From Thomasclavelia sp. (GTDB lineage: Bacteria > Bacillota_I > Bacilli_A > Erysipelotrichales > Coprobacillaceae): a stretch of DNA of 64,000 bases. The notes under the pieces were generated by a model. It saw nothing but the letters and a program-made list of their open reading frames with translations. It ran no database searches and was not told the origin of the DNA. The stretch covers positions 1 through 64,000 of the forward strand of contig JAQVWN010000009.1 of the NCBI GenBank assembly GCA_028749475.1, given 5' to 3'. Both the position numbers and the translations under genes were made by a program. Positions 1-64,000 of the stretch are shown one piece after another. Numbering within the stretch: position 1 is the stretch's first letter; each line of letters begins with the position of its first letter.

Positions 1-1
1 A

Positions 2-118
2 AAAGGAGAATTTGGTTTAGGACTTTCTATTGTTCATAAAACAGTTACAATGTATGGCTATAATATTGAAGCTATTAATAAAGATAATGGAGTTTCCTTT
101 ATAATAAGAAAAAGATAA
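2..118 (+). CDS. Sensor histidine kinase, C-terminal end (partial)
   Basis: The open frame enters from before the window and encodes 38 residues ending in TAA. It contains GLGLSIV, the G2-type glycine motif of the HATPase_c (GHKL) ATP-binding domain, followed by a short strand ending in FIIRKR. This is the usual extreme C-terminus of a two-component sensor kinase, which autophosphorylates and passes phosphate to a response regulator. The sensor part and the partner regulator lie outside the window, so the signal is unknown. The stop lies inside a bidirectional terminator hairpin shared with the convergent queH gene. Confidence 0.75.
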   Translation, partial: KGEFGLGLSIVHKTVTMYGYNIEAINKDNGVSFIIRKR

Positions 119-139
119 TGATTACTCATTATCTTTTTT
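109..139. terminator. Bidirectional intrinsic terminator (kinase gene / queH)
   Basis: An 11-bp perfect stem, AAAGATAATGA paired with TCATTATCTTT, has a TTAC loop. It is flanked by A-runs on the left and T-runs on the right, so it can stop transcription from both convergent genes. Confidence 0.8.
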
Positions 140-140
140 A

Positions 141-770
141 CTATTTATTGTTTGGTCTTTTCAACATATCTTCATAAGAATAAAGACATCCACAATATGT
201 TTGGCGATATAAATTATATCTACTAGCCATTTCTACTGACTTTTTATAACCATTATTCTTTTTAAAATCACTACATAAAAACTTTGTCTTTGATTGATCA
301 AATGATAAGCCAATTTCATTAATCCATTGAGAATTCTTGTGAGGAGAGACACTAAGAACAGTAGTCCAATAATCAAAGTTATTATCTAAAGCATAATTAT
401 AAGTATCAGTTTCTCTCATTAGGTAACACTTATAACAACGCTTTCCACCTTCTTTTTCATCTTTATATTCTTTTAGTTGGTTTAGGTAGTTTTCTGGTTC
501 ATACTTTTTTTCTATAATCTTAATATTGTGATTATAATCATTGTTAAAACGTTCTATAAAGTCTAATAGTTCCTCATAGCGACGTTTATATTCATCAATT
601 GGATAAATATTAGAATTAGAATAAAAAACTGTTATATCGAAGATATTGGCTATTTCTTTTAATATATTACTGCTACATGGACCACAACAAACATGGAGTA
701 AAAGACTTGGTTTCGAATTACCAATTAATTCTAATTCTTCTTCAAATTTTATATTATAATTAATTTTCAT
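141..770 (-). CDS. queH: Epoxyqueuosine reductase QueH
   Basis: This 209-residue protein of the DUF208/QueH family performs the last step of queuosine synthesis, reducing epoxyqueuosine to queuosine in tRNA with metal and iron-sulfur cofactors. The N-terminal HVCCGPCSS motif (about residues 27-35), a mid-protein CYKCYLMRE and a C-terminal YCGCLYS supply the expected conserved cysteines. The gene follows tgt-queA on the same strand, which supports the role. QueH is the non-cobalamin alternative to QueG. No ribosome binding site precedes the ATG. An extended -10 box (TGTTATAAT) ends 6 nt before it, and a terminator separates the gene from queA, so it probably has its own, possibly leaderless, transcript. 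Confidence 0.9.
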   Translation of the reverse strand: MKINYNIKFEEELELIGNSKPSLLLHVCCGPCSSNILKEIANIFDITVFYSNSNIYPIDEYKRRYEELLDFIERFNNDYNHNIKIIEKKYEPENYLNQLKEYKDEKEGGKRCYKCYLMRETDTYNYALDNNFDYWTTVLSVSPHKNSQWINEIGLSFDQSKTKFLCSDFKKNNGYKKSVEMASRYNLYRQTYCGCLYSYEDMLKRPNNK

Positions 771-776
771 GGAATT

Positions 777-785
777 ATTATAACA
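777..785 (-). promoter_or_regulatory. Extended -10 promoter of queH
   Basis: The minus strand reads TGT-TATAAT, followed by six bases and then the ATG at 770. The expected transcription start is the A of the ATG. No good -35 is visible; the TGn extension may compensate. Confidence 0.55.
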
Positions 786-789
786 CTAA

Positions 790-819
790 ATAAAAATAGG
801 ACTAGTACTAGTCCTATTT
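790..819 (-). terminator. Terminator after queA
   Basis: A 26-bp perfect palindrome at 794-819 (half-site AAATAGGACTAGT) overlaps the queA stop codon. On the minus strand it is followed by a T-rich run. Confidence 0.75.
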
Positions 820-1839
820 AATAAACATACTATCGCCAAAACTAAAGAAACGATATTTCTCTTCAATTGCATGGTGGTAGGCTTTAAACACTAAATCTTT
901 ACTGGCAAAAGCACTGATAAGCATTAATAACGTACTCTTAGGCAAATGAAAGTTTGTGATTAAACAATCTATTGCTTTATACTCATAACCTGGATAAATA
1001 AAGATATCAGTATTTTCATGAGTAGCTTTAAATTCACCATATTTACTATAATTAGCTTCTAAAGTTCTAGTAGAAGTAGTACCAACAGCTATAATTCTAC
1101 GACCTTCTTTTTTAGCTTTGTTTAATTCCTTAGCAACATCTTCTTCTATCATATAATATTCAGAATGCATATGATGATCTAAAACGTTTTCTTCTTTTAC
1201 AGGTCTAAAAGTACCTAAACCAACATGAAGAGTAACATCAAGGATTTCAATTCCTTTATCTTTAATTTTCTCTAGTATTTCATCTGTAAAATGTAAACCA
1301 GCAGTAGGGGCAGCGGCACTACCTTCTATTTTGGCATAAACAGTTTGATAACGATTAGGATCCTCAAGTTTTTCTTTGATATAAGGAGGAAGTGGCATAG
1401 TACCTAGTCTATCTAGGACTTCATAAAAGACCCCTTCATAGATCATTTCAAAGACTCTAATACCTTCATCTTGAACTTCAAGGCACTTAGCTTTTAAACT
1501 ACCATCGCCAAAAGTAATAACAGTTCCTAACTTGACAATCTTGGCATTACCAACTAAACATTCCCAGGTATTCTTAGTAGTTTCCTTTAAAAGTAATACC
1601 TCTACATGACCATTTGTTTCTTCTTTGATTCCAAATAATCTAGCTGGAATAACTTTAGTATTATTTCTAACTAAAATATCACCAGGATTTAAGTAATCTA
1701 TAATATCATAAAAATGTTTATCTTCTAATTCTTCAGTTTTTCTATCTACTACCATTAATCTAGAATTATCTCTTTTTTGAGCTGGATGTTGAGCTATAAG
1801 TTCTTCTGGTAGATCAAAATCAAATTCACTTAATTTCAT
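814..1839 (-). CDS. queA: S-adenosylmethionine:tRNA ribosyltransferase-isomerase QueA
   Basis: QueA transfers and isomerises the ribosyl group of SAM onto preQ1 at position 34 of tRNA, giving epoxyqueuosine. The protein is 341 residues, the family's usual length, and opens with the typical [12 protein letters not shown] segment. It carries [13 protein letters not shown] near residue 175 and [10 protein letters not shown] further on, both QueA hallmarks. Its ATG directly abuts the TAA of tgt, with AAGAGGG inside the tgt end serving as ribosome binding site, so translation is probably coupled. A terminator overlaps the stop. Confidence 0.96.
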
Positions 1840-2997
<1,158 letters not shown>

Positions 2998-3003
2998 TTA
3001 CTG

Positions 3004-3011
3004 ATTATACA
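3004..3011. promoter_or_regulatory. Overlapping divergent -10 boxes, tgt / HAD gene
   Basis: The plus strand reads ATTATACA. The minus strand therefore has TATAAT for tgt, 28 nt before its start, while the plus strand offers TATACA for the HAD gene. The plus-strand assignment is the weaker one. Confidence 0.35.
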
Positions 3012-3060
3012 CTAGTAAGTTTAAAAGATAAAAGGTAAAATGAACTAAAGGAGAATAAAT

Positions 3061-3708
3061 ATGATAAAAGGAATTATATTTGATATGGATGGATTAATGA
3101 TAGACAGTGAAAGAACGACATATAATTGTTATGTCGATAAGTTAAAGACACTAGGCTATGATTACAATGAAGAATTATATAAACTATGTTTAGGAAAGAA
3201 AAAGCCTGGAATTTGTCAAACATTTATTGATGCTTTTCCTGGAATAGATATTGATGAAGTATGGGATGATGTCCACGTAGAATTAGATAAAAGATTACTC
3301 TCTGATGTTCCTTTAAAAAAAGGACTAATTGAATTACTAGAATACTTAAAAGATAATAATTACAAAACTATTGTCGCCACTTCCAGTGAACGACATCGAG
3401 TTGATAAAATACTGGATAAAGCCGGGATTCATAAATATTTTGATGATACTATTTGTGGAAATGAAGTAACTAATGGTAAACCTAATCCCGAGATATTTAT
3501 TAAAGGATGTCAAAAAATTGATGTAGGTGTTGATGAAGTCATTGTCTTAGAAGATTCTGAAGCTGGTATTCAAGCAGCGGTTAACGGAAAGATGAAAGTT
3601 ATCTGCATTCCGGATATGAAATATCCTGAAGAAAAGTATGCTAGCGAATGTACAAAAATACTAGATTCTTTACTAGATGTTATTGATTATTTAAAGCAAA
3701 ATAAATAG
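3061..3708 (+). CDS. HAD-superfamily phosphatase, beta-phosphoglucomutase-like
   Basis: This 215-residue haloacid-dehalogenase hydrolase has motif I DMDGLMIDSE (residues 8-17), motif II around ATSSE, motif III GKPNPEIF and motif IV LEDSEAGIQAA. A helical cap lies between motifs I and II. This is the subfamily of beta-phosphoglucomutase and phosphoglycolate-type phosphatases acting on small phosphorylated metabolites. The substrate cannot be read from the sequence. The gene has a good AAAGGAG ribosome binding site, is divergent from tgt and ends in its own terminator. Confidence 0.85.
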   Translation: MIKGIIFDMDGLMIDSERTTYNCYVDKLKTLGYDYNEELYKLCLGKKKPGICQTFIDAFPGIDIDEVWDDVHVELDKRLLSDVPLKKGLIELLEYLKDNNYKTIVATSSERHRVDKILDKAGIHKYFDDTICGNEVTNGKPNPEIFIKGCQKIDVGVDEVIVLEDSEAGIQAAVNGKMKVICIPDMKYPEEKYASECTKILDSLLDVIDYLKQNK

Positions 3709-3733
3709 GTCTCTTATAGAGACCTATTTTTAA
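3703..3733. terminator. Bidirectional terminator
   Basis: The stem AATAGGTCTCT / AGAGACCTATT has a TAT loop and a following T-run. It lies between the convergent HAD and GTPase-fusion genes and overlaps both gene ends. Confidence 0.85.
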
Positions 3734-4665
3734 TTAAAATTAACAGTTGGATCTTTTAAAGGTTTAGTACCTTCAAGTTTGTCTAAATGAAGGATAGGTA
3801 TTTCATATCCTTCTTCCGGATCATTAATTACTTCGACACTTCCTTCTACTGTTAACCATTCATCTTTAATTAGTTTTTTGGCAAGTTTAGATATACAAAT
3901 TATTCCAATAATTTGCATATCTTGTTCACAACAAACCATTGCATCTCGAGCTAAGACAAAACCATTTTCAATAAACTTATCTAATCCTTTAAACTGACCT
4001 GTTAGTTTAATGGTTTTATTTTCATAACTGCGAGGATTTTCCATAATATCAAGACAGAAAATTCCAAAATCCATATCTGGAATATCTAAGTAATTATCAC
4101 TTATATCAAAAGGTAAATCTTTTGCAGTAATTTGTTCAATTTCGTTATTAACATTTTCAAAAACAATTTGAGCTTTTGTATTAGTTGCTTTCATTGCTGA
4201 ACGAAGAGCATATTTTTTGGTGTTTTCATCACAACGATTAAAAATAATTAAATCAGAGTATCGAGACTGATCAATCATAATACTACGCATATTAGAATAG
4301 TACATATCAAATGTTTGAGCATTATGAGTCGTTAAGACTTGAACTACTTGCATATCAACTCTTGACATAACATCAATAGAAACTGCAACATTACTCATTC
4401 CATTCATTTCTACCATTATTTGGGTTGGTTTATATTTATCTATTAGAGGAATTAAAGCAGCTTTAGTACAATCATCTTTAGATAAGTATTCAATACTTAC
4501 ATCGTTTTTACTTAGTGCTTCTTCATTGTAAGATACTTCACCTTCTTCAAACACTATCAACAAAGTCTTTTCATTTTCACAAAAAGATGGATCCATCAAA
4601 GTGTCTTGAATAAAAGATGTTTTTCCACTTTCAATAAAACCAGTAAATAAATAAGTTCTAATCAT
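3730..4665 (-). CDS. COG0523-like GTPase fused to a DUF1980 (YcgQ)-type domain
   Basis: The protein has 311 residues. The N-terminal half is a P-loop GTPase related to the COG0523/CobW metal-chaperone family: Walker A GFIESGKT (9-16), EMNGM (86-90) where the family has EPSG, and NRCD (143-146) as the guanine-specificity motif. It lacks the family's CxCC metal motif and ordinary CobW C-terminal domain. Instead, residues from about 213 to the end resemble the soluble C-terminal domain of YcgQ/TIGR03943 proteins (KLTGQF, FVLARDAMVCC, and a late WLTVEGSVE strand). No membrane segment is present. The start overlaps the end of the upstream His-rich COG0523 gene by 8 nt, so the two are co-translated. 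A joint role in metal handling, probably zinc, is inferred. Confidence 0.75.
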   Translation of the reverse strand: MIRTYLFTGFIESGKTSFIQDTLMDPSFCENEKTLLIVFEEGEVSYNEEALSKNDVSIEYLSKDDCTKAALIPLIDKYKPTQIMVEMNGMSNVAVSIDVMSRVDMQVVQVLTTHNAQTFDMYYSNMRSIMIDQSRYSDLIIFNRCDENTKKYALRSAMKATNTKAQIVFENVNNEIEQITAKDLPFDISDNYLDIPDMDFGIFCLDIMENPRSYENKTIKLTGQFKGLDKFIENGFVLARDAMVCCEQDMQIIGIICISKLAKKLIKDEWLTVEGSVEVINDPEEGYEIPILHLDKLEGTKPLKDPTVNFN

Positions 4666-5674
4666 TACCTTTACCTAAGAATAAATCTTTCATTTCTTTT
4701 TCAGATAAATCATGGCCAATAACACAGATTTTTCCACTGTACATTGGTTTGCCCAGACGGATATCAAATTCATCAGGAACCATGTCAAAATACCACCAAT
4801 CATTATTGCCACTATCTACAAAGCCTTTACATCTTAATACATTTTCATTAGATAGTTTATCTAATATTCCAACTAATTCATCTTTACTAAATATCTTTGC
4901 TGTATCAAAACCAATACTGTTAAATACTTCATCAGCATCATGGTCATGGTGATGATGTTCGTGGTCATGGTGATGATTTTCGTGGTCGTGATGATGTTCG
5001 TGCTCGTGGTCATGATGATGTTCATGTTCATGGTCATGATGATGTTCTTCTTTAGCGCATTCTTTAATTAATTCTTTTGATAAGTCAATATCATTGGCTT
5101 TTAAGATATCATCACCAGATATATTATCCCAAGGTGTTGTTACTACGGGAGCACTTGGATTGATATCTTTTAACATATGAAGACAATTATCTATTTCTTC
5201 ATCACTCATATTATCGGTTCTACTTAAGACAAGTAGAGATGCATTCTTAACTTGGTCATTATAGAATTCACCAAAGTTTTTAATATACATTTTTACTTTC
5301 TTAGCATCAATGACAGTAATAAGATTATCTATATCTATTTCATTAGATTTAACACTTAACACTGCTGAAATAATATCAGATAGTTTTCCTACACCACTTG
5401 GTTCAATGATAATTCTATCAGGATGGTATTTATTTATAACTTCTAGAAGAGCTTGTTCAAAATCTCCTACTAAACTACAACAAATGCATCCAGAATTAAT
5501 TTCATTTATTGTAACTCCACTATCTTGAAGAAATGTTCCATCAATACCTATTTCTCCAAATTCATTTTCAATTAAAACTACTTTATCATTTTTGTAAGAA
5601 TCTTTAATTAGTTTTTTAATTAATGTTGTTTTACCAGCACCTAAAAAGCCAGAAACTATTTCTACTTTACTCAT
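4658..5674 (-). CDS. COG0523 (CobW/ZNG1-type) metal-chaperone GTPase with His-rich linker
   Basis: The protein has 338 residues from the ATG at 5674, which follows GAGGTGATTAAT; a longer reading to 5707 lacks such a site. Motifs are Walker A GFLGAGKTT (9-17), the metal motif CICC (63-66), EPSGVG (91-96), SRTD (151-154) and a CobW C-terminal domain after residue 250. Residues 211-246 contain 23 His with interspersed Asp and Glu, a metal-storage-like linker. Such GTPases deliver zinc or other metals to client proteins. The gene forms a two-gene operon with the GTPase-DUF1980 fusion. A zinc-uptake-regulator operator was looked for upstream but none is obvious. The exact metal is unknown. Confidence 0.88.
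   Translation of the reverse strand: MSKVEIVSGFLGAGKTTLIKKLIKDSYKNDKVVLIENEFGEIGIDGTFLQDSGVTINEINSGCICCSLVGDFEQALLEVINKYHPDRIIIEPSGVGKLSDIISAVLSVKSNEIDIDNLITVIDAKKVKMYIKNFGEFYNDQVKNASLLVLSRTDNMSDEEIDNCLHMLKDINPSAPVVTTPWDNISGDDILKANDIDLSKELIKECAKEEHHHDHEHEHHHDHEHEHHHDHENHHHDHEHHHHDHDADEVFNSIGFDTAKIFSKDELVGILDKLSNENVLRCKGFVDSGNNDWWYFDMVPDEFDIRLGKPMYSGKICVIGHDLSEKEMKDLFLGKGND
4937..5044 (-). repeat. Coding tandem repeat for the His-rich linker
   Basis: A degenerate repeat of roughly 24-nt units encodes HHHDHEHE-like blocks inside the COG0523 gene. Such repeats can change in number by slippage, which would alter linker length while keeping the frame. Confidence 0.8.
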
Positions 5675-5789
5675 ATTAATCACCTCGAAGGATATTATAA
5701 CATTCAAACTATTTATTTGAAAATGATATAACTTCTAGTAAAGAAGTAATAAAATCTTTATAATAAAAATAAGAACTAGGAGGTAATAT

Positions 5790-6623
5790 ATGGGTAATAA
5801 ACCAGTTAGATATTTGTTTGTGTTTATTATAGCTGTTTTATGTAGCCTTCTTGCATTATCTTTTAATATTCAAGAAATGTGTGTGGAAACAGTATCTAAA
5901 GTAAAAATAGAAAATAATATTACTGGTAATATCAGTGACACAATTTTTGATTATACCAGTGGAGTTACTAATGATCAGTTAATGGATTACCAAAATACTA
6001 TTGCTAAAAGTAATAATCTTAAAAAGATAAATGATGCTTATATTAGCGATGGAGTTGAGTATATTCTTCATGGGGGAACTTTAAACCCTGATGTTAGTGA
6101 AGAGTATAATGATTTTCTAAATGAATGTATTGATGAAGCTCAAAGCGAGTTTAATATTTCATTTTCAGCAGATAAAAAAAATGAAATAAAGAAAAAGTTA
6201 AAGAAAGTATTAAACTTTCATACTTTATATACGAGAGTAATAAATAGAATTAATAAATCAATGTCTTCCAAAATAAGATTATTACTCCAAGTATATCAAT
6301 TTTCGACATCTATTTTATGTAAAGCGATTCTAGCGTTATGGTTAATAGTATGTATTTTTATCGAAACTAGACTTCATAATAGTAAGAATTATTTTGTGAA
6401 TGATATTTGTAAAGGTTTAATTCTTTCTAGTTTGATATTACTTATTTTTATGATATTTTTAAACCAGGTATCTACTACAGCTACTTTATCATTTATCGGT
6501 AGTAGTACTAGCATTTATACAGATGGTTTAATAAAGTATTCATTAATTCAATTAATAATTGGATGTATTGGTACTATTGGTACTTACATATATATGGATA
6601 AATATTGGAAGAAGGAGAAGTAA
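5790..6623 (+). CDS. Unknown four-helix membrane protein
   Basis: I do not recognise this 277-residue protein. It has one N-terminal hydrophobic segment (about 8-27), then about 150 polar residues with a basic helix, probably outside the cell. Three further hydrophobic segments follow near residues 175-193, 205-230 and 245-267, ending in a positive tail, KYWKKEK. No catalytic motif is evident. The topology (one helix, a large loop, three helices) resembles sensor-like or accessory membrane proteins, but no function can be assigned. Its stop lies 2 nt before the PHP phosphatase start, whose ribosome binding site is inside this gene, so the pair is probably co-translated. Confidence 0.7.
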   Translation: MGNKPVRYLFVFIIAVLCSLLALSFNIQEMCVETVSKVKIENNITGNISDTIFDYTSGVTNDQLMDYQNTIAKSNNLKKINDAYISDGVEYILHGGTLNPDVSEEYNDFLNECIDEAQSEFNISFSADKKNEIKKKLKKVLNFHTLYTRVINRINKSMSSKIRLLLQVYQFSTSILCKAILALWLIVCIFIETRLHNSKNYFVNDICKGLILSSLILLIFMIFLNQVSTTATLSFIGSSTSIYTDGLIKYSLIQLIIGCIGTIGTYIYMDKYWKKEK

Positions 6624-6625
6624 AA

Positions 6626-7420
6626 ATGATTGATGGACATATGCATTTAGAAAATGGTCCTTTAAGTAAAGAATATGTAATGGAGTTTGTTGAAGCAGGG
6701 CTAAAGGCAGGGATGGATGAGATTCAAATACTTGATCATACTCATCGTTTTAAAGAGTTTAGACCTATTTATGATGGCGTATATAAAGCATCTAAAAAAC
6801 AAGCTAAATGGCTTGATAATAAAGATATGAAGTTTAAAAATACTTTAGATGAATATATAGAAGTTATAAAAGAAGTAAAAAAAGAAGAACTTCCAATTAA
6901 AGTAAAATTTGGTTTAGAAGTTTGCTATGTCCCTGAATATGAAGACAAGATAAAAGAAATTCTCAAACCATATAATTTTGATTTCTTAGTAGGAGCGATT
7001 CATTCAATTGATGGGAAATTATATGATATGAGTTGGTCTAAAGAAATATTATGGGATAAGTATAATACCAATGATATTTATAAAAGATATTATGAATTGG
7101 TGTTTGAACTGGTTGAGAGTGACATCTTTACACAATTAGCACATCCAGATACAATCAAAATGTTTAATTATTATCCTACTTATGATTTAACCCCAACATA
7201 TAACCAACTAGCTAAACTACTAAATGAGCATCATGTAAAAGCTGAAAATAATACAGGATGTTTCTATCGGTATAATCATCAAGATAAAGGATTATCTAAA
7301 CAACTTTTAGATATCTTTAAAAAAAATAACGTTGAAATTATAACAGCTAGTGATGCCCATAAACCAAGTGATGTTGGAATGTGTATTAAGGATATTTATA
7401 AGCAAACATATGATAAATAA
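6626..7420 (+). CDS. PHP-domain phosphatase, HisJ/HisK-like
   Basis: The protein has 264 residues from the ATG at 6626, behind GAAGGAGAAG; a reading seven codons longer has no proper site. It begins MIDGHMHLENG, the first metal-binding motif (HxH) of the PHP family, with LDHTHRF, FGLEVCYV, GAIHSIDG, LAHPDTIK and a terminal SDAHKPSDVG. These are the metal ligands expected in histidinol-phosphatase-type enzymes, which remove phosphate from small molecules. No histidine-synthesis genes are nearby. The next genes are serC-serA, which lack a serB in this window, so a phosphoserine phosphatase role is possible but unproven. Confidence 0.8.
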   Translation: MIDGHMHLENGPLSKEYVMEFVEAGLKAGMDEIQILDHTHRFKEFRPIYDGVYKASKKQAKWLDNKDMKFKNTLDEYIEVIKEVKKEELPIKVKFGLEVCYVPEYEDKIKEILKPYNFDFLVGAIHSIDGKLYDMSWSKEILWDKYNTNDIYKRYYELVFELVESDIFTQLAHPDTIKMFNYYPTYDLTPTYNQLAKLLNEHHVKAENNTGCFYRYNHQDKGLSKQLLDIFKKNNVEIITASDAHKPSDVGMCIKDIYKQTYDK

Positions 7421-7446
7421 AGGAGGTACTCTGTATCTCCTTTATT
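7416..7446 (+). terminator. Hairpin after the PHP gene
   Basis: The stem AATAAAGGAG / CTCCTTTATT has an 11-nt loop and overlaps the stop. No U-run follows, so it is a weak terminator or an mRNA-end structure. Confidence 0.45.
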
Positions 7447-7505
7447 GTCTAGATATGTAATAAAATATTATCAATATAATAAGATTTTATAAAATTATAA
7501 AATCA

Positions 7506-7535
7506 TTGGACTTTTAAGATTGTATACAATATACT
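7506..7535 (+). promoter_or_regulatory. SigA-type promoter of serC-serA
   Basis: TTGGAC (7506-7511), an 18-nt spacer and TATACT (7530-7535) lie 30 nt before the serC start. Confidence 0.6.
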
Positions 7536-7565
7536 ATTACAAAATAAGAAAGGAAGGTATGAAAT

Positions 7566-8648
7566 ATGACCAATAGAGTATTTAATTTTGCTGCAGGTCC
7601 ATCAACATTACCTGAAGATGTTTTAAATAAAGCATCTAAACAAATGTTGAACTATGAAAATACAGGAATGTCTGTAATGGAGATGAGTCATAGATCCTCT
7701 TCCTACTTAGATATTTTTAACAAGACAAAAGATTTATTAAAGAAAGTAATGGATATTCCAGAAGGATATGAAATTGTTTTTGTTCATGGGGGAGCTACTG
7801 AACAATTCTCAATGATTCCATTAAACTTTTTAAAGAATGGTAAAGCTGATTATATTGTTTCAGGAAGTTTTGCTGGTAAAGCCGCTACAGAAGCTAAAAA
7901 GTATGGAGAAATTAATGTTGCCTATGACGGAAAAGAAAATGATTATTCTCATATACCAACTCAAGATGAACTTAAATTAGATAAAGATGCTAGTTATGTT
8001 CATATGTGTTCAAACAACACAATTTATGGAACTGAATATAACTATGTTCCTAATACTAATGGAGTACCTATTATTTGCGATATGAGTAGTGACATTTTAT
8101 CTAGACCAATTGATGTATCTAAATTTGGAATGATTTATGCTGGAGCTCAAAAGAATATGGGGATTGCTGGACTTGGAGTTGCTGTAATCAAAAAAGATTT
8201 ACTAGTAAAAGTACCAGAAAACACACCAGTTCTTTTAGATTATTCTTTAATGATTGATAAAGATTCAATGTATAATACACCACCAGCTTATGCAATTTAT
8301 GTTTGTGGTTTAGTCCTTGAATGGATTGATAATAATGGTGGTCTTAAAGCTATGCAAGAGAGAAATGAAAAGAAAGCTAAACTTTTATATGATTGTTTAG
8401 ATGAATCATCTTTCTACATTCCTCATGCTCAAAAGGATAGTCGTTCTCTAATGAATGTAACATTTACTACTCCATCTAAAGAATTAGATGCGAAGTTTGT
8501 AGAAGAAAGCATTAAAGCCGGAATGACAAACTTAAAAGGACACCGTTCAGTAGGTGGTATTAGAGCAAGTATCTATAACGCTATGCCTTATGAAGGTGTG
8601 GAAAAACTAGTTAACTTTATGAAAGAATTTGAAAAGAATAATAAATAG
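7566..8648 (+). CDS. serC: Phosphoserine aminotransferase
   Basis: SerC makes 3-phosphoserine from 3-phosphohydroxypyruvate and glutamate, with pyridoxal phosphate. The 360-residue protein has the family's N-terminal FNFAAGPSTLPEDVL and the early MEMSHRS. The cofactor lysine region is YAGAQKNMGIAG, and GHRSVGGIRASIYNA lies near the C-terminus. A strong AAAGGAAGG site precedes the ATG. The serA gene follows 8 nt after the stop, giving a serC-serA operon for serine synthesis. Confidence 0.97.
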   Translation: MTNRVFNFAAGPSTLPEDVLNKASKQMLNYENTGMSVMEMSHRSSSYLDIFNKTKDLLKKVMDIPEGYEIVFVHGGATEQFSMIPLNFLKNGKADYIVSGSFAGKAATEAKKYGEINVAYDGKENDYSHIPTQDELKLDKDASYVHMCSNNTIYGTEYNYVPNTNGVPIICDMSSDILSRPIDVSKFGMIYAGAQKNMGIAGLGVAVIKKDLLVKVPENTPVLLDYSLMIDKDSMYNTPPAYAIYVCGLVLEWIDNNGGLKAMQERNEKKAKLLYDCLDESSFYIPHAQKDSRSLMNVTFTTPSKELDAKFVEESIKAGMTNLKGHRSVGGIRASIYNAMPYEGVEKLVNFMKEFEKNNK

Positions 8649-8656
8649 GAGATTAT

Positions 8657-9817
8657 ATGTATAATATTAAATTAATGAATAAAATCTCAAATGTTGGTTT
8701 AGATAACTTTGATGATAATTATAAATATAGTGAAGATTTAACTGATGAGGATGCTATCCTTGTTAGATCAGCTTCTTTACATGATTATGATTTTAAAGAC
8801 AATTTAAAATGTATTGCTAGAGCCGGAGCCGGAGTTAATAATATTCCTTTAGAAGAATGTGCTAAAAAAGGAATTGTAGTTTTTAATACTCCAGGGGCTA
8901 ACGCTAATGCTGTTAAAGAATTAGTTATTTGTGGTTTACTTCTTGCTTCAAGAAAAGTTGTTGAAGGAATCAAATGGGTAGACGATAATAAAGATGAAGC
9001 TGATATTGCCAAGATGGTTGAAAAACAAAAATCAAACTACGTTGGACCTGAACTAGAAGGTAAAACATTAGGTGTTATTGGACTTGGCGCTATTGGTGTA
9101 AACGTAGCTAATGCCGCAGTTAAACTTGGAATGCATGTTTATGGATTTGACCCATTTATGTCAGTTGATGCTGCTTGGGCTTTATCTAAACATGTTAGAC
9201 AAGCTAAAAATGTTGAAGATATTTATAAGAATAGTGATTATATTACAATTCATGTTCCTAGTAATAAAGATACTAAAGGAATGTTAAATAAAGAAGCTTT
9301 TGATTTAATGAAAGAAGATGTTAGAGTTTTAAATTTTGCTAGAGGTGATTTAGTAAATGATGAAGATTTACTTTCAGCTATGAATAGTGGAAAAGTAAGT
9401 AAATATATTACTGATTTTGCTTCAAGTAAACTTGTCGGAAAAGAAAATATTATTACTCTTCCTCACTTAGGAGCATCTACTCCAGAATCAGAAGATAACT
9501 GTGCAAAAATGGCAGTTAATGAAGTAAGAGATTACTTAGAAGATGGAAATATTACTCATTCAGTAAACTTCCCTGATGTATATCAACTAAGAGAATCTAA
9601 AGTAAGACTTTGTATTACAAATGAAAACGTTCCTAATATTTTAGCTAAGATTTCTAAATTATTTGCTGATCATAGTTTAAATATCGAAAATATGGTAAAT
9701 CGTTCTCGTGGTAATTTTGCTTATACCTTGATTGATACTAATGATGATATTAGAGATGATATTATTGATCGTATTAAAGCAAGTGAAGGAGTAATTACTG
9801 TTCGTGTAATTAAATAG
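8657..9817 (+). CDS. serA: D-3-phosphoglycerate dehydrogenase
   Basis: SerA oxidises 3-phosphoglycerate with NAD as the first step of serine synthesis. The 386-residue protein has a substrate-domain IARAGAGVNNI, the NAD-binding GVIGLGAIG (about 133-141), catalytic Arg and Glu regions in the later Rossmann fold, and the active-site PHLGAST. A C-terminal ACT domain starts near residue 315 (LCITNENVPNIL), probably for serine feedback. This is the short class with one ACT domain and no extra intervening domain. The gene ends at a strong terminator. Confidence 0.96.
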   Translation: MYNIKLMNKISNVGLDNFDDNYKYSEDLTDEDAILVRSASLHDYDFKDNLKCIARAGAGVNNIPLEECAKKGIVVFNTPGANANAVKELVICGLLLASRKVVEGIKWVDDNKDEADIAKMVEKQKSNYVGPELEGKTLGVIGLGAIGVNVANAAVKLGMHVYGFDPFMSVDAAWALSKHVRQAKNVEDIYKNSDYITIHVPSNKDTKGMLNKEAFDLMKEDVRVLNFARGDLVNDEDLLSAMNSGKVSKYITDFASSKLVGKENIITLPHLGASTPESEDNCAKMAVNEVRDYLEDGNITHSVNFPDVYQLRESKVRLCITNENVPNILAKISKLFADHSLNIENMVNRSRGNFAYTLIDTNDDIRDDIIDRIKASEGVITVRVIK

Positions 9818-9819
9818 TT

Positions 9820-9847
9820 AAAAGCCCTCAACAATGAGGGCTTTTTT
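9820..9847. terminator. Bidirectional terminator after serA
   Basis: AAAAGCCCTCA pairs with TGAGGGCTTTT around an ACAA loop, with A- and T-runs on either side. It is shared with the convergent deacetylase gene. Confidence 0.9.
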
Positions 9848-10628
9848 ATTGGATAATCCATTTAAAGTAATTAAAAGGGATTTTATCAAAGATTAAATAG
9901 CGAGGTAATAGGAATTGATCATCATTTCTAGTCATATTTCTATTTTCATTATATCCAAAGGCTAATTTGGTGTTAGATGATTTAAGATATTCTTTAGCAT
10001 TATTACTACTAATCCCATAAGGAAATGCAAAATACTTAGTACTTACAATTTTATTACAATGGATAAAGTCTAATTTAATTTCTTCTTTTGATATTCTTTC
10101 AATCTTTTTATATCTTCGATTATTTTTATCAAAATGATGCAGATTATAACTATGGGAATAGTATTCAACATTATTATCGTTTTTTAAATCGCTATTTGAT
10201 AGATACATTTTATTTTTATCAACTTTTGAAGCAATTACAAAAGATGTGGCTTTAAAGTTATATTTTTTAATAATAGGTTTTACGATGGTGTTAAAGTTTT
10301 TACAACCATCATCAAAAGTTAAGCAAACACTTTTCTTTTTAATGCTTGCTCCATGATAATAATTATTAACCTCATCCATACTTAAAGTATCATAATTATT
10401 ATCATATAAATACTTCATTTGTTGTTTAAAAGTAGAAACACTTAAAACATATAAATTATTTGAATAAACATCTTTTTTTTCTTTATCACTAACTACACCA
10501 TGATAACCAAGAACTGGTAAACCATCTACCTTTAAATAATGCGATATTACTATTTGACTGGTCCATCCAAGACCTATTATTACATAACCGATTAAGATGG
10601 AAATTATTATTTGAACTATTTTTTTCAT
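9846..10628 (-). CDS. Membrane-anchored polysaccharide deacetylase
   Basis: The protein has 260 residues from the ATG at 10628 and belongs to carbohydrate esterase family 4 (NodB homology). It has one N-terminal membrane helix (about 5-28), then PVLGYHGVV. The metal and catalytic motif is LTFDDGCK, then HSYNLHHF supplies the two His ligands, and FAFPYG completes the active site. Such enzymes remove acetyl groups from peptidoglycan or other cell-surface glycans outside the membrane. There is no ribosome binding site. A TTG two codons upstream is open but less likely. The start lies 13 nt after the patatin stop, and an extended -10 box overlaps that stop. Confidence 0.85.
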   Translation of the reverse strand: MKKIVQIIISILIGYVIIGLGWTSQIVISHYLKVDGLPVLGYHGVVSDKEKKDVYSNNLYVLSVSTFKQQMKYLYDNNYDTLSMDEVNNYYHGASIKKKSVCLTFDDGCKNFNTIVKPIIKKYNFKATSFVIASKVDKNKMYLSNSDLKNDNNVEYYSHSYNLHHFDKNNRRYKKIERISKEEIKLDFIHCNKIVSTKYFAFPYGISSNNAKEYLKSSNTKLAFGYNENRNMTRNDDQFLLPRYLIFDKIPFNYFKWIIQ

Positions 10629-10635
10629 ATTCAAA

Positions 10636-10644
10636 AGTATATCA
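10636..10644 (-). promoter_or_regulatory. Extended -10 overlapping the patatin stop codon
   Basis: The minus strand reads TGA-TATACT, where TGA is also the stop of the patatin gene. Seven bases separate it from the deacetylase ATG, predicting a leader of 0-1 nt. Confidence 0.4.
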
Positions 10645-11868
10645 CAATTTGATAACCTTACTTAACAAATAATATAGAAGAGCTTCATAATAATCATCAA
10701 AGATTTGTTCTTTCTTTGTAGAGATACCTTTATTTTCTTTTAAATTATTGATGATAGATTCTAACATTTTATAAGTTGCTAGTTCAATAATGTCTTGATT
10801 TTCATTATTTACAAACAATGAATATATTTCTTTAGTAACTTCATTTAAGTTATAGACTCTATCACAATCATAATTGTTCTTTTCCATAACTTTTTCAACT
10901 GCTCTGATATAATAATCATAAATATCCAAATTATCTAAATAATTAGTTTTAAGAACATTAGTAATAATACTTGTACTTGTGCTTAATTTGTTAGTAATTA
11001 GGTTGTTGTTATAACTAACTTCATTTTTTAAAACTAAATTATAATATTTTCGAGCTAGACTCTTATCAAGAGAATCAATTTCAAAAGTATAACGATAACC
11101 AATATATTTTTTAAATACTTTCATAGTATCTAAATATCCTAATGCTTTACGCCACTTAAGAAGAGGGGAAGTAAAGTCTAAGAATCCTTGTAAATCCCAA
11201 GTTGGTCTAATAAAAGTAATATTAGGTTTATTAAGCAAGTATTCATGAGTTGGTTCCATGTTTAATTCAATAGCGATTATCTTTTTAGATCCCATGTTTA
11301 AACATAGAGGGATAGGAAGATTATCATAATAACCACCATCAATGTAACCTTGACTTTCTTTATAATGAATAGGGAAAGCCGGAAAACAAGATGCCGAACA
11401 TAAAGCATATTCAATCGGATCATTGTGTTTCATGTCATCAATCGTTATTTCTAGAGGCTGCAGTGAAGGAAACTTTACTGTCACAAGACCATATTTCATG
11501 TTTGATGAAAAGGCTTTTTCATCTTTATATAGACCATTAATTAAATTAATAAAGGGAGTAATATCAGCTCCTTTTTCATTAATATATGATTTAAAGAAGG
11601 GTTTAATTAAATTCTTTTGTTTAAGAATTGAATCAATTGATATATTAAGATTTACAGGAGTTGCCAGGACTTTATCAATAGATAAATCATCCCATAAACT
11701 ATCTAACACATCATAGTCCTCTTGAACAACTAATAAAGCGTTTAATGCACCAATAGATGTTCCAACCACATTATCAAAAGAATATCCAAGTTCTAAAAGT
11801 GCTCTAATACATCCTGCTTCATAGGCTCCTTTAGACCCACCACCACTAAGTACTAATCCAGTTTTCAT
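10642..11868 (-). CDS. Patatin-like phospholipase
   Basis: This 408-residue protein of the RssA/patatin family consists of serine-aspartate lipid acyl hydrolases. It starts GLVLSGGGSKGAYEAG (the oxyanion-hole glycines). The nucleophile motif is GTSIG (about 37-41) and the catalytic Asp is in YIDGGYYDNLPIP (about 175-187). The patatin fold ends near residue 260; the remaining 150 residues are a helical extension I cannot assign. No signal peptide is present, so it acts in the cytoplasm or on the inner membrane face. The substrate is unknown. It is divergent from ridA and followed by the deacetylase gene. Confidence 0.88.
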   Translation of the reverse strand: MKTGLVLSGGGSKGAYEAGCIRALLELGYSFDNVVGTSIGALNALLVVQEDYDVLDSLWDDLSIDKVLATPVNLNISIDSILKQKNLIKPFFKSYINEKGADITPFINLINGLYKDEKAFSSNMKYGLVTVKFPSLQPLEITIDDMKHNDPIEYALCSASCFPAFPIHYKESQGYIDGGYYDNLPIPLCLNMGSKKIIAIELNMEPTHEYLLNKPNITFIRPTWDLQGFLDFTSPLLKWRKALGYLDTMKVFKKYIGYRYTFEIDSLDKSLARKYYNLVLKNEVSYNNNLITNKLSTSTSIITNVLKTNYLDNLDIYDYYIRAVEKVMEKNNYDCDRVYNLNEVTKEIYSLFVNNENQDIIELATYKMLESIINNLKENKGISTKKEQIFDDYYEALLYYLLSKVIKL

Positions 11869-11892
11869 ATATATTCACTCCTTAATAGTAAT

Positions 11893-11913
11893 ATTATAAC
11901 ATTGTGCTATAAT
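11893..11913. promoter_or_regulatory. Back-to-back extended -10 promoters (patatin / ridA)
   Basis: ATTATA (11893-11898, TATAAT on the minus strand) and TATAAT (11908-11913) are 9 bp apart, each with a TGn extension. They drive the patatin gene leftward and ridA rightward. Confidence 0.6.
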
Positions 11914-11938
11914 ATTAAAAACTAAGGAGGATAAATTT

Positions 11939-12313
11939 ATGGCAAATGTAGTAAAGACTGATAAGGCTCCTGGAGCCATTGGACCATATTCACAAGGAAT
12001 AAATGTTGGTAATACTTATTACTTTTCAGGACAAATTCCTTTAGTACCTGAAACAGGAGAAATGCCTGAAGGAATCGAAGCACAAGCTAATCAAGCATTT
12101 ACTAATGTTAAAGGATTATTAGAATCTCAAGGATTAGGTTTTGAAAATGTTGTAAAGACAACTGTATTTTTAGATAATATGGATGACTTTGTAACAGTAA
12201 ATGGTATTTATGCAAAATACTTTGTAGAACCATTCCCTGCTAGAAGCGCTGTTGAAGTTGCTAAACTTCCTAAAGGGGCACTTTTAGAAGTAGAATGTAT
12301 TGCAGTAAAATAG
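11939..12313 (+). CDS. ridA: RidA family imine/enamine deaminase
   Basis: RidA hydrolyses reactive 2-aminoacrylate and related imines released by PLP enzymes, protecting them from damage. The 124-residue protein matches the family throughout: KAPGAIGPYSQ near the start, YYFSGQIPLVPETG, a central NVKGLLESQG, and the C-terminal FPARSAVEVAKLPKGALLEVE, which includes the substrate-binding Arg. A strong AAGGAGG precedes the ATG and a terminator follows the stop, so it is probably a single-gene unit. Confidence 0.95.
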   Translation: MANVVKTDKAPGAIGPYSQGINVGNTYYFSGQIPLVPETGEMPEGIEAQANQAFTNVKGLLESQGLGFENVVKTTVFLDNMDDFVTVNGIYAKYFVEPFPARSAVEVAKLPKGALLEVECIAVK

Positions 12314-12335
12314 ACACGATAGTGTCTTTTTATTT
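12312..12335 (+). terminator. Terminator after ridA
   Basis: The stem AGACAC / GTGTCT with a GATA loop is followed by TTTTTATTT. It overlaps the stop codon. Confidence 0.75.
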
Positions 12336-12357
12336 GTCTTAAAATGTGATAATACTG

Positions 12358-12385
12358 TTGTAAAAATGGAGAAAAGAATTATAAT
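12358..12385 (+). promoter_or_regulatory. Probable promoter of the first surface-protein gene
   Basis: TTGTAA, a 16-nt spacer and TATAAT are followed by a leader of about 48 nt. The leader contains a small hairpin, CAAGG / CCTTG (12394-12410). Confidence 0.5.
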
Positions 12386-12439
12386 AAAGTTGACAAGGTT
12401 GGTTGCCTTGGTAAGTAGTGTGAAAGGAATGTGAAAAAT

Positions 12440-14209
12440 ATGAAAAAAAGAATACTAAAGTGCGTTTTTTCGTTTGCTGTAGTTTGTGCAATGGTGATGT
12501 CTCTATCTGTTGGTGCAAGCGCTGCTAATGAATTAAGTGCAGAAAAAACTGCTGCTTCAACGTCTACTACTAATCAATTTCAAGTAAAGTTTACTTTACC
12601 TTCTAAAAAAGGAGAGGTTAGTAAAGATGCTGATGTAGTTATCCTAATGGATAAATCAAGTGTAAAAGATTTAACAGGATTAAAAGCTTCAGTTAGTACA
12701 TTTGTTGATCAAATGTTAGCTAAAGAAAGCGAAGGAATTAATTTTAAGGTTGGAGTTGTTTGGTTTGCAAGTGATGCTCACTATGGAACTAATGGAATGA
12801 TTCAATTAAATTCAACTTCTGCTACAACTATTAAAGATGCAATTGCTTCATATCAAGAATCTGGATCTAATATGATAGGTGGATTAAAAGTAGCTAAAAG
12901 TTGGCTTGATGATGATACTACAGTTAATGATACTAACAAGTTTCTAATCACTGCTGGTGATTTTGGTGCTTATATGTTAGATGATGGAACTGTTGATGAC
13001 ACAGATGCTTACGGAATGCCAAAAACTACTCATCTTACTAACTATACTAATCTTAACGGGACAGCTACTGCTGTTAGTGGTGGATACCAAGATGCCGGAG
13101 CTAAGTATAATTATTGGAATAATTCTGATCCAATTTTATCTACTTGTACCGAAACTACTATTGATAATTTAGTAAATAATGAAGTCTTATTAAATGGTGT
13201 TACAGCTGATCATGAACAACTTACAACTCATAATGTTGGAGAATATCATACTCAAGCTGAAGCTCAAGCAAACATTTCTTCATTAGTTCAATATAGCGAT
13301 TTCTATAAACCAGCAGAAACAAGTAAATATGCAATCGGAATGGAAAAAACTATTTACGAATGTGGAAATATGTATCAAGATATGAAAACTGCTGGTTATA
13401 ATCTAATGGCTGTTACTATGCCTTATCAAAAAACTGGTAGCAACAGTTTATATTATGTAGCTCATGCTTTCCAACAATGGTTTGGTAATAACTGTGGTAC
13501 ATTGTACGATTTAGATGCTGGTGCAACTACTGATAGTGCTTTTACAAGTATTACAAAAACTGTGTTTGATTTACTTGGTGAAGGTCTAATTACTGATGTT
13601 ATCGCTGATGATTTTGAATTTGTAAGTACAGATACATTTGGTGTATCAATTGATGGTACTGCTCTTACTAAAACTAAAATTAGTGATACTGAATTTGGAT
13701 TTGGTGATGTTGTAAATGGAGTCTATCCATATGTAGCAACTTACGATGCAGCTAACAAGACTGTAAAATGGAAGATTAATGTAACTGCTTCAAGATATAC
13801 AAAAATTGAAATGGTTTTCGATGAAAAATATACTGGTCCAGAAGTTACAGAAGATACAGAATTACCTACTAATAAATCAGCTAAGATTGAATATATTAGT
13901 AGTTTACAAACAGATGCTGGTGAAACACTTGCAACTTCTCAAAATGTTAAATCATTTGAATTCGATTCTCCATTAGTTACTATTAAAGGTACACCTGGAG
14001 ATAGTAATAAAGATGAAGATAAAGATAAAGATGAGGATAAAGATTTACCTGTAGAAAATTCAAACAATGGATCTTCAACTACAACTGGTACTAGTACTAA
14101 AACAGTTAATACTGGTGACAGCGCAAACTATAGTACTTATATGGCATTATTTGTTGGGGCTGTTTTAGTTGGAGTAGTCACTTTAAAGAAAAAATATAGT
14201 AAAAATTAA
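12440..14209 (+). CDS. Secreted von Willebrand A-domain surface protein
   Basis: The protein has 589 residues from the ATG at 12440; a GTG three codons upstream sits too close to the AAAGGA site. A signal peptide ends at about GASA. A von Willebrand A-like domain follows, with the partial metal site VVILMDKSSV and a later ITAGDFGAYML. The middle has no motif I recognise. A Lys/Asp/Glu-rich stretch and a Ser/Thr/Asn linker lead to VNTGDSANYS, a hydrophobic helix and a KKKYSKN tail. This is the layout of a sortase-anchored wall protein with a non-standard sorting motif. Adhesion is inferred. The gene ends in a terminator, and a second such gene follows. Confidence 0.82.
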   Translation: MKKRILKCVFSFAVVCAMVMSLSVGASAANELSAEKTAASTSTTNQFQVKFTLPSKKGEVSKDADVVILMDKSSVKDLTGLKASVSTFVDQMLAKESEGINFKVGVVWFASDAHYGTNGMIQLNSTSATTIKDAIASYQESGSNMIGGLKVAKSWLDDDTTVNDTNKFLITAGDFGAYMLDDGTVDDTDAYGMPKTTHLTNYTNLNGTATAVSGGYQDAGAKYNYWNNSDPILSTCTETTIDNLVNNEVLLNGVTADHEQLTTHNVGEYHTQAEAQANISSLVQYSDFYKPAETSKYAIGMEKTIYECGNMYQDMKTAGYNLMAVTMPYQKTGSNSLYYVAHAFQQWFGNNCGTLYDLDAGATTDSAFTSITKTVFDLLGEGLITDVIADDFEFVSTDTFGVSIDGTALTKTKISDTEFGFGDVVNGVYPYVATYDAANKTVKWKINVTASRYTKIEMVFDEKYTGPEVTEDTELPTNKSAKIEYISSLQTDAGETLATSQNVKSFEFDSPLVTIKGTPGDSNKDEDKDKDEDKDLPVENSNNGSSTTTGTSTKTVNTGDSANYSTYMALFVGAVLVGVVTLKKKYSKN

Positions 14210-14225
14210 TTGATTTATAACACAT

Positions 14226-14258
14226 AAAGCAAGATACAAACGTATCTTGCTTTTTTTA
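14226..14258 (+). terminator. Terminator between the two surface-protein genes
   Basis: The 12-bp stem AAAGCAAGATAC / GTATCTTGCTTT has an AAAC loop and a T-run. Confidence 0.9.
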
Positions 14259-14341
14259 TATTTTCTTTTGTTTGAAATAACGGAACTATTCCAAATTCTT
14301 TTCGTCGCAATTATAGGTAGAAGTTGTGAGGAGGTTAGAAA

Positions 14342-17035
14342 ATGAAAAGAATAGGAAAGAAAATAGCCACGTTAATTCTATCGTTAATGATGGCTATTAC
14401 AATGATTCAGTATGGGATGGTAAGTACTGAGGCAGCAACAAGTGAATTAGTTCCAAGTGTTGTCACAAATATTACACAAGGTAGTGATAAAACACTATTC
14501 AATGTCGAACAAATAGTAACAGGCGCTTCAAAAAATGAGACTTCAACCACTACAAGTCCCGTTGATGTGGTATTACTATTTGACACTTCTGGAAGTATGA
14601 GAGGTCAAAAGCTTATCGATGCAAAAAATAATGCTCAACTATTTACTTCGACATTATTTAGTAAATTTGGTAGTCAATTGCATATGTCATTTATTACTTA
14701 TGATACCAATTCAAGTGTTAAAATTAGTTTGAATAATGGTACAACTGCTTCAGCTGTTAATAATGCAATTGGTGACGTTAGTGCATATGGATCTACTAAT
14801 CTTGGTGCTCCAATTAATGATGCAGCTGCTCAATTTGCTTCATATGGGAGAGCGTCATCCACAAAAGTATTAATCGTATTAGGTGATGGTGGATGGAATA
14901 TTGGTCCAAACCCAAATCCAGCTATGAGTACTTTATTATCCAATAATCCAGGTACTCAATTATTTACAATTGGTTATGGTTCATTTATTTCAAATTTGGA
15001 AGATCTTGCCAATTTAGCTGGAACTAATGGTCATTATTATGACACGAACAAAAATGGGAATTTAGGTAATATTTTCGATGCTATTACCAATACTATTCAA
15101 GTAAATACTGAAAATAAAATGGAACAAATTACAGTTAATAGTTCTTTAACAAGTATTTGGTCTGATGGTAGTGATGCTAGTCGAGTTTTAAAAGATAATT
15201 ATACTGTAGTAAATGGAAGTCCAAAGGTATTATTGAATGGTCAAGGAGTACCTGGTTCTTCGATAAGTATTAACGCTGATCAAAGTGTTAAAGTCACTGG
15301 AATTGATGAACTAAAAGAAGGAGATAAATTAGTTTTAACATACACTATTAAAATCAATCAAGATGCTTTTGATAATGCATTAAGAGATTCCAACAATAAA
15401 ACAATAAATGTTGTGGCTGATAATAGTAAAAGTGCTGTTACTTTTACTGATTCTAAGAAAGATACGGGTGCAATAACTGATGTTAGGGGAACTCAAGGTA
15501 CATATAAAACTAATTATGCCCCACTAGAAATGTCTAAACTTTCTACATATAAGGATGAACCTTTGGAAGGTGCTCATTTTAATATTACTGGTTCTAAAGT
15601 AATAGTTGGTGGTGTTCAACAAGTGAGTTATAGTGCTATATCCAATGTAACGGGAAATCTTGTTGATAGTACAAGTTTAAATATTATTCAATTATTTGAA
15701 GGTACCTATCAAATTACAGAAACCCAAGCACCTAATGGTCACACTTTAAATAGTCAAGTGTTGAATGTTACAGTTGATAAAAATGGGAAAATCACCTATA
15801 CTGATGGCCAAAAAATTTACAACAAAATGAATGATGGTAATTTCTCAATCCATAAGACTGATGAAGTAGGAAATAATTTAGAAGATGTTGAGTTTGTTTT
15901 AAAAGATCAAACAACTGGAAATATTGTTGATATTAAAACAACTAATGCCAATGGTATAGCTACTTTTTTAAGTGTAATGCCAGGCAAATATATTCTTATA
16001 GAAACAGATGGACCATCATCAGTAGTTATTTCTTCTACACAATATGAAGTAACTTCTTATAATGGAGTTATAACTATCCAAGGTTTATCAACTAACCAAA
16101 ATGGGGAATATGAAATTCAAAATGTTAGAAAGACTACTAATTTAGGTGGAACCCTATGGGTAGATAATAACCGTGATGGCAAAATAGATACTGGTGAAAG
16201 ACTACTTTCTAACACTAATGTAAAATTAGTTGATAAAGATGGTAATATTGCTAAGGATATTAATGGTAATCCTGTAGCAAGTCAAGTTAGTGATGCAAAT
16301 GGTAAATATAACTTTACTAATTTAGGTGAAGGTATATATAGTGTGGTTATTGACGCTGATTTAAAGAATTATGATATTAGTAACACTTACTCATACAGCC
16401 CTGGAAGTTCGGCAAATGTCGTTACAGGAAGTGATGAATTATCTCCTATTAAAGAAGATGGTAAAGCAAAAATAGAAAATATAGCTATTGCTTTTGATAA
16501 ATTAGATCAGAGCGCAACACCAGGAACGTCATCATTTGATTTAGGACTTAAACCTAAATATGATGCTAGTTTGTCATTAATAATTGATGGTAAAGAAACT
16601 GTTACCGGAGAAGTTAAATCTGAAGGTACATATACTTATCGTTTAAAAGTTCATAACTATAGTCAAGATGCTAATGATATTATTCCGGTAAATGATATAA
16701 AATCTTTACTACCAGAAGGTATGACATTAGTAGACAAAACAAATGAAATATCAAGTTTAAATATTCAAACGGGAGATAATGTCTTTGAATTCAAGGTTAA
16801 AGTCAACAAACTAAATCCAGGAACTAGTAAAACTTATAAAAACAGATCTAAGGTTAATGTGAAAAATGAAAAAGAAGTATACATCACAAATGAAACAAAT
16901 CATTATGCTAAAGTTGATCCTGTTATAAATAAAACTATTAAAACAGGCGATGATACTAATATTCAATTATTAGCAACTCTAATGTTTGGCTCATTAGCCC
17001 TTATAGTTCTCCTTAGAAGGAAAAAAGAATTTTAA
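14342..17035 (+). CDS. Multidomain vWA / SpaA / SdrD-B surface adhesin
   Basis: The protein has 897 residues. The signal peptide ends near residue 32 (STEAA). A von Willebrand A domain has the complete metal site DTSGSMRG (81-88). Two SpaA/Cna-B-like modules follow, each with a candidate isopeptide Lys and a Glu in the typical ITETQAPNG or LIETDGP setting. An SdrD B-type module comes next (LWVDNNRDGKIDTGE, a calcium-loop-like stretch), then a DUF11-like repeat. The end is IKTGDDTN, a hydrophobic helix and RRKKEF, a sortase signal of the same TGDxxN kind as the previous gene. The product resembles pilus-tip or adhesin proteins. No sortase is in the window. A strong GAGGAGG site precedes the ATG. 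Confidence 0.88.
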   Translation: MKRIGKKIATLILSLMMAITMIQYGMVSTEAATSELVPSVVTNITQGSDKTLFNVEQIVTGASKNETSTTTSPVDVVLLFDTSGSMRGQKLIDAKNNAQLFTSTLFSKFGSQLHMSFITYDTNSSVKISLNNGTTASAVNNAIGDVSAYGSTNLGAPINDAAAQFASYGRASSTKVLIVLGDGGWNIGPNPNPAMSTLLSNNPGTQLFTIGYGSFISNLEDLANLAGTNGHYYDTNKNGNLGNIFDAITNTIQVNTENKMEQITVNSSLTSIWSDGSDASRVLKDNYTVVNGSPKVLLNGQGVPGSSISINADQSVKVTGIDELKEGDKLVLTYTIKINQDAFDNALRDSNNKTINVVADNSKSAVTFTDSKKDTGAITDVRGTQGTYKTNYAPLEMSKLSTYKDEPLEGAHFNITGSKVIVGGVQQVSYSAISNVTGNLVDSTSLNIIQLFEGTYQITETQAPNGHTLNSQVLNVTVDKNGKITYTDGQKIYNKMNDGNFSIHKTDEVGNNLEDVEFVLKDQTTGNIVDIKTTNANGIATFLSVMPGKYILIETDGPSSVVISSTQYEVTSYNGVITIQGLSTNQNGEYEIQNVRKTTNLGGTLWVDNNRDGKIDTGERLLSNTNVKLVDKDGNIAKDINGNPVASQVSDANGKYNFTNLGEGIYSVVIDADLKNYDISNTYSYSPGSSANVVTGSDELSPIKEDGKAKIENIAIAFDKLDQSATPGTSSFDLGLKPKYDASLSLIIDGKETVTGEVKSEGTYTYRLKVHNYSQDANDIIPVNDIKSLLPEGMTLVDKTNEISSLNIQTGDNVFEFKVKVNKLNPGTSKTYKNRSKVNVKNEKEVYITNETNHYAKVDPVINKTIKTGDDTNIQLLATLMFGSLALIVLLRRKKEF

Positions 17036-17037
17036 AC

Positions 17038-17078
17038 AAAAAAAGAGAATCGACATTGTTTGTCGAATTCTCTTTTTA
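17038..17078. terminator. Bidirectional terminator (adhesin / uppP)
   Basis: The interrupted stem AAAAGAGAA-TCGACA / TGTCGA-a-TTCTCTTTT lies between the convergent genes, with A- and T-runs on the two sides. Confidence 0.85.
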
Positions 17079-17083
17079 TTTTG

Positions 17084-17926
17084 TTATAAGAATAATACAG
17101 CAATAATCCCAACTACGAAACAATAATATGCAAAGATATTAAGTTTATGTTTGTTTAAAATCTTAAATAATAGATTTAATGCTAAGTAAGTAACTATCGC
17201 ACTCACAAAGAATGCTATTAAATAAGGTAGCCATAATGTTCCAAGGACAGATGATGTAAAGAAATCTTTTAACTTAAGAATAATTGCCCCAAAACTAACA
17301 GGCATAAACATGAAGAAAGAAAAATCTCTGGCAGTCTTTTGATCAAGGCCACCAAGCATTCCACCAGTTAAAGTAGAACCACTTCTTGATACTCCAGGAA
17401 GAAGGGCTACTAATTGAAAACAACCCATTCTTAAAGCATCTTTAACGTTTAGCTTATCTTTACCACGTTTACCATTATATCCAAATTTATGAATCAACAT
17501 TAAAAATATGGCTGTAACTAGTAAGGTACATCCAACTAGTTTAGCGTTATCAAATGCTCCTTCAATGGCATCGTTGAATAGAAAACCACCAATAGCTGCT
17601 GGAATAGTAGCTACTATTAATAGAATACAATATCTAAAATCAGGTAATGTCTCATTTCTTTTGCTAGGAGTAGAAAGATAAGTAAAGAAAGAAGATATCA
17701 GTCTAATAATATCTTTACGATAGTAATACATAATCGCTACTAGTGACCCAGTATTCACTATTACTTCAAAAGTAACGTCATTCATTTGGGGAACCATTAA
17801 TCCCATCTTTTCAAATATGGATTGAAACAGGACTAGATGACCACTACTTGATATTGGAATAGGTTCACTAAAACCTTGAATAGCTCCAAGAATTGCATAT
17901 ATAATTATATTTTTTATTAGTTCCAT
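17084..17926 (-). CDS. uppP: Undecaprenyl-diphosphatase UppP (BacA)
   Basis: This integral membrane enzyme dephosphorylates undecaprenyl pyrophosphate, recycling the lipid carrier for cell-wall synthesis; its abundance affects bacitracin resistance. The 280-residue protein shows the two family motifs: GFSEPIPISSSGHLVLF near the N-terminus with the catalytic Glu region, and LLPGVSRSGSTLTGG in the second half. There are about eight hydrophobic segments. One family residue differs: the usual GxTEFLP(I/V) is SEPIPI. Start and GAGGT site are clear, with a -10-like TATAAT 22 nt upstream. A terminator separates it from trpS. Confidence 0.94.
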   Translation of the reverse strand: MELIKNIIIYAILGAIQGFSEPIPISSSGHLVLFQSIFEKMGLMVPQMNDVTFEVIVNTGSLVAIMYYYRKDIIRLISSFFTYLSTPSKRNETLPDFRYCILLIVATIPAAIGGFLFNDAIEGAFDNAKLVGCTLLVTAIFLMLIHKFGYNGKRGKDKLNVKDALRMGCFQLVALLPGVSRSGSTLTGGMLGGLDQKTARDFSFFMFMPVSFGAIILKLKDFFTSSVLGTLWLPYLIAFFVSAIVTYLALNLLFKILNKHKLNIFAYYCFVVGIIAVLFL

Positions 17927-17973
17927 TGTTTACCTCACAAAAAGTATTATACTTGATAGATTTATGCATGCAA

Positions 17974-18012
17974 TAAAAAAAGAAAAAAAGGTTTATTTAA
18001 ATAAACCTTTAT
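17974..18012 (-). terminator. Terminator after trpS
   Basis: A perfect 24-bp palindrome (half AAAGGTTTATTT) is followed on the minus strand by TTTTTC and a further T-run. It overlaps the trpS stop. Confidence 0.85.
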
Positions 18013-18992
18013 TTAATAGTGATACCAATTTTTCTTTCTACTTTAGCTAACTTTTTACGAGCTATACTTGAAGCTTTTGCAGCTCCTTCATCTAAAATAT
18101 CTTTAATGTAATCACCTTCAGTGATTTCATTATATTTATCTTGGATATTTTGTAGTTCATTTCCAACTACTTCAGCTAAATCTTTTTTAAATTCGCCATA
18201 TCCTTTACCTTCATACGTTTTTTCAAGATCTTTAATATCTCTTTTAGCAAGAATTGAGTAAATTGTTAATAGATTAGAAATACCCGGTTTGTTTTTAACA
18301 TCATATTTGATAATTCCATCACTATCAGTAATAGCACTCATAATCTTTTTCTTTGAGACATTAATAGGATCTAAGATATAAATACAACCTTTACTTGTTT
18401 CTTCTGATTTAGACATCTTTTTAGTTGGGTTTTGAAGGTCCATTATTCTGCCACCAACTTTAGGAACTAATGGTTCAGGAAGTTTAAATGTTTCTGAATA
18501 ACGATTATTAAATCTTTCTGCAATATCTCTAGCTAATTCACAGTGTTGTTTTTGGTCTTCGCCAACAGGAACATAGTCAGGATCATACATTAAAATATCA
18601 GCATTCATTAAAGAAGGATAATTAAAGATACCAGCTCCAATACTCTCTGATTTACTTGCTTTATCTTTATATTGAGTCATTCTTGATAGTTCACCCATTG
18701 ATACCATACAACCTAGATACCAACCTAGTTGAGCGTGCTCATGGACATCTGATTGTAAGAATAGAGTTACTTTCTTAGGATCTAATCCAGCTGCTAAATA
18801 TAAGGCAATTAAATCTTTAGTATTTTGTCTTAAAACTTTTGGTTCTTGGTATATTGTCATACTATGGAGATTAGCTACAAAGATTATCATTTCATATTCA
18901 TCTTGGAACGATACAAATGGCTTAATAGCACCAATATAATTACCTAGTGTTACTCTTCCTGTAGGCTTTATTCCACTTAACATTCTTTTCAT
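18009..18992 (-). CDS. trpS: Tryptophanyl-tRNA synthetase
   Basis: This class I synthetase charges tRNA-Trp. The 327-residue protein opens with SGIKPTGRVTLGNYIGA, whose GNYIG is the HIGH-equivalent of TrpRS. It has the tryptophan-site segments YPSLMNADILMY and PVGEDQKQH, and the KMSKS signature in KKMSKSEE. Length and motifs are normal. The strong ribosome binding site is GGAGGAAG. No T-box leader is visible in the 140-bp gap upstream, which it shares with divergent spx. Confidence 0.96.
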   Translation of the reverse strand: MKRMLSGIKPTGRVTLGNYIGAIKPFVSFQDEYEMIIFVANLHSMTIYQEPKVLRQNTKDLIALYLAAGLDPKKVTLFLQSDVHEHAQLGWYLGCMVSMGELSRMTQYKDKASKSESIGAGIFNYPSLMNADILMYDPDYVPVGEDQKQHCELARDIAERFNNRYSETFKLPEPLVPKVGGRIMDLQNPTKKMSKSEETSKGCIYILDPINVSKKKIMSAITDSDGIIKYDVKNKPGISNLLTIYSILAKRDIKDLEKTYEGKGYGEFKKDLAEVVGNELQNIQDKYNEITEGDYIKDILDEGAAKASSIARKKLAKVERKIGITIK

Positions 18993-19132
18993 TTAACTTC
19001 CTCCTAAATAATATATAGTACATTATAGGTTTAATAATATTCAAAATCAAATAATTCATCATTATGTAATAAATAAATGGTATTGTACTTAAAATGATGT
19101 ATAATTAACTTAGTTTTAAGGAGGAATGATTA

Positions 19133-19588
19133 ATGATTAGAATATATACTGCACCTAGTTGTGCATCATGTCGAAAAGTAAAATCTTGGCTTAAAGATCA
19201 CAACATTCCTTATATTGAAAAAAATATTTTTGCGACTTTACTAAGACCAGAAGAATTAAAAGAACTTCTTGAAAGAAGTGAAAATGGAACAGATGATATT
19301 ATTTCTAAAAGAAGTAAAATTATAAAAGAAAGTAATATTGATATTGATTCACTATCAATTAATGAATTAATTAAATTTGTTCAAGAAAATCCATCAGTTT
19401 TAAAAAGACCAATTATGATTGATGAAAGAAGATTCCAAGTAGGGTATAACTCAGAAGAAATAAGAGTTTTTATTCCTCGTGAACTTAGAAAAATTGCTCA
19501 ATGTGATGATCAATGTCCAGACTTTGGAAGTAATGCTGAAGATTGTCAAGACATGAAGAACTTCTATTATGAAAATAAAGCAAGATAA
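19133..19588 (+). CDS. spx: Spx-family redox regulator
   Basis: Spx binds the RNA polymerase alpha C-terminal domain and reprograms transcription under thiol stress. The 151-residue protein has the ArsC/thioredoxin-like fold with the redox switch CASC (residues 10-13), the KNIF segment, and the conserved KRPIMIDERRFQVGYN region near 93-108. The C-terminal tail is unusual: it holds three further Cys residues in about twenty positions (AQCDDQCPDF and EDCQD), which might add metal or redox sensing. A strong AAGGAGG site precedes the ATG. Confidence 0.88.
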   Translation: MIRIYTAPSCASCRKVKSWLKDHNIPYIEKNIFATLLRPEELKELLERSENGTDDIISKRSKIIKESNIDIDSLSINELIKFVQENPSVLKRPIMIDERRFQVGYNSEEIRVFIPRELRKIAQCDDQCPDFGSNAEDCQDMKNFYYENKAR

Positions 19589-19614
19589 AATCCCATTAAT
19601 AATGGGATTTTTTA
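19586..19614. terminator. Bidirectional terminator (spx / CYTH gene)
   Basis: The stem AAATCCCAT / ATGGGATTT has a short AT loop and flanking A- and T-runs. Confidence 0.85.
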
Positions 19615-20175
19615 TTTGATGGAGTTTTTCATACGAACATATTTAGGTAATGAATTAGTCATGTATTTTAAGTTATAAGGTTTAATAATATCTAGAAATT
19701 CTTCATAGCCAAGTTTTTGATCAATTACTTCATATTCTATCTCATAATCAATAATGCCATTGTAATCATTCTCATCGATTGATAGAACTCCATTATCAAA
19801 GATAATATCACTTCGATTAGTAGTTAGATAATTACTATATGATATTTTACTAATATCAATTCCTTCCTCTTCTAACATCTTGGATATTTCATTATTATAA
19901 ATATGTTTATCTTTGATATTACTATATTCATTGTCATTAATTGATAAGTTGATTTCTTTTCTAGAAATATTACCAGATTTTTTTAATGTCAGTTCTTTAC
20001 AGTCATCTTTAACTCTTAACCTAAGCATATATCTTTTATTATCAAGTTCTTTAGAAGAAAGATAGTAATTTGTTTGCAAATATTGCTTAGATATTTTATT
20101 TGAATAATCCTTGATTATCTTATTATATATTTCTTTACTTATTAACATCTTAAATTCTATTTCATTATGTTCCAT
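19612..20175 (-). CDS. CYTH-domain protein (inorganic triphosphatase/adenylyl cyclase-like fold)
   Basis: The protein has 187 residues from the ATG at 20175, behind GAGGATATC. A 31-codon longer reading would run into nadK and is rejected. The protein starts MEHNEIEFKM, the ExExK motif of the CYTH superfamily, with basic and acidic strands in alternation (MLRLRVKDD, ELTLKKSG, SIDEND) that line the tunnel of triphosphate-binding enzymes. The likely activity is inorganic triphosphatase or a related nucleotide-handling reaction. It is divergent from nadK, sharing a 50-bp promoter region. In many Firmicutes a CYTH gene sits close to nadK and an RluA-type synthase, as here. Confidence 0.85.
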   Translation of the reverse strand: MEHNEIEFKMLISKEIYNKIIKDYSNKISKQYLQTNYYLSSKELDNKRYMLRLRVKDDCKELTLKKSGNISRKEINLSINDNEYSNIKDKHIYNNEISKMLEEEGIDISKISYSNYLTTNRSDIIFDNGVLSIDENDYNGIIDYEIEYEVIDQKLGYEEFLDIIKPYNLKYMTNSLPKYVRMKNSIK

Positions 20176-20197
20176 TTTGATATCCTCTACTAGATAT

Positions 20198-20205
20198 ATT
20201 ATAAT
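20198..20205. promoter_or_regulatory. Shared symmetric -10 box (CYTH / nadK)
   Basis: The 8-mer ATTATAAT is its own reverse complement, so it presents TATAAT to both strands. It is placed 20 nt before the nadK start and 22 nt before the CYTH start. Confidence 0.6.
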
Positions 20206-20225
20206 GGCTCTAAGGAGTAAATTAA

Positions 20226-21002
20226 ATGAAAAAATATGCCATTGTTGTAAGAAAAAGTGAAGATTCATTTAAAATAGCTGAAGATATAAAAAAACAATTA
20301 AATTCATTTATGGATTATGATGAAATAAACCCAGAAGTTGTAATATCTGTTGGGGGAGATGGAACAGTACTTGAATCTGTCCATCGCTATCGAGATAAAA
20401 ATCCAATCTTTGTACCACTACATACAGGTACTCTTGGTTTTTTTACAGCTTTTCAAAAAAATGAGATAGATTTAATGGTTAAAGCTTTAAGATGTGAAAT
20501 ATTACAATATGATGAAAGAACACTTTTAGAAGTTAAAATTTACAGTGATGATGTTAAAACATTTTATTGTTTAAATGAAATGAGAATTGATCATGGTTTT
20601 TCGACACAAGTAATTACGGTATATATCAACAATGAGCTGCTAGAAACATTTAGAGGAAATGGATTATGTGTTTCAACTGATTCGGGAAGTACAGGTTATA
20701 ATAAATCTCTAGGGGGAGCGGTTATCTATCCAGGAACTAATATGATGCAACTAACAGAAGTGGCTGGTATCCATCATAATGCTTACCGTAGTTTAAATTC
20801 GCCTTTAGTTCTATCGGATAAAGAAGTTATTAAATTAGAAGGAAATAACTTTAAACATTTATATGTTGGAATGGATAATAAATCATATCAATTTGATAAT
20901 GTTAGATATGTAGAAGCTAAAATGTCTAATCAAAAAGTAAAAATTCTAGCTAATCATCAAACATTCATTGATAGAATTAGAAAGGCTTATATTTCAGAAT
21001 GA
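20226..21002 (+). CDS. nadK: NAD kinase
   Basis: NadK phosphorylates NAD to NADP. The 258-residue protein has the signature VISVGGDGTVLES (about 38-50), the conserved NEMRIDHG, the glycine-rich STDSGSTGYNKSLGG, and the late YVGMDNKSYQ strand. AAGGAG stands 8 nt before the ATG. The transcript leader predicted from the -10 box is only about 14 nt. The stop overlaps the next gene by 4 nt (ATGA), so NAD kinase and the pseudouridine synthase are translationally coupled, a common Firmicute pairing. Confidence 0.96.
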   Translation: MKKYAIVVRKSEDSFKIAEDIKKQLNSFMDYDEINPEVVISVGGDGTVLESVHRYRDKNPIFVPLHTGTLGFFTAFQKNEIDLMVKALRCEILQYDERTLLEVKIYSDDVKTFYCLNEMRIDHGFSTQVITVYINNELLETFRGNGLCVSTDSGSTGYNKSLGGAVIYPGTNMMQLTEVAGIHHNAYRSLNSPLVLSDKEVIKLEGNNFKHLYVGMDNKSYQFDNVRYVEAKMSNQKVKILANHQTFIDRIRKAYISE

Positions 21003-21814
21003 TAATAATTTGTGATAGTAAAGATATTCTCCTTCGAGAATATCTTTTACAATTCTTTTCTAGATCCATGATTAAAGAAATAAAACTAAATGGTTCTATT
21101 AAAGTAAATAATAAAGCAGTAACTGTTAGATATAAACTTAATTACCATGATGAAATAGAGATTGAATTACCTAAAGAAGAATCTAAAATCATACCCGAAG
21201 ATATTCCTTTAAATATTGTCTATGAAGATGATTATTATTTAATTGTAGATAAAGAATCTAATATGGCTGTAATGCCTACTAGAAGTCATCCTAGTGGTAT
21301 TCTAGCTAATGCCTTAATGAATTATTATTTAAATAATAATATTAATACAACAGTTCATTTAGTTAATAGATTAGATGTTGAAACAAGTGGATTGATGGTA
21401 GTAGCTAAACATGGTTATTATCATTACCTGTTATCAAAAGATATTAAACAAGTAAATAGAATTTATCATACAATAGTTGAAGGTATAATTGATGAACCAG
21501 GAGTAATAGATAAACCTATTTATAAAATTGATAAACAAATGCAAAGAATTATTGATGATCGAGGAAAGAAGTCAATTACTTATTATCGACCACTAAAACA
21601 TATTAATGGTAATACTTTGTTAGAAGTAAAACTTCAAACTGGTAGAACTCATCAAATAAGAGTTCACTTTAGTAGTCTTAATCATCCAATAGTTGGAGAT
21701 CAATTATATGGAAGTAAAATAGATAAAGACTTATATTTAAGAAGTGTTGAAGTATCATTTATTCATCCTATTACTAAAGAACTAATAAAAGTAAATACTA
21801 TAGATAAGTATTAA
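20999..21814 (+). CDS. RluA-family pseudouridine synthase
   Basis: The protein has 271 residues. After an S4-like N-terminal stretch (REYLLQFFSRS, IKLNGSIKVNN), the catalytic signature HLVNRLDVETSGLMV contains the active-site Asp. Late motifs are LLEVKLQTGRTHQIRVH and HPIVGDQLYG. It isomerises uridine to pseudouridine in rRNA or tRNA. The exact target cannot be read, since a second RluA-type gene lies at 33204. It overlaps nadK by 4 nt and ends at a bidirectional terminator. Confidence 0.92.
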   Translation: MIIICDSKDILLREYLLQFFSRSMIKEIKLNGSIKVNNKAVTVRYKLNYHDEIEIELPKEESKIIPEDIPLNIVYEDDYYLIVDKESNMAVMPTRSHPSGILANALMNYYLNNNINTTVHLVNRLDVETSGLMVVAKHGYYHYLLSKDIKQVNRIYHTIVEGIIDEPGVIDKPIYKIDKQMQRIIDDRGKKSITYYRPLKHINGNTLLEVKLQTGRTHQIRVHFSSLNHPIVGDQLYGSKIDKDLYLRSVEVSFIHPITKELIKVNTIDKY

Positions 21815-21843
21815 AAAACTTCATTTTGCAATGAAGTTTTAAT
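21813..21843. terminator. Bidirectional terminator
   Basis: AAAACTTCATT / AATGAAGTTTT with a TTGC loop lies between the convergent pseudouridine-synthase and SEDS genes. Confidence 0.85.
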
Positions 21844-23041
21844 TATATCTATTTTTACCTTCTAAAATATAGTTTTGTTTATGAATCCAAAGGATAAGTC
21901 CCATCGCAATCATATATGAAAGAATTGAAGATCCCCCATATGAGAAGAATGGAAGCGTAATACCTGTTATTGGTAGTAACCCAAGAATCATTGCAATATT
22001 CCAAAACTGTTGAAAAATAAGAAAACCAAATACTCCGGCAATAAAGTATTGATCTCTTTTGGAGTTACTTTTAGCAGCAATATTTAAGATAGTAAAGTCT
22101 AAAGCTAAAGTTAAGGCAATTACTAATAACCCGCCAGCAAATCCAAAGCCTAAAGTAATTAAAGCAAATATAAAGTCTGTTTGAGGTTCTTGAAGAGTAA
22201 TAATAACATCTTTAAAACCATGACCAAACATCCCAGCAGTACCATAAGCCATTTGAGCATTATATAGTTGATATCCTTGATTTTGATACGTACCAGCTGG
22301 ATCAACCCAACCATAAAAACGATCAAGTTTATGCCCAGTAATTATCTTAGAGAAGATTTCTTGATGAAACACAAATAAATAAGCCATTAATAAAATTACA
22401 ACTGTCGCTATAATAAAGGCAATAATAAACCAATTCCTTTTAATACCAGCTGCAAATAAGATAAATACAACACCTGAAAGCATAATCATGGCAACTCCGG
22501 CATCATTTTGCAGATAGACAAGTAAACATGGAGGAAGCGCCACCGCCATTACCTTTCCAATTAGTTTGATATCAGTACTATACTCATGAACGAGATATTG
22601 TTGATTATGTTCGTCAATAATTTGGGACATAACGATAATCATCGCTATTTTCATAAATTCAGATGGTTGGAAAGAAAATCCTGGGAAGTTAAACCACGAT
22701 GTTGCTCCACCAACGGTTGAGGCTAAAGGAACGATATGAACTCCAAAGTGATTAACTGAGAATCTTTCAATTACTAGTAGTAATAAAAAGAACATCAAGA
22801 CACCATAGATAACCCACATTCCCGAGTACAACCGATCGCCACCATATTTATAAATTATAAAGGCAATACCAAATCCTAAAATCATAAATAGTATTTGTTT
22901 GTACCAATAAGAGGATGCTCCTGGTTTCTTGGCATAATAAGGTAATCCTAGTTTTAAAGTAACTACGCTAAGAGAAATCATTAAGATGATAATTATAACT
23001 AATTGCCAGTTAATAATTCTATTTAATTTTTTAATCATCAT
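21839..23041 (-). CDS. rodA: SEDS-family peptidoglycan glycosyltransferase (RodA/FtsW type)
   Basis: The 400-residue polytopic membrane protein has about ten hydrophobic segments. It contains the SEDS signatures FSFQPSEFMKIA (around residue 120), an extracytoplasmic GWVDPAGTYQNQGYQLYNA holding the catalytic Asp, and PFFSYGGSSILSYMIAMG near the C-terminus. These polymerases build glycan strands together with a class B penicillin-binding protein. RodA (elongation) is favoured over FtsW because the chain stops soon after the last helix, but neither mreBCD nor a PBP2 gene is near, so the sub-family call is moderate. The GGAGG site precedes an ATG-ATG pair; either could be used. Confidence 0.88.
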   Translation of the reverse strand: MMIKKLNRIINWQLVIIIILMISLSVVTLKLGLPYYAKKPGASSYWYKQILFMILGFGIAFIIYKYGGDRLYSGMWVIYGVLMFFLLLLVIERFSVNHFGVHIVPLASTVGGATSWFNFPGFSFQPSEFMKIAMIIVMSQIIDEHNQQYLVHEYSTDIKLIGKVMAVALPPCLLVYLQNDAGVAMIMLSGVVFILFAAGIKRNWFIIAFIIATVVILLMAYLFVFHQEIFSKIITGHKLDRFYGWVDPAGTYQNQGYQLYNAQMAYGTAGMFGHGFKDVIITLQEPQTDFIFALITLGFGFAGGLLVIALTLALDFTILNIAAKSNSKRDQYFIAGVFGFLIFQQFWNIAMILGLLPITGITLPFFSYGGSSILSYMIAMGLILWIHKQNYILEGKNRYN

Positions 23042-23067
23042 ATGCCTCCTTGCTAGTCTTTAAATGC

Positions 23068-23089
23068 TAAATATAGTATACTATATTTA
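23068..23089. promoter_or_regulatory. 22-bp perfect palindrome carrying divergent -10 boxes
   Basis: The half-site is TAAATATAGTA. The centre gives TATACT on both strands, so it can serve the SEDS gene and the EIIB-like gene at once. It could equally be an operator for a dimeric repressor. Confidence 0.6.
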
Positions 23090-23124
23090 ATTAATAAATA
23101 AAGAAATTTATGGAGGTTAAATAA

Positions 23125-23478
23125 ATGGAATCTACATATATCTGGATTATTGTAGTAATTGTTTTAGCATTTTTAATTGGATGGTTTATCTTTTCAAAAA
23201 TTCTTAAAAATAAAAAGTTTGAAGATAAAAAAAAGATTATCCCAATTGATATTTCAAAAGTAATAGAAGCCGTAGGTGGTAAAGATAATATTAAAGAACT
23301 ATCAGCTAGTGGCACAAAAATAACTTTCTTTTTAAATGATGATTCTAAGACTAATATTGAAAGTTTAAAAAAACTAGGGGCTAGTGGTGTTGTTCAAACT
23401 AAAAGTAAATTAACTATTATTATTGGTCATTATGCTGATGATATATGTGAAGCAATTAGAAATGAAATAACTAAGTAA
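23125..23478 (+). CDS. Membrane-anchored PTS EIIB-like protein lacking the active Cys
   Basis: The 117-residue protein has one N-terminal membrane helix (about 4-27), a KNKKFEDKKK basic stretch and a C-terminal domain that matches glucose-type PTS EIIB. Matching segments are VIEAVGGKDNI, then the strand with the phosphorylation site, then KKLGASGVVQTKSKLTIIIG and a last helix. The family's DACITRLR motif is replaced by a SASGTKIT-like stretch, so the phosphorylated Cys is Ser. It is therefore unlikely to pass phosphate to sugars. A regulatory or structural role is inferred. It is a single-gene unit with GGAGG and a terminator. Confidence 0.78.
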   Translation: MESTYIWIIVVIVLAFLIGWFIFSKILKNKKFEDKKKIIPIDISKVIEAVGGKDNIKELSASGTKITFFLNDDSKTNIESLKKLGASGVVQTKSKLTIIIGHYADDICEAIRNEITK

Positions 23479-23500
23479 AGAGCAATCTTTACTTTTTATA
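23474..23500 (+). terminator. Short terminator after the EIIB-like gene
   Basis: The 7-bp stem AGTAAAG / CTTTACT with an AGCAAT loop is followed by TTTTATAAT, which also forms a -10-like box for the next gene. Confidence 0.6.
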
Positions 23501-23514
23501 ATATGGAGATGTTT

Positions 23515-25674
23515 ATGAATATTACAAAAAGGATCAAAACTTATGAACCATTTTTTAATGATTATTATTTAGATACAATCGAATTTCAACAATATAGTTC
23601 TACTTTTATTAAAGTAAAATCTACTAATCCAAAACATGAAGAAGCTCATGTTTTAATTTGTACTATTTTTAAAAGTGATGAAGAAGTAACGGAAGTTGAT
23701 TTAGAAGAAGAGGCTAATCGATTTGCTCAAGACTCTAAAAAAGCGAATCCAATCTTTGTGTCTTATGAATACTATTATATCGAAGATGAGAGCCATAATA
23801 CTATTGGAATAGATGTTTGTTTCTTAATATATGAGGATACTTCTTTTAAAATAGAAGGAGAAGGCTTATCCAATTATTATGATGGAATGACCTTCTATAA
23901 TAATAAAGAATACGAGAAGGCATATAAGTGCTTTTATGAAGGATACCAAAATCATGATCCGGATTGTGTATATGCTTTAGCTTACCTTGCAGAGGAAGGA
24001 AAAGGCACTGATAAAGATTATAATAAAGCTCTGCAATTATATAAAAAAGCCAGTGATTTAGATAATGATTTAGCTAGTATGAAAGTTGGAGAAATGTATG
24101 AAGATGATTCTTTGGATGAACCTAACTATCAAGAAGCTCAAAAATACTTTGAAAGAGCAGCTACTAATGAATACCCACCAGCTTTTGAAGCTTTAGGGAG
24201 ACTTTCATTATTAGTTGATAATACTAACTACAATGATGCTAAAGCTTACTTTGAAAAAGGACGAGATTTAGGTGATTATGCCTGTTCCTTTAATCTAGGT
24301 GTTATGTACGAACAAGGTGTAGGTGTTAGACAAGATTATATTAAAGCTTACAAATATTATTTGGAAGCGGCGAGCCAAGGTGATGTTGCTGGGCAGATGG
24401 CCTTATCAATTCTTTTAGAGAATGGGAATGGATGTAATAAAGATCTTGAGGAATCCTTATCTTGGTTAAAAGAAGCAGCTGAAGGCGGCTACGCTCCTGC
24501 AAAAGACACTCTAGCTACTAAGTATTTATATGGAGAAGGTGTAAAGGAAGATAAAAAGCAAGCTTACTCATTATGCCTGGAATCAGCAAATTTAGGTTAC
24601 CCACCTGCTATGTATCATTTGGCAAACTATTTAATTATTAAGAATGATAAAAAAGATTATCAAGAAATAAATAGTTTATTAACAAAAGCTAGTAATCAAA
24701 ACTATGGACCAGCAATTATTGATTTAGCCTATTATACTCATAAAGGTTATTATGGAACTAAACAAGATGATAAAAAAGCTTTTGAATTATATATGCAAGG
24801 AGCTAGTCTTAAAGATAGCGTAGCTCTTTCTTGTGTTGGAGCTTGCTACGAAGAAGGAATAGGTGTTTTAAAAAACAGATTAAAAGCCATGGAATATTAT
24901 AAAAAAGCTATTGCTCTTGGTGATAATCAAGCTATGTATAATTTAGCTATTATGTATTTGGATGGAAAAAGCACCAAACCTTACGAATATGACCAAGCCA
25001 TAGAATACTTAAATCATTGTGCTAACAATAATTTGGGGTTGGCTTGTCTTACTCTAAGTGAGTTATATGAAGATGGCTTTCAAGTAGAAAAAGATGATGA
25101 TAAGTCATTTGAATATCTAAAGAAAGCCTATGATTTAGATGTTAAAGAATCATACGAAAGAATGGAAAAATATTATTTGTTGAAGGGTAATGATGAAGAA
25201 GCCTTTAAAGTCATCAAAAAGGCGGCTAAAGAAGGAATACCTTATTATCAAGCAAAACTAGCGCTGCAATATTTAACCCCTTCAAATAAAGATATATTTG
25301 ATTTAGATTTAGGAATTAAAATATTAGAAGATGCATCAAATTCTAATAATATTGATGCATTATTACTACTTGGTTCAATATATGAAGAAGGTAAATTATT
25401 ACCTAAAGATTTAAAAAAAGCTATTAATTATTATAATATAGCTGCCAAAGTAGGAAGCTTTGATGCTTTAGCTTATTTAGGATTTGCTTATCTTCATAAT
25501 GAAGAAATTAAAGATATTGATAAAGCTTTTAAGTTAGCGACAGAATCTTATAATAAAGGCTCAATATTAGCTATCGATTTATTAATTGAAATAAATACAA
25601 TCCAAGGTAATATTAAAGAAGTAAAAAGATTAGAAAATGAAAGAGGAAATATTAATGAAAAAAAGTATCGATGA
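23515..25674 (+). CDS. Sel1-repeat (TPR-like) protein
   Basis: The protein has 719 residues from the ATG at 23515. GGAG lies 6 nt before this codon, while an ATG four codons earlier has no site and sits on the -10-like box. After about 115 N-terminal residues without a known domain, the protein is a run of more than a dozen Sel1-like repeats of about 36 residues. Repeated signatures are AYLAEEGKGTDKDYNKAL, MYEQGVGVRQDYIKA and CYEEGIGVLKNRLKA. Such helical solenoids bind other proteins. There is no signal peptide, so it is cytoplasmic; the partner is unknown. Its end overlaps the next gene's start by 20 nt. Confidence 0.88.
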   Translation: MNITKRIKTYEPFFNDYYLDTIEFQQYSSTFIKVKSTNPKHEEAHVLICTIFKSDEEVTEVDLEEEANRFAQDSKKANPIFVSYEYYYIEDESHNTIGIDVCFLIYEDTSFKIEGEGLSNYYDGMTFYNNKEYEKAYKCFYEGYQNHDPDCVYALAYLAEEGKGTDKDYNKALQLYKKASDLDNDLASMKVGEMYEDDSLDEPNYQEAQKYFERAATNEYPPAFEALGRLSLLVDNTNYNDAKAYFEKGRDLGDYACSFNLGVMYEQGVGVRQDYIKAYKYYLEAASQGDVAGQMALSILLENGNGCNKDLEESLSWLKEAAEGGYAPAKDTLATKYLYGEGVKEDKKQAYSLCLESANLGYPPAMYHLANYLIIKNDKKDYQEINSLLTKASNQNYGPAIIDLAYYTHKGYYGTKQDDKKAFELYMQGASLKDSVALSCVGACYEEGIGVLKNRLKAMEYYKKAIALGDNQAMYNLAIMYLDGKSTKPYEYDQAIEYLNHCANNNLGLACLTLSELYEDGFQVEKDDDKSFEYLKKAYDLDVKESYERMEKYYLLKGNDEEAFKVIKKAAKEGIPYYQAKLALQYLTPSNKDIFDLDLGIKILEDASNSNNIDALLLLGSIYEEGKLLPKDLKKAINYYNIAAKVGSFDALAYLGFAYLHNEEIKDIDKAFKLATESYNKGSILAIDLLIEINTIQGNIKEVKRLENERGNINEKKYR

Positions 25675-26893
25675 ACAATTAGATAAATATGCTAGATTAA
25701 TAGTACATAGTGGTCTAAATGTTCAAAATAATCAAATTGTAGTCATTAGTGGATCTATTGAATCATACCCACTAGTAAGAAAAGTAGCTCTAGAATCATA
25801 TAAAGTTGGAGCTAAAGAAGTAGTAGTTCAATATCATGATGATGAAATAAAAAAGATGAAATATGATTATGTCGATAAAGAAGAATTTAAACATATCCCT
25901 AATTGGTTAAGTTCTTTTAAAAATGATTATGCTTTAAAGCATGCCTGCTTTCTATATATAGAAGATGAAAACCCAGAACTTTTAAAAGACGTAGATTCAA
26001 GTAAAACACTAAACTATGTTAGAGCATATCATGAAGCTTGTAAGCCTTATTTTGATTTATCCGATAATATGACTAATTCTTGGTGTATTGTAGGAGCTAG
26101 TTCTACTAAATGGGCAAATAAGGTGTATCCTGATATGTCAGATAGTGAAGCTAAAGAAGCTCTTTGGAATGCTATCTTTAAAACTGCAAAAATTGATGAT
26201 AACGATCCAGTATTAAATTGGAAAAATCATCAAAATAGTTTTGAAAAACGGGTTAAATATTTAAATGAATTAAATCTTAAAGAATTACATTATTCAAATT
26301 CTTTAGGAACTAACTTAACAATTGGAATGAATAATAAATATTTATTTGCCAGTGGTGGAAGTTACTTAAAAAATGGGGTTTATAATTTCCCTAATATACC
26401 AACAGAAGAAATATTTTCATCCCCTGATAAATATCAGGTAAATGGTATTGTATATTCTTCATTACCCCTTAATTATAATGGTTCAATCGTAGACGAATTC
26501 TTTTTAGAATTTAAAGATGGGAAAGTAGTTAACTATGATGCCAAAGTAGGAAAAGAAGTACTAAAAAGTATTGTAGAAGTTGATGAAGGTTCTCATTATT
26601 TAGGAGAACTAGCTTTAATCAGTTATGATTCTCCAATTTCTAATATGAAGACTTTATTCTATAATACTTTATATGATGAAAACGCATCTTGTCATTTAGC
26701 ACTTGGTAAAGGATTTGTTGAATGTGTTAGAGGTGGTATGGAAATGGATAAAGAAGAACTATCTACTTTAAATATTAATGACTCAAATACGCATGTTGAT
26801 TTTATGATAGGTACTAGGGATTTAAAAATAGTTGGGATAACTAATGACAATAAAGAAGTTGAAATATTTAATGAAGGAGATTTTGTTTTCTAA
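25655..26893 (+). CDS. M29-family aminopeptidase (AmpS/PepS type)
   Basis: The protein has 412 residues from the ATG at 25655 (site AGAGGA), within the end of the Sel1 gene. It removes N-terminal amino acids from peptides with two metal ions. Family ligands are visible in order: the Glu of NIPTEEIFSSP, the EGSHYLGELAL region, the His of NASCHLALGKGF, and the His and Asp of NTHVDFMIGTRDL. Length is normal for the family. The TAA stop shares its last A with the next gene's ATG, so the Sel1, peptidase and VOC genes are likely one operon. Confidence 0.92.
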   Translation: MKKSIDEQLDKYARLIVHSGLNVQNNQIVVISGSIESYPLVRKVALESYKVGAKEVVVQYHDDEIKKMKYDYVDKEEFKHIPNWLSSFKNDYALKHACFLYIEDENPELLKDVDSSKTLNYVRAYHEACKPYFDLSDNMTNSWCIVGASSTKWANKVYPDMSDSEAKEALWNAIFKTAKIDDNDPVLNWKNHQNSFEKRVKYLNELNLKELHYSNSLGTNLTIGMNNKYLFASGGSYLKNGVYNFPNIPTEEIFSSPDKYQVNGIVYSSLPLNYNGSIVDEFFLEFKDGKVVNYDAKVGKEVLKSIVEVDEGSHYLGELALISYDSPISNMKTLFYNTLYDENASCHLALGKGFVECVRGGMEMDKEELSTLNINDSNTHVDFMIGTRDLKIVGITNDNKEVEIFNEGDFVF

Positions 26894-27267
26894 TGAATAT
26901 TCATCATATTAATATTAAAATCAAACAAAACAAAATAGATGAAACTATTAATCTATATACTAAGTACTTTGGTTTTGAAGTTGAAGCAAGATTCACAGGG
27001 GCTAATGGTAATCCAGCTGTTATGCTATCAAACAATCAAATTAAAATCGAAATATTTAGTGATGAAATAGAAGAAATTAAAGGAACTTATCAACATATTG
27101 CTTTAAAAGTAGACAATTTAAATGAATTAGTAAATACTCTAAAAAAAGATAACTATAATATCTTTATAGAACCTAAAAAAGTAAATCCCTATAATGATGT
27201 AAATCTAATGATTGCTTTTGTAAAAGGCCCATCCAATGAAGATATTGAATTAGTTCAAGAAATCTAG
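26893..27267 (+). CDS. VOC-superfamily (glyoxalase/dioxygenase-like) protein
   Basis: This 124-residue single-domain protein of the vicinal-oxygen-chelate fold has four candidate metal ligands in the expected places: His in MNIHHINIK, Glu in QIKIEIF, His in TYQHIALKV and Glu in DIELVQEI. The family covers lactoylglutathione lyases, dioxygenases and resistance proteins. The intact ligand set suggests an enzyme, but the substrate is unknown. The start overlaps the peptidase stop (TAATG). A terminator follows. Confidence 0.85.
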   Translation: MNIHHINIKIKQNKIDETINLYTKYFGFEVEARFTGANGNPAVMLSNNQIKIEIFSDEIEEIKGTYQHIALKVDNLNELVNTLKKDNYNIFIEPKKVNPYNDVNLMIAFVKGPSNEDIELVQEI

Positions 27268-27292
27268 GCGAATCTTTGATTCGCTTTTTTAA
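27266..27292 (+). terminator. Terminator after the VOC gene
   Basis: The stem GCGAATC / GATTCGC with a TTT loop is followed by TTTTTT. Confidence 0.85.
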
Positions 27293-27295
27293 TTA

Positions 27296-27324
27296 TTGAC
27301 TTAAAAAGCTTTAACTTATATTAT
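27296..27324 (+). promoter_or_regulatory. SigA-type promoter of prfC
   Basis: TTGACT, a 17-nt spacer and TATTAT lie 21 nt before the prfC start. Confidence 0.65.
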
Positions 27325-27345
27325 AAACAAGCAAGGAAAAATAAA

Positions 27346-28932
27346 ATGAGCGAACTAATAGAACAAATAAAAAAAAGAAGAACTTTTGCAATAATATCTC
27401 ACCCCGATGCTGGTAAGACAACATTAACTGAAAAGTTCTTATTATATGGTGGAGCAATTCAACAAGCCGGAATGGTAAAAGGTAAACAAAATTCTCGTCA
27501 TGCAACAAGTGACTGGATGGAAATAGAAAAGCAACGTGGAATCTCAGTTACATCATCAGTACTTCAATTTAATTATGATGGGTATTGTATAAATATCTTA
27601 GATACACCAGGTCACCAAGACTTCTCTGAAGATACTTATCGTACTTTGATGGCCGCTGATTGTGCCGTAATGGTCATTGATGCTTCTAAAGGGGTCGAAG
27701 ATCAAACAAGAAAACTATTTAAAGTTTGTACAATGCGTAATATTCCGATTATTACTTTTATCAACAAAATGGACCGTGAAGCTAAAGATCCTTATGAATT
27801 GATGGAAGAAATCGAAGCTGAACTTGGAATTGAAACTACTGCTTTAAATTGGCCAATAGGGTGTGGTAAAGAATTTAAAGGTGTTTATGAACGAAACACT
27901 AAACAAGTGATTCGTTTCATTCCAGTTGATGGTGGTAAAAAAGAAGTAAAAGAAGAAATTATGGAATTTGATGATCCTTCTTTAAAAGATGAATTGGAAG
28001 AAGAGTTATATAATAAACTACAAGATGATATTGAACTTTTAGATATTGCTGGTAATGGATTCGACTTAGAAAAGGTCCGTTCTGGAAAACTTTCTCCAGT
28101 ATGTTTTGGTTCAGCTCTTACTAACTTTGGAATTGAACCATTCTTAAAACATTTCTTAAAACTAACAACACCTCCATTAGCTAGAAAAGCCGGAGGTAAA
28201 GAAATAGATCCTTATAGTGAAGATTTTTCGGCTTTTGTTTTTAAGATTCAAGCTAATATGAATGCTAGACATCGTGATAGAATGGCTTTCTTTAGAATAT
28301 GTAGTGGTAAGTTTACTAAAGGAATGGAAGTATATCATTATCAAGGTAAAAAGAAAATCAAACTTTCTCAATCTAAACAAATGATGGCTGATGAAAGATC
28401 AGAAGTTAGTGAAGCTTACGCTGGAGATATTATTGGAATCTTTGATCCTGGAATCTTTAGCATCGGAGATACGATAACTACTGGAAAAGAAAAGTTTGCT
28501 TTTGAAGGTATTCCTACTTTTGCACCTGAACATTTTTCTTTAATTAGAAATAAAGATACAATGAAAAGAAAACAATTCGTTAAAGGTGTTGAACAAATTG
28601 CTAAAGAAGGAGCTATTCAAATCTTTACTGAACCTGGTGGCGCAATGGATGAAATCATTGTTGGAGTAGTTGGTGTCCTTCAATTTGAAGTGTTAGAATA
28701 TCGTTTAAAAAATGAATATCATGTTGAGATTATTAAGGAAACACTTCCTTATCAATTTATTAGATGGGTTAAAGATGGAACCGATATTCATTCACTAAAC
28801 TTATCTAGTGATACAAGAAGAGTTCAGGACTTAAGAGGTAAAGATTTATTGTTATTTACAAATAGTTGGGGAATTACTTGGGCCAATGATAAGAATAAGA
28901 ATTTAGAGTTAACTGAATTCTCAAATAATTAA
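27346..28932 (+). CDS. prfC: Peptide chain release factor 3
   Basis: RF3 is a ribosome-binding GTPase that ejects RF1 and RF2 after termination. The 528-residue protein has Walker A ISHPDAGKTTL (about 18-28), switch II DTPGHQDFSEDT, the NKMD motif in FINKMDREAKD, and the RF3-type insertion KQNSRHATSDWMEIEKQRGI. Domains II and III follow, with GGAMDEIIVGVVGVLQFEV near the end. Length is standard. The ribosome binding site AAGGA is modest. The gene is transcribed alone, ending in a terminator. Confidence 0.97.
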   Translation: MSELIEQIKKRRTFAIISHPDAGKTTLTEKFLLYGGAIQQAGMVKGKQNSRHATSDWMEIEKQRGISVTSSVLQFNYDGYCINILDTPGHQDFSEDTYRTLMAADCAVMVIDASKGVEDQTRKLFKVCTMRNIPIITFINKMDREAKDPYELMEEIEAELGIETTALNWPIGCGKEFKGVYERNTKQVIRFIPVDGGKKEVKEEIMEFDDPSLKDELEEELYNKLQDDIELLDIAGNGFDLEKVRSGKLSPVCFGSALTNFGIEPFLKHFLKLTTPPLARKAGGKEIDPYSEDFSAFVFKIQANMNARHRDRMAFFRICSGKFTKGMEVYHYQGKKKIKLSQSKQMMADERSEVSEAYAGDIIGIFDPGIFSIGDTITTGKEKFAFEGIPTFAPEHFSLIRNKDTMKRKQFVKGVEQIAKEGAIQIFTEPGGAMDEIIVGVVGVLQFEVLEYRLKNEYHVEIIKETLPYQFIRWVKDGTDIHSLNLSSDTRRVQDLRGKDLLLFTNSWGITWANDKNKNLELTEFSNN

Positions 28933-28933
28933 T

Positions 28934-28961
28934 GACTTGAATAAAATCAAGTCTTTTTTTA
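28934..28961 (+). terminator. Terminator after prfC
   Basis: GACTTGA / TCAAGTC with a 6-nt loop and a T-run of eight. Confidence 0.85.
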
Positions 28962-28999
28962 TTGTTATAAATGATTTAATATAGAAATGGTAGGGAGGT

Positions 29000-29254
29000 G
29001 TGTCCATTATCGCTAATACAGGGAAAAGACGAATGTGTCGTTGCGTGGAAACAATGGACATCGTAGTCGGAAAAGAAAAGAGAGATCTTTTTACCAAAGG
29101 TAAAGTATACCATTGTGTTATTCATGATGATGAAAAAACACAAATAAACTATAAAATATATGGTGATGAATACGACCTTTCATGTACTGAAAATGAGTTT
29201 AATAGTAATTTTGTAATAATTAAAAATAAAAAAACAGGTATTAAAAATGATTAA
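29000..29254 (+). CDS. Small unknown protein with an unclear start
   Basis: The product has up to 84 residues and is not recognised. The core CRCVETMDIVVGKEK ... TKGKVYHCVIHDDE ... YDLSCTENEFNSNF resembles small beta-barrel proteins with a KGKxY motif, seen in phage and accessory genes. Three starts compete. GTG at 29000 lies 1 nt after the strong GGGAGG. ATG at 29033 has a weak GGGA 8 nt upstream. An ATT at 29006 has ideal spacing to GGGAGG but is a rare start. Coordinates give the widest reading. It overlaps the GNAT start by 8 nt. Confidence 0.6.
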   Translation: MSIIANTGKRRMCRCVETMDIVVGKEKRDLFTKGKVYHCVIHDDEKTQINYKIYGDEYDLSCTENEFNSNFVIIKNKKTGIKND

Positions 29255-29756
29255 TTATCAATTATTAAAAGAAGAAGAAATAGATGATTATTATAATTTT
29301 TTAACAAAATATTTTCCTCAATTAGAAATAAGATCTTATGAGGATACATGCTTGCATTTAAAAAATGATAATATAGTGGAAGTAAATAAAAATAATAATG
29401 AATTTATTAGTATAGTGAGTTATTATAAATTAGATAAATATATTTATATTGAATATTTGGCAGTGAATTCTAAATACCAATCTATAGGGTTAGGATCAAA
29501 AACTTTAAAGTATTTACAAAATAAATATTCAAATATTATTTTAGAAGTCGAACTTATTGAAGATGAGATTACTAAAAGAAGAGTAGACTTTTATAAAAGA
29601 AATAATTTTAAATATAATGAACAAGAATATTGGATTGGACCTATTAATAAAGAATTAAATAAGAAGGTTGAACTAAAGTTAATGTCTTATCCAAGCAAAT
29701 TAAATGACATTGAGTTTAAAAACATTTACAATTTAATAAGCAGTGTTTATAAATAA
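29247..29756 (+). CDS. GNAT-family N-acetyltransferase
   Basis: This 169-residue acetyl-CoA-dependent acyltransferase of the GNAT fold has the core strand YIYIEYLAVNSKYQ, the pyrophosphate loop SIGLGSKTL (Q/RxxGxG/A motif), the following helix, and FYKRNNFKYNEQEYW as motif B. The acceptor could be a small molecule or protein and cannot be deduced. The start overlaps the upstream small gene, so both are likely read from one message. The stop lies in a terminator stem. Confidence 0.85.
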   Translation: MINYQLLKEEEIDDYYNFLTKYFPQLEIRSYEDTCLHLKNDNIVEVNKNNNEFISIVSYYKLDKYIYIEYLAVNSKYQSIGLGSKTLKYLQNKYSNIILEVELIEDEITKRRVDFYKRNNFKYNEQEYWIGPINKELNKKVELKLMSYPSKLNDIEFKNIYNLISSVYK

Positions 29757-29778
29757 AGAACGATAGTTCTTTATTTTC
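29751..29778 (+). terminator. Terminator after the GNAT gene
   Basis: The perfect 11-bp stem AAATAAAGAAC / GTTCTTTATTT has a GATA loop and overlaps the stop codon. Confidence 0.75.
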
Positions 29779-29794
29779 ATCTGGAGAATCTACT

Positions 29795-31135
29795 ATGAAT
29801 GAAAGACTAAAAAATGAAAAAATATCAAAATTGTTGGTATCATTAGCGATACCTTCAATTCTAGCTCAAATAGTTACTTTACTTTATAACATGGTAGATC
29901 GAATCTACATTGGGAGAATAACTAATGGAGCTTTAGCGATAGCTGGAATAGGACTATGTGCATCAATTATTACTATCATTACGGCTTTTACTAATCTGTT
30001 TGGAAGAGGTGGCGCTCCTCTTGCTTCAATCAAACTAGGAGAAGGAAGAAATGATGAAGCTAGTAAATATTTATGTAATTGTTTTATGTCGCTTATTATA
30101 AGTGGAATTGTGATTACCATAATTATATTTTTATTTGGAGATAATATCTTAATGTTATTTGGAGCAAGTGATAGAACTTTACCCTATGCTCATAACTATT
30201 TATACATTTACGCTATTGGGACAATATTTGTTCAACTAAGTGTTGGCATGAATTATTTTATTAATACTCAAGGTTATGCCAAATTTGGAATGTTAACACT
30301 AGTAATTGGTGGTGTGTTAAATATTGTTTTAGATCCTATCTTTATTTTTGGATTAAATATGGGAGTGGCTGGAGCAGCCTTAGCCACTATAATAAGTCAA
30401 TGTGTATCATGCATGTGGGTTCTTAAATTTTTGTTTTCTAAAAGATCGACAATAAAAATAAAAAAAGAATATATGAAATTTGATGGTCGAGTAATGAAGA
30501 AAATCTTATCTTTAGGTATTTCACCATTCTTTATGAATTCAACTGAAGGAATTCTACAAGTATGTTTTAACCGTCAACTATTATTCTTTGGTGGGGATAT
30601 GGCCGTAAGTTCAATGACTATTATGTCTTCTCTTGCACAGATGTTATTTTTACCAATGGAAGGAATAGCCCAAGGCTCTCAACCAATAATATCATTTAAC
30701 TATGGAGCTCATAATTATAAACGAGTTAAGGAAACTATTTTTCTAGCAATGAGAGTTGCACTTATTTATTCAATTATTGGGGTTACATTAATAGAATTAT
30801 TCCCACAAGTATTTGTTGGTCTGTTTACTAATGATCCTAAACTAATAACTCTTGGTTGTAAGATGGCTCGAATTTATATCTTTGGATATGCAATTCTAGG
30901 TGCTAACTCAACATTTCAACAATCTTATACTTCTCTTGGGGAAGCTAAGCGTTCATTTTTCTTTGCGTTTTATCGTAAGATAATATTATTAATACCTTTA
31001 ATTTATCTAATTCCTGCTGTTAGTTCACTAGGAATGTGGGGTGTTATGCTTGCTGAACCTATTAGTGATATTTTAACAACCTTAACTAATGGTGTGTTCT
31101 TCTTTAAATATGTTAGAACTAAACTTAAAACATAA
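29795..31135 (+). CDS. MATE-family multidrug/sodium efflux transporter
   Basis: The 446-residue membrane protein has about twelve hydrophobic segments in two similar halves. The N-terminus matches the DinF/NorM group (KLLVSLAIPSILAQIVTLLY, then NMVDRIYIGRI), and the second half has LGISPFFMNSTEGI and an EGIAQGSQPIISFNYGA segment typical of the MATE family. Substrates are usually drugs or cationic toxins exchanged for sodium or protons. The site GGAG is 9 nt before the ATG. Its neighbours give no clue to the substrate. Confidence 0.93.
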   Translation: MNERLKNEKISKLLVSLAIPSILAQIVTLLYNMVDRIYIGRITNGALAIAGIGLCASIITIITAFTNLFGRGGAPLASIKLGEGRNDEASKYLCNCFMSLIISGIVITIIIFLFGDNILMLFGASDRTLPYAHNYLYIYAIGTIFVQLSVGMNYFINTQGYAKFGMLTLVIGGVLNIVLDPIFIFGLNMGVAGAALATIISQCVSCMWVLKFLFSKRSTIKIKKEYMKFDGRVMKKILSLGISPFFMNSTEGILQVCFNRQLLFFGGDMAVSSMTIMSSLAQMLFLPMEGIAQGSQPIISFNYGAHNYKRVKETIFLAMRVALIYSIIGVTLIELFPQVFVGLFTNDPKLITLGCKMARIYIFGYAILGANSTFQQSYTSLGEAKRSFFFAFYRKIILLIPLIYLIPAVSSLGMWGVMLAEPISDILTTLTNGVFFFKYVRTKLKT

Positions 31136-31202
31136 TTCTATCTAATTTGTGGCATATTTTAATTTATGGTAGAATATAGTGACCTAAAAAGGAGTGAACT
31201 AT

Positions 31203-33164
31203 ATGAATAAGAACTTCATTATTGAAGGAATAAACAATACAGATGATATAAATGCTTTGTCACTTAGATTAAATGAATTAGAAGAAGTTACTAGAATTAA
31301 AATTTTAAAGACTTCTATTTCATTTTATTGTGCTCAACCCGATAGTATTCAAAAAGTACTTGATGAACTAGAAATGGATTATCAAATCAAAGAAATAGTG
31401 AATTCTAAAAAGAGAGTATATGAGGGTAATACTAAAAAACAAAAAGTTACTTTTTTATTCACTAATTTAGAAGATGCTGAAGAAGCGAAAGCTATTGAAG
31501 AAGTGCTATCAAAATATAGTGCTTTTGAAGATGTTAATCTAGATTTTAATAATAAACTATTAACTTTAAATACAGCTAATAATGAACCAATTAATCGTAT
31601 TAGAAGATTATGCCAAACAGTAAATCCTGAAATTGATGTTGAACAATGGCATAAACCATTTAAATCTCAAGATATCTTCCAAGAAAAATACTTAAACAGA
31701 TTTATTAGAATAGCTGTTCTAATTGTCTTCTTAGCTATTGGAGTTGTTACTAGAGATGATCTAACAATTCTAACAAGGATATCTTGGTTTGTTGCTCTTG
31801 CTGTAACGATGGAAAAAACTATTAAATATGCAATTAGAGATATTAAAGGTAAACAGTATCTTACTGAACACACTTTAATTATCTTGTCATTATGTGCTGG
31901 TTGGATTTATGGTTTCTTTGATAGTAATGTCTATTTTGAAGCTTATCTTGTAGCTCTAATATATTTATTATGGGAAGGAATTTTAGTAAGACTTATTAAC
32001 CTTACTATGGAAAGAATAGATCGTTTATTAAATCCACCAACTACTGTTCATAAGTATATTGATAAAAATACTATTGAAGATGTCGATATAAATGATATTG
32101 ATATTGATGATCAAATTATTGTTAGAGATGGAGAAAGGGTATTACTTGGTGGTAAAGTAATGGCTGGTAAAGCAAACCTTGATACATTTGCAATTGATGG
32201 TAATGAAATAAATGAACAATCAAAAAGATATCAAGATGTTAGCAGTGGAACTGTTGTTCTTGATGGAGAAATAAGATTGAAGGTTACTGCTAGTTATGAA
32301 TCTTCAGCATTAAGTCAAGTCATCGAACTTGCTACTAACGCTCCTTTATCAAAGAGTAGAACTGCTCATTTAGTTGAACTAGTGTCAAAATATTATTCTA
32401 TTGGATTAGCGATAGTTGCTTTAATTTGTGTAATTATCATTCCATTTCTAAATCCAATTGAAAATGGTAAATATATTTATTTAGGAGCTATTATGTTTGT
32501 AATGGCTGGTTCATTTGCCTATAAACAAGGTGCAGAATTTTCAATCTTATCTGCTTTAGCTAATGCTTTCTCTAGACATATAATTGTTAAGGAAAATAGT
32601 GGATTAGATGATATAAATGTCTGTAAGACAATTATCTATGATCGTTTTGATGGAATCGAAATGACTGAAGAAGAAACTGAATTATTTAAAAATATTCAAG
32701 GGTTACATCGTGACTTAATTATCTTTAATGATGGACCAACTGATTTAGAAAATGATGAATTTAAAATCTACAACAATTTAAATATTGAAGAAAAATTAGA
32801 AGTAATGGAAAAAGCTCAATTAGTTTCTCCTGTTGTTTATGTCGGAGATTGTGAAAAAGATGTTTCTCTTCTTCAAAAAGCTGATGTTGCTGTAGCTAGA
32901 GGTGGAGTTCATAATAAGAAAGTTCAAAATAATGCTGATATTTTAATTACTGATTCTAGTTTTGATACAGTTTTTGATTTATTTGTTTTATCAAAGAAAC
33001 AAAAAGTTACAGCTATTGAAAATACTGTTGTTGGTATGACTGTTTCTTTAATTGTAGTCCTTATCGCTTTATCATTTGCGACTTCTTGGGCTGGAGCTTT
33101 TTGTGTGTATGTTTTAGAAGCAATCTTTGTATTGCTTAATACTCATCGAATAATTGATTATTAA
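31203..33164 (+). CDS. P1B-type ATPase-like pseudoenzyme
   Basis: The protein has 653 residues from the ATG at 31203 (site AAAGGAG). The overall plan is a heavy-metal P-type ATPase: two N-terminal ferredoxin-like HMA domains (about 1-70 and 78-150), membrane segments around 167-265, an actuator-like domain (about 280-380), two further helices, a phosphorylation-like domain and a final helix pair. Key motifs are missing: neither HMA domain has CxxC, TGES reads DGNE (332-335), the CPC region reads GSFAYKQG (436-443), DKTGT reads DRFDG with only Asp480 kept, and GDGxND reads GDCEKD. Only about 65 residues separate these last two motifs, so the nucleotide-binding domain is essentially absent. Transport is not expected; a non-catalytic role is inferred. 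Confidence 0.85.
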   Translation: MNKNFIIEGINNTDDINALSLRLNELEEVTRIKILKTSISFYCAQPDSIQKVLDELEMDYQIKEIVNSKKRVYEGNTKKQKVTFLFTNLEDAEEAKAIEEVLSKYSAFEDVNLDFNNKLLTLNTANNEPINRIRRLCQTVNPEIDVEQWHKPFKSQDIFQEKYLNRFIRIAVLIVFLAIGVVTRDDLTILTRISWFVALAVTMEKTIKYAIRDIKGKQYLTEHTLIILSLCAGWIYGFFDSNVYFEAYLVALIYLLWEGILVRLINLTMERIDRLLNPPTTVHKYIDKNTIEDVDINDIDIDDQIIVRDGERVLLGGKVMAGKANLDTFAIDGNEINEQSKRYQDVSSGTVVLDGEIRLKVTASYESSALSQVIELATNAPLSKSRTAHLVELVSKYYSIGLAIVALICVIIIPFLNPIENGKYIYLGAIMFVMAGSFAYKQGAEFSILSALANAFSRHIIVKENSGLDDINVCKTIIYDRFDGIEMTEEETELFKNIQGLHRDLIIFNDGPTDLENDEFKIYNNLNIEEKLEVMEKAQLVSPVVYVGDCEKDVSLLQKADVAVARGGVHNKKVQNNADILITDSSFDTVFDLFVLSKKQKVTAIENTVVGMTVSLIVVLIALSFATSWAGAFCVYVLEAIFVLLNTHRIIDY

Positions 33165-33192
33165 TAGTCAGGTTAAAACCTGACTATTTTAT
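33163..33192 (+). terminator. Terminator after the pseudo-ATPase gene
   Basis: ATAGTCAGG / CCTGACTAT with a TTAAAA loop is followed by TTTTATT. Confidence 0.8.
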
Positions 33193-33203
33193 TGGAGGAA
33201 AAT

Positions 33204-34013
33204 ATGATTGTTAAAGAAGATAGTACACTAATGGAATATTTACTTAAATCTTATTCTAGAAAACATGTAAAAAACTATTTAAAATTTAAGGAAGTATCTG
33301 TAAATGGAGAAAATATATCGCAATTTGATTATCCTTTACACCAAGGAGATAAAGTTGAAATTACTAAGAATAATCTAAATACTAATTTAGATATAATTTA
33401 TGAAGATGATGAAATCATCGTCATAAATAAACCACATGGATTATTATCAGTTGAAACTGATAATAGAAAAGATAAGACAGCATATAGTTATGTAAGTGAC
33501 TATTTACATCGTAAGAATGAAAAAGCTTATACAATTCATCGATTAGATCGAGAAACTAGTGGAGTTTTATTGTTTGCTAAAACAAATAAAATGAAAGCTT
33601 TACTTCAAAATAATTGGAATGATATTGTTGTGGATAGAGAATACTTAGCCATTGTGGAAGGTATAATGCCTAAAAAACAAGATCGCATAATTAATTATTT
33701 AAAAGAAAATAAAGCTCAAAAAGTATATGTTAGTGATGAAGGTAAAAAGTGTATTACTAGTTATAAGGTCCTTAAACAAAATAAACATACTTCTTTGTTA
33801 GAAGTGAATATTGAAACAGGACGTAAAAATCAAATTAGAGCTACTCTTGCTGATTTAAAACATCCAATAGTTGGTGATAAGAAATATGGTTCTACTAATA
33901 ATTCTTTAAAACGTTTAGGACTACATGCATCTAAACTAAGTTATAAACATCCAATTAATCATAAACTATATTCTTTTGAAGCAAAAGCTGAAAAAGAGTT
34001 TAAAATCAAGTGA
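33204..34013 (+). CDS. RluA-family pseudouridine synthase (RluD-like)
   Basis: The protein has 269 residues from the ATG at 33204 (GGAGG 4-8 nt upstream). An S4-like N-terminal domain (KNYLKFKEVSVNG) precedes the catalytic AYTIHRLDRETSGVLLFA, with the active-site Asp, and the later LLEVNIETGRKNQIRATL and HPIVGDKKYG. It converts uridines of large-subunit rRNA or tRNA to pseudouridine. In RluA enzymes the motif is usually GRTHQIRVH; here it is GRKNQIRAT, a noticeable change that could affect the target. It follows a terminator and has a gap of about 70 nt to the next gene. Confidence 0.9.
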   Translation: MIVKEDSTLMEYLLKSYSRKHVKNYLKFKEVSVNGENISQFDYPLHQGDKVEITKNNLNTNLDIIYEDDEIIVINKPHGLLSVETDNRKDKTAYSYVSDYLHRKNEKAYTIHRLDRETSGVLLFAKTNKMKALLQNNWNDIVVDREYLAIVEGIMPKKQDRIINYLKENKAQKVYVSDEGKKCITSYKVLKQNKHTSLLEVNIETGRKNQIRATLADLKHPIVGDKKYGSTNNSLKRLGLHASKLSYKHPINHKLYSFEAKAEKEFKIK

Positions 34014-34085
34014 TAATAAATGATAAATATTGAGAAAATTCTTTTAACATGATAAACTTATTAGAGTTCATAGGGGGACGTTATA

Positions 34086-34757
34086 ATGTATAAATATTTA
34101 GAACCATATTCAAAGATAGTTACATTTCTTGGAGAAGCGTTAGGAGAGAATTGTGAAATAGCATTACATGATTTAACCAGTAAAGATAAAGTTATTTGTG
34201 CAATTGCTAATAACCAAAACTCTGGAAGACAAGTTGGAGCTAAATTATCAAACTTATCTAAGCATTATTTAGACGAAAAACAATATTTAGGTCGTGATTA
34301 TGTCATGAATTATAAAACCACAGGTGAAGATGGAAAATTAATGCGAGCAGCATCATACTTTATTAAAGAACCTGGTAAAGAAGAACCATGTGGTATGCTT
34401 TGTATCAATGTGAATATTTCTGATTTAGAATATCTTGAAACAACAATAAGAAGAATTCTTGGAATTAGAGAAGATAATACTGATATTGAATTTAGTATGG
34501 ATTCCCCAGCTCAAATTCTAGCTTCTCCTTTAGATGAAATGATAGATCATTACATCAAAGAATGCTTAGAATCAATGGGATTCCCATCATACTTTTTAGC
34601 TGAAAGATTAAATGTTGATGAAAAAGTTAAAGTAGTTAACTACTTACAAACAAAAGGTACTTTTAAAGTTAAGGGAGCAATTAGTTTAGTAGCTGAAAAA
34701 CTGGGAGTATCCGAACCAACAATTTATAGATATCTTAAAAAAATGGAGGGAAAATAA
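34086..34757 (+). CDS. YheO/DauR-type PAS-HTH transcriptional regulator
   Basis: The 223-residue protein has an N-terminal YheO-like PAS domain (about 1-120; signatures GENCEIALHDL, GRQVGAKLS and the late GMLCINVNIS). A DauR-type helix-turn-helix follows at the C-terminus (KVVNYLQTKGTFKVKGAI and VAEKLGVSEPTIYRYLKKM). The family includes the D-arginine-utilisation regulator DauR, but ligands are mostly unknown. Its TAA is followed directly by the ATG of the pyrophosphatase gene, so the two and rqcP form one operon. What it regulates is not known. Confidence 0.88.
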   Translation: MYKYLEPYSKIVTFLGEALGENCEIALHDLTSKDKVICAIANNQNSGRQVGAKLSNLSKHYLDEKQYLGRDYVMNYKTTGEDGKLMRAASYFIKEPGKEEPCGMLCINVNISDLEYLETTIRRILGIREDNTDIEFSMDSPAQILASPLDEMIDHYIKECLESMGFPSYFLAERLNVDEKVKVVNYLQTKGTFKVKGAISLVAEKLGVSEPTIYRYLKKMEGK

Positions 34758-36398
34758 ATGAAAGATACTGTTTATGTAAGTGGACATCGTAATCCAGATA
34801 CTGACTCTATTTGTTCAGCAATTGGATATAGTTATTTGATGAATAAAATTAATAGATATAATGCAGTTCCTGTAAGACTTGGAGAAGTTAATAGAGAAAC
34901 TGAATTTGTTTTAAAACAATTTAAAGTTGAAAGTCCGATTTTATTAAAAACTGTTCAACAAAAAGTAGAAGATTTAAATTATGATAAAGTAACTGTTTTT
35001 TCAAAAGAATTAACTCTTAAAACAGCTTGGTATTTACTTAAAGAACAAAACCTTAAATCTGCTCCGATTTTAGATGAGAGTGGACAATTACTAGGATTAC
35101 TATCAACAAGTAATATCGTTGAAGGATATATGAATGAATGGGATAGTAATGCTTTAAAATTAGCTAGAACACCAGTTGAAAACGTAGTTGATACTCTTGA
35201 AGCTGATATTATCTATTTAGAAAAGGACTATCGTGAAATTGAAGGCGAAGTTCATATTGCAGCAATGCGTGGAGAAGAAGCTAAAAAGAGAATAAAAAAA
35301 GGTGATATAGTAATTGTTGGTGGTGATAGAGATGATGCTATTGATAGTTTAATAGAATCTAAACCAGCAATGATTATTCTTACTGGTTCATTAAATGTTG
35401 ATGATAAATACTTAAAAGAAATTAAAGATAATCATATTTCTGTTATTTCAACTTCATATAACACTTATAAAACTTCTCAAGCAATTATCCAAGCATTACC
35501 TGTTGAAGCAATTATGCAAAAAGGAAATATTATCTCTTTTACAATTGATGATACTGTTGAACATATTAAAGAAGTAATGGCTGATACAAGATACAGAGGA
35601 TATCCTGTTATGGATCTTTCTGGTCGTTGTGTTGGATCTATTTCTAGATTTGCTTTACTTAAAGGAATGAGAAAGAAAGTAATTCTTGTTGATCATAATG
35701 AAAGAGGACAATCTATTCCAGGAATAGAAGAAGCTGATATTTTAGAAGTCGTTGACCATCATAGAGTAGCTGATATTCAAACAGTTGGTCCATTATTATT
35801 TAGATCAGAACCTGTTGGATGTACAGCAACAATTGTTAATGAATGCTTTGAAGAACAAGATATCGAAATGCCTAGAGAAATAGCTGGTATCCTTTTAGGA
35901 GCAATAATCTCTGATACACTTCTATTTAAATCTCCAACATGTACTGATAAAGATCGTAAAGCCGCTAAAAAATTAGCTAAAATAGCTAATGTGGATATTG
36001 AAACATTTGGTATGGATATGTTTAAAGCAGGAACTTCATTAGTTGGTAAAACTGTTGAAGAAATCTTTAATCAAGATTTAAAGAAATTTAACTTTGGTGA
36101 TGATGCAGTTGGTGTTGCCCAAGTAAATTCAATGGATATTGAAGGTTTTATTCCTTATAAGAAGGATATGCTTGAATATATGGACCAATTCTCAAAAGAA
36201 AATAATTTAGATTTTTCCTTACTTCTTCTTACGGATATCATAAATTCTAATTCTGAAATATTTGTTGCTGGTCCAAGACCAGAACTTGTTGAAAGAGCAT
36301 TTGATGTTAAATTAAATGATTCTCAAGGAACGTTAAAAGGTGTTATCTCTCGTAAGAAACAAGTAGTTCCTGCAATTACTAATGTTATGAGTGCTTAG
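34758..36398 (+). CDS. ppaC: Manganese-dependent inorganic pyrophosphatase with CBS-DRTGG-CBS insert
   Basis: The 546-residue family II pyrophosphatase hydrolyses PPi to phosphate, pulling biosynthetic reactions forward. The DHH domain starts VYVSGHRNPDTDS with metal-ligand His and Asp, and resumes in the second half with VILVDHNERGQS and EVVDHHRV. A DHHA2 domain follows. Between the two DHH parts (about residues 70-305) lie a CBS domain, a DRTGG-like domain and a second CBS domain (RYRGYPVMDLSGRCVG). In this subfamily these bind adenine nucleotides to control activity. The ribosome binding site, GGAGGG, is in the end of the regulator gene. Confidence 0.93.
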   Translation: MKDTVYVSGHRNPDTDSICSAIGYSYLMNKINRYNAVPVRLGEVNRETEFVLKQFKVESPILLKTVQQKVEDLNYDKVTVFSKELTLKTAWYLLKEQNLKSAPILDESGQLLGLLSTSNIVEGYMNEWDSNALKLARTPVENVVDTLEADIIYLEKDYREIEGEVHIAAMRGEEAKKRIKKGDIVIVGGDRDDAIDSLIESKPAMIILTGSLNVDDKYLKEIKDNHISVISTSYNTYKTSQAIIQALPVEAIMQKGNIISFTIDDTVEHIKEVMADTRYRGYPVMDLSGRCVGSISRFALLKGMRKKVILVDHNERGQSIPGIEEADILEVVDHHRVADIQTVGPLLFRSEPVGCTATIVNECFEEQDIEMPREIAGILLGAIISDTLLFKSPTCTDKDRKAAKKLAKIANVDIETFGMDMFKAGTSLVGKTVEEIFNQDLKKFNFGDDAVGVAQVNSMDIEGFIPYKKDMLEYMDQFSKENNLDFSLLLLTDIINSNSEIFVAGPRPELVERAFDVKLNDSQGTLKGVISRKKQVVPAITNVMSA

Positions 36399-36399
36399 T

Positions 36400-36660
36400 A
36401 TGCGTTTAGACAAATATTTAAAAGTATCACGAATAATTAAAAGAAGAACTTTATCTAAAGAAATATCTAGTAGTGATCGAGTTAAAGTTAATGGAAAGGT
36501 TGCCAAACCTTCTACTAAACTTAAAGTTGGTGACATTATTGAAATAAGTTTTGGAAGAACTACTTTAACAGTAAAAGTTACCATTTTAAAAGAACATGTT
36601 TTAAAAGATGAAAGTACAATGCTTTATGAAATAATTGATGAAAAAAGGAACAATGATTAA
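36400..36660 (+). CDS. rqcP: S4-domain ribosome quality-control factor RqcP
   Basis: The protein has 86 residues from the ATG at 36400, 1 nt after the pyrophosphatase stop; a GTG three codons earlier is less likely. It closely matches the RqcP/Hsp15 family: MRLDKYLKVSRIIKRRTLSKE, broken here for length, is followed by VKVNGKVAKPSTKLKVGD and ISFGRTTLTVKV. RqcP binds 50S subunits carrying stalled peptidyl-tRNA and helps RqcH add alanine tails. In Bacillus this gene neighbours divIC; here divIC lies 4 kb downstream. There is no clear ribosome binding site, which suggests coupling to the upstream gene. Confidence 0.92.
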   Translation: MRLDKYLKVSRIIKRRTLSKEISSSDRVKVNGKVAKPSTKLKVGDIIEISFGRTTLTVKVTILKEHVLKDESTMLYEIIDEKRNND

Positions 36661-36675
36661 TTGTTCCTTTTTAAT
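36642..36675 (+). terminator. Terminator overlapping the end of rqcP
   Basis: The 12-bp stem AAAAAGGAACAA / TTGTTCCTTTTT encloses the stop codon. Confidence 0.8.
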
Positions 36676-36682
36676 AAAAATA

Positions 36683-36710
36683 TTGACAAGACTATTTTAT
36701 TTTTTATAAT
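36683..36710 (+). promoter_or_regulatory. Strong SigA promoter of the T-box operon
   Basis: A consensus TTGACA and TATAAT have 16 nt between them. The predicted start is near 36717. Confidence 0.85.
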
Positions 36711-36716
36711 GTTGTT

Positions 36717-36937
36717 ATATAAATAACTTGAAGATAAAGAAAGTAGAGTAGTTAGTAATTATAGCGAGTAAGTGTTGATGGAAGACTTACAGGATAACTA
36801 TTTGAAACGTACTTTGGAGAGGATTAGTAAAAACTAATCAGTTTGTCGCTTTAAGACTAAAGGGGATATTAATTATCAACTAGAGTGGTACCGCGGATTA
36901 TTTCGTCTCTTGGCTTAGCCAAGAGGCGTTTTCTTTT
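36717..36937 (+). promoter_or_regulatory. T-box riboswitch controlling an amino-acid ABC transporter
   Basis: This leader of about 220 nt has the diagnostic T-box AGAGTGGTACCGCGG at 36882-36896. A strong terminator stem CGTCTCTTGGC / GCCAAGAGGCG (36904-36928) and a T-run follow. The competing antiterminator pairs AGAG of the T-box with CTCT of the terminator. Stem I holds AGCGAG, GATGG and a specifier loop in TTGAAACGTAC (36802-36812), closed below by AAAGTA / TACTTT. Reading GAAA then CGU gives an arginine codon; reading GAA then ACG gives threonine. The TGGT bulge fits a tRNA with discriminator A. Uncharged tRNA would switch on transporter expression. Confidence 0.92.
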
Positions 36938-36966
36938 ATCAAGTTATATTATGGGAGGAAAAGGAA

Positions 36967-37710
36967 ATGAAAAAAATATTAAGTATTGTCGTTTGTACAT
37001 TAATGGTTGTTGGATTAGTGGGATGTTCTTCATCTAGCTCATCAAAGGAAAAATTATATATTGGAATATCTCCAGACTATGCACCTTATGAATCATTAGA
37101 TGATAATAATAAGATGGTTGGTTTTGATATTGATATGACAAAAGAATTATTTAAGATTATGAATAAAAATGGTGGAAATTATACTTATGAATTCTCAAAG
37201 ATGAGTTTTGATAATATTGTATCTGCTGTTCAATCTGAACAAGTTGATCTTGGTATTTCTGGTTTTACATATGATAAGAAAAGAAAAGTTCTTTTCTCTT
37301 CTAATTATTATTTAAAAAGTGCCCAAGTAATTTTAGTTAATAAATCTTCAACAGCTACAACTAAAGATGATTTAAAAGGTAAAGCTATTGGGGCTCAACT
37401 TGGAGCTACTGGAGTTGATGCAGCTAAAGACATTGAAGGAGCTGAGGTAACAACTATGGCTGATGTTAAAGTTCTTGCTGAAACTCTAAAATCTGGTGGA
37501 TTAGATGCTGTTGTTATTGATAGTGCAGTTGCTAAAAACTATGCTAAAAATGCTGATTTTAAAGTATTAGAAACACCTTTAGTTGAAGAAGAAAACTATG
37601 TTATTACTAAACAAGGTAATAAAGATTTAATGAAAAAGGTAGATAAAGCAATTAAAGAATTCACTCAATCTAAAAAGTATCAAACTTTAAAGACTAAATG
37701 GGGACTATAA
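36967..37710 (+). CDS. Amino-acid ABC transporter substrate-binding lipoprotein
   Basis: This 247-residue family 3 solute-binding protein has the lipoprotein signal MKKILSIVVCTLMVVGLVGC with the lipobox VGLVGC, so Cys20 is lipidated outside the membrane. The mature part starts with KLYIGISPDYAPYES and VGFDIDMTKEL, the polar amino-acid binding fold, followed by GISGFTYDKKRK. Arginine or another basic or polar amino acid is the likely substrate, judged from the family and the T-box specifier. GGGAGG lies about 8 nt before the ATG. It is the first gene of a three-gene operon. Confidence 0.93.
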   Translation: MKKILSIVVCTLMVVGLVGCSSSSSSKEKLYIGISPDYAPYESLDDNNKMVGFDIDMTKELFKIMNKNGGNYTYEFSKMSFDNIVSAVQSEQVDLGISGFTYDKKRKVLFSSNYYLKSAQVILVNKSSTATTKDDLKGKAIGAQLGATGVDAAKDIEGAEVTTMADVKVLAETLKSGGLDAVVIDSAVAKNYAKNADFKVLETPLVEEENYVITKQGNKDLMKKVDKAIKEFTQSKKYQTLKTKWGL

Positions 37711-37711
37711 A

Positions 37712-38395
37712 GTGTTAGAAACAATTACTCAAATCTTAACACCTGATAATCTTTTAAAACTACTTCAAGGAGCAGGAATATCTTTACTTCTTGCTCTTGG
37801 AGCATTAGTTTTTGGAGTTATTTTAGGAACTATCAATGCTGCATTTAAACGTTCTAAACATCGTCTTTTAAGATGGATTGCTACTATCTATGTTGAAATC
37901 TTTAGGGGAACTCCAATGCTTGTCCAAATTTTGTTCTTCTTTTTAGGGGTTCCAGTAATTTATCGTTCAATATTTGGGGGAGTACTTAGACTTGATCCTT
38001 ATATTGTGGGACTTGTTGCTTTATCTTTTAATAGTGGAGCTTATCAAACTGAACTTATTAGAAGTGGAATTAACGGAGTAGATAAAGGACAATGGGAAGC
38101 AGCAACAACTCTAGGAATGAGTTATGTTGATACAATGCGTTATATTATTCTTCCCCAAGCGTTTAAAAGAATAATTCCTCCAATGGTTAGTGAATTTATT
38201 ACACTAATTAAAGATTCTTCTTTAATTAGTACTATTGGGGCAGCCGAACTTCTTTATAGTGCTCAAACTATTGGTGCAAATTATTATAATTACTTAGTAC
38301 CATTATGTGCAGCTAGTGTTATGTATCTAGTTATGACGATAACAGTCTCAGTAATTGCTAGAAAACTTGAGAGGAGGATGGCCTTAAGTGATTAA
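37712..38395 (+). CDS. Amino-acid ABC transporter permease
   Basis: This 227-residue HisM/GlnP-type inner-membrane subunit starts at a GTG 1 nt after the binding-protein stop. About five hydrophobic segments surround the [14 protein letters not shown] motif (about 60-73) and the ATPase-contact loop (EAA loop) [17 protein letters not shown] ... [13 protein letters not shown]. It forms the membrane channel for the amino acid delivered by the lipoprotein. The stop overlaps the ATPase gene by 8 nt. Confidence 0.95.
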
Positions 38396-39116
38396 AGTAG
38401 AAAACATATCTAAAACTTTTAATGATTTAAAAGCAGTTGATAATGCTTCTTTGGAAGTGAAAAAAGGTGAAATTGTCTGTTTAATTGGGCCTTCTGGTTC
38501 AGGTAAATCAACACTTATTAGATGTATTAATGGGTTAGAAATACCTGAAGAAGGAAGTATATATCTTGAAGATCAATTATTAAATCCTGAGGATAAATTA
38601 AATTTTCCGATTCAACAAAGGAAAATGGGATTTGTTTTTCAACATTTTAATTTATTTGGTCATTTAAGTGTACTAGATAATCTAACTATTGCACCAATGA
38701 GAGTTCTTGGTAAATCACAAGAAGAAGCAACTCAGATTGCTTGTAAATATCTTGAAAGAGTTGGACTTATTGATAAGAAGAATGAATATCCATCTAAATT
38801 ATCGGGTGGTCAAAAACAAAGAGTTGCCATCGCTAGAAGTTTATGTATGGAACCTGAAATTATGTTATTTGATGAACCAACTAGTGCGTTGGACCCTGAA
38901 ATGGTACTCGAAGTATTAGATGTTATGAAAGAACTTGCTAGTGAAGGGATGACAATGATTGTCGTTACTCATGAAATGGGCTTTGCCAAAGAAGTAGCTA
39001 GTAAAGTTGTCTTTTTAGAAGAAGGAAAAATCATTGAACAAAACTCAGCTAAAGAGTTCTTTGAAAATCCTAAATCAGATCGTTTAAAGGATTTCTTATC
39101 AAAAGTTATGTATTAA
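38388..39116 (+). CDS. Amino-acid ABC transporter ATP-binding protein
   Basis: This 242-residue GlnQ/ArtM-type ATPase starts at GTG 38388 behind GAGGAGG inside the permease gene. It has Walker [11 protein letters not shown] (about 33-42), the Q-loop [12 protein letters not shown], the signature [15 protein letters not shown], Walker [14 protein letters not shown] and the H-loop VVTHEMGFA. It powers import through the preceding permease. With the T-box leader this is a complete importer induced by shortage of its cognate amino acid. A bidirectional terminator follows. Confidence 0.96.
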
Positions 39117-39149
39117 AAAACTATTCATTTATTTGAATAGTTTTTTTAT
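39115..39149. terminator. Bidirectional terminator (ABC operon / glycerate kinase)
   Basis: The 13-bp stem AAAAAACTATTCA / TGAATAGTTTTTT has a TTTATT loop. Confidence 0.9.
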
Positions 39150-40229
39150 TTTATTTGCTACTATTATACTTGCGTTTGAAAGATTTTCTTTAGCTTGGTC
39201 TTTTATTTCTTGCTTAGTTAATTTTTTAGTAGTACAAGGTTGAATTTCTAAAAAATAATCATCTAATGATTCAGTATCGTCGCCTAAACACCCCACAATC
39301 GCAATTGTTTTTATCCCATATTTGCTAGCCTCTTTACTAACTCCAATTGGAACTTTTCCATTTAAAGACTGAATATCTAATCTTCCTTCGCCGGTAATTA
39401 CTAAATCACAGTCTTTAACATGGTTATCAAAATCTGTAATATCCATAACTGTTTCAATTCCTGGCTTTAAAGAAGCTCCTACAAAACTTAAAAGACCGTA
39501 ACCTAGTCCCCCAGCCGCTCCGGCTCCAGGAGTTAACTCTTGATTATTATTTATAACTTTTGCTAAGTGACTAAGTCCTTCATCTAATTCTTTAATATCT
39601 TTGTCACTTGCCCCTTTTTGCTTGGCGTATACGTAAGAAGCTCCATTTTTTCCTAGTAAAGGGTTATTGACATCACACATAACGATTATTTTTGTGTTTT
39701 TTATTTTGGAATTTAACCTTGAATAATCAATTGATTTTATTTTTTTTAGATTGATAGGAATAGGGGGAAGTTCATTATTATTAATATCTAAAAACTTAAT
39801 TCCTAAGGCACTAGCCATTCCTATTCCACCATCATTAGTTGCAGAACCACCTATGGCAAGATATATTTCTTTATATCCTTTGTTTAAAGCATCTACAATT
39901 AACTGACCAGTCCCATAAGTATTATATGATTGAATATTTTTGTTATCGACTAAAGTAATCCCATTAATAGTTGCCATTTCTATAATAGCTCGGTCTTGAT
40001 CAATATGCCCATAATAAGTATCTATTATAGTTCCATCTGAGTTTAAAGCTTTTAATTTAATTGTTTTAGTGGTTAAAGCTGCAATTGTTCCTTCGCCACC
40101 ATCAGCCATACTGATGACATCATAAGTTGGATTATCTAATATTGTATTAAAACCTTCTTGGATGATTTTAGCTACTTCTAAAGAAGTTAGACTTCCTTTA
40201 TAGGAATCACTAGCAATTAATATTTTCAT
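39129..40229 (-). CDS. glxK: Glycerate kinase (GarK/GlxK family)
   Basis: The enzyme phosphorylates D-glycerate to phosphoglycerate, feeding lower glycolysis and, potentially, serine synthesis. The 366-residue protein begins with the family signature MKILIASDSYKGSLTS. It has MADGGEGTIAAL, YLAIGGSATNDGG, the ATP/substrate-site PGAGAAGGLGYGL and DLVITGEGRLD near residue 275. Length is normal. The ribosome binding site is AAAGGAA. The gene stands alone, divergent from divIC. Confidence 0.95.
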   Translation of the reverse strand: MKILIASDSYKGSLTSLEVAKIIQEGFNTILDNPTYDVISMADGGEGTIAALTTKTIKLKALNSDGTIIDTYYGHIDQDRAIIEMATINGITLVDNKNIQSYNTYGTGQLIVDALNKGYKEIYLAIGGSATNDGGIGMASALGIKFLDINNNELPPIPINLKKIKSIDYSRLNSKIKNTKIIVMCDVNNPLLGKNGASYVYAKQKGASDKDIKELDEGLSHLAKVINNNQELTPGAGAAGGLGYGLLSFVGASLKPGIETVMDITDFDNHVKDCDLVITGEGRLDIQSLNGKVPIGVSKEASKYGIKTIAIVGCLGDDTESLDDYFLEIQPCTTKKLTKQEIKDQAKENLSNASIIVANKIKKLFK

Positions 40230-40283
40230 AATTATTCCTTTCTTTAATTCTATTAATCATAAATATTATTAAACATCTATTAT

Positions 40284-40298
40284 ATTATATGCTATAAT
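40284..40298. promoter_or_regulatory. Back-to-back -10 boxes (glycerate kinase / divIC)
   Basis: ATTATA-TGC-TATAAT presents TATAAT on both strands, 3 bp apart. The plus-strand copy has a TGC extension and would give a long leader of about 120 nt before divIC. Confidence 0.45.
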
Positions 40299-40393
40299 TC
40301 TTAAAGTGAGAAATGGTTTGTGTGAGTTTGTTTTTAAGCTTTTTATATTTTTTAGAAAAATAATTTTATAAATATACAAATATTACTAATATT

Positions 40394-40402
40394 TGATATA
40401 AT
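40394..40402 (+). promoter_or_regulatory. Proximal extended -10 of divIC
   Basis: TGA-TATAAT lies 22 nt before the ATG at 40425. The leader would be about 15 nt. The rest of the 195-bp gap upstream holds nothing else I can assign. Confidence 0.5.
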
Positions 40403-40424
40403 AAAAGTGCGAGGTGATAGTGAG

Positions 40425-40733
40425 ATGGGTAAAGCATTAAAAAAGACAGCTAAAGGTTTTATATTTATAATTGCTGGCTTAGTAATGATGTATGTTTTAT
40501 TTGTAAATGTAATGAATGTTTTTAGTCAATCAGATGATATTAAAGAACTAAAAGCTCAACGAAATGAAATTGTTGCTGAAAAGAAAAGTATTAAAAATGA
40601 AATCTCATTACTTAATGACGATGACTATGTTACTAGATATGCTCGTGAAAACTATGTCTTTACTAAAGATGGAGAACAAGTAGCTATCATTCCTAACTAT
40701 GATAGTGATTCTTCAACGGATACATCAAATTAA
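40425..40733 (+). CDS. divIC: DivIC/FtsB-type septum formation initiator
   Basis: The protein has 102 residues from the ATG at 40425; a GTG six codons earlier is possible. A short basic N-terminus and one membrane helix (about 11-29) are followed by a coiled coil (DDIKELKAQRNEIVAEKKSI) and the conserved end DDYVTRYARENYVFTKDGE, typical of FtsB/DivIC. It bridges division proteins on the outer face of the membrane. It is separated from rqcP, which it adjoins in Bacillus-type genomes. Confidence 0.88.
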   Translation: MGKALKKTAKGFIFIIAGLVMMYVLFVNVMNVFSQSDDIKELKAQRNEIVAEKKSIKNEISLLNDDDYVTRYARENYVFTKDGEQVAIIPNYDSDSSTDTSN

Positions 40734-40758
40734 CGCTTCTATTAGAAGCGTTTTTATA
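40732..40758 (+). terminator. Terminator after divIC
   Basis: AACGCTTCT / AGAAGCGTT with an ATT loop is followed by TTTATATT. Confidence 0.8.
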
Positions 40759-40763
40759 TTATG

Positions 40764-40790
40764 AAAAAAAGGGCTGCGGGTCCTTTTTTA
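40764..40790 (+). terminator. Second hairpin before the Cof genes
   Basis: AAAAAAAGG and CCTTTTTT enclose GCTGCGGGT. It may be a back-up terminator. An extended -10, TGG-TATAGT (40791-40799), directly follows. Confidence 0.45.
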
Positions 40791-40821
40791 TGGTATAGTT
40801 AATAACGAGGTGGATAATTAT

Positions 40822-41643
40822 ATGTATAAATTAATATTTAGTGATTTAGATGAAACATTATTAGTTAATCATCATGTGCCAGAAGTAAATCAAGAAGCTA
40901 TTAAAAAAGCCCAAAGAAAAGGAGTGAAAGTAATTCCTTGTACTGGACGTGCTTTTAATATGATTCCTGAGATAATAAAAGAAATGAATACATATGAAAA
41001 AGAAAGTGAATATAGTGTTTGTTTTAATGGCGGATTAATTGTTGAAAATAAAAACTCTACTGTTTTAAGGTTTAAGGGGTTATCGTTTGAAGATACCAAA
41101 GAGGTATTTGAAACTGCTAGGGACTTAGATGTTTGTGTTTTAATATTTAGTGTTGATTGTTGTTATATATTTCATGCTGATCCTGATGAAGTTCAAAGAA
41201 AGACTGATCAAAAAGCACCGTTTAAAGTTATTGATGAATATAATATGGATGTTTTAAAAGATCAAAAAATCGCTAAGATATTAATGGAAACAAGAGATGC
41301 CAATTACCTTAAAAATGTTTATGAATTATTACCAGATCATTTTATGGATAAATATAATATTAGTTTTTCTAGTAATCGTTATATGGAATTTAATGCTAAA
41401 GGCGTTGATAAAGGGGAAGCGGTTATTTGGTTATCAAATTATTTAAATATTCCAGTTCAAGATACAATTGGAATAGGTGATAATTATAATGATGTTCAAA
41501 TGATTGAAAAAGCTGGACTCGGATGTGCTGTGAAGTGTGCTGGCGATGATATCAAAAAAATTGCTGATTATGTTTGTGAAAAAGATTACTTCGAAGGGGC
41601 AGTTAGCGAAGTTATAGATAAGTTTGTAATGGAGGGAAATTAA
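40822..41643 (+). CDS. Cof-type HAD phosphatase (first of a tandem pair)
   Basis: The protein has 273 residues from the ATG at 40822 (GAGGTGG upstream); a GTG four codons earlier is less likely. Motifs are SDLDETLL (I), VIPCTGRAF (II), a Lys in KGVDKGEAVIWL (III) and GIGDNYNDVQMI (IV), with a type IIB cap domain between II and III. These enzymes dephosphorylate sugar phosphates, pyridoxal phosphate or nucleotides. Substrates overlap and cannot be assigned. It is a close paralogue of the next gene, with many identical blocks (SSNRYMEFNA, GDNYND). Confidence 0.9.
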   Translation: MYKLIFSDLDETLLVNHHVPEVNQEAIKKAQRKGVKVIPCTGRAFNMIPEIIKEMNTYEKESEYSVCFNGGLIVENKNSTVLRFKGLSFEDTKEVFETARDLDVCVLIFSVDCCYIFHADPDEVQRKTDQKAPFKVIDEYNMDVLKDQKIAKILMETRDANYLKNVYELLPDHFMDKYNISFSSNRYMEFNAKGVDKGEAVIWLSNYLNIPVQDTIGIGDNYNDVQMIEKAGLGCAVKCAGDDIKKIADYVCEKDYFEGAVSEVIDKFVMEGN

Positions 41644-41645
41644 AA

Positions 41646-42479
41646 GTGGGATATAAACTAATAGCTAGTGATTTAGATGAAACATTACTTAATGATGATC
41701 ATTTAGTTCCGCAAATAAATATTGATTGGATTCAAAAAGCAGTAAATGAAAAAGATGTTAAATTTGTCTGTGCCACTGGACGCGGATATATGCAAATTCA
41801 ACCTGAACTTACTCAACTAGGATTAAAGGATAAAGAAGGAGAATATACTTTATCTTTTAATGGTGGGGCTTTAACTGAAAATAAAGGAAATAGAGTGATT
41901 CAATGGAATGGTCTTGATTTTAATACAATGAAGGAAATATTTGAATTTGGATTAAAACAAGATGTTTGTTTACATGTTTATACCCAAGATACTTTATATG
42001 TTTATAATTTATCGGATTCAGAAGCTAAAAGAATTAAACATCAAAAATTAGAAGCAGTGTATCCTAAGGAAAATACAGTTGATTTTTTAAAGGATGAAAA
42101 AATAGCTAAGATTTTATATCAAAATGTTGATGTATCTTATCTTCAAACTTTAGAACCACAAATGGAACATATCACTAAAGGCAAATGTGCAGTTAGTTAT
42201 TCTTCTAATAGGTATATGGAATTTAATGCTTTAGGTGTTGATAAAGGGGTAGCTTTAAAAGAGTTAGCTAATATTCTTAACATTGATATTAAGGATACTA
42301 TTGCAGTAGGTGATAATTATAATGATTTAGCTATGCTTCATGCTGCTGGACTTTCTGTTTCAGCAAATAATGGGGTTGATGATGTAAAGGAAGCTTGTGA
42401 TTATACAACTACCACAGATAATAATGAAGGAGTATTAGCAGAAGTAATAAGGAAGTTTATTTACAATGAAGACATTTAA
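41646..42479 (+). CDS. Cof-type HAD phosphatase (second of a tandem pair)
   Basis: This 277-residue protein starts at GTG 41646, with GGAGG 8-12 nt upstream inside the previous gene. Motifs are SDLDETLL, VCATGRGY, LGVDKGVALKEL and AVGDNYNDLAML. The same SSNRYMEFNALG block as in its neighbour shows recent duplication. The likely role is dephosphorylation of a small phosphorylated metabolite. Its end overlaps ung by 14 nt, so the pair is part of an operon running to folC. Confidence 0.9.
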   Translation: MGYKLIASDLDETLLNDDHLVPQINIDWIQKAVNEKDVKFVCATGRGYMQIQPELTQLGLKDKEGEYTLSFNGGALTENKGNRVIQWNGLDFNTMKEIFEFGLKQDVCLHVYTQDTLYVYNLSDSEAKRIKHQKLEAVYPKENTVDFLKDEKIAKILYQNVDVSYLQTLEPQMEHITKGKCAVSYSSNRYMEFNALGVDKGVALKELANILNIDIKDTIAVGDNYNDLAMLHAAGLSVSANNGVDDVKEACDYTTTTDNNEGVLAEVIRKFIYNEDI

Positions 42480-43125
42480 CGAAATAGTAAAAACCGAAAA
42501 GAGTAAAGACTACTATAATAGTCTTCACTCTTTTGTAGAAAATGAATATAATTCTAAGGTGATTTATCCACCTAAGAATGAAATCTTTAGAGCTCTTAAT
42601 TTATGTTCTTTTGAAGATGTTAAAGTAGTTATTTTAGGACAAGATCCTTACCATGAAAAAGGACAAGCTAATGGGTTAGCTTTTAGTGTGACTAAAAACA
42701 CCAAAATCCCACCAAGCCTAGTAAACATTTATAAAGAACTTCATGATGACTTAGGTATTAAAATCCCAAACAATGGAGATTTAACACCTTGGGCCAAGCA
42801 AGGAGTCCTTCTACTTAATAATGTTTTAACAGTTGAAGAGGGAAAAGCTAATTCTCATAAAGGTAAAGGTTGGGAAGAGTTTACCTTAAATATTGTTAAA
42901 GCCTTAAATGAGAGAGAAAAACCTTTAGTATTTATTCTTTGGGGTGCAAATGCAATTGCTAAAAAGCAATATATTTCATCAAGACATTTAGTATTAACTT
43001 CGGTCCATCCATCACCACTTTCAGCCTATCGGGGATTCTTTGGATCAAAACCTTTTTCTAAGACCAATGAGTTTTTAAAAAAGAATGGGATTAAAGAAAT
43101 AGACTGGAGTATACAAGATGTTTAA
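42466..43125 (+). CDS. ung: Uracil-DNA glycosylase (family 1)
   Basis: Ung removes uracil from DNA to start base-excision repair. The 219-residue protein has the catalytic water-activating motif VILGQDPYHEKGQANGLAFS (about 56-75), the LLNNVLTVEEGKANSH region and the DNA-intercalating HPSPLSAYRGFFG loop. All are complete. The start is inside the end of the second Cof gene; the stop overlaps folC by 8 nt. Confidence 0.97.
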   Translation: MKTFNEIVKTEKSKDYYNSLHSFVENEYNSKVIYPPKNEIFRALNLCSFEDVKVVILGQDPYHEKGQANGLAFSVTKNTKIPPSLVNIYKELHDDLGIKIPNNGDLTPWAKQGVLLLNNVLTVEEGKANSHKGKGWEEFTLNIVKALNEREKPLVFILWGANAIAKKQYISSRHLVLTSVHPSPLSAYRGFFGSKPFSKTNEFLKKNGIKEIDWSIQDV

Positions 43126-44272
43126 TAGTTTAAAAGAAGCAGTAGATTATATTGAAAATCAAAGAGTAAAAAGATCATTAGATGATTTTAAACAAACAAT
43201 AAAAAAATATAATTATAAAACTGATTATCCAATTATTCATGTTGCTGGAACTAATGGTAAAGGCTCTACAGTTAAGTATATTGAAGAACTATTATTTACT
43301 AAGGGGTATAATGTTGCGACCTTTACAAGTCCATATATTATTAACCATAATGATCGAATTCAATATAATGGTAAAAGTATTAGTGATTTAGATTTGTTTA
43401 TGATTATTAATCAGTTGCAAAAAATAATTGAAACTGAACATCTATCGATGTTTGAAATAGACATTTTAATCTTCTTAGAATTTATCAAAGATAAACATTT
43501 TGATTATTTGGTTATTGAATGTGGTATTGGTGGATTAAATGACAAAACTAATATTTTTGATTCTATTATTAGTGTTATTACTAATGTTGGCTATGATCAC
43601 CAATTCATGCTGAGAGACACTTTAGAAGAAATAGCTTTTCAAAAAGTGGGTATCTTATCTAAGAACTCTATTTTAATTACTACTGAAACAAATAAAGAAA
43701 TAATTAAGCTCTTTGCAAGAGAATGTGAAAAGAAACATTCCCTTTTAAAGAAAGTAAAGGCACCAACAATAACTAATTATCCATATACTTTTAATTATAA
43801 TTCTCATAACTATAAACTAAACACTTTAGGTTCCTATCAAGTAAGCAATGCCTTGCTAGCAATTAGTGTTGTAAGCCATCTTACTAATTTGAATTCTATC
43901 GAGATTCAACAAGCTTTAGATAGTTTTAAAGAACCAGGTAGAATGGAACTTGTTGATGGTATTTATTTAGATGGGGCACATAATGTTAATGCTATTGAAG
44001 CATTAAAAAAATCCATTAATGATTTAAAAATGGATGATGTAGGTATTGTATTTAGTAGCCTTGTGGATAAGGATAAAGATAGTATGTTAAAATCACTTTC
44101 TAAGTATGATCTTATCGAAGCATCTTTTAATGATGATCGTAGTAAAATAAAAGCTATTGATTATAAAGATGCAATTCAAGAAATGAAAGTTAAACATAAA
44201 AATGTAATTGTGACTGGATCTTTACATTTTGTAAGTACAGTTAGAAAATATTTAATATCAAATAACGCCTAA
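43118..44272 (+). CDS. folC: Folylpolyglutamate synthase / dihydrofolate synthase
   Basis: FolC adds glutamate to folates (and often to dihydropteroate), keeping them in the cell. The 384-residue Mur-ligase-like protein has the ATP-binding HVAGTNGKGSTVKYIEE (about 41-57), the TSPYIINHNDRI folate-site segment, FDYLVIECGIGGLNDKTN, and the C-terminal-domain PGRMELVDGIYLDGAHN. Length is slightly short for the family, about 420 being usual. It ends the Cof-Cof-ung-folC operon at a bidirectional terminator. Confidence 0.94.
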   Translation: MFNSLKEAVDYIENQRVKRSLDDFKQTIKKYNYKTDYPIIHVAGTNGKGSTVKYIEELLFTKGYNVATFTSPYIINHNDRIQYNGKSISDLDLFMIINQLQKIIETEHLSMFEIDILIFLEFIKDKHFDYLVIECGIGGLNDKTNIFDSIISVITNVGYDHQFMLRDTLEEIAFQKVGILSKNSILITTETNKEIIKLFARECEKKHSLLKKVKAPTITNYPYTFNYNSHNYKLNTLGSYQVSNALLAISVVSHLTNLNSIEIQQALDSFKEPGRMELVDGIYLDGAHNVNAIEALKKSINDLKMDDVGIVFSSLVDKDKDSMLKSLSKYDLIEASFNDDRSKIKAIDYKDAIQEMKVKHKNVIVTGSLHFVSTVRKYLISNNA

Positions 44273-44292
44273 TAAATAGGCGTTATTTTTCA
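44261..44292. terminator. Bidirectional terminator after folC
   Basis: AATAACGCCT / AGGCGTTATT with an AATAAAT loop and flanking A- and T-runs. Confidence 0.85.
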
Positions 44293-44588
44293 TCTAGATA
44301 AAAAGAAATATAATCTACAGAATCATCAAACATTTTTGAGAATTGAGAGAATGTTTCACAATCATCATTTTCTCCTTCAAAATTGTTCGATAATTTAGAT
44401 AAGAAACTATCTATTTCATCATCTTCTATTTGCATCGTAATATTAAAAATAATAAAATCTTTTCTTCCTTCATAATCAATATAAGGAGAAATAGATAAAT
44501 CATTTTTAATACTTAATAATTTATTTTTTACTTCTTTATAATTATTATCATCATTATTATTTAAAACAATAGTCATTAATGCGTTCAT
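44283..44588 (-). CDS. Unknown small acidic protein with a G-tract ribosome binding site
   Basis: The 101-residue product is not recognised. It is acidic with Asn/Asp-rich patches (VLNNNDDNNYK), alternating strand-like segments (DFIIFNITMQIEDDEID) and a C-terminal SVDYISFYLDEK, compatible with a small alpha/beta fold. There is no signal or membrane helix. A promoter, TTGCAT-16 nt-TATAAT, is readable on the minus strand at about 44619-44646. The ribosome binding site is a run of seven G, 5 nt before the ATG. It is divergent from glgC. Confidence 0.65.
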   Translation of the reverse strand: MNALMTIVLNNNDDNNYKEVKNKLLSIKNDLSISPYIDYEGRKDFIIFNITMQIEDDEIDSFLSKLSNNFEGENDDCETFSQFSKMFDDSVDYISFYLDEK

Positions 44589-44593
44589 AATTA

Positions 44594-44600
44594 CCCCCCC
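44594..44600 (-). repeat. Seven-G homopolymer in the ribosome binding site
   Basis: On the minus strand GGGGGGG stands 5 nt before the start of the small acidic protein gene. Such a run is rare in this AT-rich sequence and could change length by slippage. Confidence 0.6.
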
Positions 44601-44721
44601 ATGTATTCTCAGTAATTTAATTATATTTATCTATTGTTTACATGCAATCTTTTTTTACTGGAAAAAATTAAAAATTTACTGTAAGGAATTTTGTAATTCA
44701 AGTCCTATACCTTTTATTTTA

Positions 44722-44752
44722 TGTTATAATATAACTATATGAAGCGCTTACA
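44722..44752 (+). promoter_or_regulatory. glgC promoter with a cre-like site
   Basis: The extended -10, TGT-TATAAT (44722-44730), is followed by ATGAAGCGCTTACA (44739-44752), which matches 11 of 14 positions of the CcpA cre consensus TGWAANCGNTNWCA. The mismatches are all in its first three bases. The location at or just after the transcription start fits repression by CcpA, so glycogen synthesis may respond to carbon supply. Confidence 0.55.
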
Positions 44753-44769
44753 GATTAGGAGGAAGTAAT

Positions 44770-45897
44770 ATGGGTAAAGAAATAGTGGCTATGATATTAG
44801 CCGGGGGTCGTGGAACACGATTAAAAGCATTAACTGCTAAAGTGGCAAAACCAGCTGTTCACTTTGGTGGTAAATATCGAATTATAGATTTTCCATTAAG
44901 TAATTGCGCTAATTCAGGAATTGATATAGTTGGAGTTTTGACTCAATATGAGTCAGTATTATTAGGTACATATGTTGGATCTGGAACTAAATGGGGACTT
45001 GATGGTGGTAAATCATTAGCAGCCAATTTACCAGCTCGTGAAAGAGGGGGAGCAGGTGCTACTTGGTATGCAGGTACTGCTGATGCAATCTATCAAAACA
45101 TAAGTTTCTTAGATCAATATGATCCAGAATATGTTTTAATCCTTTCAGGAGATCATATTTATAAAATGGATTATGATGAAATGTTAAATGAGCATAAATC
45201 TCGTAAAGCAGATTTAACTGTTGCGGTATTAAATGTCTCTAAGAAGGAAGCAAGTAGATTTGGTATTATGAATACGAATCCTGATGGTTCTATTTATGAA
45301 TTTGAAGAAAAACCTGAGAAACCAAAATCTACATTAGCATCAATGGGTATTTATATTTTCACTTACAAACAACTTAGAAAATATTTGATTGCCGATGCTA
45401 AGAAAAAAGATAGTAAACATGACTTTGGAATGAATATCATTCCTGATATGCTAGCTGATAATAAGAAGTTATTTGCATATACATTTAAAGGTTATTGGAA
45501 AGATGTTGGAACTGTAGATAGTCTTTGGGAAGCAAATATGGACTTACTACATGATAAGAGTCTAGATTTATATAATATTAAAAAGGACTGGAAAATATAT
45601 ACTGAAGATACTTTAGGTAAACCACAAATGATTGGAGAACATGCTGATGTTAAAGATTCTCTAATTACTCAAGGATGTGTTGTTCATGGAAAAGTCCATG
45701 GTTCAGTATTATTTAATAATGTAAATATAGGTGAAGGAGCTGAAATTATTGATTCAGTTTTAATGCCTGGGGTTCTTGTTGAAGAGGGCGCTAAAATTAA
45801 AAAAGCAATAATTGATGAAGGAGTCGTTGTTAAAGCAGGTTCAAAAGTAAATACTTCTGGCAAAGAAGTAGAACTTGTTAGTGACAACGAAGAATAG
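44770..45897 (+). CDS. glgC: Glucose-1-phosphate adenylyltransferase
   Basis: GlgC makes ADP-glucose for glycogen synthesis. The 375-residue protein has the nucleotide-binding [15 protein letters not shown] (about 8-22), the fold-specific [37 protein letters not shown] and FEEKPEKP. A left-handed beta-helix occupies the last 90 residues ([10 protein letters not shown] and later repeats). It is the catalytic partner of GlgD, whose gene follows 12 nt later. The ribosome binding site is AGGAGGAAG. Confidence 0.97.
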
Positions 45898-45909
45898 GGG
45901 GTAATTAAG

Positions 45910-47019
45910 ATGGCAAAAGTTATAGGACTTATAGATTTACATTCAACTGTTAGTTATACCGGTCTTACTAGTAGAAGACCAGTAGCCTCTGTACCTTTCT
46001 TAGGACGTTATGGAATGATTGATTTTGTTCTTTCTAATATGTCTAATTCAGGAATTGAAAGAGTTGGGGTTTTAATCCAACAAAAACCAAGATCATTATT
46101 TAAACATTTAGGTAATGGTAATTCTTGGAATTTCAACTCTAAAACTGGAGGAGTTAGTTTATTATATAATGAAAAATATGCTAATAATCCTCAATACAAT
46201 CATGATATAAACAATATGATTGAAAACATTGCGTTTTTAACTGCAGAAGATTTTGATTATGTTGTTATTGCTCCAGAATATATTGTTACTACTATGGATT
46301 ATAGTGACTTAGTAGAAGCTCATGAAAAGAGCGGAGCTGAAATTACAGTTGCGTATAAAAAAATCAAAAATGCTGATGAAAGTTTTGTTGGTGATCAAAC
46401 TGTAACTGTTGAAAAAGGACTAATCACTAAAATGGAACCAAACAAAGGTATCAGAAAGAATGCAGCTGTATGTCTAGAAACATATTGTATTAATAAAAAG
46501 ACTTTATTAAATATTATTAATAAAGCTGCTAAAGTATCATCTTTCTTCTCACTTAGAGATTCAATGCAATATCTTTGTGATGAAATGAAAATTAATGCTT
46601 ACGAATATCGTGGATATGCTAGATGTATTGATTCATTAGAAAAATACTTTAAACATTCTTTAGAATTCTTAGATGTTGATGTTTCTTCTGCTGTATTCAA
46701 ATCAAATTGGCCTATCTATACTAATACTAACGATACTCCACCTACTAAATATTTATCTAACTCTAATGTTCATAAATCTTTCGTAGCTAATGGAGCAGTA
46801 ATTGATGGTACAGTTGATAATTGTATTATTGGTAGAGAAGTTGAAATTGGAAAAGGAGCTAAATTAAAGAATTGTATTATATTTAGCGGTTCTAAGATTG
46901 CAGCTGGAAGTAATTTAGAGAATGTAATTATGGATAAAAGAGCTGTAGTTGAAAAGAAAAAGAATCTTAAAGGTAATGACACTACACCTTTATATATTAA
47001 TGAAGAGGATGTTGTTTAA
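45910..47019 (+). CDS. glgD: GlgD, non-catalytic subunit of ADP-glucose pyrophosphorylase
   Basis: The 369-residue GlgC paralogue is typical of Firmicutes. Its N-terminus, GLIDLHSTVSYTGLTSRRP, lacks the GGxGTRL nucleotide loop of GlgC, so it acts as a modulatory subunit in a GlgC-GlgD complex. Family segments FLGRYGMIDFVLSNMSNSGI and the C-terminal beta-helix (NCIIGREVEIGKGAKLKNC) are intact. Its TAA shares an A with the glgA start codon, so GlgD and GlgA are translationally coupled. Confidence 0.95.
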   Translation: MAKVIGLIDLHSTVSYTGLTSRRPVASVPFLGRYGMIDFVLSNMSNSGIERVGVLIQQKPRSLFKHLGNGNSWNFNSKTGGVSLLYNEKYANNPQYNHDINNMIENIAFLTAEDFDYVVIAPEYIVTTMDYSDLVEAHEKSGAEITVAYKKIKNADESFVGDQTVTVEKGLITKMEPNKGIRKNAAVCLETYCINKKTLLNIINKAAKVSSFFSLRDSMQYLCDEMKINAYEYRGYARCIDSLEKYFKHSLEFLDVDVSSAVFKSNWPIYTNTNDTPPTKYLSNSNVHKSFVANGAVIDGTVDNCIIGREVEIGKGAKLKNCIIFSGSKIAAGSNLENVIMDKRAVVEKKKNLKGNDTTPLYINEEDVV

Positions 47020-48446
47020 TGAGAGTTATTTATGCAGCAAGTGAAGCAACCCCATTTATTAAATCTGGAGGACTTGCAGATGTTATAGGTTCATTACCAA
47101 AAGAAATGGTAAAAAAAGATGTTGAAAGTATTGTTATTATTCCTAAGTATCAAGAATTAAAGTGTCAAGATGAATTGGAGTATGTAACTAACTTCGATAT
47201 CTTTATGGGATGGCGTAAATGTTATTGTGGTGTCTTTAAAGCAGTAGTTGATAATGTTACTTTCTATTTTATCGACAATGAACAATACTTTGGACGTCCT
47301 GGGTTATATGGTTATGATGATGATTATGAAAGATTTGCATTCTTTGACTTTGCAGTCTTAGAAGTTATTTCTCATTTAAATATTCGTCCAGATATTTTAC
47401 ATTTACATGATTGGCAAACTGCAATGATTGCAATGCTATATAAAGAAAGATATGCATATTATGATTTTTATCAAAATATTAAAATCATTTTTACAATTCA
47501 TAATATTGCTTTTCAAGGGCAAGCTGACCCTAAATTGTTAAGTGAATTATATGCTTTAGATAATTATCTATACTATAATGGTAATTGTCGTAATGATGGA
47601 TGCTTTAATATGATGAAAGCAGCTATCTATTATAGTGATATTATAACTACAGTATCACCAACCTATGCGCAAGAGATCTTAACTGATTTCTTTGGTGAAG
47701 GTCTTCAAGATATTCTTCAAATGCGACATAATGATTTATATGGAATTTTAAATGGTATTGATTATGATGTCGTAAACCCATGGAAGGATAAAAATCTTGC
47801 TAAAAGGTATTCTAAAAAGACTGTTAAAACTGGTAAAGCTGCCAATAAAGCAGCTCTTCAAAAAGAAGTTGGGTTACCAGTTGATCCTGATGTGGCCTTA
47901 ATTGGAGTTGTTACTAGACTTACTAGACAAAAAGGATTGGATTTAATTATTAATCAATTTGAAGCAATGTGTCAAAGAAGAGTTCAAATTGTTATTTTAG
48001 GAGCTGGTGATCGTATTTATGAAGATGCATTATCTGGTGCCGCTTATAATCATCAAGACAAAGTTTCAATGAATTTAAAATATGACTTTGGTTTATCTTG
48101 TCGTATTTATGCTGGATGTGATTTGTTCTTGATGCCTTCATTATTTGAACCTTGTGGATTATCTCAAATGATGTCTCTTAGATATGGAACAATTCCTATT
48201 GTTAGAGAAACTGGTGGATTAAAAGATAGTGTTGAATCATATAATGAGTTTGAAGATACTGGAACTGGATTTAGTTTCTCTAACTATAATGCTCATGAAA
48301 TGTTAGATACAATTGATTATTCACTAAGTGTTTATTATGATCATCCAGATCGTTTTGAAGAATTAGTTCAAAGAGCTATGTCAACAAAACTAGATTGGGA
48401 TGCTAGTGCAATTGAGTATAAGAAATTGTATGAATCATTAATGTAA
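47019..48446 (+). CDS. glgA: Glycogen synthase (ADP-glucose type)
   Basis: GlgA adds ADP-glucose units to the growing alpha-1,4 chain. The 475-residue family GT5 protein has the substrate-site SEATPFIKSGGLADVIGS (about 7-24; the family's KTGG is here KSGG), HLHDWQTAM, TIHNIAFQGQ, GILNGIDYDVVNPW, GVVTRLTRQKGLDL and the second-domain MPSLFEPCGLSQM. It ends the glgC-glgD-glgA operon. The branching enzyme and phosphorylase are not present here. Confidence 0.97.
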   Translation: MRVIYAASEATPFIKSGGLADVIGSLPKEMVKKDVESIVIIPKYQELKCQDELEYVTNFDIFMGWRKCYCGVFKAVVDNVTFYFIDNEQYFGRPGLYGYDDDYERFAFFDFAVLEVISHLNIRPDILHLHDWQTAMIAMLYKERYAYYDFYQNIKIIFTIHNIAFQGQADPKLLSELYALDNYLYYNGNCRNDGCFNMMKAAIYYSDIITTVSPTYAQEILTDFFGEGLQDILQMRHNDLYGILNGIDYDVVNPWKDKNLAKRYSKKTVKTGKAANKAALQKEVGLPVDPDVALIGVVTRLTRQKGLDLIINQFEAMCQRRVQIVILGAGDRIYEDALSGAAYNHQDKVSMNLKYDFGLSCRIYAGCDLFLMPSLFEPCGLSQMMSLRYGTIPIVRETGGLKDSVESYNEFEDTGTGFSFSNYNAHEMLDTIDYSLSVYYDHPDRFEELVQRAMSTKLDWDASAIEYKKLYESLM

Positions 48447-48452
48447 ATTATT

Positions 48453-48484
48453 AGAAGGTTACTATTGTAACCTTCTTTTTTTTA
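48453..48484 (+). terminator. Terminator after glgA
   Basis: The 10-bp stem AGAAGGTTAC / GTAACCTTCT has a TATT loop and eight T. Confidence 0.9.
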
Positions 48485-48502
48485 TCTTTGTTGAAATAAT
48501 AC

Positions 48503-48508
48503 TATAAT
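48503..48508 (+). promoter_or_regulatory. -10 box next to the start of the 48518 gene
   Basis: TATAAT ends 9 nt before the first ATG (48518) and 18 nt before the second (48527). No ribosome binding site lies between. Confidence 0.5.
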
Positions 48509-48517
48509 TTTTGTAGA

Positions 48518-49042
48518 ATGTTTACTATGAAAAGAACAATTCAAATCGTTCTCGTCTTTATTTTCTTAATTGGTTTTATTGGCTATAAATTTGCATATAG
48601 AACTGAAACGATAGAAAAAGATGGGACTAAATATAAAGTGAACTCAAATGTTTATTTTTACTATCCGAAAGATTTTAAGAAAACAACGCTTAAGAATAGA
48701 ATAGAATTTTCTAATAAGAATAAAGAAAATTATTATTTTTTTAATATATTAGATAATGAAGATATGGATAGTAGTGAAAAGAGTGATCTTTATAAAGAAC
48801 TATTACAATCGCAAGGCTGTTTGGGCGTAAAAGTTTTAAGTCCGTTAACCAGTAATAATTTAGTTATTTATGAATATACTGGACAAAAGGACAATAAGTC
48901 ATTTAAAGAAGTTGTATACTTTGATACTAGTAAAACATATATTTATGGATATCAAAGTAATAATAAGACTTATAAAGCGAATATTAAGACTGTAAATAAA
49001 TATTTGGAATCATTTAATTTAAATGAAGGAAAGAGTAGATAG
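48518..49042 (+). CDS. Small membrane-anchored protein of unknown function
   Basis: The 174-residue product is not recognised. An N-terminal membrane helix (about 7-26) is followed by KDGTKYKVNSNVYFYYPKDF, a pattern seen in extracytoplasmic domains that present a surface-exposed fold. The rest is mainly beta, Tyr- and Asn-rich and basic. It could be a PsbP-like or similar domain, but I cannot assign one. Starts at 48518 or 48527 are both open and neither has a ribosome binding site. The gene lies between glgA and cysS and ends 4 nt before cysS, so the transcript may serve cysS too. Confidence 0.65.
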   Translation: MFTMKRTIQIVLVFIFLIGFIGYKFAYRTETIEKDGTKYKVNSNVYFYYPKDFKKTTLKNRIEFSNKNKENYYFFNILDNEDMDSSEKSDLYKELLQSQGCLGVKVLSPLTSNNLVIYEYTGQKDNKSFKEVVYFDTSKTYIYGYQSNNKTYKANIKTVNKYLESFNLNEGKSR

Positions 49043-49046
49043 AAAA

Positions 49047-50384
49047 ATGAAATTATTCAATACACTAACAAATAAAAAAGAAGAATTTAAACCAATTAAA
49101 GAAAAAGAAGTTTCTATATATGTCTGTGGACCTACAGTTTATAACTATGTTCATATTGGTAATACTAGACCGATGATTATCTTTGATGTTTTAAGAAGAA
49201 CATTTGAATATTTAGGATATAAAGTAACATTTGTATCAAACTTTACAGATGTTGATGATAAGATTATCAAGGCAGCTAAAGAACAAGGTGTTACTGAAAA
49301 AGAACTAACTACTAAATATATTAAGGCTTATGAGGATGTAAGAAGAGATTTAAATCTTGAATTTCCAACTTATGCTCCAAAAGTTACTGATACAATGGAT
49401 GAAATCATTGCATTTATTGGTAAGCTTGTAGATTTGGGATATGCTTATGAAGTAGATGGTGATGTGTATTTTAGAGTATCTAAAATACATGAATATGGTA
49501 TGCTTTCAGGAATTAATGTTGAAGATTTAAAAGCTGGGGCTAGTCAAAGAGTTGATGAAAACGATAAAAAGGAAGATCCTACAGATTTTGCCTTATGGAA
49601 AAAAACTGATGAAGGTATTCAATTTGATTCTCCTTGGTCTAAAGGAAGACCAGGATGGCATACAGAATGTGTAGTTATGATTAATGATATATTTCCAAAG
49701 GGATTAATTGATATTCATGGTGGAGGACAAGATTTAAAATTCCCTCATCACGAAAATGAAATAGCTCAATCAATGGCTTTAAACAAACATCCGATTGCAC
49801 ATACATGGATGCATAATCAAATGATTAATATTGATAATCAAAAGATGTCTAAATCTTTAGGTAATGTTATATGGGCAAAAGATTTAATTAAAGAACTAGG
49901 GGTTAATGTATACAAATGGTTTATGTTATCAAGTCATTATCGTAATCCACTAAATATGACCGAAGAAGTAATTGATGGATGTAAAAAAGAAGTTAATAAA
50001 GTAGAAAGTGTTGTTAAATCTGCTGGTTTAATGATTCAAGTAAATGGTGTTAAAACAGATGAATATAATAAAGATACTGTGGATAAAATGGTGAATGCTT
50101 TATGTGACGATTTAAATACTTCTTTAGCTCTTACAAATATTCTTGATGAAGTAAAAGTATTAAATCAAAAGTTAAGAAATAAAGAAAAAGATTATAAAGA
50201 AATTGCAGTTGAACTAAATACTTTACTAAAAATGGTAGATGTATTAGGATTTGTCTTTGATTATCAAACATTATCTAATGAGGATATTGCTTTATACAAT
50301 TCATGGCAAGAAGCTAAAAATAAAAAAGATTTTGACACAGCTGATAAATTAAGAACTAAGCTAAATGAACGAGGAATAATCTAA
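49047..50384 (+). CDS. cysS: Cysteinyl-tRNA synthetase
   Basis: This class I synthetase charges tRNA-Cys. The protein has 445 residues from the ATG at 49047; an ATG eight codons earlier lies inside the preceding gene. It has the HIGH-type HIGNTRPM after YVCGPTVYNY (Cys zinc ligand), the remaining zinc ligands in GWHTECVVM and FPHHENEIAQS, and the loop KMSKSLGN. The order cysS-mrnC-rlmB is the conserved Firmicute neighbourhood. cysE, usually just upstream in Bacillus, is absent. Confidence 0.97.
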   Translation: MKLFNTLTNKKEEFKPIKEKEVSIYVCGPTVYNYVHIGNTRPMIIFDVLRRTFEYLGYKVTFVSNFTDVDDKIIKAAKEQGVTEKELTTKYIKAYEDVRRDLNLEFPTYAPKVTDTMDEIIAFIGKLVDLGYAYEVDGDVYFRVSKIHEYGMLSGINVEDLKAGASQRVDENDKKEDPTDFALWKKTDEGIQFDSPWSKGRPGWHTECVVMINDIFPKGLIDIHGGGQDLKFPHHENEIAQSMALNKHPIAHTWMHNQMINIDNQKMSKSLGNVIWAKDLIKELGVNVYKWFMLSSHYRNPLNMTEEVIDGCKKEVNKVESVVKSAGLMIQVNGVKTDEYNKDTVDKMVNALCDDLNTSLALTNILDEVKVLNQKLRNKEKDYKEIAVELNTLLKMVDVLGFVFDYQTLSNEDIALYNSWQEAKNKKDFDTADKLRTKLNERGII

Positions 50385-50779
50385 TGAATCCAGATTTTAT
50401 TAATCCTTTAGTTTTAGCATACTTAGGAGATAGTGTGTTAGAACTACTAGTTAGAGAGTACTTGGTTAAAGATAGCGGATTGGCAAAAACTAAGGATATG
50501 CAAAAACTAGCAATTGATTATGTCTGTGCACCAAGTCATATGGCATTTATGATGTATGCATTAGAAAATAATCTATTAACACAAACAGAAATAGATACTT
50601 ATAAAAGAGGTCGAAACACCAAGAATACGAAAACTGAAACAAAAGAACATCGTCATTCTACCGGCTTTGAGGCAATTATAGGGAGCTTATATCTATTGGA
50701 TGATAAAAAGAGAATTAAAGAAATTTTTGCAGAATACCAAAAATTTATTAAAAGTGACACAAATATGGGGCGAAATTAA
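50384..50779 (+). CDS. mrnC: Mini-ribonuclease III
   Basis: MrnC processes the ends of 23S rRNA precursors. The 131-residue protein is the catalytic RNase III domain without the double-stranded-RNA-binding domain. Its LAYLGDSVLELLVREYLV (about 12-29) carries the Asp and Glu metal ligands, and EHRHSTGFEAIIGSLYLL matches the second half of the site. Its ATG overlaps the cysS stop, and rlmB follows 9 nt later. Confidence 0.94.
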   Translation: MNPDFINPLVLAYLGDSVLELLVREYLVKDSGLAKTKDMQKLAIDYVCAPSHMAFMMYALENNLLTQTEIDTYKRGRNTKNTKTETKEHRHSTGFEAIIGSLYLLDDKKRIKEIFAEYQKFIKSDTNMGRN

Positions 50780-50788
50780 GGAACAATT

Positions 50789-51508
50789 ATGAAACAATAT
50801 ATATATGGAAAGAATACAGTCATAGAATCATTAAAAGGGAATAAAGAAATATATACTGTATATTTATTACATAATGATAATGGAATTATTTCATTATGTA
50901 ATAAAAGAAAAATAGCTACAAAGATTGTAGATAAAGAATATTTAAATAAACTTACTAAGGGAAAAAATCATCAAGGGATTGTTGCTGAAGTACCAGAATA
51001 TAAATACTATTCTTTGGATGAAATAATAAACACTATTCCTTCTGATAAACAACCATTACTATTAATGTTAGATGGATTAGAAGATCCTCATAATTTAGGA
51101 GCTATTTTAAGAACGTGTGATGCTTTAAATGTAGATGGGGTAATTATCGGTAAGAATCGTAGTGTTTCTTTAAATGGAACAGTGGCTAAGGTCTCTACTG
51201 GGGCAATTGATTATGTTAAAGTTAGTCAAGTAACTAATTTATCTAGAACTTTAGATGATTTAAAAAAGAGAGGATTCTGGGTAGTTGGTTGTGAATTAGA
51301 GAATTCTAAAGATTATCGTACTGTTGACTATAATATGCCAATTGTTGTAGTTATTGGATCAGAAGGTTTTGGGATTAGTCGTTTAGTTAAAAATAATTGT
51401 GATATTAATGTATCAATCCCTATGAAAGGACATGTAAATTCTTTAAATGCATCTGTCGCTACGGCAGTAATTTTGTACCAGGTTTATAATTCTAGATTCC
51501 CAATGTAA
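50789..51508 (+). CDS. rlmB: 23S rRNA 2'-O-methyltransferase RlmB (TrmH/SpoU family)
   Basis: RlmB methylates G2251 in the peptidyl-transferase loop. The 239-residue protein has a short N-terminal RNA-binding domain (YGKNTVIESLKGNKEIY) and the knotted SPOUT domain: LDGLEDPHNLGAILRTCDA (motif 1), VVIGSEGFGISRLV (motif 2) and IPMKGHVNSLNASVATAV (motif 3). The position in cysS-mrnC-rlmB supports the name over other TrmH homologues. Confidence 0.95.
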   Translation: MKQYIYGKNTVIESLKGNKEIYTVYLLHNDNGIISLCNKRKIATKIVDKEYLNKLTKGKNHQGIVAEVPEYKYYSLDEIINTIPSDKQPLLLMLDGLEDPHNLGAILRTCDALNVDGVIIGKNRSVSLNGTVAKVSTGAIDYVKVSQVTNLSRTLDDLKKRGFWVVGCELENSKDYRTVDYNMPIVVVIGSEGFGISRLVKNNCDINVSIPMKGHVNSLNASVATAVILYQVYNSRFPM

Positions 51509-51524
51509 CGAAGGGACAAGAAAA

Positions 51525-52115
51525 ATGAATGGTGAAAATGAATTGTTATATTTAAAAATGCAAGGTGATGAAATAGCTAATAGTAAACTGTGTGAAAACT
51601 ATTATCATTATTCAACAACTTTAGCTTTGCATATATTTGGAAGTTCGAAACAAATTGAATTAAATGAATTCACTCAGGGATCAATGAAATTTTTTGAACA
51701 AGCTTTAAAATGTTATAGAACTGATCAAAAATGTAGTATTAAAACTTATATGGGTTCAGTAATTCGAAATGAAATGTTTTCTATTCTAAAAAGACATAAA
51801 AGAATTAAACCACCAAATGTAATATTCTATACTGATGCTAATAAAGAGGATAATTTTGCTTTAGATGAAATGGTTATGGATGACAATAATTTACCTTTTC
51901 AACCAAGTGATATTCTATTAGTTAAAGAAGATTTAGCAATTTATGATACTATCTTAAAAGCGGAATTATCAAAATATGAACGACAAGTTATTCAATATCG
52001 GATAGATGGTTACTCAATTAATGAAATAGAAAATAAGTTAAATTGTGATACTAAGAAAGTTTATAACGCTATTGGTCGCGTTAAGGATAAACTAAGGTAC
52101 CAGTTTAAGAAGTAA
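51525..52115 (+). CDS. SigH-position RNA polymerase sigma factor
   Basis: The 196-residue sigma-70-family protein is probably the counterpart of sigH, since it sits between rlmB and rpmG-secE-nusG as in Bacillus. Region 2 is only weakly like the family (SIKTYMGSVIRNEMFSILKRH). Region 4 is clear, with the helix-turn-helix SKYERQVIQYRIDGYSINEIENKL. It is somewhat shorter than Bacillus SigH (about 218), and its sequence has drifted in region 2, which contacts the -10 DNA. The regulon is unknown. A good AAGGG site precedes the ATG. Confidence 0.8.
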   Translation: MNGENELLYLKMQGDEIANSKLCENYYHYSTTLALHIFGSSKQIELNEFTQGSMKFFEQALKCYRTDQKCSIKTYMGSVIRNEMFSILKRHKRIKPPNVIFYTDANKEDNFALDEMVMDDNNLPFQPSDILLVKEDLAIYDTILKAELSKYERQVIQYRIDGYSINEIENKLNCDTKKVYNAIGRVKDKLRYQFKK

Positions 52116-52141
52116 AAAAGTGGAAGTATCCACTTTTTTAT
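52114..52141 (+). terminator. Terminator after the sigma-factor gene
   Basis: AAAAAAGTGGA / TCCACTTTTTT with an AGTA loop. Confidence 0.85.
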
Positions 52142-52189
52142 TATTGGGTCATATTGCTTTACGATATTTAATGGTTCATAATATGTTTG

Positions 52190-52218
52190 TTGACTGATTG
52201 ACTTTAATGTGCTAAATT
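52190..52218 (+). promoter_or_regulatory. Promoter of rpmG-secE-nusG
   Basis: TTGACT, a 17-nt spacer and TAAATT with a TGC extension lie 26 nt before rpmG. Confidence 0.65.
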
Positions 52219-52244
52219 AGTATGGCGAGAAATGAGTTGATATT

Positions 52245-52394
52245 ATGAAAGAAAAAGTGATTTTAGTATGCACTGAATGTTTATCACGTAATTATACTAT
52301 TACTAAAAACAAACGTGTTAATACTGAAAGATTAGAACTTAGAAAATATTGTAAAAAATGTGGAAAACATACTCTTCATAAGGAGACTAAGTAG
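52245..52394 (+). CDS. rpmG: 50S ribosomal protein L33
   Basis: This short gene encodes 49 residues. The product begins [18 protein letters not shown] and ends [15 protein letters not shown], with both CxxC pairs of the zinc-binding form of L33. L33 sits near the tRNA exit site of the 50S subunit. The following secE starts 9 nt after the stop. The order rpmG-secE-nusG is the usual Firmicute arrangement. Confidence 0.95.
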
Positions 52395-52403
52395 GAGGTT
52401 ATT

Positions 52404-52673
52404 ATGGCTGAAGAAAAAGAAATTGAAGTTAAAAAAGAAAAACCTAAAAAAGAAAAAAAGAAAAAAGCAACCAATAAAGAAGAAGTAAGATTTAGAGATT
52501 GGTTTAAAATCGATGGAATTAGAGAAGAAATTCAAAAGATAACTTGGTTAACTGGTAAAGACTTAGTTAAGAATTCTGCAGTTGTATTATTATTTTGCTT
52601 TGTTCTTGGATTATTCTTCTTTGGAAGTGATGCAGTAATAGCATTTATCTTACATGCATTGGGGATGGACTAG
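52404..52673 (+). CDS. secE: Preprotein translocase subunit SecE
   Basis: SecE clamps SecY in the Sec channel. The 89-residue protein has a Lys/Glu-rich N-terminus (about 1-33), the amphipathic EEIQKITWLTGKDLVKNSA with the conserved W-x-T segment, and one membrane helix (about 57-82). The N-terminal extension is longer than in most short SecE proteins, of about 60 residues. GGAGG precedes the ATG. nusG begins 3 nt after the stop. Confidence 0.95.
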   Translation: MAEEKEIEVKKEKPKKEKKKKATNKEEVRFRDWFKIDGIREEIQKITWLTGKDLVKNSAVVLLFCFVLGLFFFGSDAVIAFILHALGMD

Positions 52674-52676
52674 AAT

Positions 52677-53234
52677 ATGGCAGGAATGAATGACGAAGGT
52701 AGACAATGGTATGTAGTTAATACATACTCTGGTCACGAAAACAAGGTTAAAGATAACTTAACAAAAAGAGTTGAATCAATGGGTCTTCAAGACTGTTTGT
52801 TTCAAATTTTAATTCCAGAACATGTAGAAACTGAAATCAAAAATGGTAAAAAAGTAAATACTACAAAGAACATGTTCCCTGGATATGTCTTAGTTGAAAT
52901 GATAATGACTGATGAAGCTTGGTATGTAGTTCGTAATACTCCAGGTGTTACAGGATTTATTGGATCTAGTGGTGGTGGAGCTAAACCTTTCCCACTTCAA
53001 AAAGATGAATTAAATCCTATCTTAAAGAAAATGGGACTTTCTACTGCTCAAATTGAAATTGATTTTGGAGTAGGAGATGAAGTAGATATCATTTCAGGTC
53101 CATTTGTTGGAAGATCTGGAAAAGTTGAATCTATTGATATGGAAAAAGAAAAAGCTAATGTTTTAATTGATTTCTTAGGTAACCTAACTCCTACAGAATT
53201 AGAATTAATTCAATTAGAAAAAGTTAAGATTTAA
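52677..53234 (+). CDS. nusG: Transcription termination/antitermination factor NusG
   Basis: NusG binds RNA polymerase and links it to ribosomes or Rho. The 185-residue protein has the N-terminal NGN domain (QWYVVNTYSGHENKV; MFPGYVLVEM; VRNTPGVTGFIG) and the C-terminal KOW domain (GVGDEVDIISGPFVGRSGKV). The first ATG is used here; an internal ATG three codons later is possible. rplK-rplA, which usually follow nusG, are absent: a terminator and a HAD gene follow. Confidence 0.97.
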   Translation: MAGMNDEGRQWYVVNTYSGHENKVKDNLTKRVESMGLQDCLFQILIPEHVETEIKNGKKVNTTKNMFPGYVLVEMIMTDEAWYVVRNTPGVTGFIGSSGGGAKPFPLQKDELNPILKKMGLSTAQIEIDFGVGDEVDIISGPFVGRSGKVESIDMEKEKANVLIDFLGNLTPTELELIQLEKVKI

Positions 53235-53242
53235 TATAAAGA

Positions 53243-53272
53243 AACATAAATGTTAGCATTTATGTTTTTTAG
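53243..53272 (+). terminator. Terminator after nusG
   Basis: AAACATAAATG / CATTTATGTTT with a TTAG loop and a T-run. Confidence 0.85.
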
Positions 53273-53284
53273 TAGGAGAATAAT

Positions 53285-54076
53285 ATGAGTAAATATATAT
53301 TTTTTGATATAGATGGAACACTTATTAATTGTAAAAACAATATCTATTCAATTCCAAAGACAACTAGAGAATCAATGGATAAATTAAAAGAAAAAGGACA
53401 TCATGTTTTTTTAGCAACTGGTAGGTGTAAATGCTTTATAACACCAGGTGTATTTGATTATCCTTTTAGTGGGTATATTACATGTAATGGTGGAGCAGTA
53501 GAATATAATAATAAAAAGATTTCAAAAGATATAATTAGTAGTGAAGCTATTAAGGCTACTATTGATTTATCTGAACAATTAGATATGGATTATTATTTTG
53601 AAAATGATAATTATATTTATATTAGAGATAAAAAAGATCCTAAACATGTTGCCTTTGCTAATGAATGGGGAATGAAAGATGATACCCTTATTGATGAGTT
53701 TAATCCTGATGAGATTGAAACATACATAGGAATGATTGTTGTAAAACATTTAGAAGATATTCCTATCATGGAAGATAAACTAAGCAAATATTTTGATGTC
53801 CAAAGACATCAAAGTGATTATTCTTTTGATTTAACTCTTAAGGGAGTTTCAAAAGGTAGTGCTATATTAACTATGACAGACAAATTAAATATATCTATTA
53901 AAGATACTATCGCCTTTGGCGATGGAAGAAATGATATTGAAATGATTCAGACAGTTGGAATGGGTGTCGCAATGGGTAATGCAGTTAGTGAATTGAAAAA
54001 TGAAACTAATTATATTACTAAAAGTGTTGATGAAGATGGAATTACTCAGTATTTAAAAAAAATCAATTTAATCTAA
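53285..54076 (+). CDS. Cof-type HAD phosphatase
   Basis: This 263-residue type IIB HAD hydrolase has FFDIDGTLI (motif I, about 5-13), FLATGRCKC (motif II), LKGVSKGSAIL (motif III Lys) and AFGDGRNDIEMI (motif IV). It is a third member of the family in the window, more distant from the tandem pair at 40822 and 41646. The substrate is unknown. The gene stands between two terminators. Confidence 0.9.
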   Translation: MSKYIFFDIDGTLINCKNNIYSIPKTTRESMDKLKEKGHHVFLATGRCKCFITPGVFDYPFSGYITCNGGAVEYNNKKISKDIISSEAIKATIDLSEQLDMDYYFENDNYIYIRDKKDPKHVAFANEWGMKDDTLIDEFNPDEIETYIGMIVVKHLEDIPIMEDKLSKYFDVQRHQSDYSFDLTLKGVSKGSAILTMTDKLNISIKDTIAFGDGRNDIEMIQTVGMGVAMGNAVSELKNETNYITKSVDEDGITQYLKKINLI

Positions 54077-54102
54077 TGATGGATATAAATCCATCATTTT
54101 TA
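54075..54102 (+). terminator. Terminator after the HAD gene
   Basis: ATGATGGAT / ATCCATCAT with an ATAA loop, followed by TTTTTAAT. Confidence 0.8.
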
Positions 54103-54182
54103 ATGAATTTAAGCATAAAAAATATCTAATGACAATTATAGTTATTGTGTTATAATGACTAAGTTAATAAAGGGGTGCAATT

Positions 54183-56006
54183 ATGAATATAAGAAATATC
54201 GCGATTATTGCCCATGTAGACCACGGTAAAACTACATTGGTAGATCAACTTCTAAAACAATCTGGAACTTTAGAAGCACATGAACAAATAGATGAAAGAG
54301 CTATGGATAGCAATGCTATTGAAAAAGAAAGAGGAATTACTATCTTAGCTAAAAATACAGCTATAAATTATAAAGATTATCGTATAAATATTATGGATAC
54401 ACCAGGCCATGCTGACTTTGGTGGAGAAGTAGAAAGAATTATGAACATGGTTGATGGTGTTCTTTTAGTCGTTGATGCTTATGAAGGAACAATGCCTCAA
54501 ACTCGTTTTGTTCTTAAAAAAGCTTTAGCAGCCAAAGTAAAACCTATCGTAGTAATTAATAAAGTAGATAGACCAGTAGTAAGAATTAATGAAGTTATGG
54601 ATGAAGTATTAGAATTATTTATGGAACTTGGAGCTACTGATGAACAATTAGATTTCCAAACTATTTATACTTCAGCTTTAATGGGAACTGCAAGTTTAGA
54701 TGCTGACATTGCTACTCAAAAGCCTAGCATGGATTGTTTATTTGATATGATTATCAAAGAAATACCTGAACCATTAGTAGATGAAGAAGGTCCTTTACAA
54801 TTCCAACCAGCACTTTTAGACTATAATGATTATGTTGGACGTATTGGAATTGGTCGTATTCAAAGAGGAAAAATAAAAGTTAATGAATCTGTAACTTGTG
54901 TTCGTGCTGATGGATCTCATACGCCATTTAGAATACAAAAATTATATGGTTTCATTGGTTTACACCGTATTGAAATAGAAGAAGCTGATGCTGGAGATAT
55001 CGTCGCAATTGCCGGTCTTGCTGACATCGGAGTTGGTGAAACAGTATGTACTTCTGGGCATGAAGATCCTTTACCATTACTTCATGTTGATGAACCTACA
55101 ATTCAAATGGTATTTGGTACAAACACATCACCATTTGCAGGTCAAGAAGGTAAATTCGTTACTGCTAGACAAATAGAAGAAAGATTATTTAAAGAAACTA
55201 ACCGTGATGTTTCATTAAAAATCGAAAGAGTAGATAATGCTGAAGAATGGATCGTTTCTGGTAGAGGAGAATTACACTTATCTATCTTAATTGAAAATAT
55301 GAGACGTGAAGGATTTGAACTTCAAGTATCTCGTCCTAAAGTAATTATTAAAGAAATTGATGGTGTTAAATGTGAACCATATGAAGAAGTAAATATTGAA
55401 GCCCCTGATGATACAATTGGTTCAGTTATTGAATCACTAGGATACCGTAAAGGAATTCTTGAAAACATGCATTCTCAAGATGGACAAACAAGTGTTACAT
55501 ATACTATACCTTCAAGAGGTATGATTGGGTTTATGACAAACTTTTTAACTATGACTAAGGGATATGGTATTATTTCTCATTCATTCCTTGATTATCGTCC
55601 AGTTGAAGGTGACAATACTGTTGGTGAAAGAAACTTAGGTGTCCTTATCTCAATTGATTCTGGCCAAACAACTGCTTATTCACTTGGTTCTGTCGAATCT
55701 CGTGGAGTAATGTTCGTAGGTCCAGGTGTTGATGTCTATGAAGGTATGATCATTGGAGAACATGCTAAAGATAATGATTTAACTGTTAATGTAACAAAAG
55801 GTAAACAAATGACAAATACACGTAGTTCTACTAAAGATTCAACTGTAGTATTAAAGAAACCTCGTGTATTCAACCTAGAAGCTTGCTTAGACTATATTAA
55901 TGATGATGAACTTGTGGAAGTAACTCCAGAAAATATTCGTCTAAGAAAAAGATATCTTACTGAACAAGCAAGAAAACAACAATATCGTAAAGGAAATAAG
56001 GCATAA
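54183..56006 (+). CDS. typA: Ribosome-associated GTPase TypA/BipA
   Basis: TypA is an EF-G-like GTPase acting on the ribosome, helping 50S assembly and growth in cold or stress. The 607-residue protein starts [20 protein letters not shown] (Walker A), with [13 protein letters not shown] (switch I), [15 protein letters not shown] (switch II), INKVDRP (NKxD) and the C-terminal TypA-specific segment FEQ-like RVLKKPRVF with [12 protein letters not shown]. Length and motifs are normal. The ribosome binding site is AAAGGGG. Confidence 0.97.
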
Positions 56007-56019
56007 GCCTTATTTTTTT
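55994..56019 (+). terminator. Terminator after typA
   Basis: AAATAAGGC / GCCTTATTT with an ATAA loop and a T-run. It overlaps the stop. Confidence 0.85.
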
Positions 56020-56027
56020 CAAGTTTA

Positions 56028-56041
56028 TGAAAACGATTACA
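56028..56041 (+). promoter_or_regulatory. Perfect CcpA cre site
   Basis: TGAAAACGATTACA matches every fixed position of TGWAANCGNTNWCA. It lies just upstream of the -35 of the structured RNA, centred near -48 from its predicted start, an upstream placement compatible with activation. It is also downstream of the typA terminator. Confidence 0.75.
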
Positions 56042-56047
56042 TTTTCC

Positions 56048-56076
56048 TTGCATCATTAAAAAACATATGATAGATT
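56048..56076 (+). promoter_or_regulatory. Promoter of the structured RNA
   Basis: TTGCAT, a 17-nt spacer and TAGATT with a TGA extension. The predicted start is near 56083. Confidence 0.6.
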
Positions 56077-56082
56077 ATAAGT

Positions 56083-56279
56083 AGATAGAGAGACAACTAT
56101 AACGAGAAATAAAAGAAATAAACGATTCTAGATTAATAGACGTTAATTATCGTAATGATTAAGAAAGTTCGTTATAAGTTGGCTGCTATACGTACCGGGT
56201 TTAAAAGTACGTTTAGTCTCTACATACTATCCAAATATATCCAGAGAAAGATGAGAGAAATCTCATCTTTTCTCTTTCT
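56083..56279 (+). ncRNA. Orphan structured RNA, about 195 nt
   Basis: The 330-bp gap between typA and the lipoprotein gene holds no reading frame but has a promoter, folded core and terminator. Visible pairing: P1 AGAGAC (56089-56094) with GTCTCT (56216-56221); P2 AACTATAACGA (56095-56105) with TCGTTATAAGTT (56169-56180, one bulge); an inner stem ACGAT / ATCGT (56122-56126, 56149-56153) around ATTAA / TTAAT; and P3 ACGTAC / GTACGT (56190-56195, 56207-56212) with an 11-nt loop. P1, P2 and P3 form a three-way junction. I do not recognise a known RNA class. The downstream gene has its own promoter, so this may be a trans-acting RNA, or a riboswitch-like leader. Confidence 0.6.
56243..56279 (+). 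terminator. Terminator of the structured RNA
   Basis: AAAGATGAGA / TCTCATCTTT with a GAAA tetraloop. The stem can extend through AGAGA / TCTCT with one bulge, and a TC-rich tail follows. Confidence 0.8.
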
Positions 56280-56310
56280 AAAATAGTTCATTTGTAGGAT
56301 ATATAAGATA

Positions 56311-56319
56311 TGTTATAAT
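56311..56319 (+). promoter_or_regulatory. Extended -10 of the lipoprotein gene
   Basis: TGT-TATAAT lies 17 nt before the ATG at 56337. The -35 is weak. Confidence 0.6.
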
Positions 56320-56336
56320 AGAACGCGGAGGTTATT

Positions 56337-57764
56337 ATGAAAAAAATAATTATATGTTTAATGGCATGTATGTGTTTAGTTGGTTGTTCTTCAACTGAAA
56401 CTAATTCATATATGGTAAATAAAACATCAAATAAATATATCTTGGTAGATTCTAGTGGTGATGCTTTAAATAAGTCTACTTATGATAAGTTTAAACTGGT
56501 AAATGATACTGCTTATTTAGTTACAACTAAAAAAGTAACTTCTTTGGTTGATCTAGAAGGAAAGGTACTTATTAAAGGTAATAAAACAACATCTTTAAAA
56601 GTGTTAGCGAATATGATTATTGCTACCGATAAAGATAAAAAAATAACTATTTACGATTTAGAAGGTAAAAAGTTATTTACAGAAAATAAAAACACCAGTA
56701 TTAAATTTAATGAATTACCAATTGTTTATAATAAAAAGACAAAGAAATATTCTATTTTAAATACTAATGGTGAAGTAGTTAAAAAGGTTAAAGAAAAAGA
56801 TGTTTATACATCTTATAATGGAAATTATATTGCTGTTGCTTATAAGAAAAGTGTTGATGTCTATTCTGTTACTAGTGATAAGCTAGTTGATACACTTAAA
56901 CTTGGTGGTGAATATTCATTAAAATCTTATAAACCAACTAAGGGCTATTTATTCTTAAATGAATCTGAAGGTAAGTACGCTTATGCTAATAAGAATGGTA
57001 AAGTGGTTGATGAAAGAAAACTAAGTGTTGATAAAATTAAATTTAATGATAATTGTATCTTAGCAACGAATACTAAAGAAAATAAAAAATATTTAATTTC
57101 TACTAAGAAGAAAGAACCAATTGAAGTAAATTCTTATTATCAAAACTATGAAAACTATACTAAAAAATCAGAATTTGTATATACTCATAAATTTGTCTTT
57201 AATGGTAAAGAAAAAGAAGTTAACGATGTCCAACTAAATCCAGAAATAGTCTATACTGCAAAGGGACTATTCCCTGTGTTTAAAAAATCTAAAGGATATC
57301 AATTCTATGATTATCGAGGTAAACAAGAATTCAAAGGTACTTTTGATAGTGCAGAACCATTTGATGAGAATAATCGTAGTATTGTTTCTAAAGATGATAA
57401 GTACTATTTAATTAACACAAATGGTAAAAAGATTTCAAAAGAATATAAGGAAATTAAATATCTGTCTAATGGATATTATGCGGCGTTTGATTCTGCCAGT
57501 AAGTATGTCCTTATTGGTACTAACGGAAAGAAAGTGCTAGATGAATCATTTATGGGTGATGGCCAAGTATTTAAGGTTGATACAACAATTTATGCGCTTT
57601 TAAATAAAGCAGGTACTACTTATTTATATAACCTAACAGATGACAAAGAAATTAAAACTATTCAAGGGGAATATAAATATAACTCTAAATTAAAATATAT
57701 TGTTAAAAAAGATAAGAAAGTATATTACGATCTTGATGGCGAATTAATATACAAGCGAGGATAA
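56337..57764 (+). CDS. Lipoprotein with WG-type beta repeats
   Basis: The 475-residue protein has the lipobox LVGC at residues 14-17, so it is anchored outside the membrane. The rest is a run of short beta repeats of about 20-35 residues with the pattern hydrophobic-strand, D/N-G-K (SLVDLEGKVLI, TIYDLEGKKLF, SILNTNGEVV, YAYANKNGKVV, YLINTNGKKI, VLIGTNGKKV, YYDLDGELI), like WG or beta-propeller repeats. It may bind a ligand or a protein partner. No catalytic motif is seen. The stop overlaps the next gene by 1 nt, so the two products probably work together. Confidence 0.82.
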   Translation: MKKIIICLMACMCLVGCSSTETNSYMVNKTSNKYILVDSSGDALNKSTYDKFKLVNDTAYLVTTKKVTSLVDLEGKVLIKGNKTTSLKVLANMIIATDKDKKITIYDLEGKKLFTENKNTSIKFNELPIVYNKKTKKYSILNTNGEVVKKVKEKDVYTSYNGNYIAVAYKKSVDVYSVTSDKLVDTLKLGGEYSLKSYKPTKGYLFLNESEGKYAYANKNGKVVDERKLSVDKIKFNDNCILATNTKENKKYLISTKKKEPIEVNSYYQNYENYTKKSEFVYTHKFVFNGKEKEVNDVQLNPEIVYTAKGLFPVFKKSKGYQFYDYRGKQEFKGTFDSAEPFDENNRSIVSKDDKYYLINTNGKKISKEYKEIKYLSNGYYAAFDSASKYVLIGTNGKKVLDESFMGDGQVFKVDTTIYALLNKAGTTYLYNLTDDKEIKTIQGEYKYNSKLKYIVKKDKKVYYDLDGELIYKRG

Positions 57765-58816
57765 TGATGGAATATTATATTTATTTAGTTGCTCTGTTTT
57801 TAGGATTACTAATTATTAGTAAGGTAATTTTTAGTGAAGTTGAAGGAAGAATGGCAACTAAAAACACTAATCTATTATGGGCTAGAAAATTTAAAAAGAA
57901 ATTCGAATACAAAAGAACAAGTTCGTTAATATTTGTTTGTGTATTATGTTATATTATTACAACTAATGAAGCTATGCTTTCAATGATTTGGTTTTTACAA
58001 TTAATTGGTTTTGTTGCGGTTGGGGTTATAGGTGATGGATTAAGCCAAGTTATTGGTTATTACTATATTCGCTTAAGATTTAAAAAATATATCAATGAAT
58101 GTAGTCATTTAGAAGAAGAAATTAAAACTACATTGGAAACTGACTTAAATGATGAAGTTGAAGATGTTAATCTTAACTACGATGCTCAAACAATACTAAA
58201 TAATTATGTTAATGAAGATACTCATTTAGCCATTGTTAGTAATGATGGAGGTAAATTTGTAAGTAAACTTACTAATTTGCCACCAATTACTTATGTAGTT
58301 GAAACAAAAAAAGAAGAAGCTAAAGAAAGACTTAATGAAGATATCAAAGTTACATCTTATACTCCAGAAGGTAAACTACCTTTTAAAGATGAAAAGTTAG
58401 ATGTAATAATGAATGCTAGAGCTAACTATGATAAGTTTGAAATGTATCGCGTATTAAAACCTCATAGTTATGCAATAATTGATCAACTTGGAAGTGATAA
58501 TTATTCTGAAATAATAAGTTTATTCATGCCTTTTAGAATTAAAGGTTCATGGGACAAGGATAATTGTATTAATACTTTAAAAGAAATAGGCTTTGATATA
58601 GTAGATTCATATGAAGATTTTGGTAAACTTCGTTTTAAATCACTAGGTAGTGTTTATAACTTTATTAATAAACTAGTACCTGCTGGTTCAGGAGTTAATC
58701 AAGAGGATACTTTTATTAATTTCTATGGTCGAGTTTTAAAAGCAATTAAAGAAAATGAATTCTTTGAATTATCAACTCATAATTTTTTAGTTGTAGCATA
58801 TAAAAGAGATAATTAA
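57764..58816 (+). CDS. Membrane-anchored methyltransferase-like protein
   Basis: The 350-residue protein has one N-terminal helix (about 5-24), two more (about 52-95) and a cytoplasmic C-terminal part. From about residue 150 it resembles a class I methyltransferase: LAIVSNDGGKFVSKL where the SAM-binding motif I should be, LPFKDEKLDVIMNARANYDKF (motif IV-like) and MYRVLKPHSYAIID (post-IV loop). Motif I lacks the typical ExGxGxG, so SAM binding is uncertain and it may be a pseudoenzyme. The gene is translationally linked to the lipoprotein gene before it. The function is unknown. Confidence 0.72.
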   Translation: MMEYYIYLVALFLGLLIISKVIFSEVEGRMATKNTNLLWARKFKKKFEYKRTSSLIFVCVLCYIITTNEAMLSMIWFLQLIGFVAVGVIGDGLSQVIGYYYIRLRFKKYINECSHLEEEIKTTLETDLNDEVEDVNLNYDAQTILNNYVNEDTHLAIVSNDGGKFVSKLTNLPPITYVVETKKEEAKERLNEDIKVTSYTPEGKLPFKDEKLDVIMNARANYDKFEMYRVLKPHSYAIIDQLGSDNYSEIISLFMPFRIKGSWDKDNCINTLKEIGFDIVDSYEDFGKLRFKSLGSVYNFINKLVPAGSGVNQEDTFINFYGRVLKAIKENEFFELSTHNFLVVAYKRDN

Positions 58817-58842
58817 AACGATTCCCAGGAATCGTTTTTGTC
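58815..58842 (+). terminator. Terminator
   Basis: AAAACGATTCC / GGAATCGTTTT with a CA loop and a T-run. Confidence 0.85.
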
Positions 58843-58875
58843 TTTAATTTAAGATATAATATAGAAGGTAAGATT

Positions 58876-59541
58876 ATGGAAGAAAAAAGAATTCTATTAG
58901 ATAATAAAGAAATAGTATATTATATTAATTATAAAGATATTAAATCCCTTAGAATGTATTTTAAGGAAGGAAAATTTATAATTAATTCTTCTAAAAGATA
59001 TTCTAATAATGATATTGAAAAATTTATGCTTAAAAATAAGAAATTCATTTTTAAGCATTTAAATAGTTATGTGCCTAAAGCAAAGTATCAGGATAATGGA
59101 TATATTTATATCTTTGGAAAAGTTTATAACATTGTGGTTAATGATCAAAAAAGTAAAATGGTCAAAGTTTTTGGTAATGATATTTTTGTTTTCAATAAAC
59201 AAGTTGAAAAGACATTGGATAAATATTTAAAGAAAGAATTATATAATTACGCTTACGAAAGAATAGTGAGTTATGTTAATGATTATTTTGAGTGTAATAT
59301 TCCTTCACTAGAAATAAAGAATTATAAATCTAGATGGGGAACTTATTATAAAGAAGAACATAAAATTTCTTTAAATAAAGCTTTGATCCATTTTAAACCA
59401 GAAATAATTGATTCGGTTATAATGCATGAACTTGTTCATACATTGCATATGAATCATTCTAAAGAGTTTTATGATGATTTGTTGGCAAGAATGCCTGATT
59501 ATAAAAAAAGAGATAAAGTGTTAAAGGAGAAAGGAATATGA
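58876..59541 (+). CDS. YgjP-type zinc metallopeptidase (DUF45)
   Basis: The 221-residue protein has the M48-like YgjP fold. The conserved block SRWGTYYKEEHKISLNKAL precedes the zinc-binding helix SVIMHELVHTLHMNHSKEF, where HELVH is HExxH and a further His follows. It is a soluble protein with no signal. Substrates of this family are poorly known. AAGG is a weak ribosome binding site behind a TATAAT box. The end overlaps the next gene by 4 nt. Confidence 0.88.
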   Translation: MEEKRILLDNKEIVYYINYKDIKSLRMYFKEGKFIINSSKRYSNNDIEKFMLKNKKFIFKHLNSYVPKAKYQDNGYIYIFGKVYNIVVNDQKSKMVKVFGNDIFVFNKQVEKTLDKYLKKELYNYAYERIVSYVNDYFECNIPSLEIKNYKSRWGTYYKEEHKISLNKALIHFKPEIIDSVIMHELVHTLHMNHSKEFYDDLLARMPDYKKRDKVLKEKGI

Positions 59542-60248
59542 TAACTTCAGTTTCTAATAAGACAATTAAAGATATTGAAAAACTAAAACATAAAAAATAT
59601 CAAGATAAATACTATTTGGTTGAAGGGTTCCATCTTGTTGAAGAAGCTATAAATGCTGGTGTTATAAAAAAGATAATTACTACCCAAAAATATCAAAGTG
59701 ACGTAGAAGTTATTGAAGTTTCTGAGGAAGTATTAAAAAAGTTGGCTTTTACCAAAACTCCTCAAGGAATTATGGGAATATGTGAAAAAAGAAATAATAA
59801 ACTAAATCCTGAAGAAAAAAGAACTTTAATACTTGATAACTTACAAGACCCTGGAAATGTCGGAACCCTAATTAGAACAGCGTTGGCTTTAAACTTTAAA
59901 CAAATAGTATTATCTAAAGATTGTGTAGATATTTACAATGATAAGGTTATAAGAGCTACACAAGGGGCTTTATATAAGACAAATATTATAATCGAAGATT
60001 TACCCCAAGTTATTAATCAACTAAAGGTAAATAATACTAAAATAATAGGTAGTGCTTTAGAAGGAGGAAGACCTTTAAAAGAGATTTCAACTTCTAAAAA
60101 GGTTGCCTTAATATTAGGAAATGAAGGCAATGGAATTAGAAAAGATATCTTAGATTTGTGTGATGAAATTGCTTTTATTGAAATAAATGATATTGAGTCC
60201 TTAAATGTTGGAATTGCTGGTGGAATTTTAATGTATTATTTCATGTAA
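59538..60248 (+). CDS. TrmH/SpoU-family RNA 2'-O-methyltransferase
   Basis: This 236-residue SPOUT-class enzyme has an N-terminal substrate-binding domain (KHKKYQDKYYLVEGFHLVEEA) and knotted-domain motifs LDNLQDPGNVGTLIRTALA, LILGNEGNGIRKDI and IEINDIESLNVGIAGGIL. It methylates ribose in rRNA or tRNA. It resembles YsgA of Bacillus, usually next to pheS, which is not here. Its ATG is placed behind AAAGGAG at the end of the peptidase gene, overlapping it. Confidence 0.9.
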   Translation: MITSVSNKTIKDIEKLKHKKYQDKYYLVEGFHLVEEAINAGVIKKIITTQKYQSDVEVIEVSEEVLKKLAFTKTPQGIMGICEKRNNKLNPEEKRTLILDNLQDPGNVGTLIRTALALNFKQIVLSKDCVDIYNDKVIRATQGALYKTNIIIEDLPQVINQLKVNNTKIIGSALEGGRPLKEISTSKKVALILGNEGNGIRKDILDLCDEIAFIEINDIESLNVGIAGGILMYYFM

Positions 60249-60325
60249 GAAAGAGTATTTAGTATTTTATAATAGAAGGAACATGTGTTATAATGTTCCT
60301 AGTTTAAATATAAGGAGGAATACTT

Positions 60326-61282
60326 GTGGAAGACTTAAGTAAACGCGTTCAACAAGCTCGTTTGGATAAAAAAATGACTGTAGAAGAATTATCAAAGATT
60401 ACTCTACTACCTACAAGTGTTATTAATGATATAGAATCAGGTGCATTTGATAAATATAAGGGTGATGAACCATATGTTAAAATGTATCTTAAAAAGCTAG
60501 GAGAAGAATTAAACCTAGATACAAATGAATTAACACAAGAATATATTTCTTTAACCCAACAAATAGATGCTAAACAAATAGAAGAAGAAAAAGCTAAACA
60601 AGAATTAGCTCATTCAAATAAAAATGAAGATACATTCATTGATAAAATGAGTGATCAAATTAAAGAAAGAAAAAATATAAAACCTATTCATCAAAAGAAA
60701 TCTGTCTATCAAGATCATTACATCGCTAGATATGTAAAATACGCTATAGTGGGTGTTATAGTAATTGCTTTAATTGCAGTTATTTTCTACACTGTTTCTA
60801 CTTTATCTAGTAGCAGTAATTCTAGTTCTAGTTCTAGTACGGATTCACAAGTAGAAGGAAATGTGGATTCAAATAGTAATAAAACTAAAAAAGAATCTTC
60901 ATCTAAAAAAGATTCTACTGATAGTAGTAAAGATGACACAACTTCTAATAAACCAACTGTAACTAGAACGGCTCCTATGAATTATTCATTCTCATTAGCC
61001 GATAAATCTGAAACATTTGAGTTAAAGATTGAAATTGATGGTCCTACATGGACTACATTTACAGTTAATGGAGAAGCTTATGATCAACTTCCTAATGATG
61101 TTTATACTCTATCAAAAAATGGAACACTTACTGTAACTTTTAATAAAGCTGATTTTAATACGCTAACAATGAGACTTGCGAATAGTAAAGGACGTCGTAT
61201 CTATATTAATGGGGAACAAATTAATTTAGAAGATACCGATTCAACTAGTTCACAAACATTAACTCTTACTTATCAAAAATAA
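60326..61282 (+). CDS. rodZ: RodZ-like cytoskeletal/HTH membrane protein
   Basis: RodZ links MreB to the cell-wall machinery. The 318-residue protein has an N-terminal Xre-type helix-turn-helix (VQQARLDKKMTVEELSKIT), one membrane helix (about 135-156), a Ser/Asp/Lys-rich linker and a C-terminal DUF4115-like beta domain (YSFSLADKSETFELKIEID). The start codon is GTG after AAGGAGG. The TAA shares an A with pgsA's ATG, so RodZ and PgsA are coupled. Confidence 0.92.
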   Translation: MEDLSKRVQQARLDKKMTVEELSKITLLPTSVINDIESGAFDKYKGDEPYVKMYLKKLGEELNLDTNELTQEYISLTQQIDAKQIEEEKAKQELAHSNKNEDTFIDKMSDQIKERKNIKPIHQKKSVYQDHYIARYVKYAIVGVIVIALIAVIFYTVSTLSSSSNSSSSSSTDSQVEGNVDSNSNKTKKESSSKKDSTDSSKDDTTSNKPTVTRTAPMNYSFSLADKSETFELKIEIDGPTWTTFTVNGEAYDQLPNDVYTLSKNGTLTVTFNKADFNTLTMRLANSKGRRIYINGEQINLEDTDSTSSQTLTLTYQK

Positions 61283-61875
61283 TGACATTACCTAACAAAC
61301 TAACAATTATTAGAATTATCCTTGTTCCGATTTTACTTCTAATTTATGTGTTTCCTTATGCTAAATATGGAATCTATTTACCTACATATAGTGTATTAGG
61401 TAGTAATATTTCATTGTTAAATCTAATAACATTATTAATATTTGGAATAGCTTCTTTTACTGATTATTTAGATGGTCGAATTGCAAGAGAAAATAAACTA
61501 ATTACTACTTTTGGTAAATTTGCAGATCCTATTGCTGATAAGTTACTTATCAATACAATATTGCTTTTATTAGCTGATCGTGGATATATAACAATTGTAA
61601 TTCCAATTATTATGATTTGGAGAGATATGATTGTTGATGCAATTAGATTAGTAGCTGCAAATAAAAATAAAGTTATTGCAGCTAGTAAGTATGGAAAATT
61701 AAAAACCGCTTCTCAAATGCTAGGAGTAGTACTTTTATTACTTTCCAATTTTCCATTCTCATACCTTGGTATTAGAGTTGATTTAATAGTTATCGTTATT
61801 GCAACGATAGTTTCTTTAATAAGCGGATTTGAATATTTTTGGAAAAATAAAGATATAATATTGGAGTCAATATAA
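61282..61875 (+). CDS. pgsA: Phosphatidylglycerophosphate synthase
   Basis: PgsA joins CDP-diacylglycerol and glycerol-3-phosphate, the committed step to phosphatidylglycerol. The 197-residue membrane protein has the CDP-alcohol phosphotransferase motif DGRIAR, then GKFADPIADKL; the motif DGxxARx8Gx3Dx3D is complete. It has several hydrophobic segments. It has no ribosome binding site of its own and relies on coupling to rodZ. Its neighbours rodZ and cinA-recA are typical. Confidence 0.95.
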   Translation: MTLPNKLTIIRIILVPILLLIYVFPYAKYGIYLPTYSVLGSNISLLNLITLLIFGIASFTDYLDGRIARENKLITTFGKFADPIADKLLINTILLLLADRGYITIVIPIIMIWRDMIVDAIRLVAANKNKVIAASKYGKLKTASQMLGVVLLLLSNFPFSYLGIRVDLIVIVIATIVSLISGFEYFWKNKDIILESI

Positions 61876-62342
61876 TGAGTGATTTAGAAAAACTAACAAA
61901 ATACTTAATTGAAAATGAAATAAGTATTTCATCTGTTGAATCTTTTACAGTTGGAACATTTGGAGCAATGCTAGGATCTATTCCTGGCATTTCTAAAGTT
62001 TATAAAGGAAGTTTGGTTACTTACCAAACTGAAACAAAGGAACGCCTATTGGATATTAGTCATGATATTATCAAAAAGTATGGAGTAGTATCAAAAGAAA
62101 TAGCTTCCTTAATGTGCGTAACTGGAAAAAATATTTTAAACAGCGATATATGTGTTTCGTTTACTGGTAATGCTGGTCCAGATACAATGGAAGGAAAACC
62201 GGTAGGCTTAGTATACGTAGGTATTGCTTATGGTGATGCTAAGGTTTATCAACTAGAATTAAAAGGTGAAAGACATGAAATAGTCAAACAAGCTATTGAT
62301 TTCACTTTAGAAAAATTGTTAGAAGAATTTAAAGTAAATTAA
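61875..62342 (+). CDS. Nicotinamide-nucleotide amidase (CinA C-terminal domain)
   Basis: The 155-residue PncC domain corresponds to the C-terminal part of CinA and lacks the N-terminal MoCF-like domain. It deamidates NMN to nicotinate mononucleotide in pyridine-nucleotide recycling. Signatures are SVESFTVGTFGAML (family SAESCTGG... with changes), IPGISKVYKGSLVTYQTE, VSFTGNAGPD and GLVYVGIAYGD. The usual catalytic Ser-Thr-Gly-Gly stretch reads SFTVGTF, a departure that might reduce activity. Its TAA is 37 nt before recA. Confidence 0.85.
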   Translation: MSDLEKLTKYLIENEISISSVESFTVGTFGAMLGSIPGISKVYKGSLVTYQTETKERLLDISHDIIKKYGVVSKEIASLMCVTGKNILNSDICVSFTGNAGPDTMEGKPVGLVYVGIAYGDAKVYQLELKGERHEIVKQAIDFTLEKLLEEFKVN

Positions 62343-62379
62343 TTAAGTAATTAGTATAAATGATAGGAGGGTGTTTATT

Positions 62380-63399
62380 ATGGCAGATAAAAAAGTAGAT
62401 AAAAAAGAACAAGCATTAGATGATGCAATTAAACAAATCGAAAAACAATTTGGTAAAGGTTCAGTTATGAAACTTGGAGATAGAGCATCAGTTAATGTTG
62501 ATGTTATCCCAACAGGTTCTTTAACTCTCGATATGGCTTTAGGAATAGGTGGCTATCCTAAAGGACGTATCATTGAAATTTATGGTCCCGAATCAAGTGG
62601 TAAAACTACCCTTACTCTTCATGCAATTGCTGAAGTTCAAAAACAAGGTGGGAGAGCTGCTTTCATCGATGCAGAACATGCAATTGATCCTGTATATGCC
62701 CAAAACTTAGGTGTTAATATTGATGAATTAATTCTTTCTCAACCTGATTCTGGTGAACAAGGATTAGAAATAGCTGAAACATTAGTTCGCTCTGGAGCTA
62801 TTGATTTAGTAGTAGTTGATTCAGTTGCGGCCTTAGTCCCTCAAGTTGAACTTGATGGAGAAATGGGTGACCAACAAATGGGACTTCAAGCTAGATTGAT
62901 GTCTAAAGCTTTAAGAAAACTTTCAGGTGTTATGTCAAAAACTGATTGTACTATTATCTTTATTAACCAATTAAGAGAAAAGATTGGAATTATGTTTGGT
63001 AATCCGGAAACAACTACTGGTGGTAGAGCTTTAAAATTCTATTCTTCAGTTCGTATTGAAATTAGAAGAAGTGAAGCTATTAAAAATGGTACTGAAATAG
63101 TAGGTAATAAAGTTAATATTAAAGTTGTTAAAAATAAAGTTGCACCTCCATTTAAATCAACTCAAGTAGATATTATTTATGGTAAAGGTATTTCTCGTGA
63201 TGGAGAAATAGTAGATCTTGCTGTAGATAAAGATATTATTGAAAAATCTGGTGCATGGTATGCATATAAAGGTGAAAAAATCGGACAAGGTAGAGAAAAT
63301 GCTAAAGCGTTTTTAACTAATCATCCTGATGTAATGGAAGAAGTAACTCAAAAAATAAAAGAGGCTATGAAACCACCTGTCGAAGAGACAGAGGCTTAG
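62380..63399 (+). CDS. recA: Recombinase RecA
   Basis: RecA forms filaments on single-stranded DNA for recombination and SOS induction. The protein has 339 residues from the ATG at 62380 (GGAGGG upstream); a GTG three codons earlier is rejected. It has [13 protein letters not shown], Walker [11 protein letters not shown] (about 69-78), [12 protein letters not shown], the L1 loop region [26 protein letters not shown] and the L2-region [10 protein letters not shown]. No SOS operator was recognised in the short gap upstream. The stop lies in a terminator. Confidence 0.98.
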
Positions 63400-63412
63400 G
63401 CCTCTTTTTTTA
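63390..63412. terminator. Bidirectional terminator after recA
   Basis: AGAGGC / GCCTCT with a TTAG loop, which contains the stop codon, and a T-run. Confidence 0.75.
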
Positions 63413-64000
63413 TTTTCATTTTTCTTATTACTTCTTTTGTTTCACTATTAACTTTGTTTGATTCAATAATTTTTTGAAGAGATTTATTATATGTAACTAT
63501 GTCTAAGTTATTATTTTTAAGGTATGACATAGTTTGTTTTGGATGATTTACAAAACAAGAACTAATTAACCAAGCTTTTCCCATCATAACATAGTAATAT
63601 TCACTTGTAATATTATCTGTAACTTTAAATATATAATCTAAGTATTCTTCTTCTTTATAATAATTTAATAAAACGATTAATCCAAATCTAATTTCATATT
63701 CCTTATTAGATGATAAATACTTGTTTATATAATGTATCATTTCATTCTTATATTTTTTAATTATCTTTAACCCATTTACTGTTGAATCACATATAGCCCA
63801 GTTATTCATCTTAGGTATAAAGCTATCTAAATAGTTTGTTAGTTCTAAAAAAGAAATATTTTTTAAGCAACCAATTACGAGTCCTTCTAAAAAATATTCT
63901 TCATAATAATCTTGTTGAAGATTCTTGAAATAGTCTTCATAATTTTCACTTGCAATTTTCTTGGCAAGTACCCTTAAATCAGGAATTCTAACTCCAATAA
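63396..64000 (-). CDS. AlkD-like DNA alkylation repair protein (partial)
   Basis: The frame stays open from 63396 to the window end, so the start is outside; an internal Met at 63809 is not the start. About 200 residues are visible. They begin [15 protein letters not shown] and contain [11 protein letters not shown] and [14 protein letters not shown], followed by helical repeats, matching the HEAT-like AlkD family that excises alkylated bases. The Asp in NWAICD fits the conserved catalytic-site region. It is convergent with recA, sharing the terminator. Confidence 0.87.

Follow-up and report, generated by a model that had tools for sequence, protein, structure and literature searches.

P-type ATPases are textbook pumps, and it is generally held that their function cannot be separated from their motifs. 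What, then, is the role of a protein that keeps the architecture of a P1B-ATPase and has lost those motifs? The question is raised by a gene (Table 1) in the window analyzed here, a stretch of 64,000 nucleotides from contig JAQVWN010000009.1 of Thomasclavelia sp. (GCA_028749475.1). A first-pass annotation had called its frame intact at 653 residues, and the ATG at 31203, the stop codon at 33162-33164 and the Shine-Dalgarno-like GGAG agree with that call. The genome carries a single copy of this gene, here termed pseudo-P1B, together with two conventional intact P1B pumps (L002 and L003). By consensus match, the gene has its own promoter-like element, recurrent upstream of its orthologues: an extended -10 lies no more than 75 nt from the start in 22 of 30 orthologues, compared with a mean of 0.28 and a maximum of 2 for shuffled sequences.

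By sequence and predicted fold, pseudo-P1B is a full-length P1B-ATPase homologue. The NCBIfam model ATPase-IB_hvy matched it with an E value of 6.5e-44, scoring 151 bits where the cut-off is 346, and the best sequence match in the PDB (phmmer) was the zinc pump ZntA (4umv). The AF2 model (mean pLDDT 80.8) matched ATP7B and ZntA in Foldseek at E values of about 1e-22, with CopA also among the best solved relatives; its pTM is 0.60, so the arrangement of the domains is uncertain. The model shows two N-terminal beta-alpha-beta-beta-alpha-beta domains, as in the HMA fold, followed by long hydrophobic helices in P1B order. The membrane, actuator-like and P-domains match P1B pumps by both sequence and fold. 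A PDB profile search with the P-domain returned P1B P-domains, and P-type ATPases remain its closest relatives by sequence; Pfam HAD models matched only at E values of 0.02-0.06. The P1B layout proposed at first pass (two HMA folds, membrane segments, actuator and P-domain) is thus recovered by the sequence searches and by the structural comparison with known pumps it had suggested, with the HMA assignment weak by sequence (best Pfam HMA match below the Pfam cut-off).

Table 1. Coordinates and basis of the features of the pseudo-P1B locus and its eroded orthologues
Feature	Position	Strand	Basis or remark
Pseudo-P1B-ATPase gene	31203-33164	+	653 aa, ATG start
Promoter-like element TTGTGG-17-TAGAAT, extended -10 TATGGTAGAAT at 31165-31175	31147-31175	+	consensus match
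Shine-Dalgarno-like GGAG	31191-31194	+	upstream of ATG at 31203
First HMA-like domain, residues 1-70, without CxxC	31203-31412	+	AF2 secondary structure, alignment
Second HMA-like domain, residues 78-152, without CxxC	31434-31658	+	AF2; weak Pfam HMA, E 0.0078
First membrane block (MA, MB, M1, M2), residues 155-276	31665-32030	+	AF2 helices; alignment to own pump
Actuator-like domain, residues 277-385	32031-32357	+	Pfam E1-E2_ATPase, E 7.2e-22
DGNE replacing TGES, residues 332-335	32196-32207	+	alignment
M3-M4, residues 386-458	32358-32576	+	alignment
S437-F438-A439 replacing CPC	32511-32519	+	alignment
Compact HAD P-domain, residues 459-590, without N-domain insertion	32577-32972	+	conservation; PDB profile matches
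Y-D480-R-F-D-G replacing DKTGT; D480 aligned to phosphorylated Asp	32637-32654	+	alignment, PDB profiles
N509-D-G-P replacing TGD motif (HAD motif II)	32727-32738	+	alignment
K531, HAD motif III lysine, invariant	32793-32795	+	alignment, PDB profiles
G548-D549-C-E-K-D553, GDxxKD replacing GDGxND (HAD motif IV)	32844-32861	+	alignment, PDB profiles
M5-M6, residues 591-653	32973-33161	+	0 invariant positions among 30 members
c2, small SH3-like barrel protein, about 80 residues, invariant C13, C15, C39, C62	29000-29254	+	alignment, predicted fold
Two still more eroded orthologues	L112:4011-5804; L139:1936-3732	both -	one without P-domain; one without first HMA-like domain and motif IV acids

Alignment of 30 family members bore out the absence of CxxC, CPC, TGES, literal KTGT and GDGxND noted at first pass, and located the same losses in all 30 members. 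Neither HMA-like domain carries CxxC, and hence neither has the GMxCxxC metal motif. In place of DKTGT, the aligned members carry YDRFDG (one has YDRYDG), keeping the Asp and losing KTGT. The TGE dephosphorylation loop is replaced by DGNE, DGSD, NGSD, NGND or TSTY/TSSY. The GDGxND hinge has become GDxxKD, in which both Asp residues are kept and the G and N are lost. At the CPx site of M4, neither Cys nor Pro occurs in the motif window among the 12 commonest variants listed, and a string search of 8 members returned no CPC. The N-domain with its HP motif is missing from both the alignment and the AF2 model. It had been described as shrunk to about 65 residues; it is instead deleted, with 29 residues and one predicted helix between D480 and N509; in L002, a pump of the same genome, 139 residues separate D510 from TGD649. 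All 19 conventional P1B pumps compared have DKTGT and GDG[IV]ND. TGE and CPC occur in nearly all of them; in a few the first CPx match falls outside M4, and one (L101) has no literal TGE.

Calling the protein devoid of catalytic motifs nevertheless overstates the loss. D480, K531, D549 and D553 are invariant in 30 of 30 aligned members and are also kept in the divergent member G025. In HAD enzymes these sites correspond to the Asp that is phosphorylated, the lysine of motif III and the two residues that bind Mg. The Asp of YDRFDG, K531, NDGP and GDxxKD are all held throughout the 30 members, and YDRFDG, NDGP and GDxxKD serve as new signatures of the family. No feature of the family is better conserved than this HAD tetrad, and phosphoryl binding or phosphatase chemistry may persist; the conserved acids might also be solely structural and hold the fold.

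Intact, single, full-length copies of pseudo-P1B without internal stops occur in 32 of 43 Coprobacillaceae genomes, some of which are incomplete, at 31-51% identity, and 2 more (G006 and G008) hold orthologues that are further eroded and lie in the same position or close to it. When 84,980 species were scanned for the motifs, matches among named records were confined to the Coprobacillaceae group, namely Thomasclavelia, Faecalibacillus, Massilimicrobiota, Longibaculum, Stoquefichus and relatives; we take Massilimicrobiota and Stoquefichus to belong to Coprobacillaceae. The gene was not seen in the searched sister family of the order. Samples of the class and phylum (about 780 genomes) gave nothing outside Coprobacillaceae above the conventional-pump background (190-209 bits versus 535-1046). 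A fully supported branch separates every member placed in the tree, the very divergent G006 and G025 among them, from the conventional pumps, and the stem of the clade measures 2.56 substitutions per column. The G006 branch is very long, and its position inside the clade is unsure. In our preferred reading, a P1B-ATPase turned non-pumping in an ancestor within Coprobacillaceae.

Selection on the gene is purifying. The dN/dS comparison suggested at first pass gave 0.035-0.16 in the closest pairs and 0.115 pooled over 10 close pairs. By domain, the pooled ratio is lowest in the P-domain (0.072), followed by the HMA-like domains (0.080 and 0.091), and reaches 0.124-0.170 in the membrane blocks, the first being highest at 0.170. 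Of the 68 invariant residues, 38 fall in the P-domain (38/132), which makes up a fifth of the protein and is the most conserved region of the alignment; M5-M6 hold none (0/63). In a comparison with 8 similarly divergent conventional pumps (mean identity 49% versus 45%), invariant membrane positions drop fourfold, from 72/251 to 18/255, and invariant P-domain positions by a third, from 44/92 to 30/91 (Fisher p 0.006, in a test that treats positions as independent). This pattern would be expected if transport was abandoned and the HAD pocket retained. The core of the first-pass proposal, that selection preserves a pump relative for a non-transport role, stands: the motif losses in 30 of 30 members, the low dN/dS and the motifs kept by the conventional pumps favor it. 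The retained tetrad, however, means that the catalytic core is not wholly lost, and the sensing or scaffolding suggested there would be a candidate role. As to the opposite possibility, a single recent decayed copy among homologues with intact motifs, the 32 intact frames and the dN/dS of the close pairs rule it out.

The two eroded orthologues deserve separate mention. The G006 copy adjoins c2 and has no P-domain; the G008 copy lies directly after prfC, has no first HMA-like domain and reads GESKHI in place of GDxxKD. With a single genome behind each, either the HAD pocket appears dispensable in at least two lineages or these copies are on their way out. The HAD site is lost in both, and so the pocket cannot account for all of the function in every lineage.

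Pseudo-P1B is part of a conserved block that runs prfC, c2, pseudo-P1B, RluA-type pseudouridine synthase, infC and rplT, with glycerate kinase directly after pseudo-P1B in clade B. A metal operon was considered and rejected at this locus, where the neighbors are prfC, pseudouridine synthase, infC and rplT; nothing in the neighborhood points to metals, and no pump gene or metal regulator is linked. In relatives without the module, prfC is followed by glycerate kinase, RluA and infC, directly or via a membrane protein of about 210 residues, and the module therefore fills a defined slot. This membrane protein was found between prfC and glycerate kinase at L127:3620-4243, L129:2902-3531, L130:3041-3673 and L132:3038-3691 (all -) and at L131:1889-2560 (+). 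In the present window, GNAT and MATE genes (29247-31135) lie between c2 and the pseudo-P1B gene; the GNAT gene is common to some relatives, and the MATE gene did not cluster with any neighbor in relatives. Further upstream, a 723-aa Sel1-like repeat protein (23503-25674) precedes an M29 peptidase and prfC and is common to several relatives.

The c2 family had no Pfam match, weak PHROG matches and no significant fold match, and is SH3-like at best. A profile search found c2 in 34 of 196 genomes of the order, all Coprobacillaceae: the 32 with the intact gene, G006 and G018. It nearly always lies near the pseudo-P1B gene, a co-occurrence confounded by common descent. The idea of c2 as an obligate partner was rejected: G018 has c2 without the gene, and G008 has the gene without c2, but its genome is only 69% complete. 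From linkage and co-occurrence, c2 is a candidate partner of pseudo-P1B.

What would such a protein do? Comparison with P1B pumps indicates loss of the N-domain, CxxC, CPC and TGES, an unconserved membrane path and continued purifying selection, and we infer that an ATP-driven transport cycle would be beyond its capacity. Clade-wide retention of a pump-shaped protein suggests that a pump was repurposed as a sensor, a switch or a small phosphatase. Our preferred reading, on which we are evenly divided, is a non-pumping, ATP-independent membrane protein that would act as a switch or sensor, its HAD pocket binding Mg2+ along with either phosphate or a ligand that carries it. The pocket formed by D480, K531, D549 and D553, with the new invariant N-D-G-P and R481/D483, would hold Mg2+ and, with it, either phosphate, a ligand bearing a phosphate, or a small phosphodonor. 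The actuator-like and HMA-like domains would then receive this state, so that the membrane-anchored protein would serve as a sensor, a switch or a platform for docking. We propose only tentatively the more specific version, in which the pump cycle was replaced throughout a bacterial family: the P-type frame would be an ATP-independent phospho-switch or sensor, a ligand or phosphodonor would bind at the Asp where the pump was once phosphorylated, and the readout would pass through the actuator and HMA-like domains to a dedicated four-cysteine partner.

The main rival, which we consider somewhat less probable than that version, is a membrane-tethered HAD phosphatase, whose capless, open domain would use D480 to hydrolyze a phosphorylated lipid, protein or small molecule. 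The nucleophile D1, the lysine of motif III and the two acids of motif IV are all invariant, the P-domain is the most constrained part, and the AF2 model suggests an accessible active site now that the large insertion is gone. However, the acid/base Asp that most HAD phosphatases have at D1+2 is Phe/Tyr here (D-R-F-D), so that the invariant Asp at +3, D483, would need to take its place; the motif II Ser/Thr is replaced by Asn; and P-type ATPases remain the best P-domain sequence match. Pseudoenzymes commonly act by pairing with an active homologue, and pseudo-P1B could likewise be a regulatory subunit that pairs with an intact P1B ATPase of the same cell and tunes it. L002 and L003 would be available for this, but the missing linkage to a pump gene or metal regulator and the membrane helices being the least conserved part make it unlikely. 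Less likely again is a transporter or channel that still moves another substrate without ATP. The P1B helix layout is retained in the AF2 model, and in clade B the lysine of M5 is retained and Glu stands at the M6 Asp position; yet few polar membrane residues are conserved, none of them invariant in M5-M6, the CPC site and its neighbors differ between clades, and no coupling machinery is visible, so that the conservation pattern weakens this reading. A decaying pseudogene open by chance, to which the motif losses and the further erosion in G006 and G008 might point, is refuted for the main clade by the number of intact frames, the low dN/dS, the conserved promoter-like element and the invariant residues, and is highly improbable except that the G006 and G008 copies individually could be decaying.

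Set beside known systems, pseudo-P1B resembles P1B ATPases (CadA/ZntA, CopA/ATP7B) in domain order, its two HMA-like N-terminal domains, P1B-order helices, and actuator-like and HAD P-domains. It differs from them in the lost N-domain and motifs, the unconserved membrane path, its separate clade and an NCBIfam score far below the cut-off. With C0 capless HAD phosphatases it shares D1, the motif III Lys, the motif IV Asp pair and a compact Rossmann-like domain, whereas the residues at D1+2 and in motif II and the P1B membrane frame set it apart. Soluble P-type-ATPase-like HAD proteins of the MJ0968 type have a P-type HAD domain outside a complete pump and no membrane part; as they are generally described, pseudo-P1B differs in keeping the membrane part and losing the N-domain. 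Selection on an enzyme fold after loss of catalytic motifs, as in pseudo-P1B, is described for pseudoenzymes in two reviews (PMC5106787, PMC10211241). In a literature search mostly of papers outside subscription, we found no example of a pseudo P-type ATPase and no clade-wide conserved P-type ATPase family without the nucleotide-binding domain.

Weak pump-family matches put these genes at risk of annotation as metal pumps. They occur in common gut bacteria (Thomasclavelia, Faecalibacillus and Massilimicrobiota), some with cultured type strains. In this family, evolution has separated the parts of a pump, the transport path drifting and the phosphorylation pocket being held, and this separation lets one ask what the P-domain does alone.
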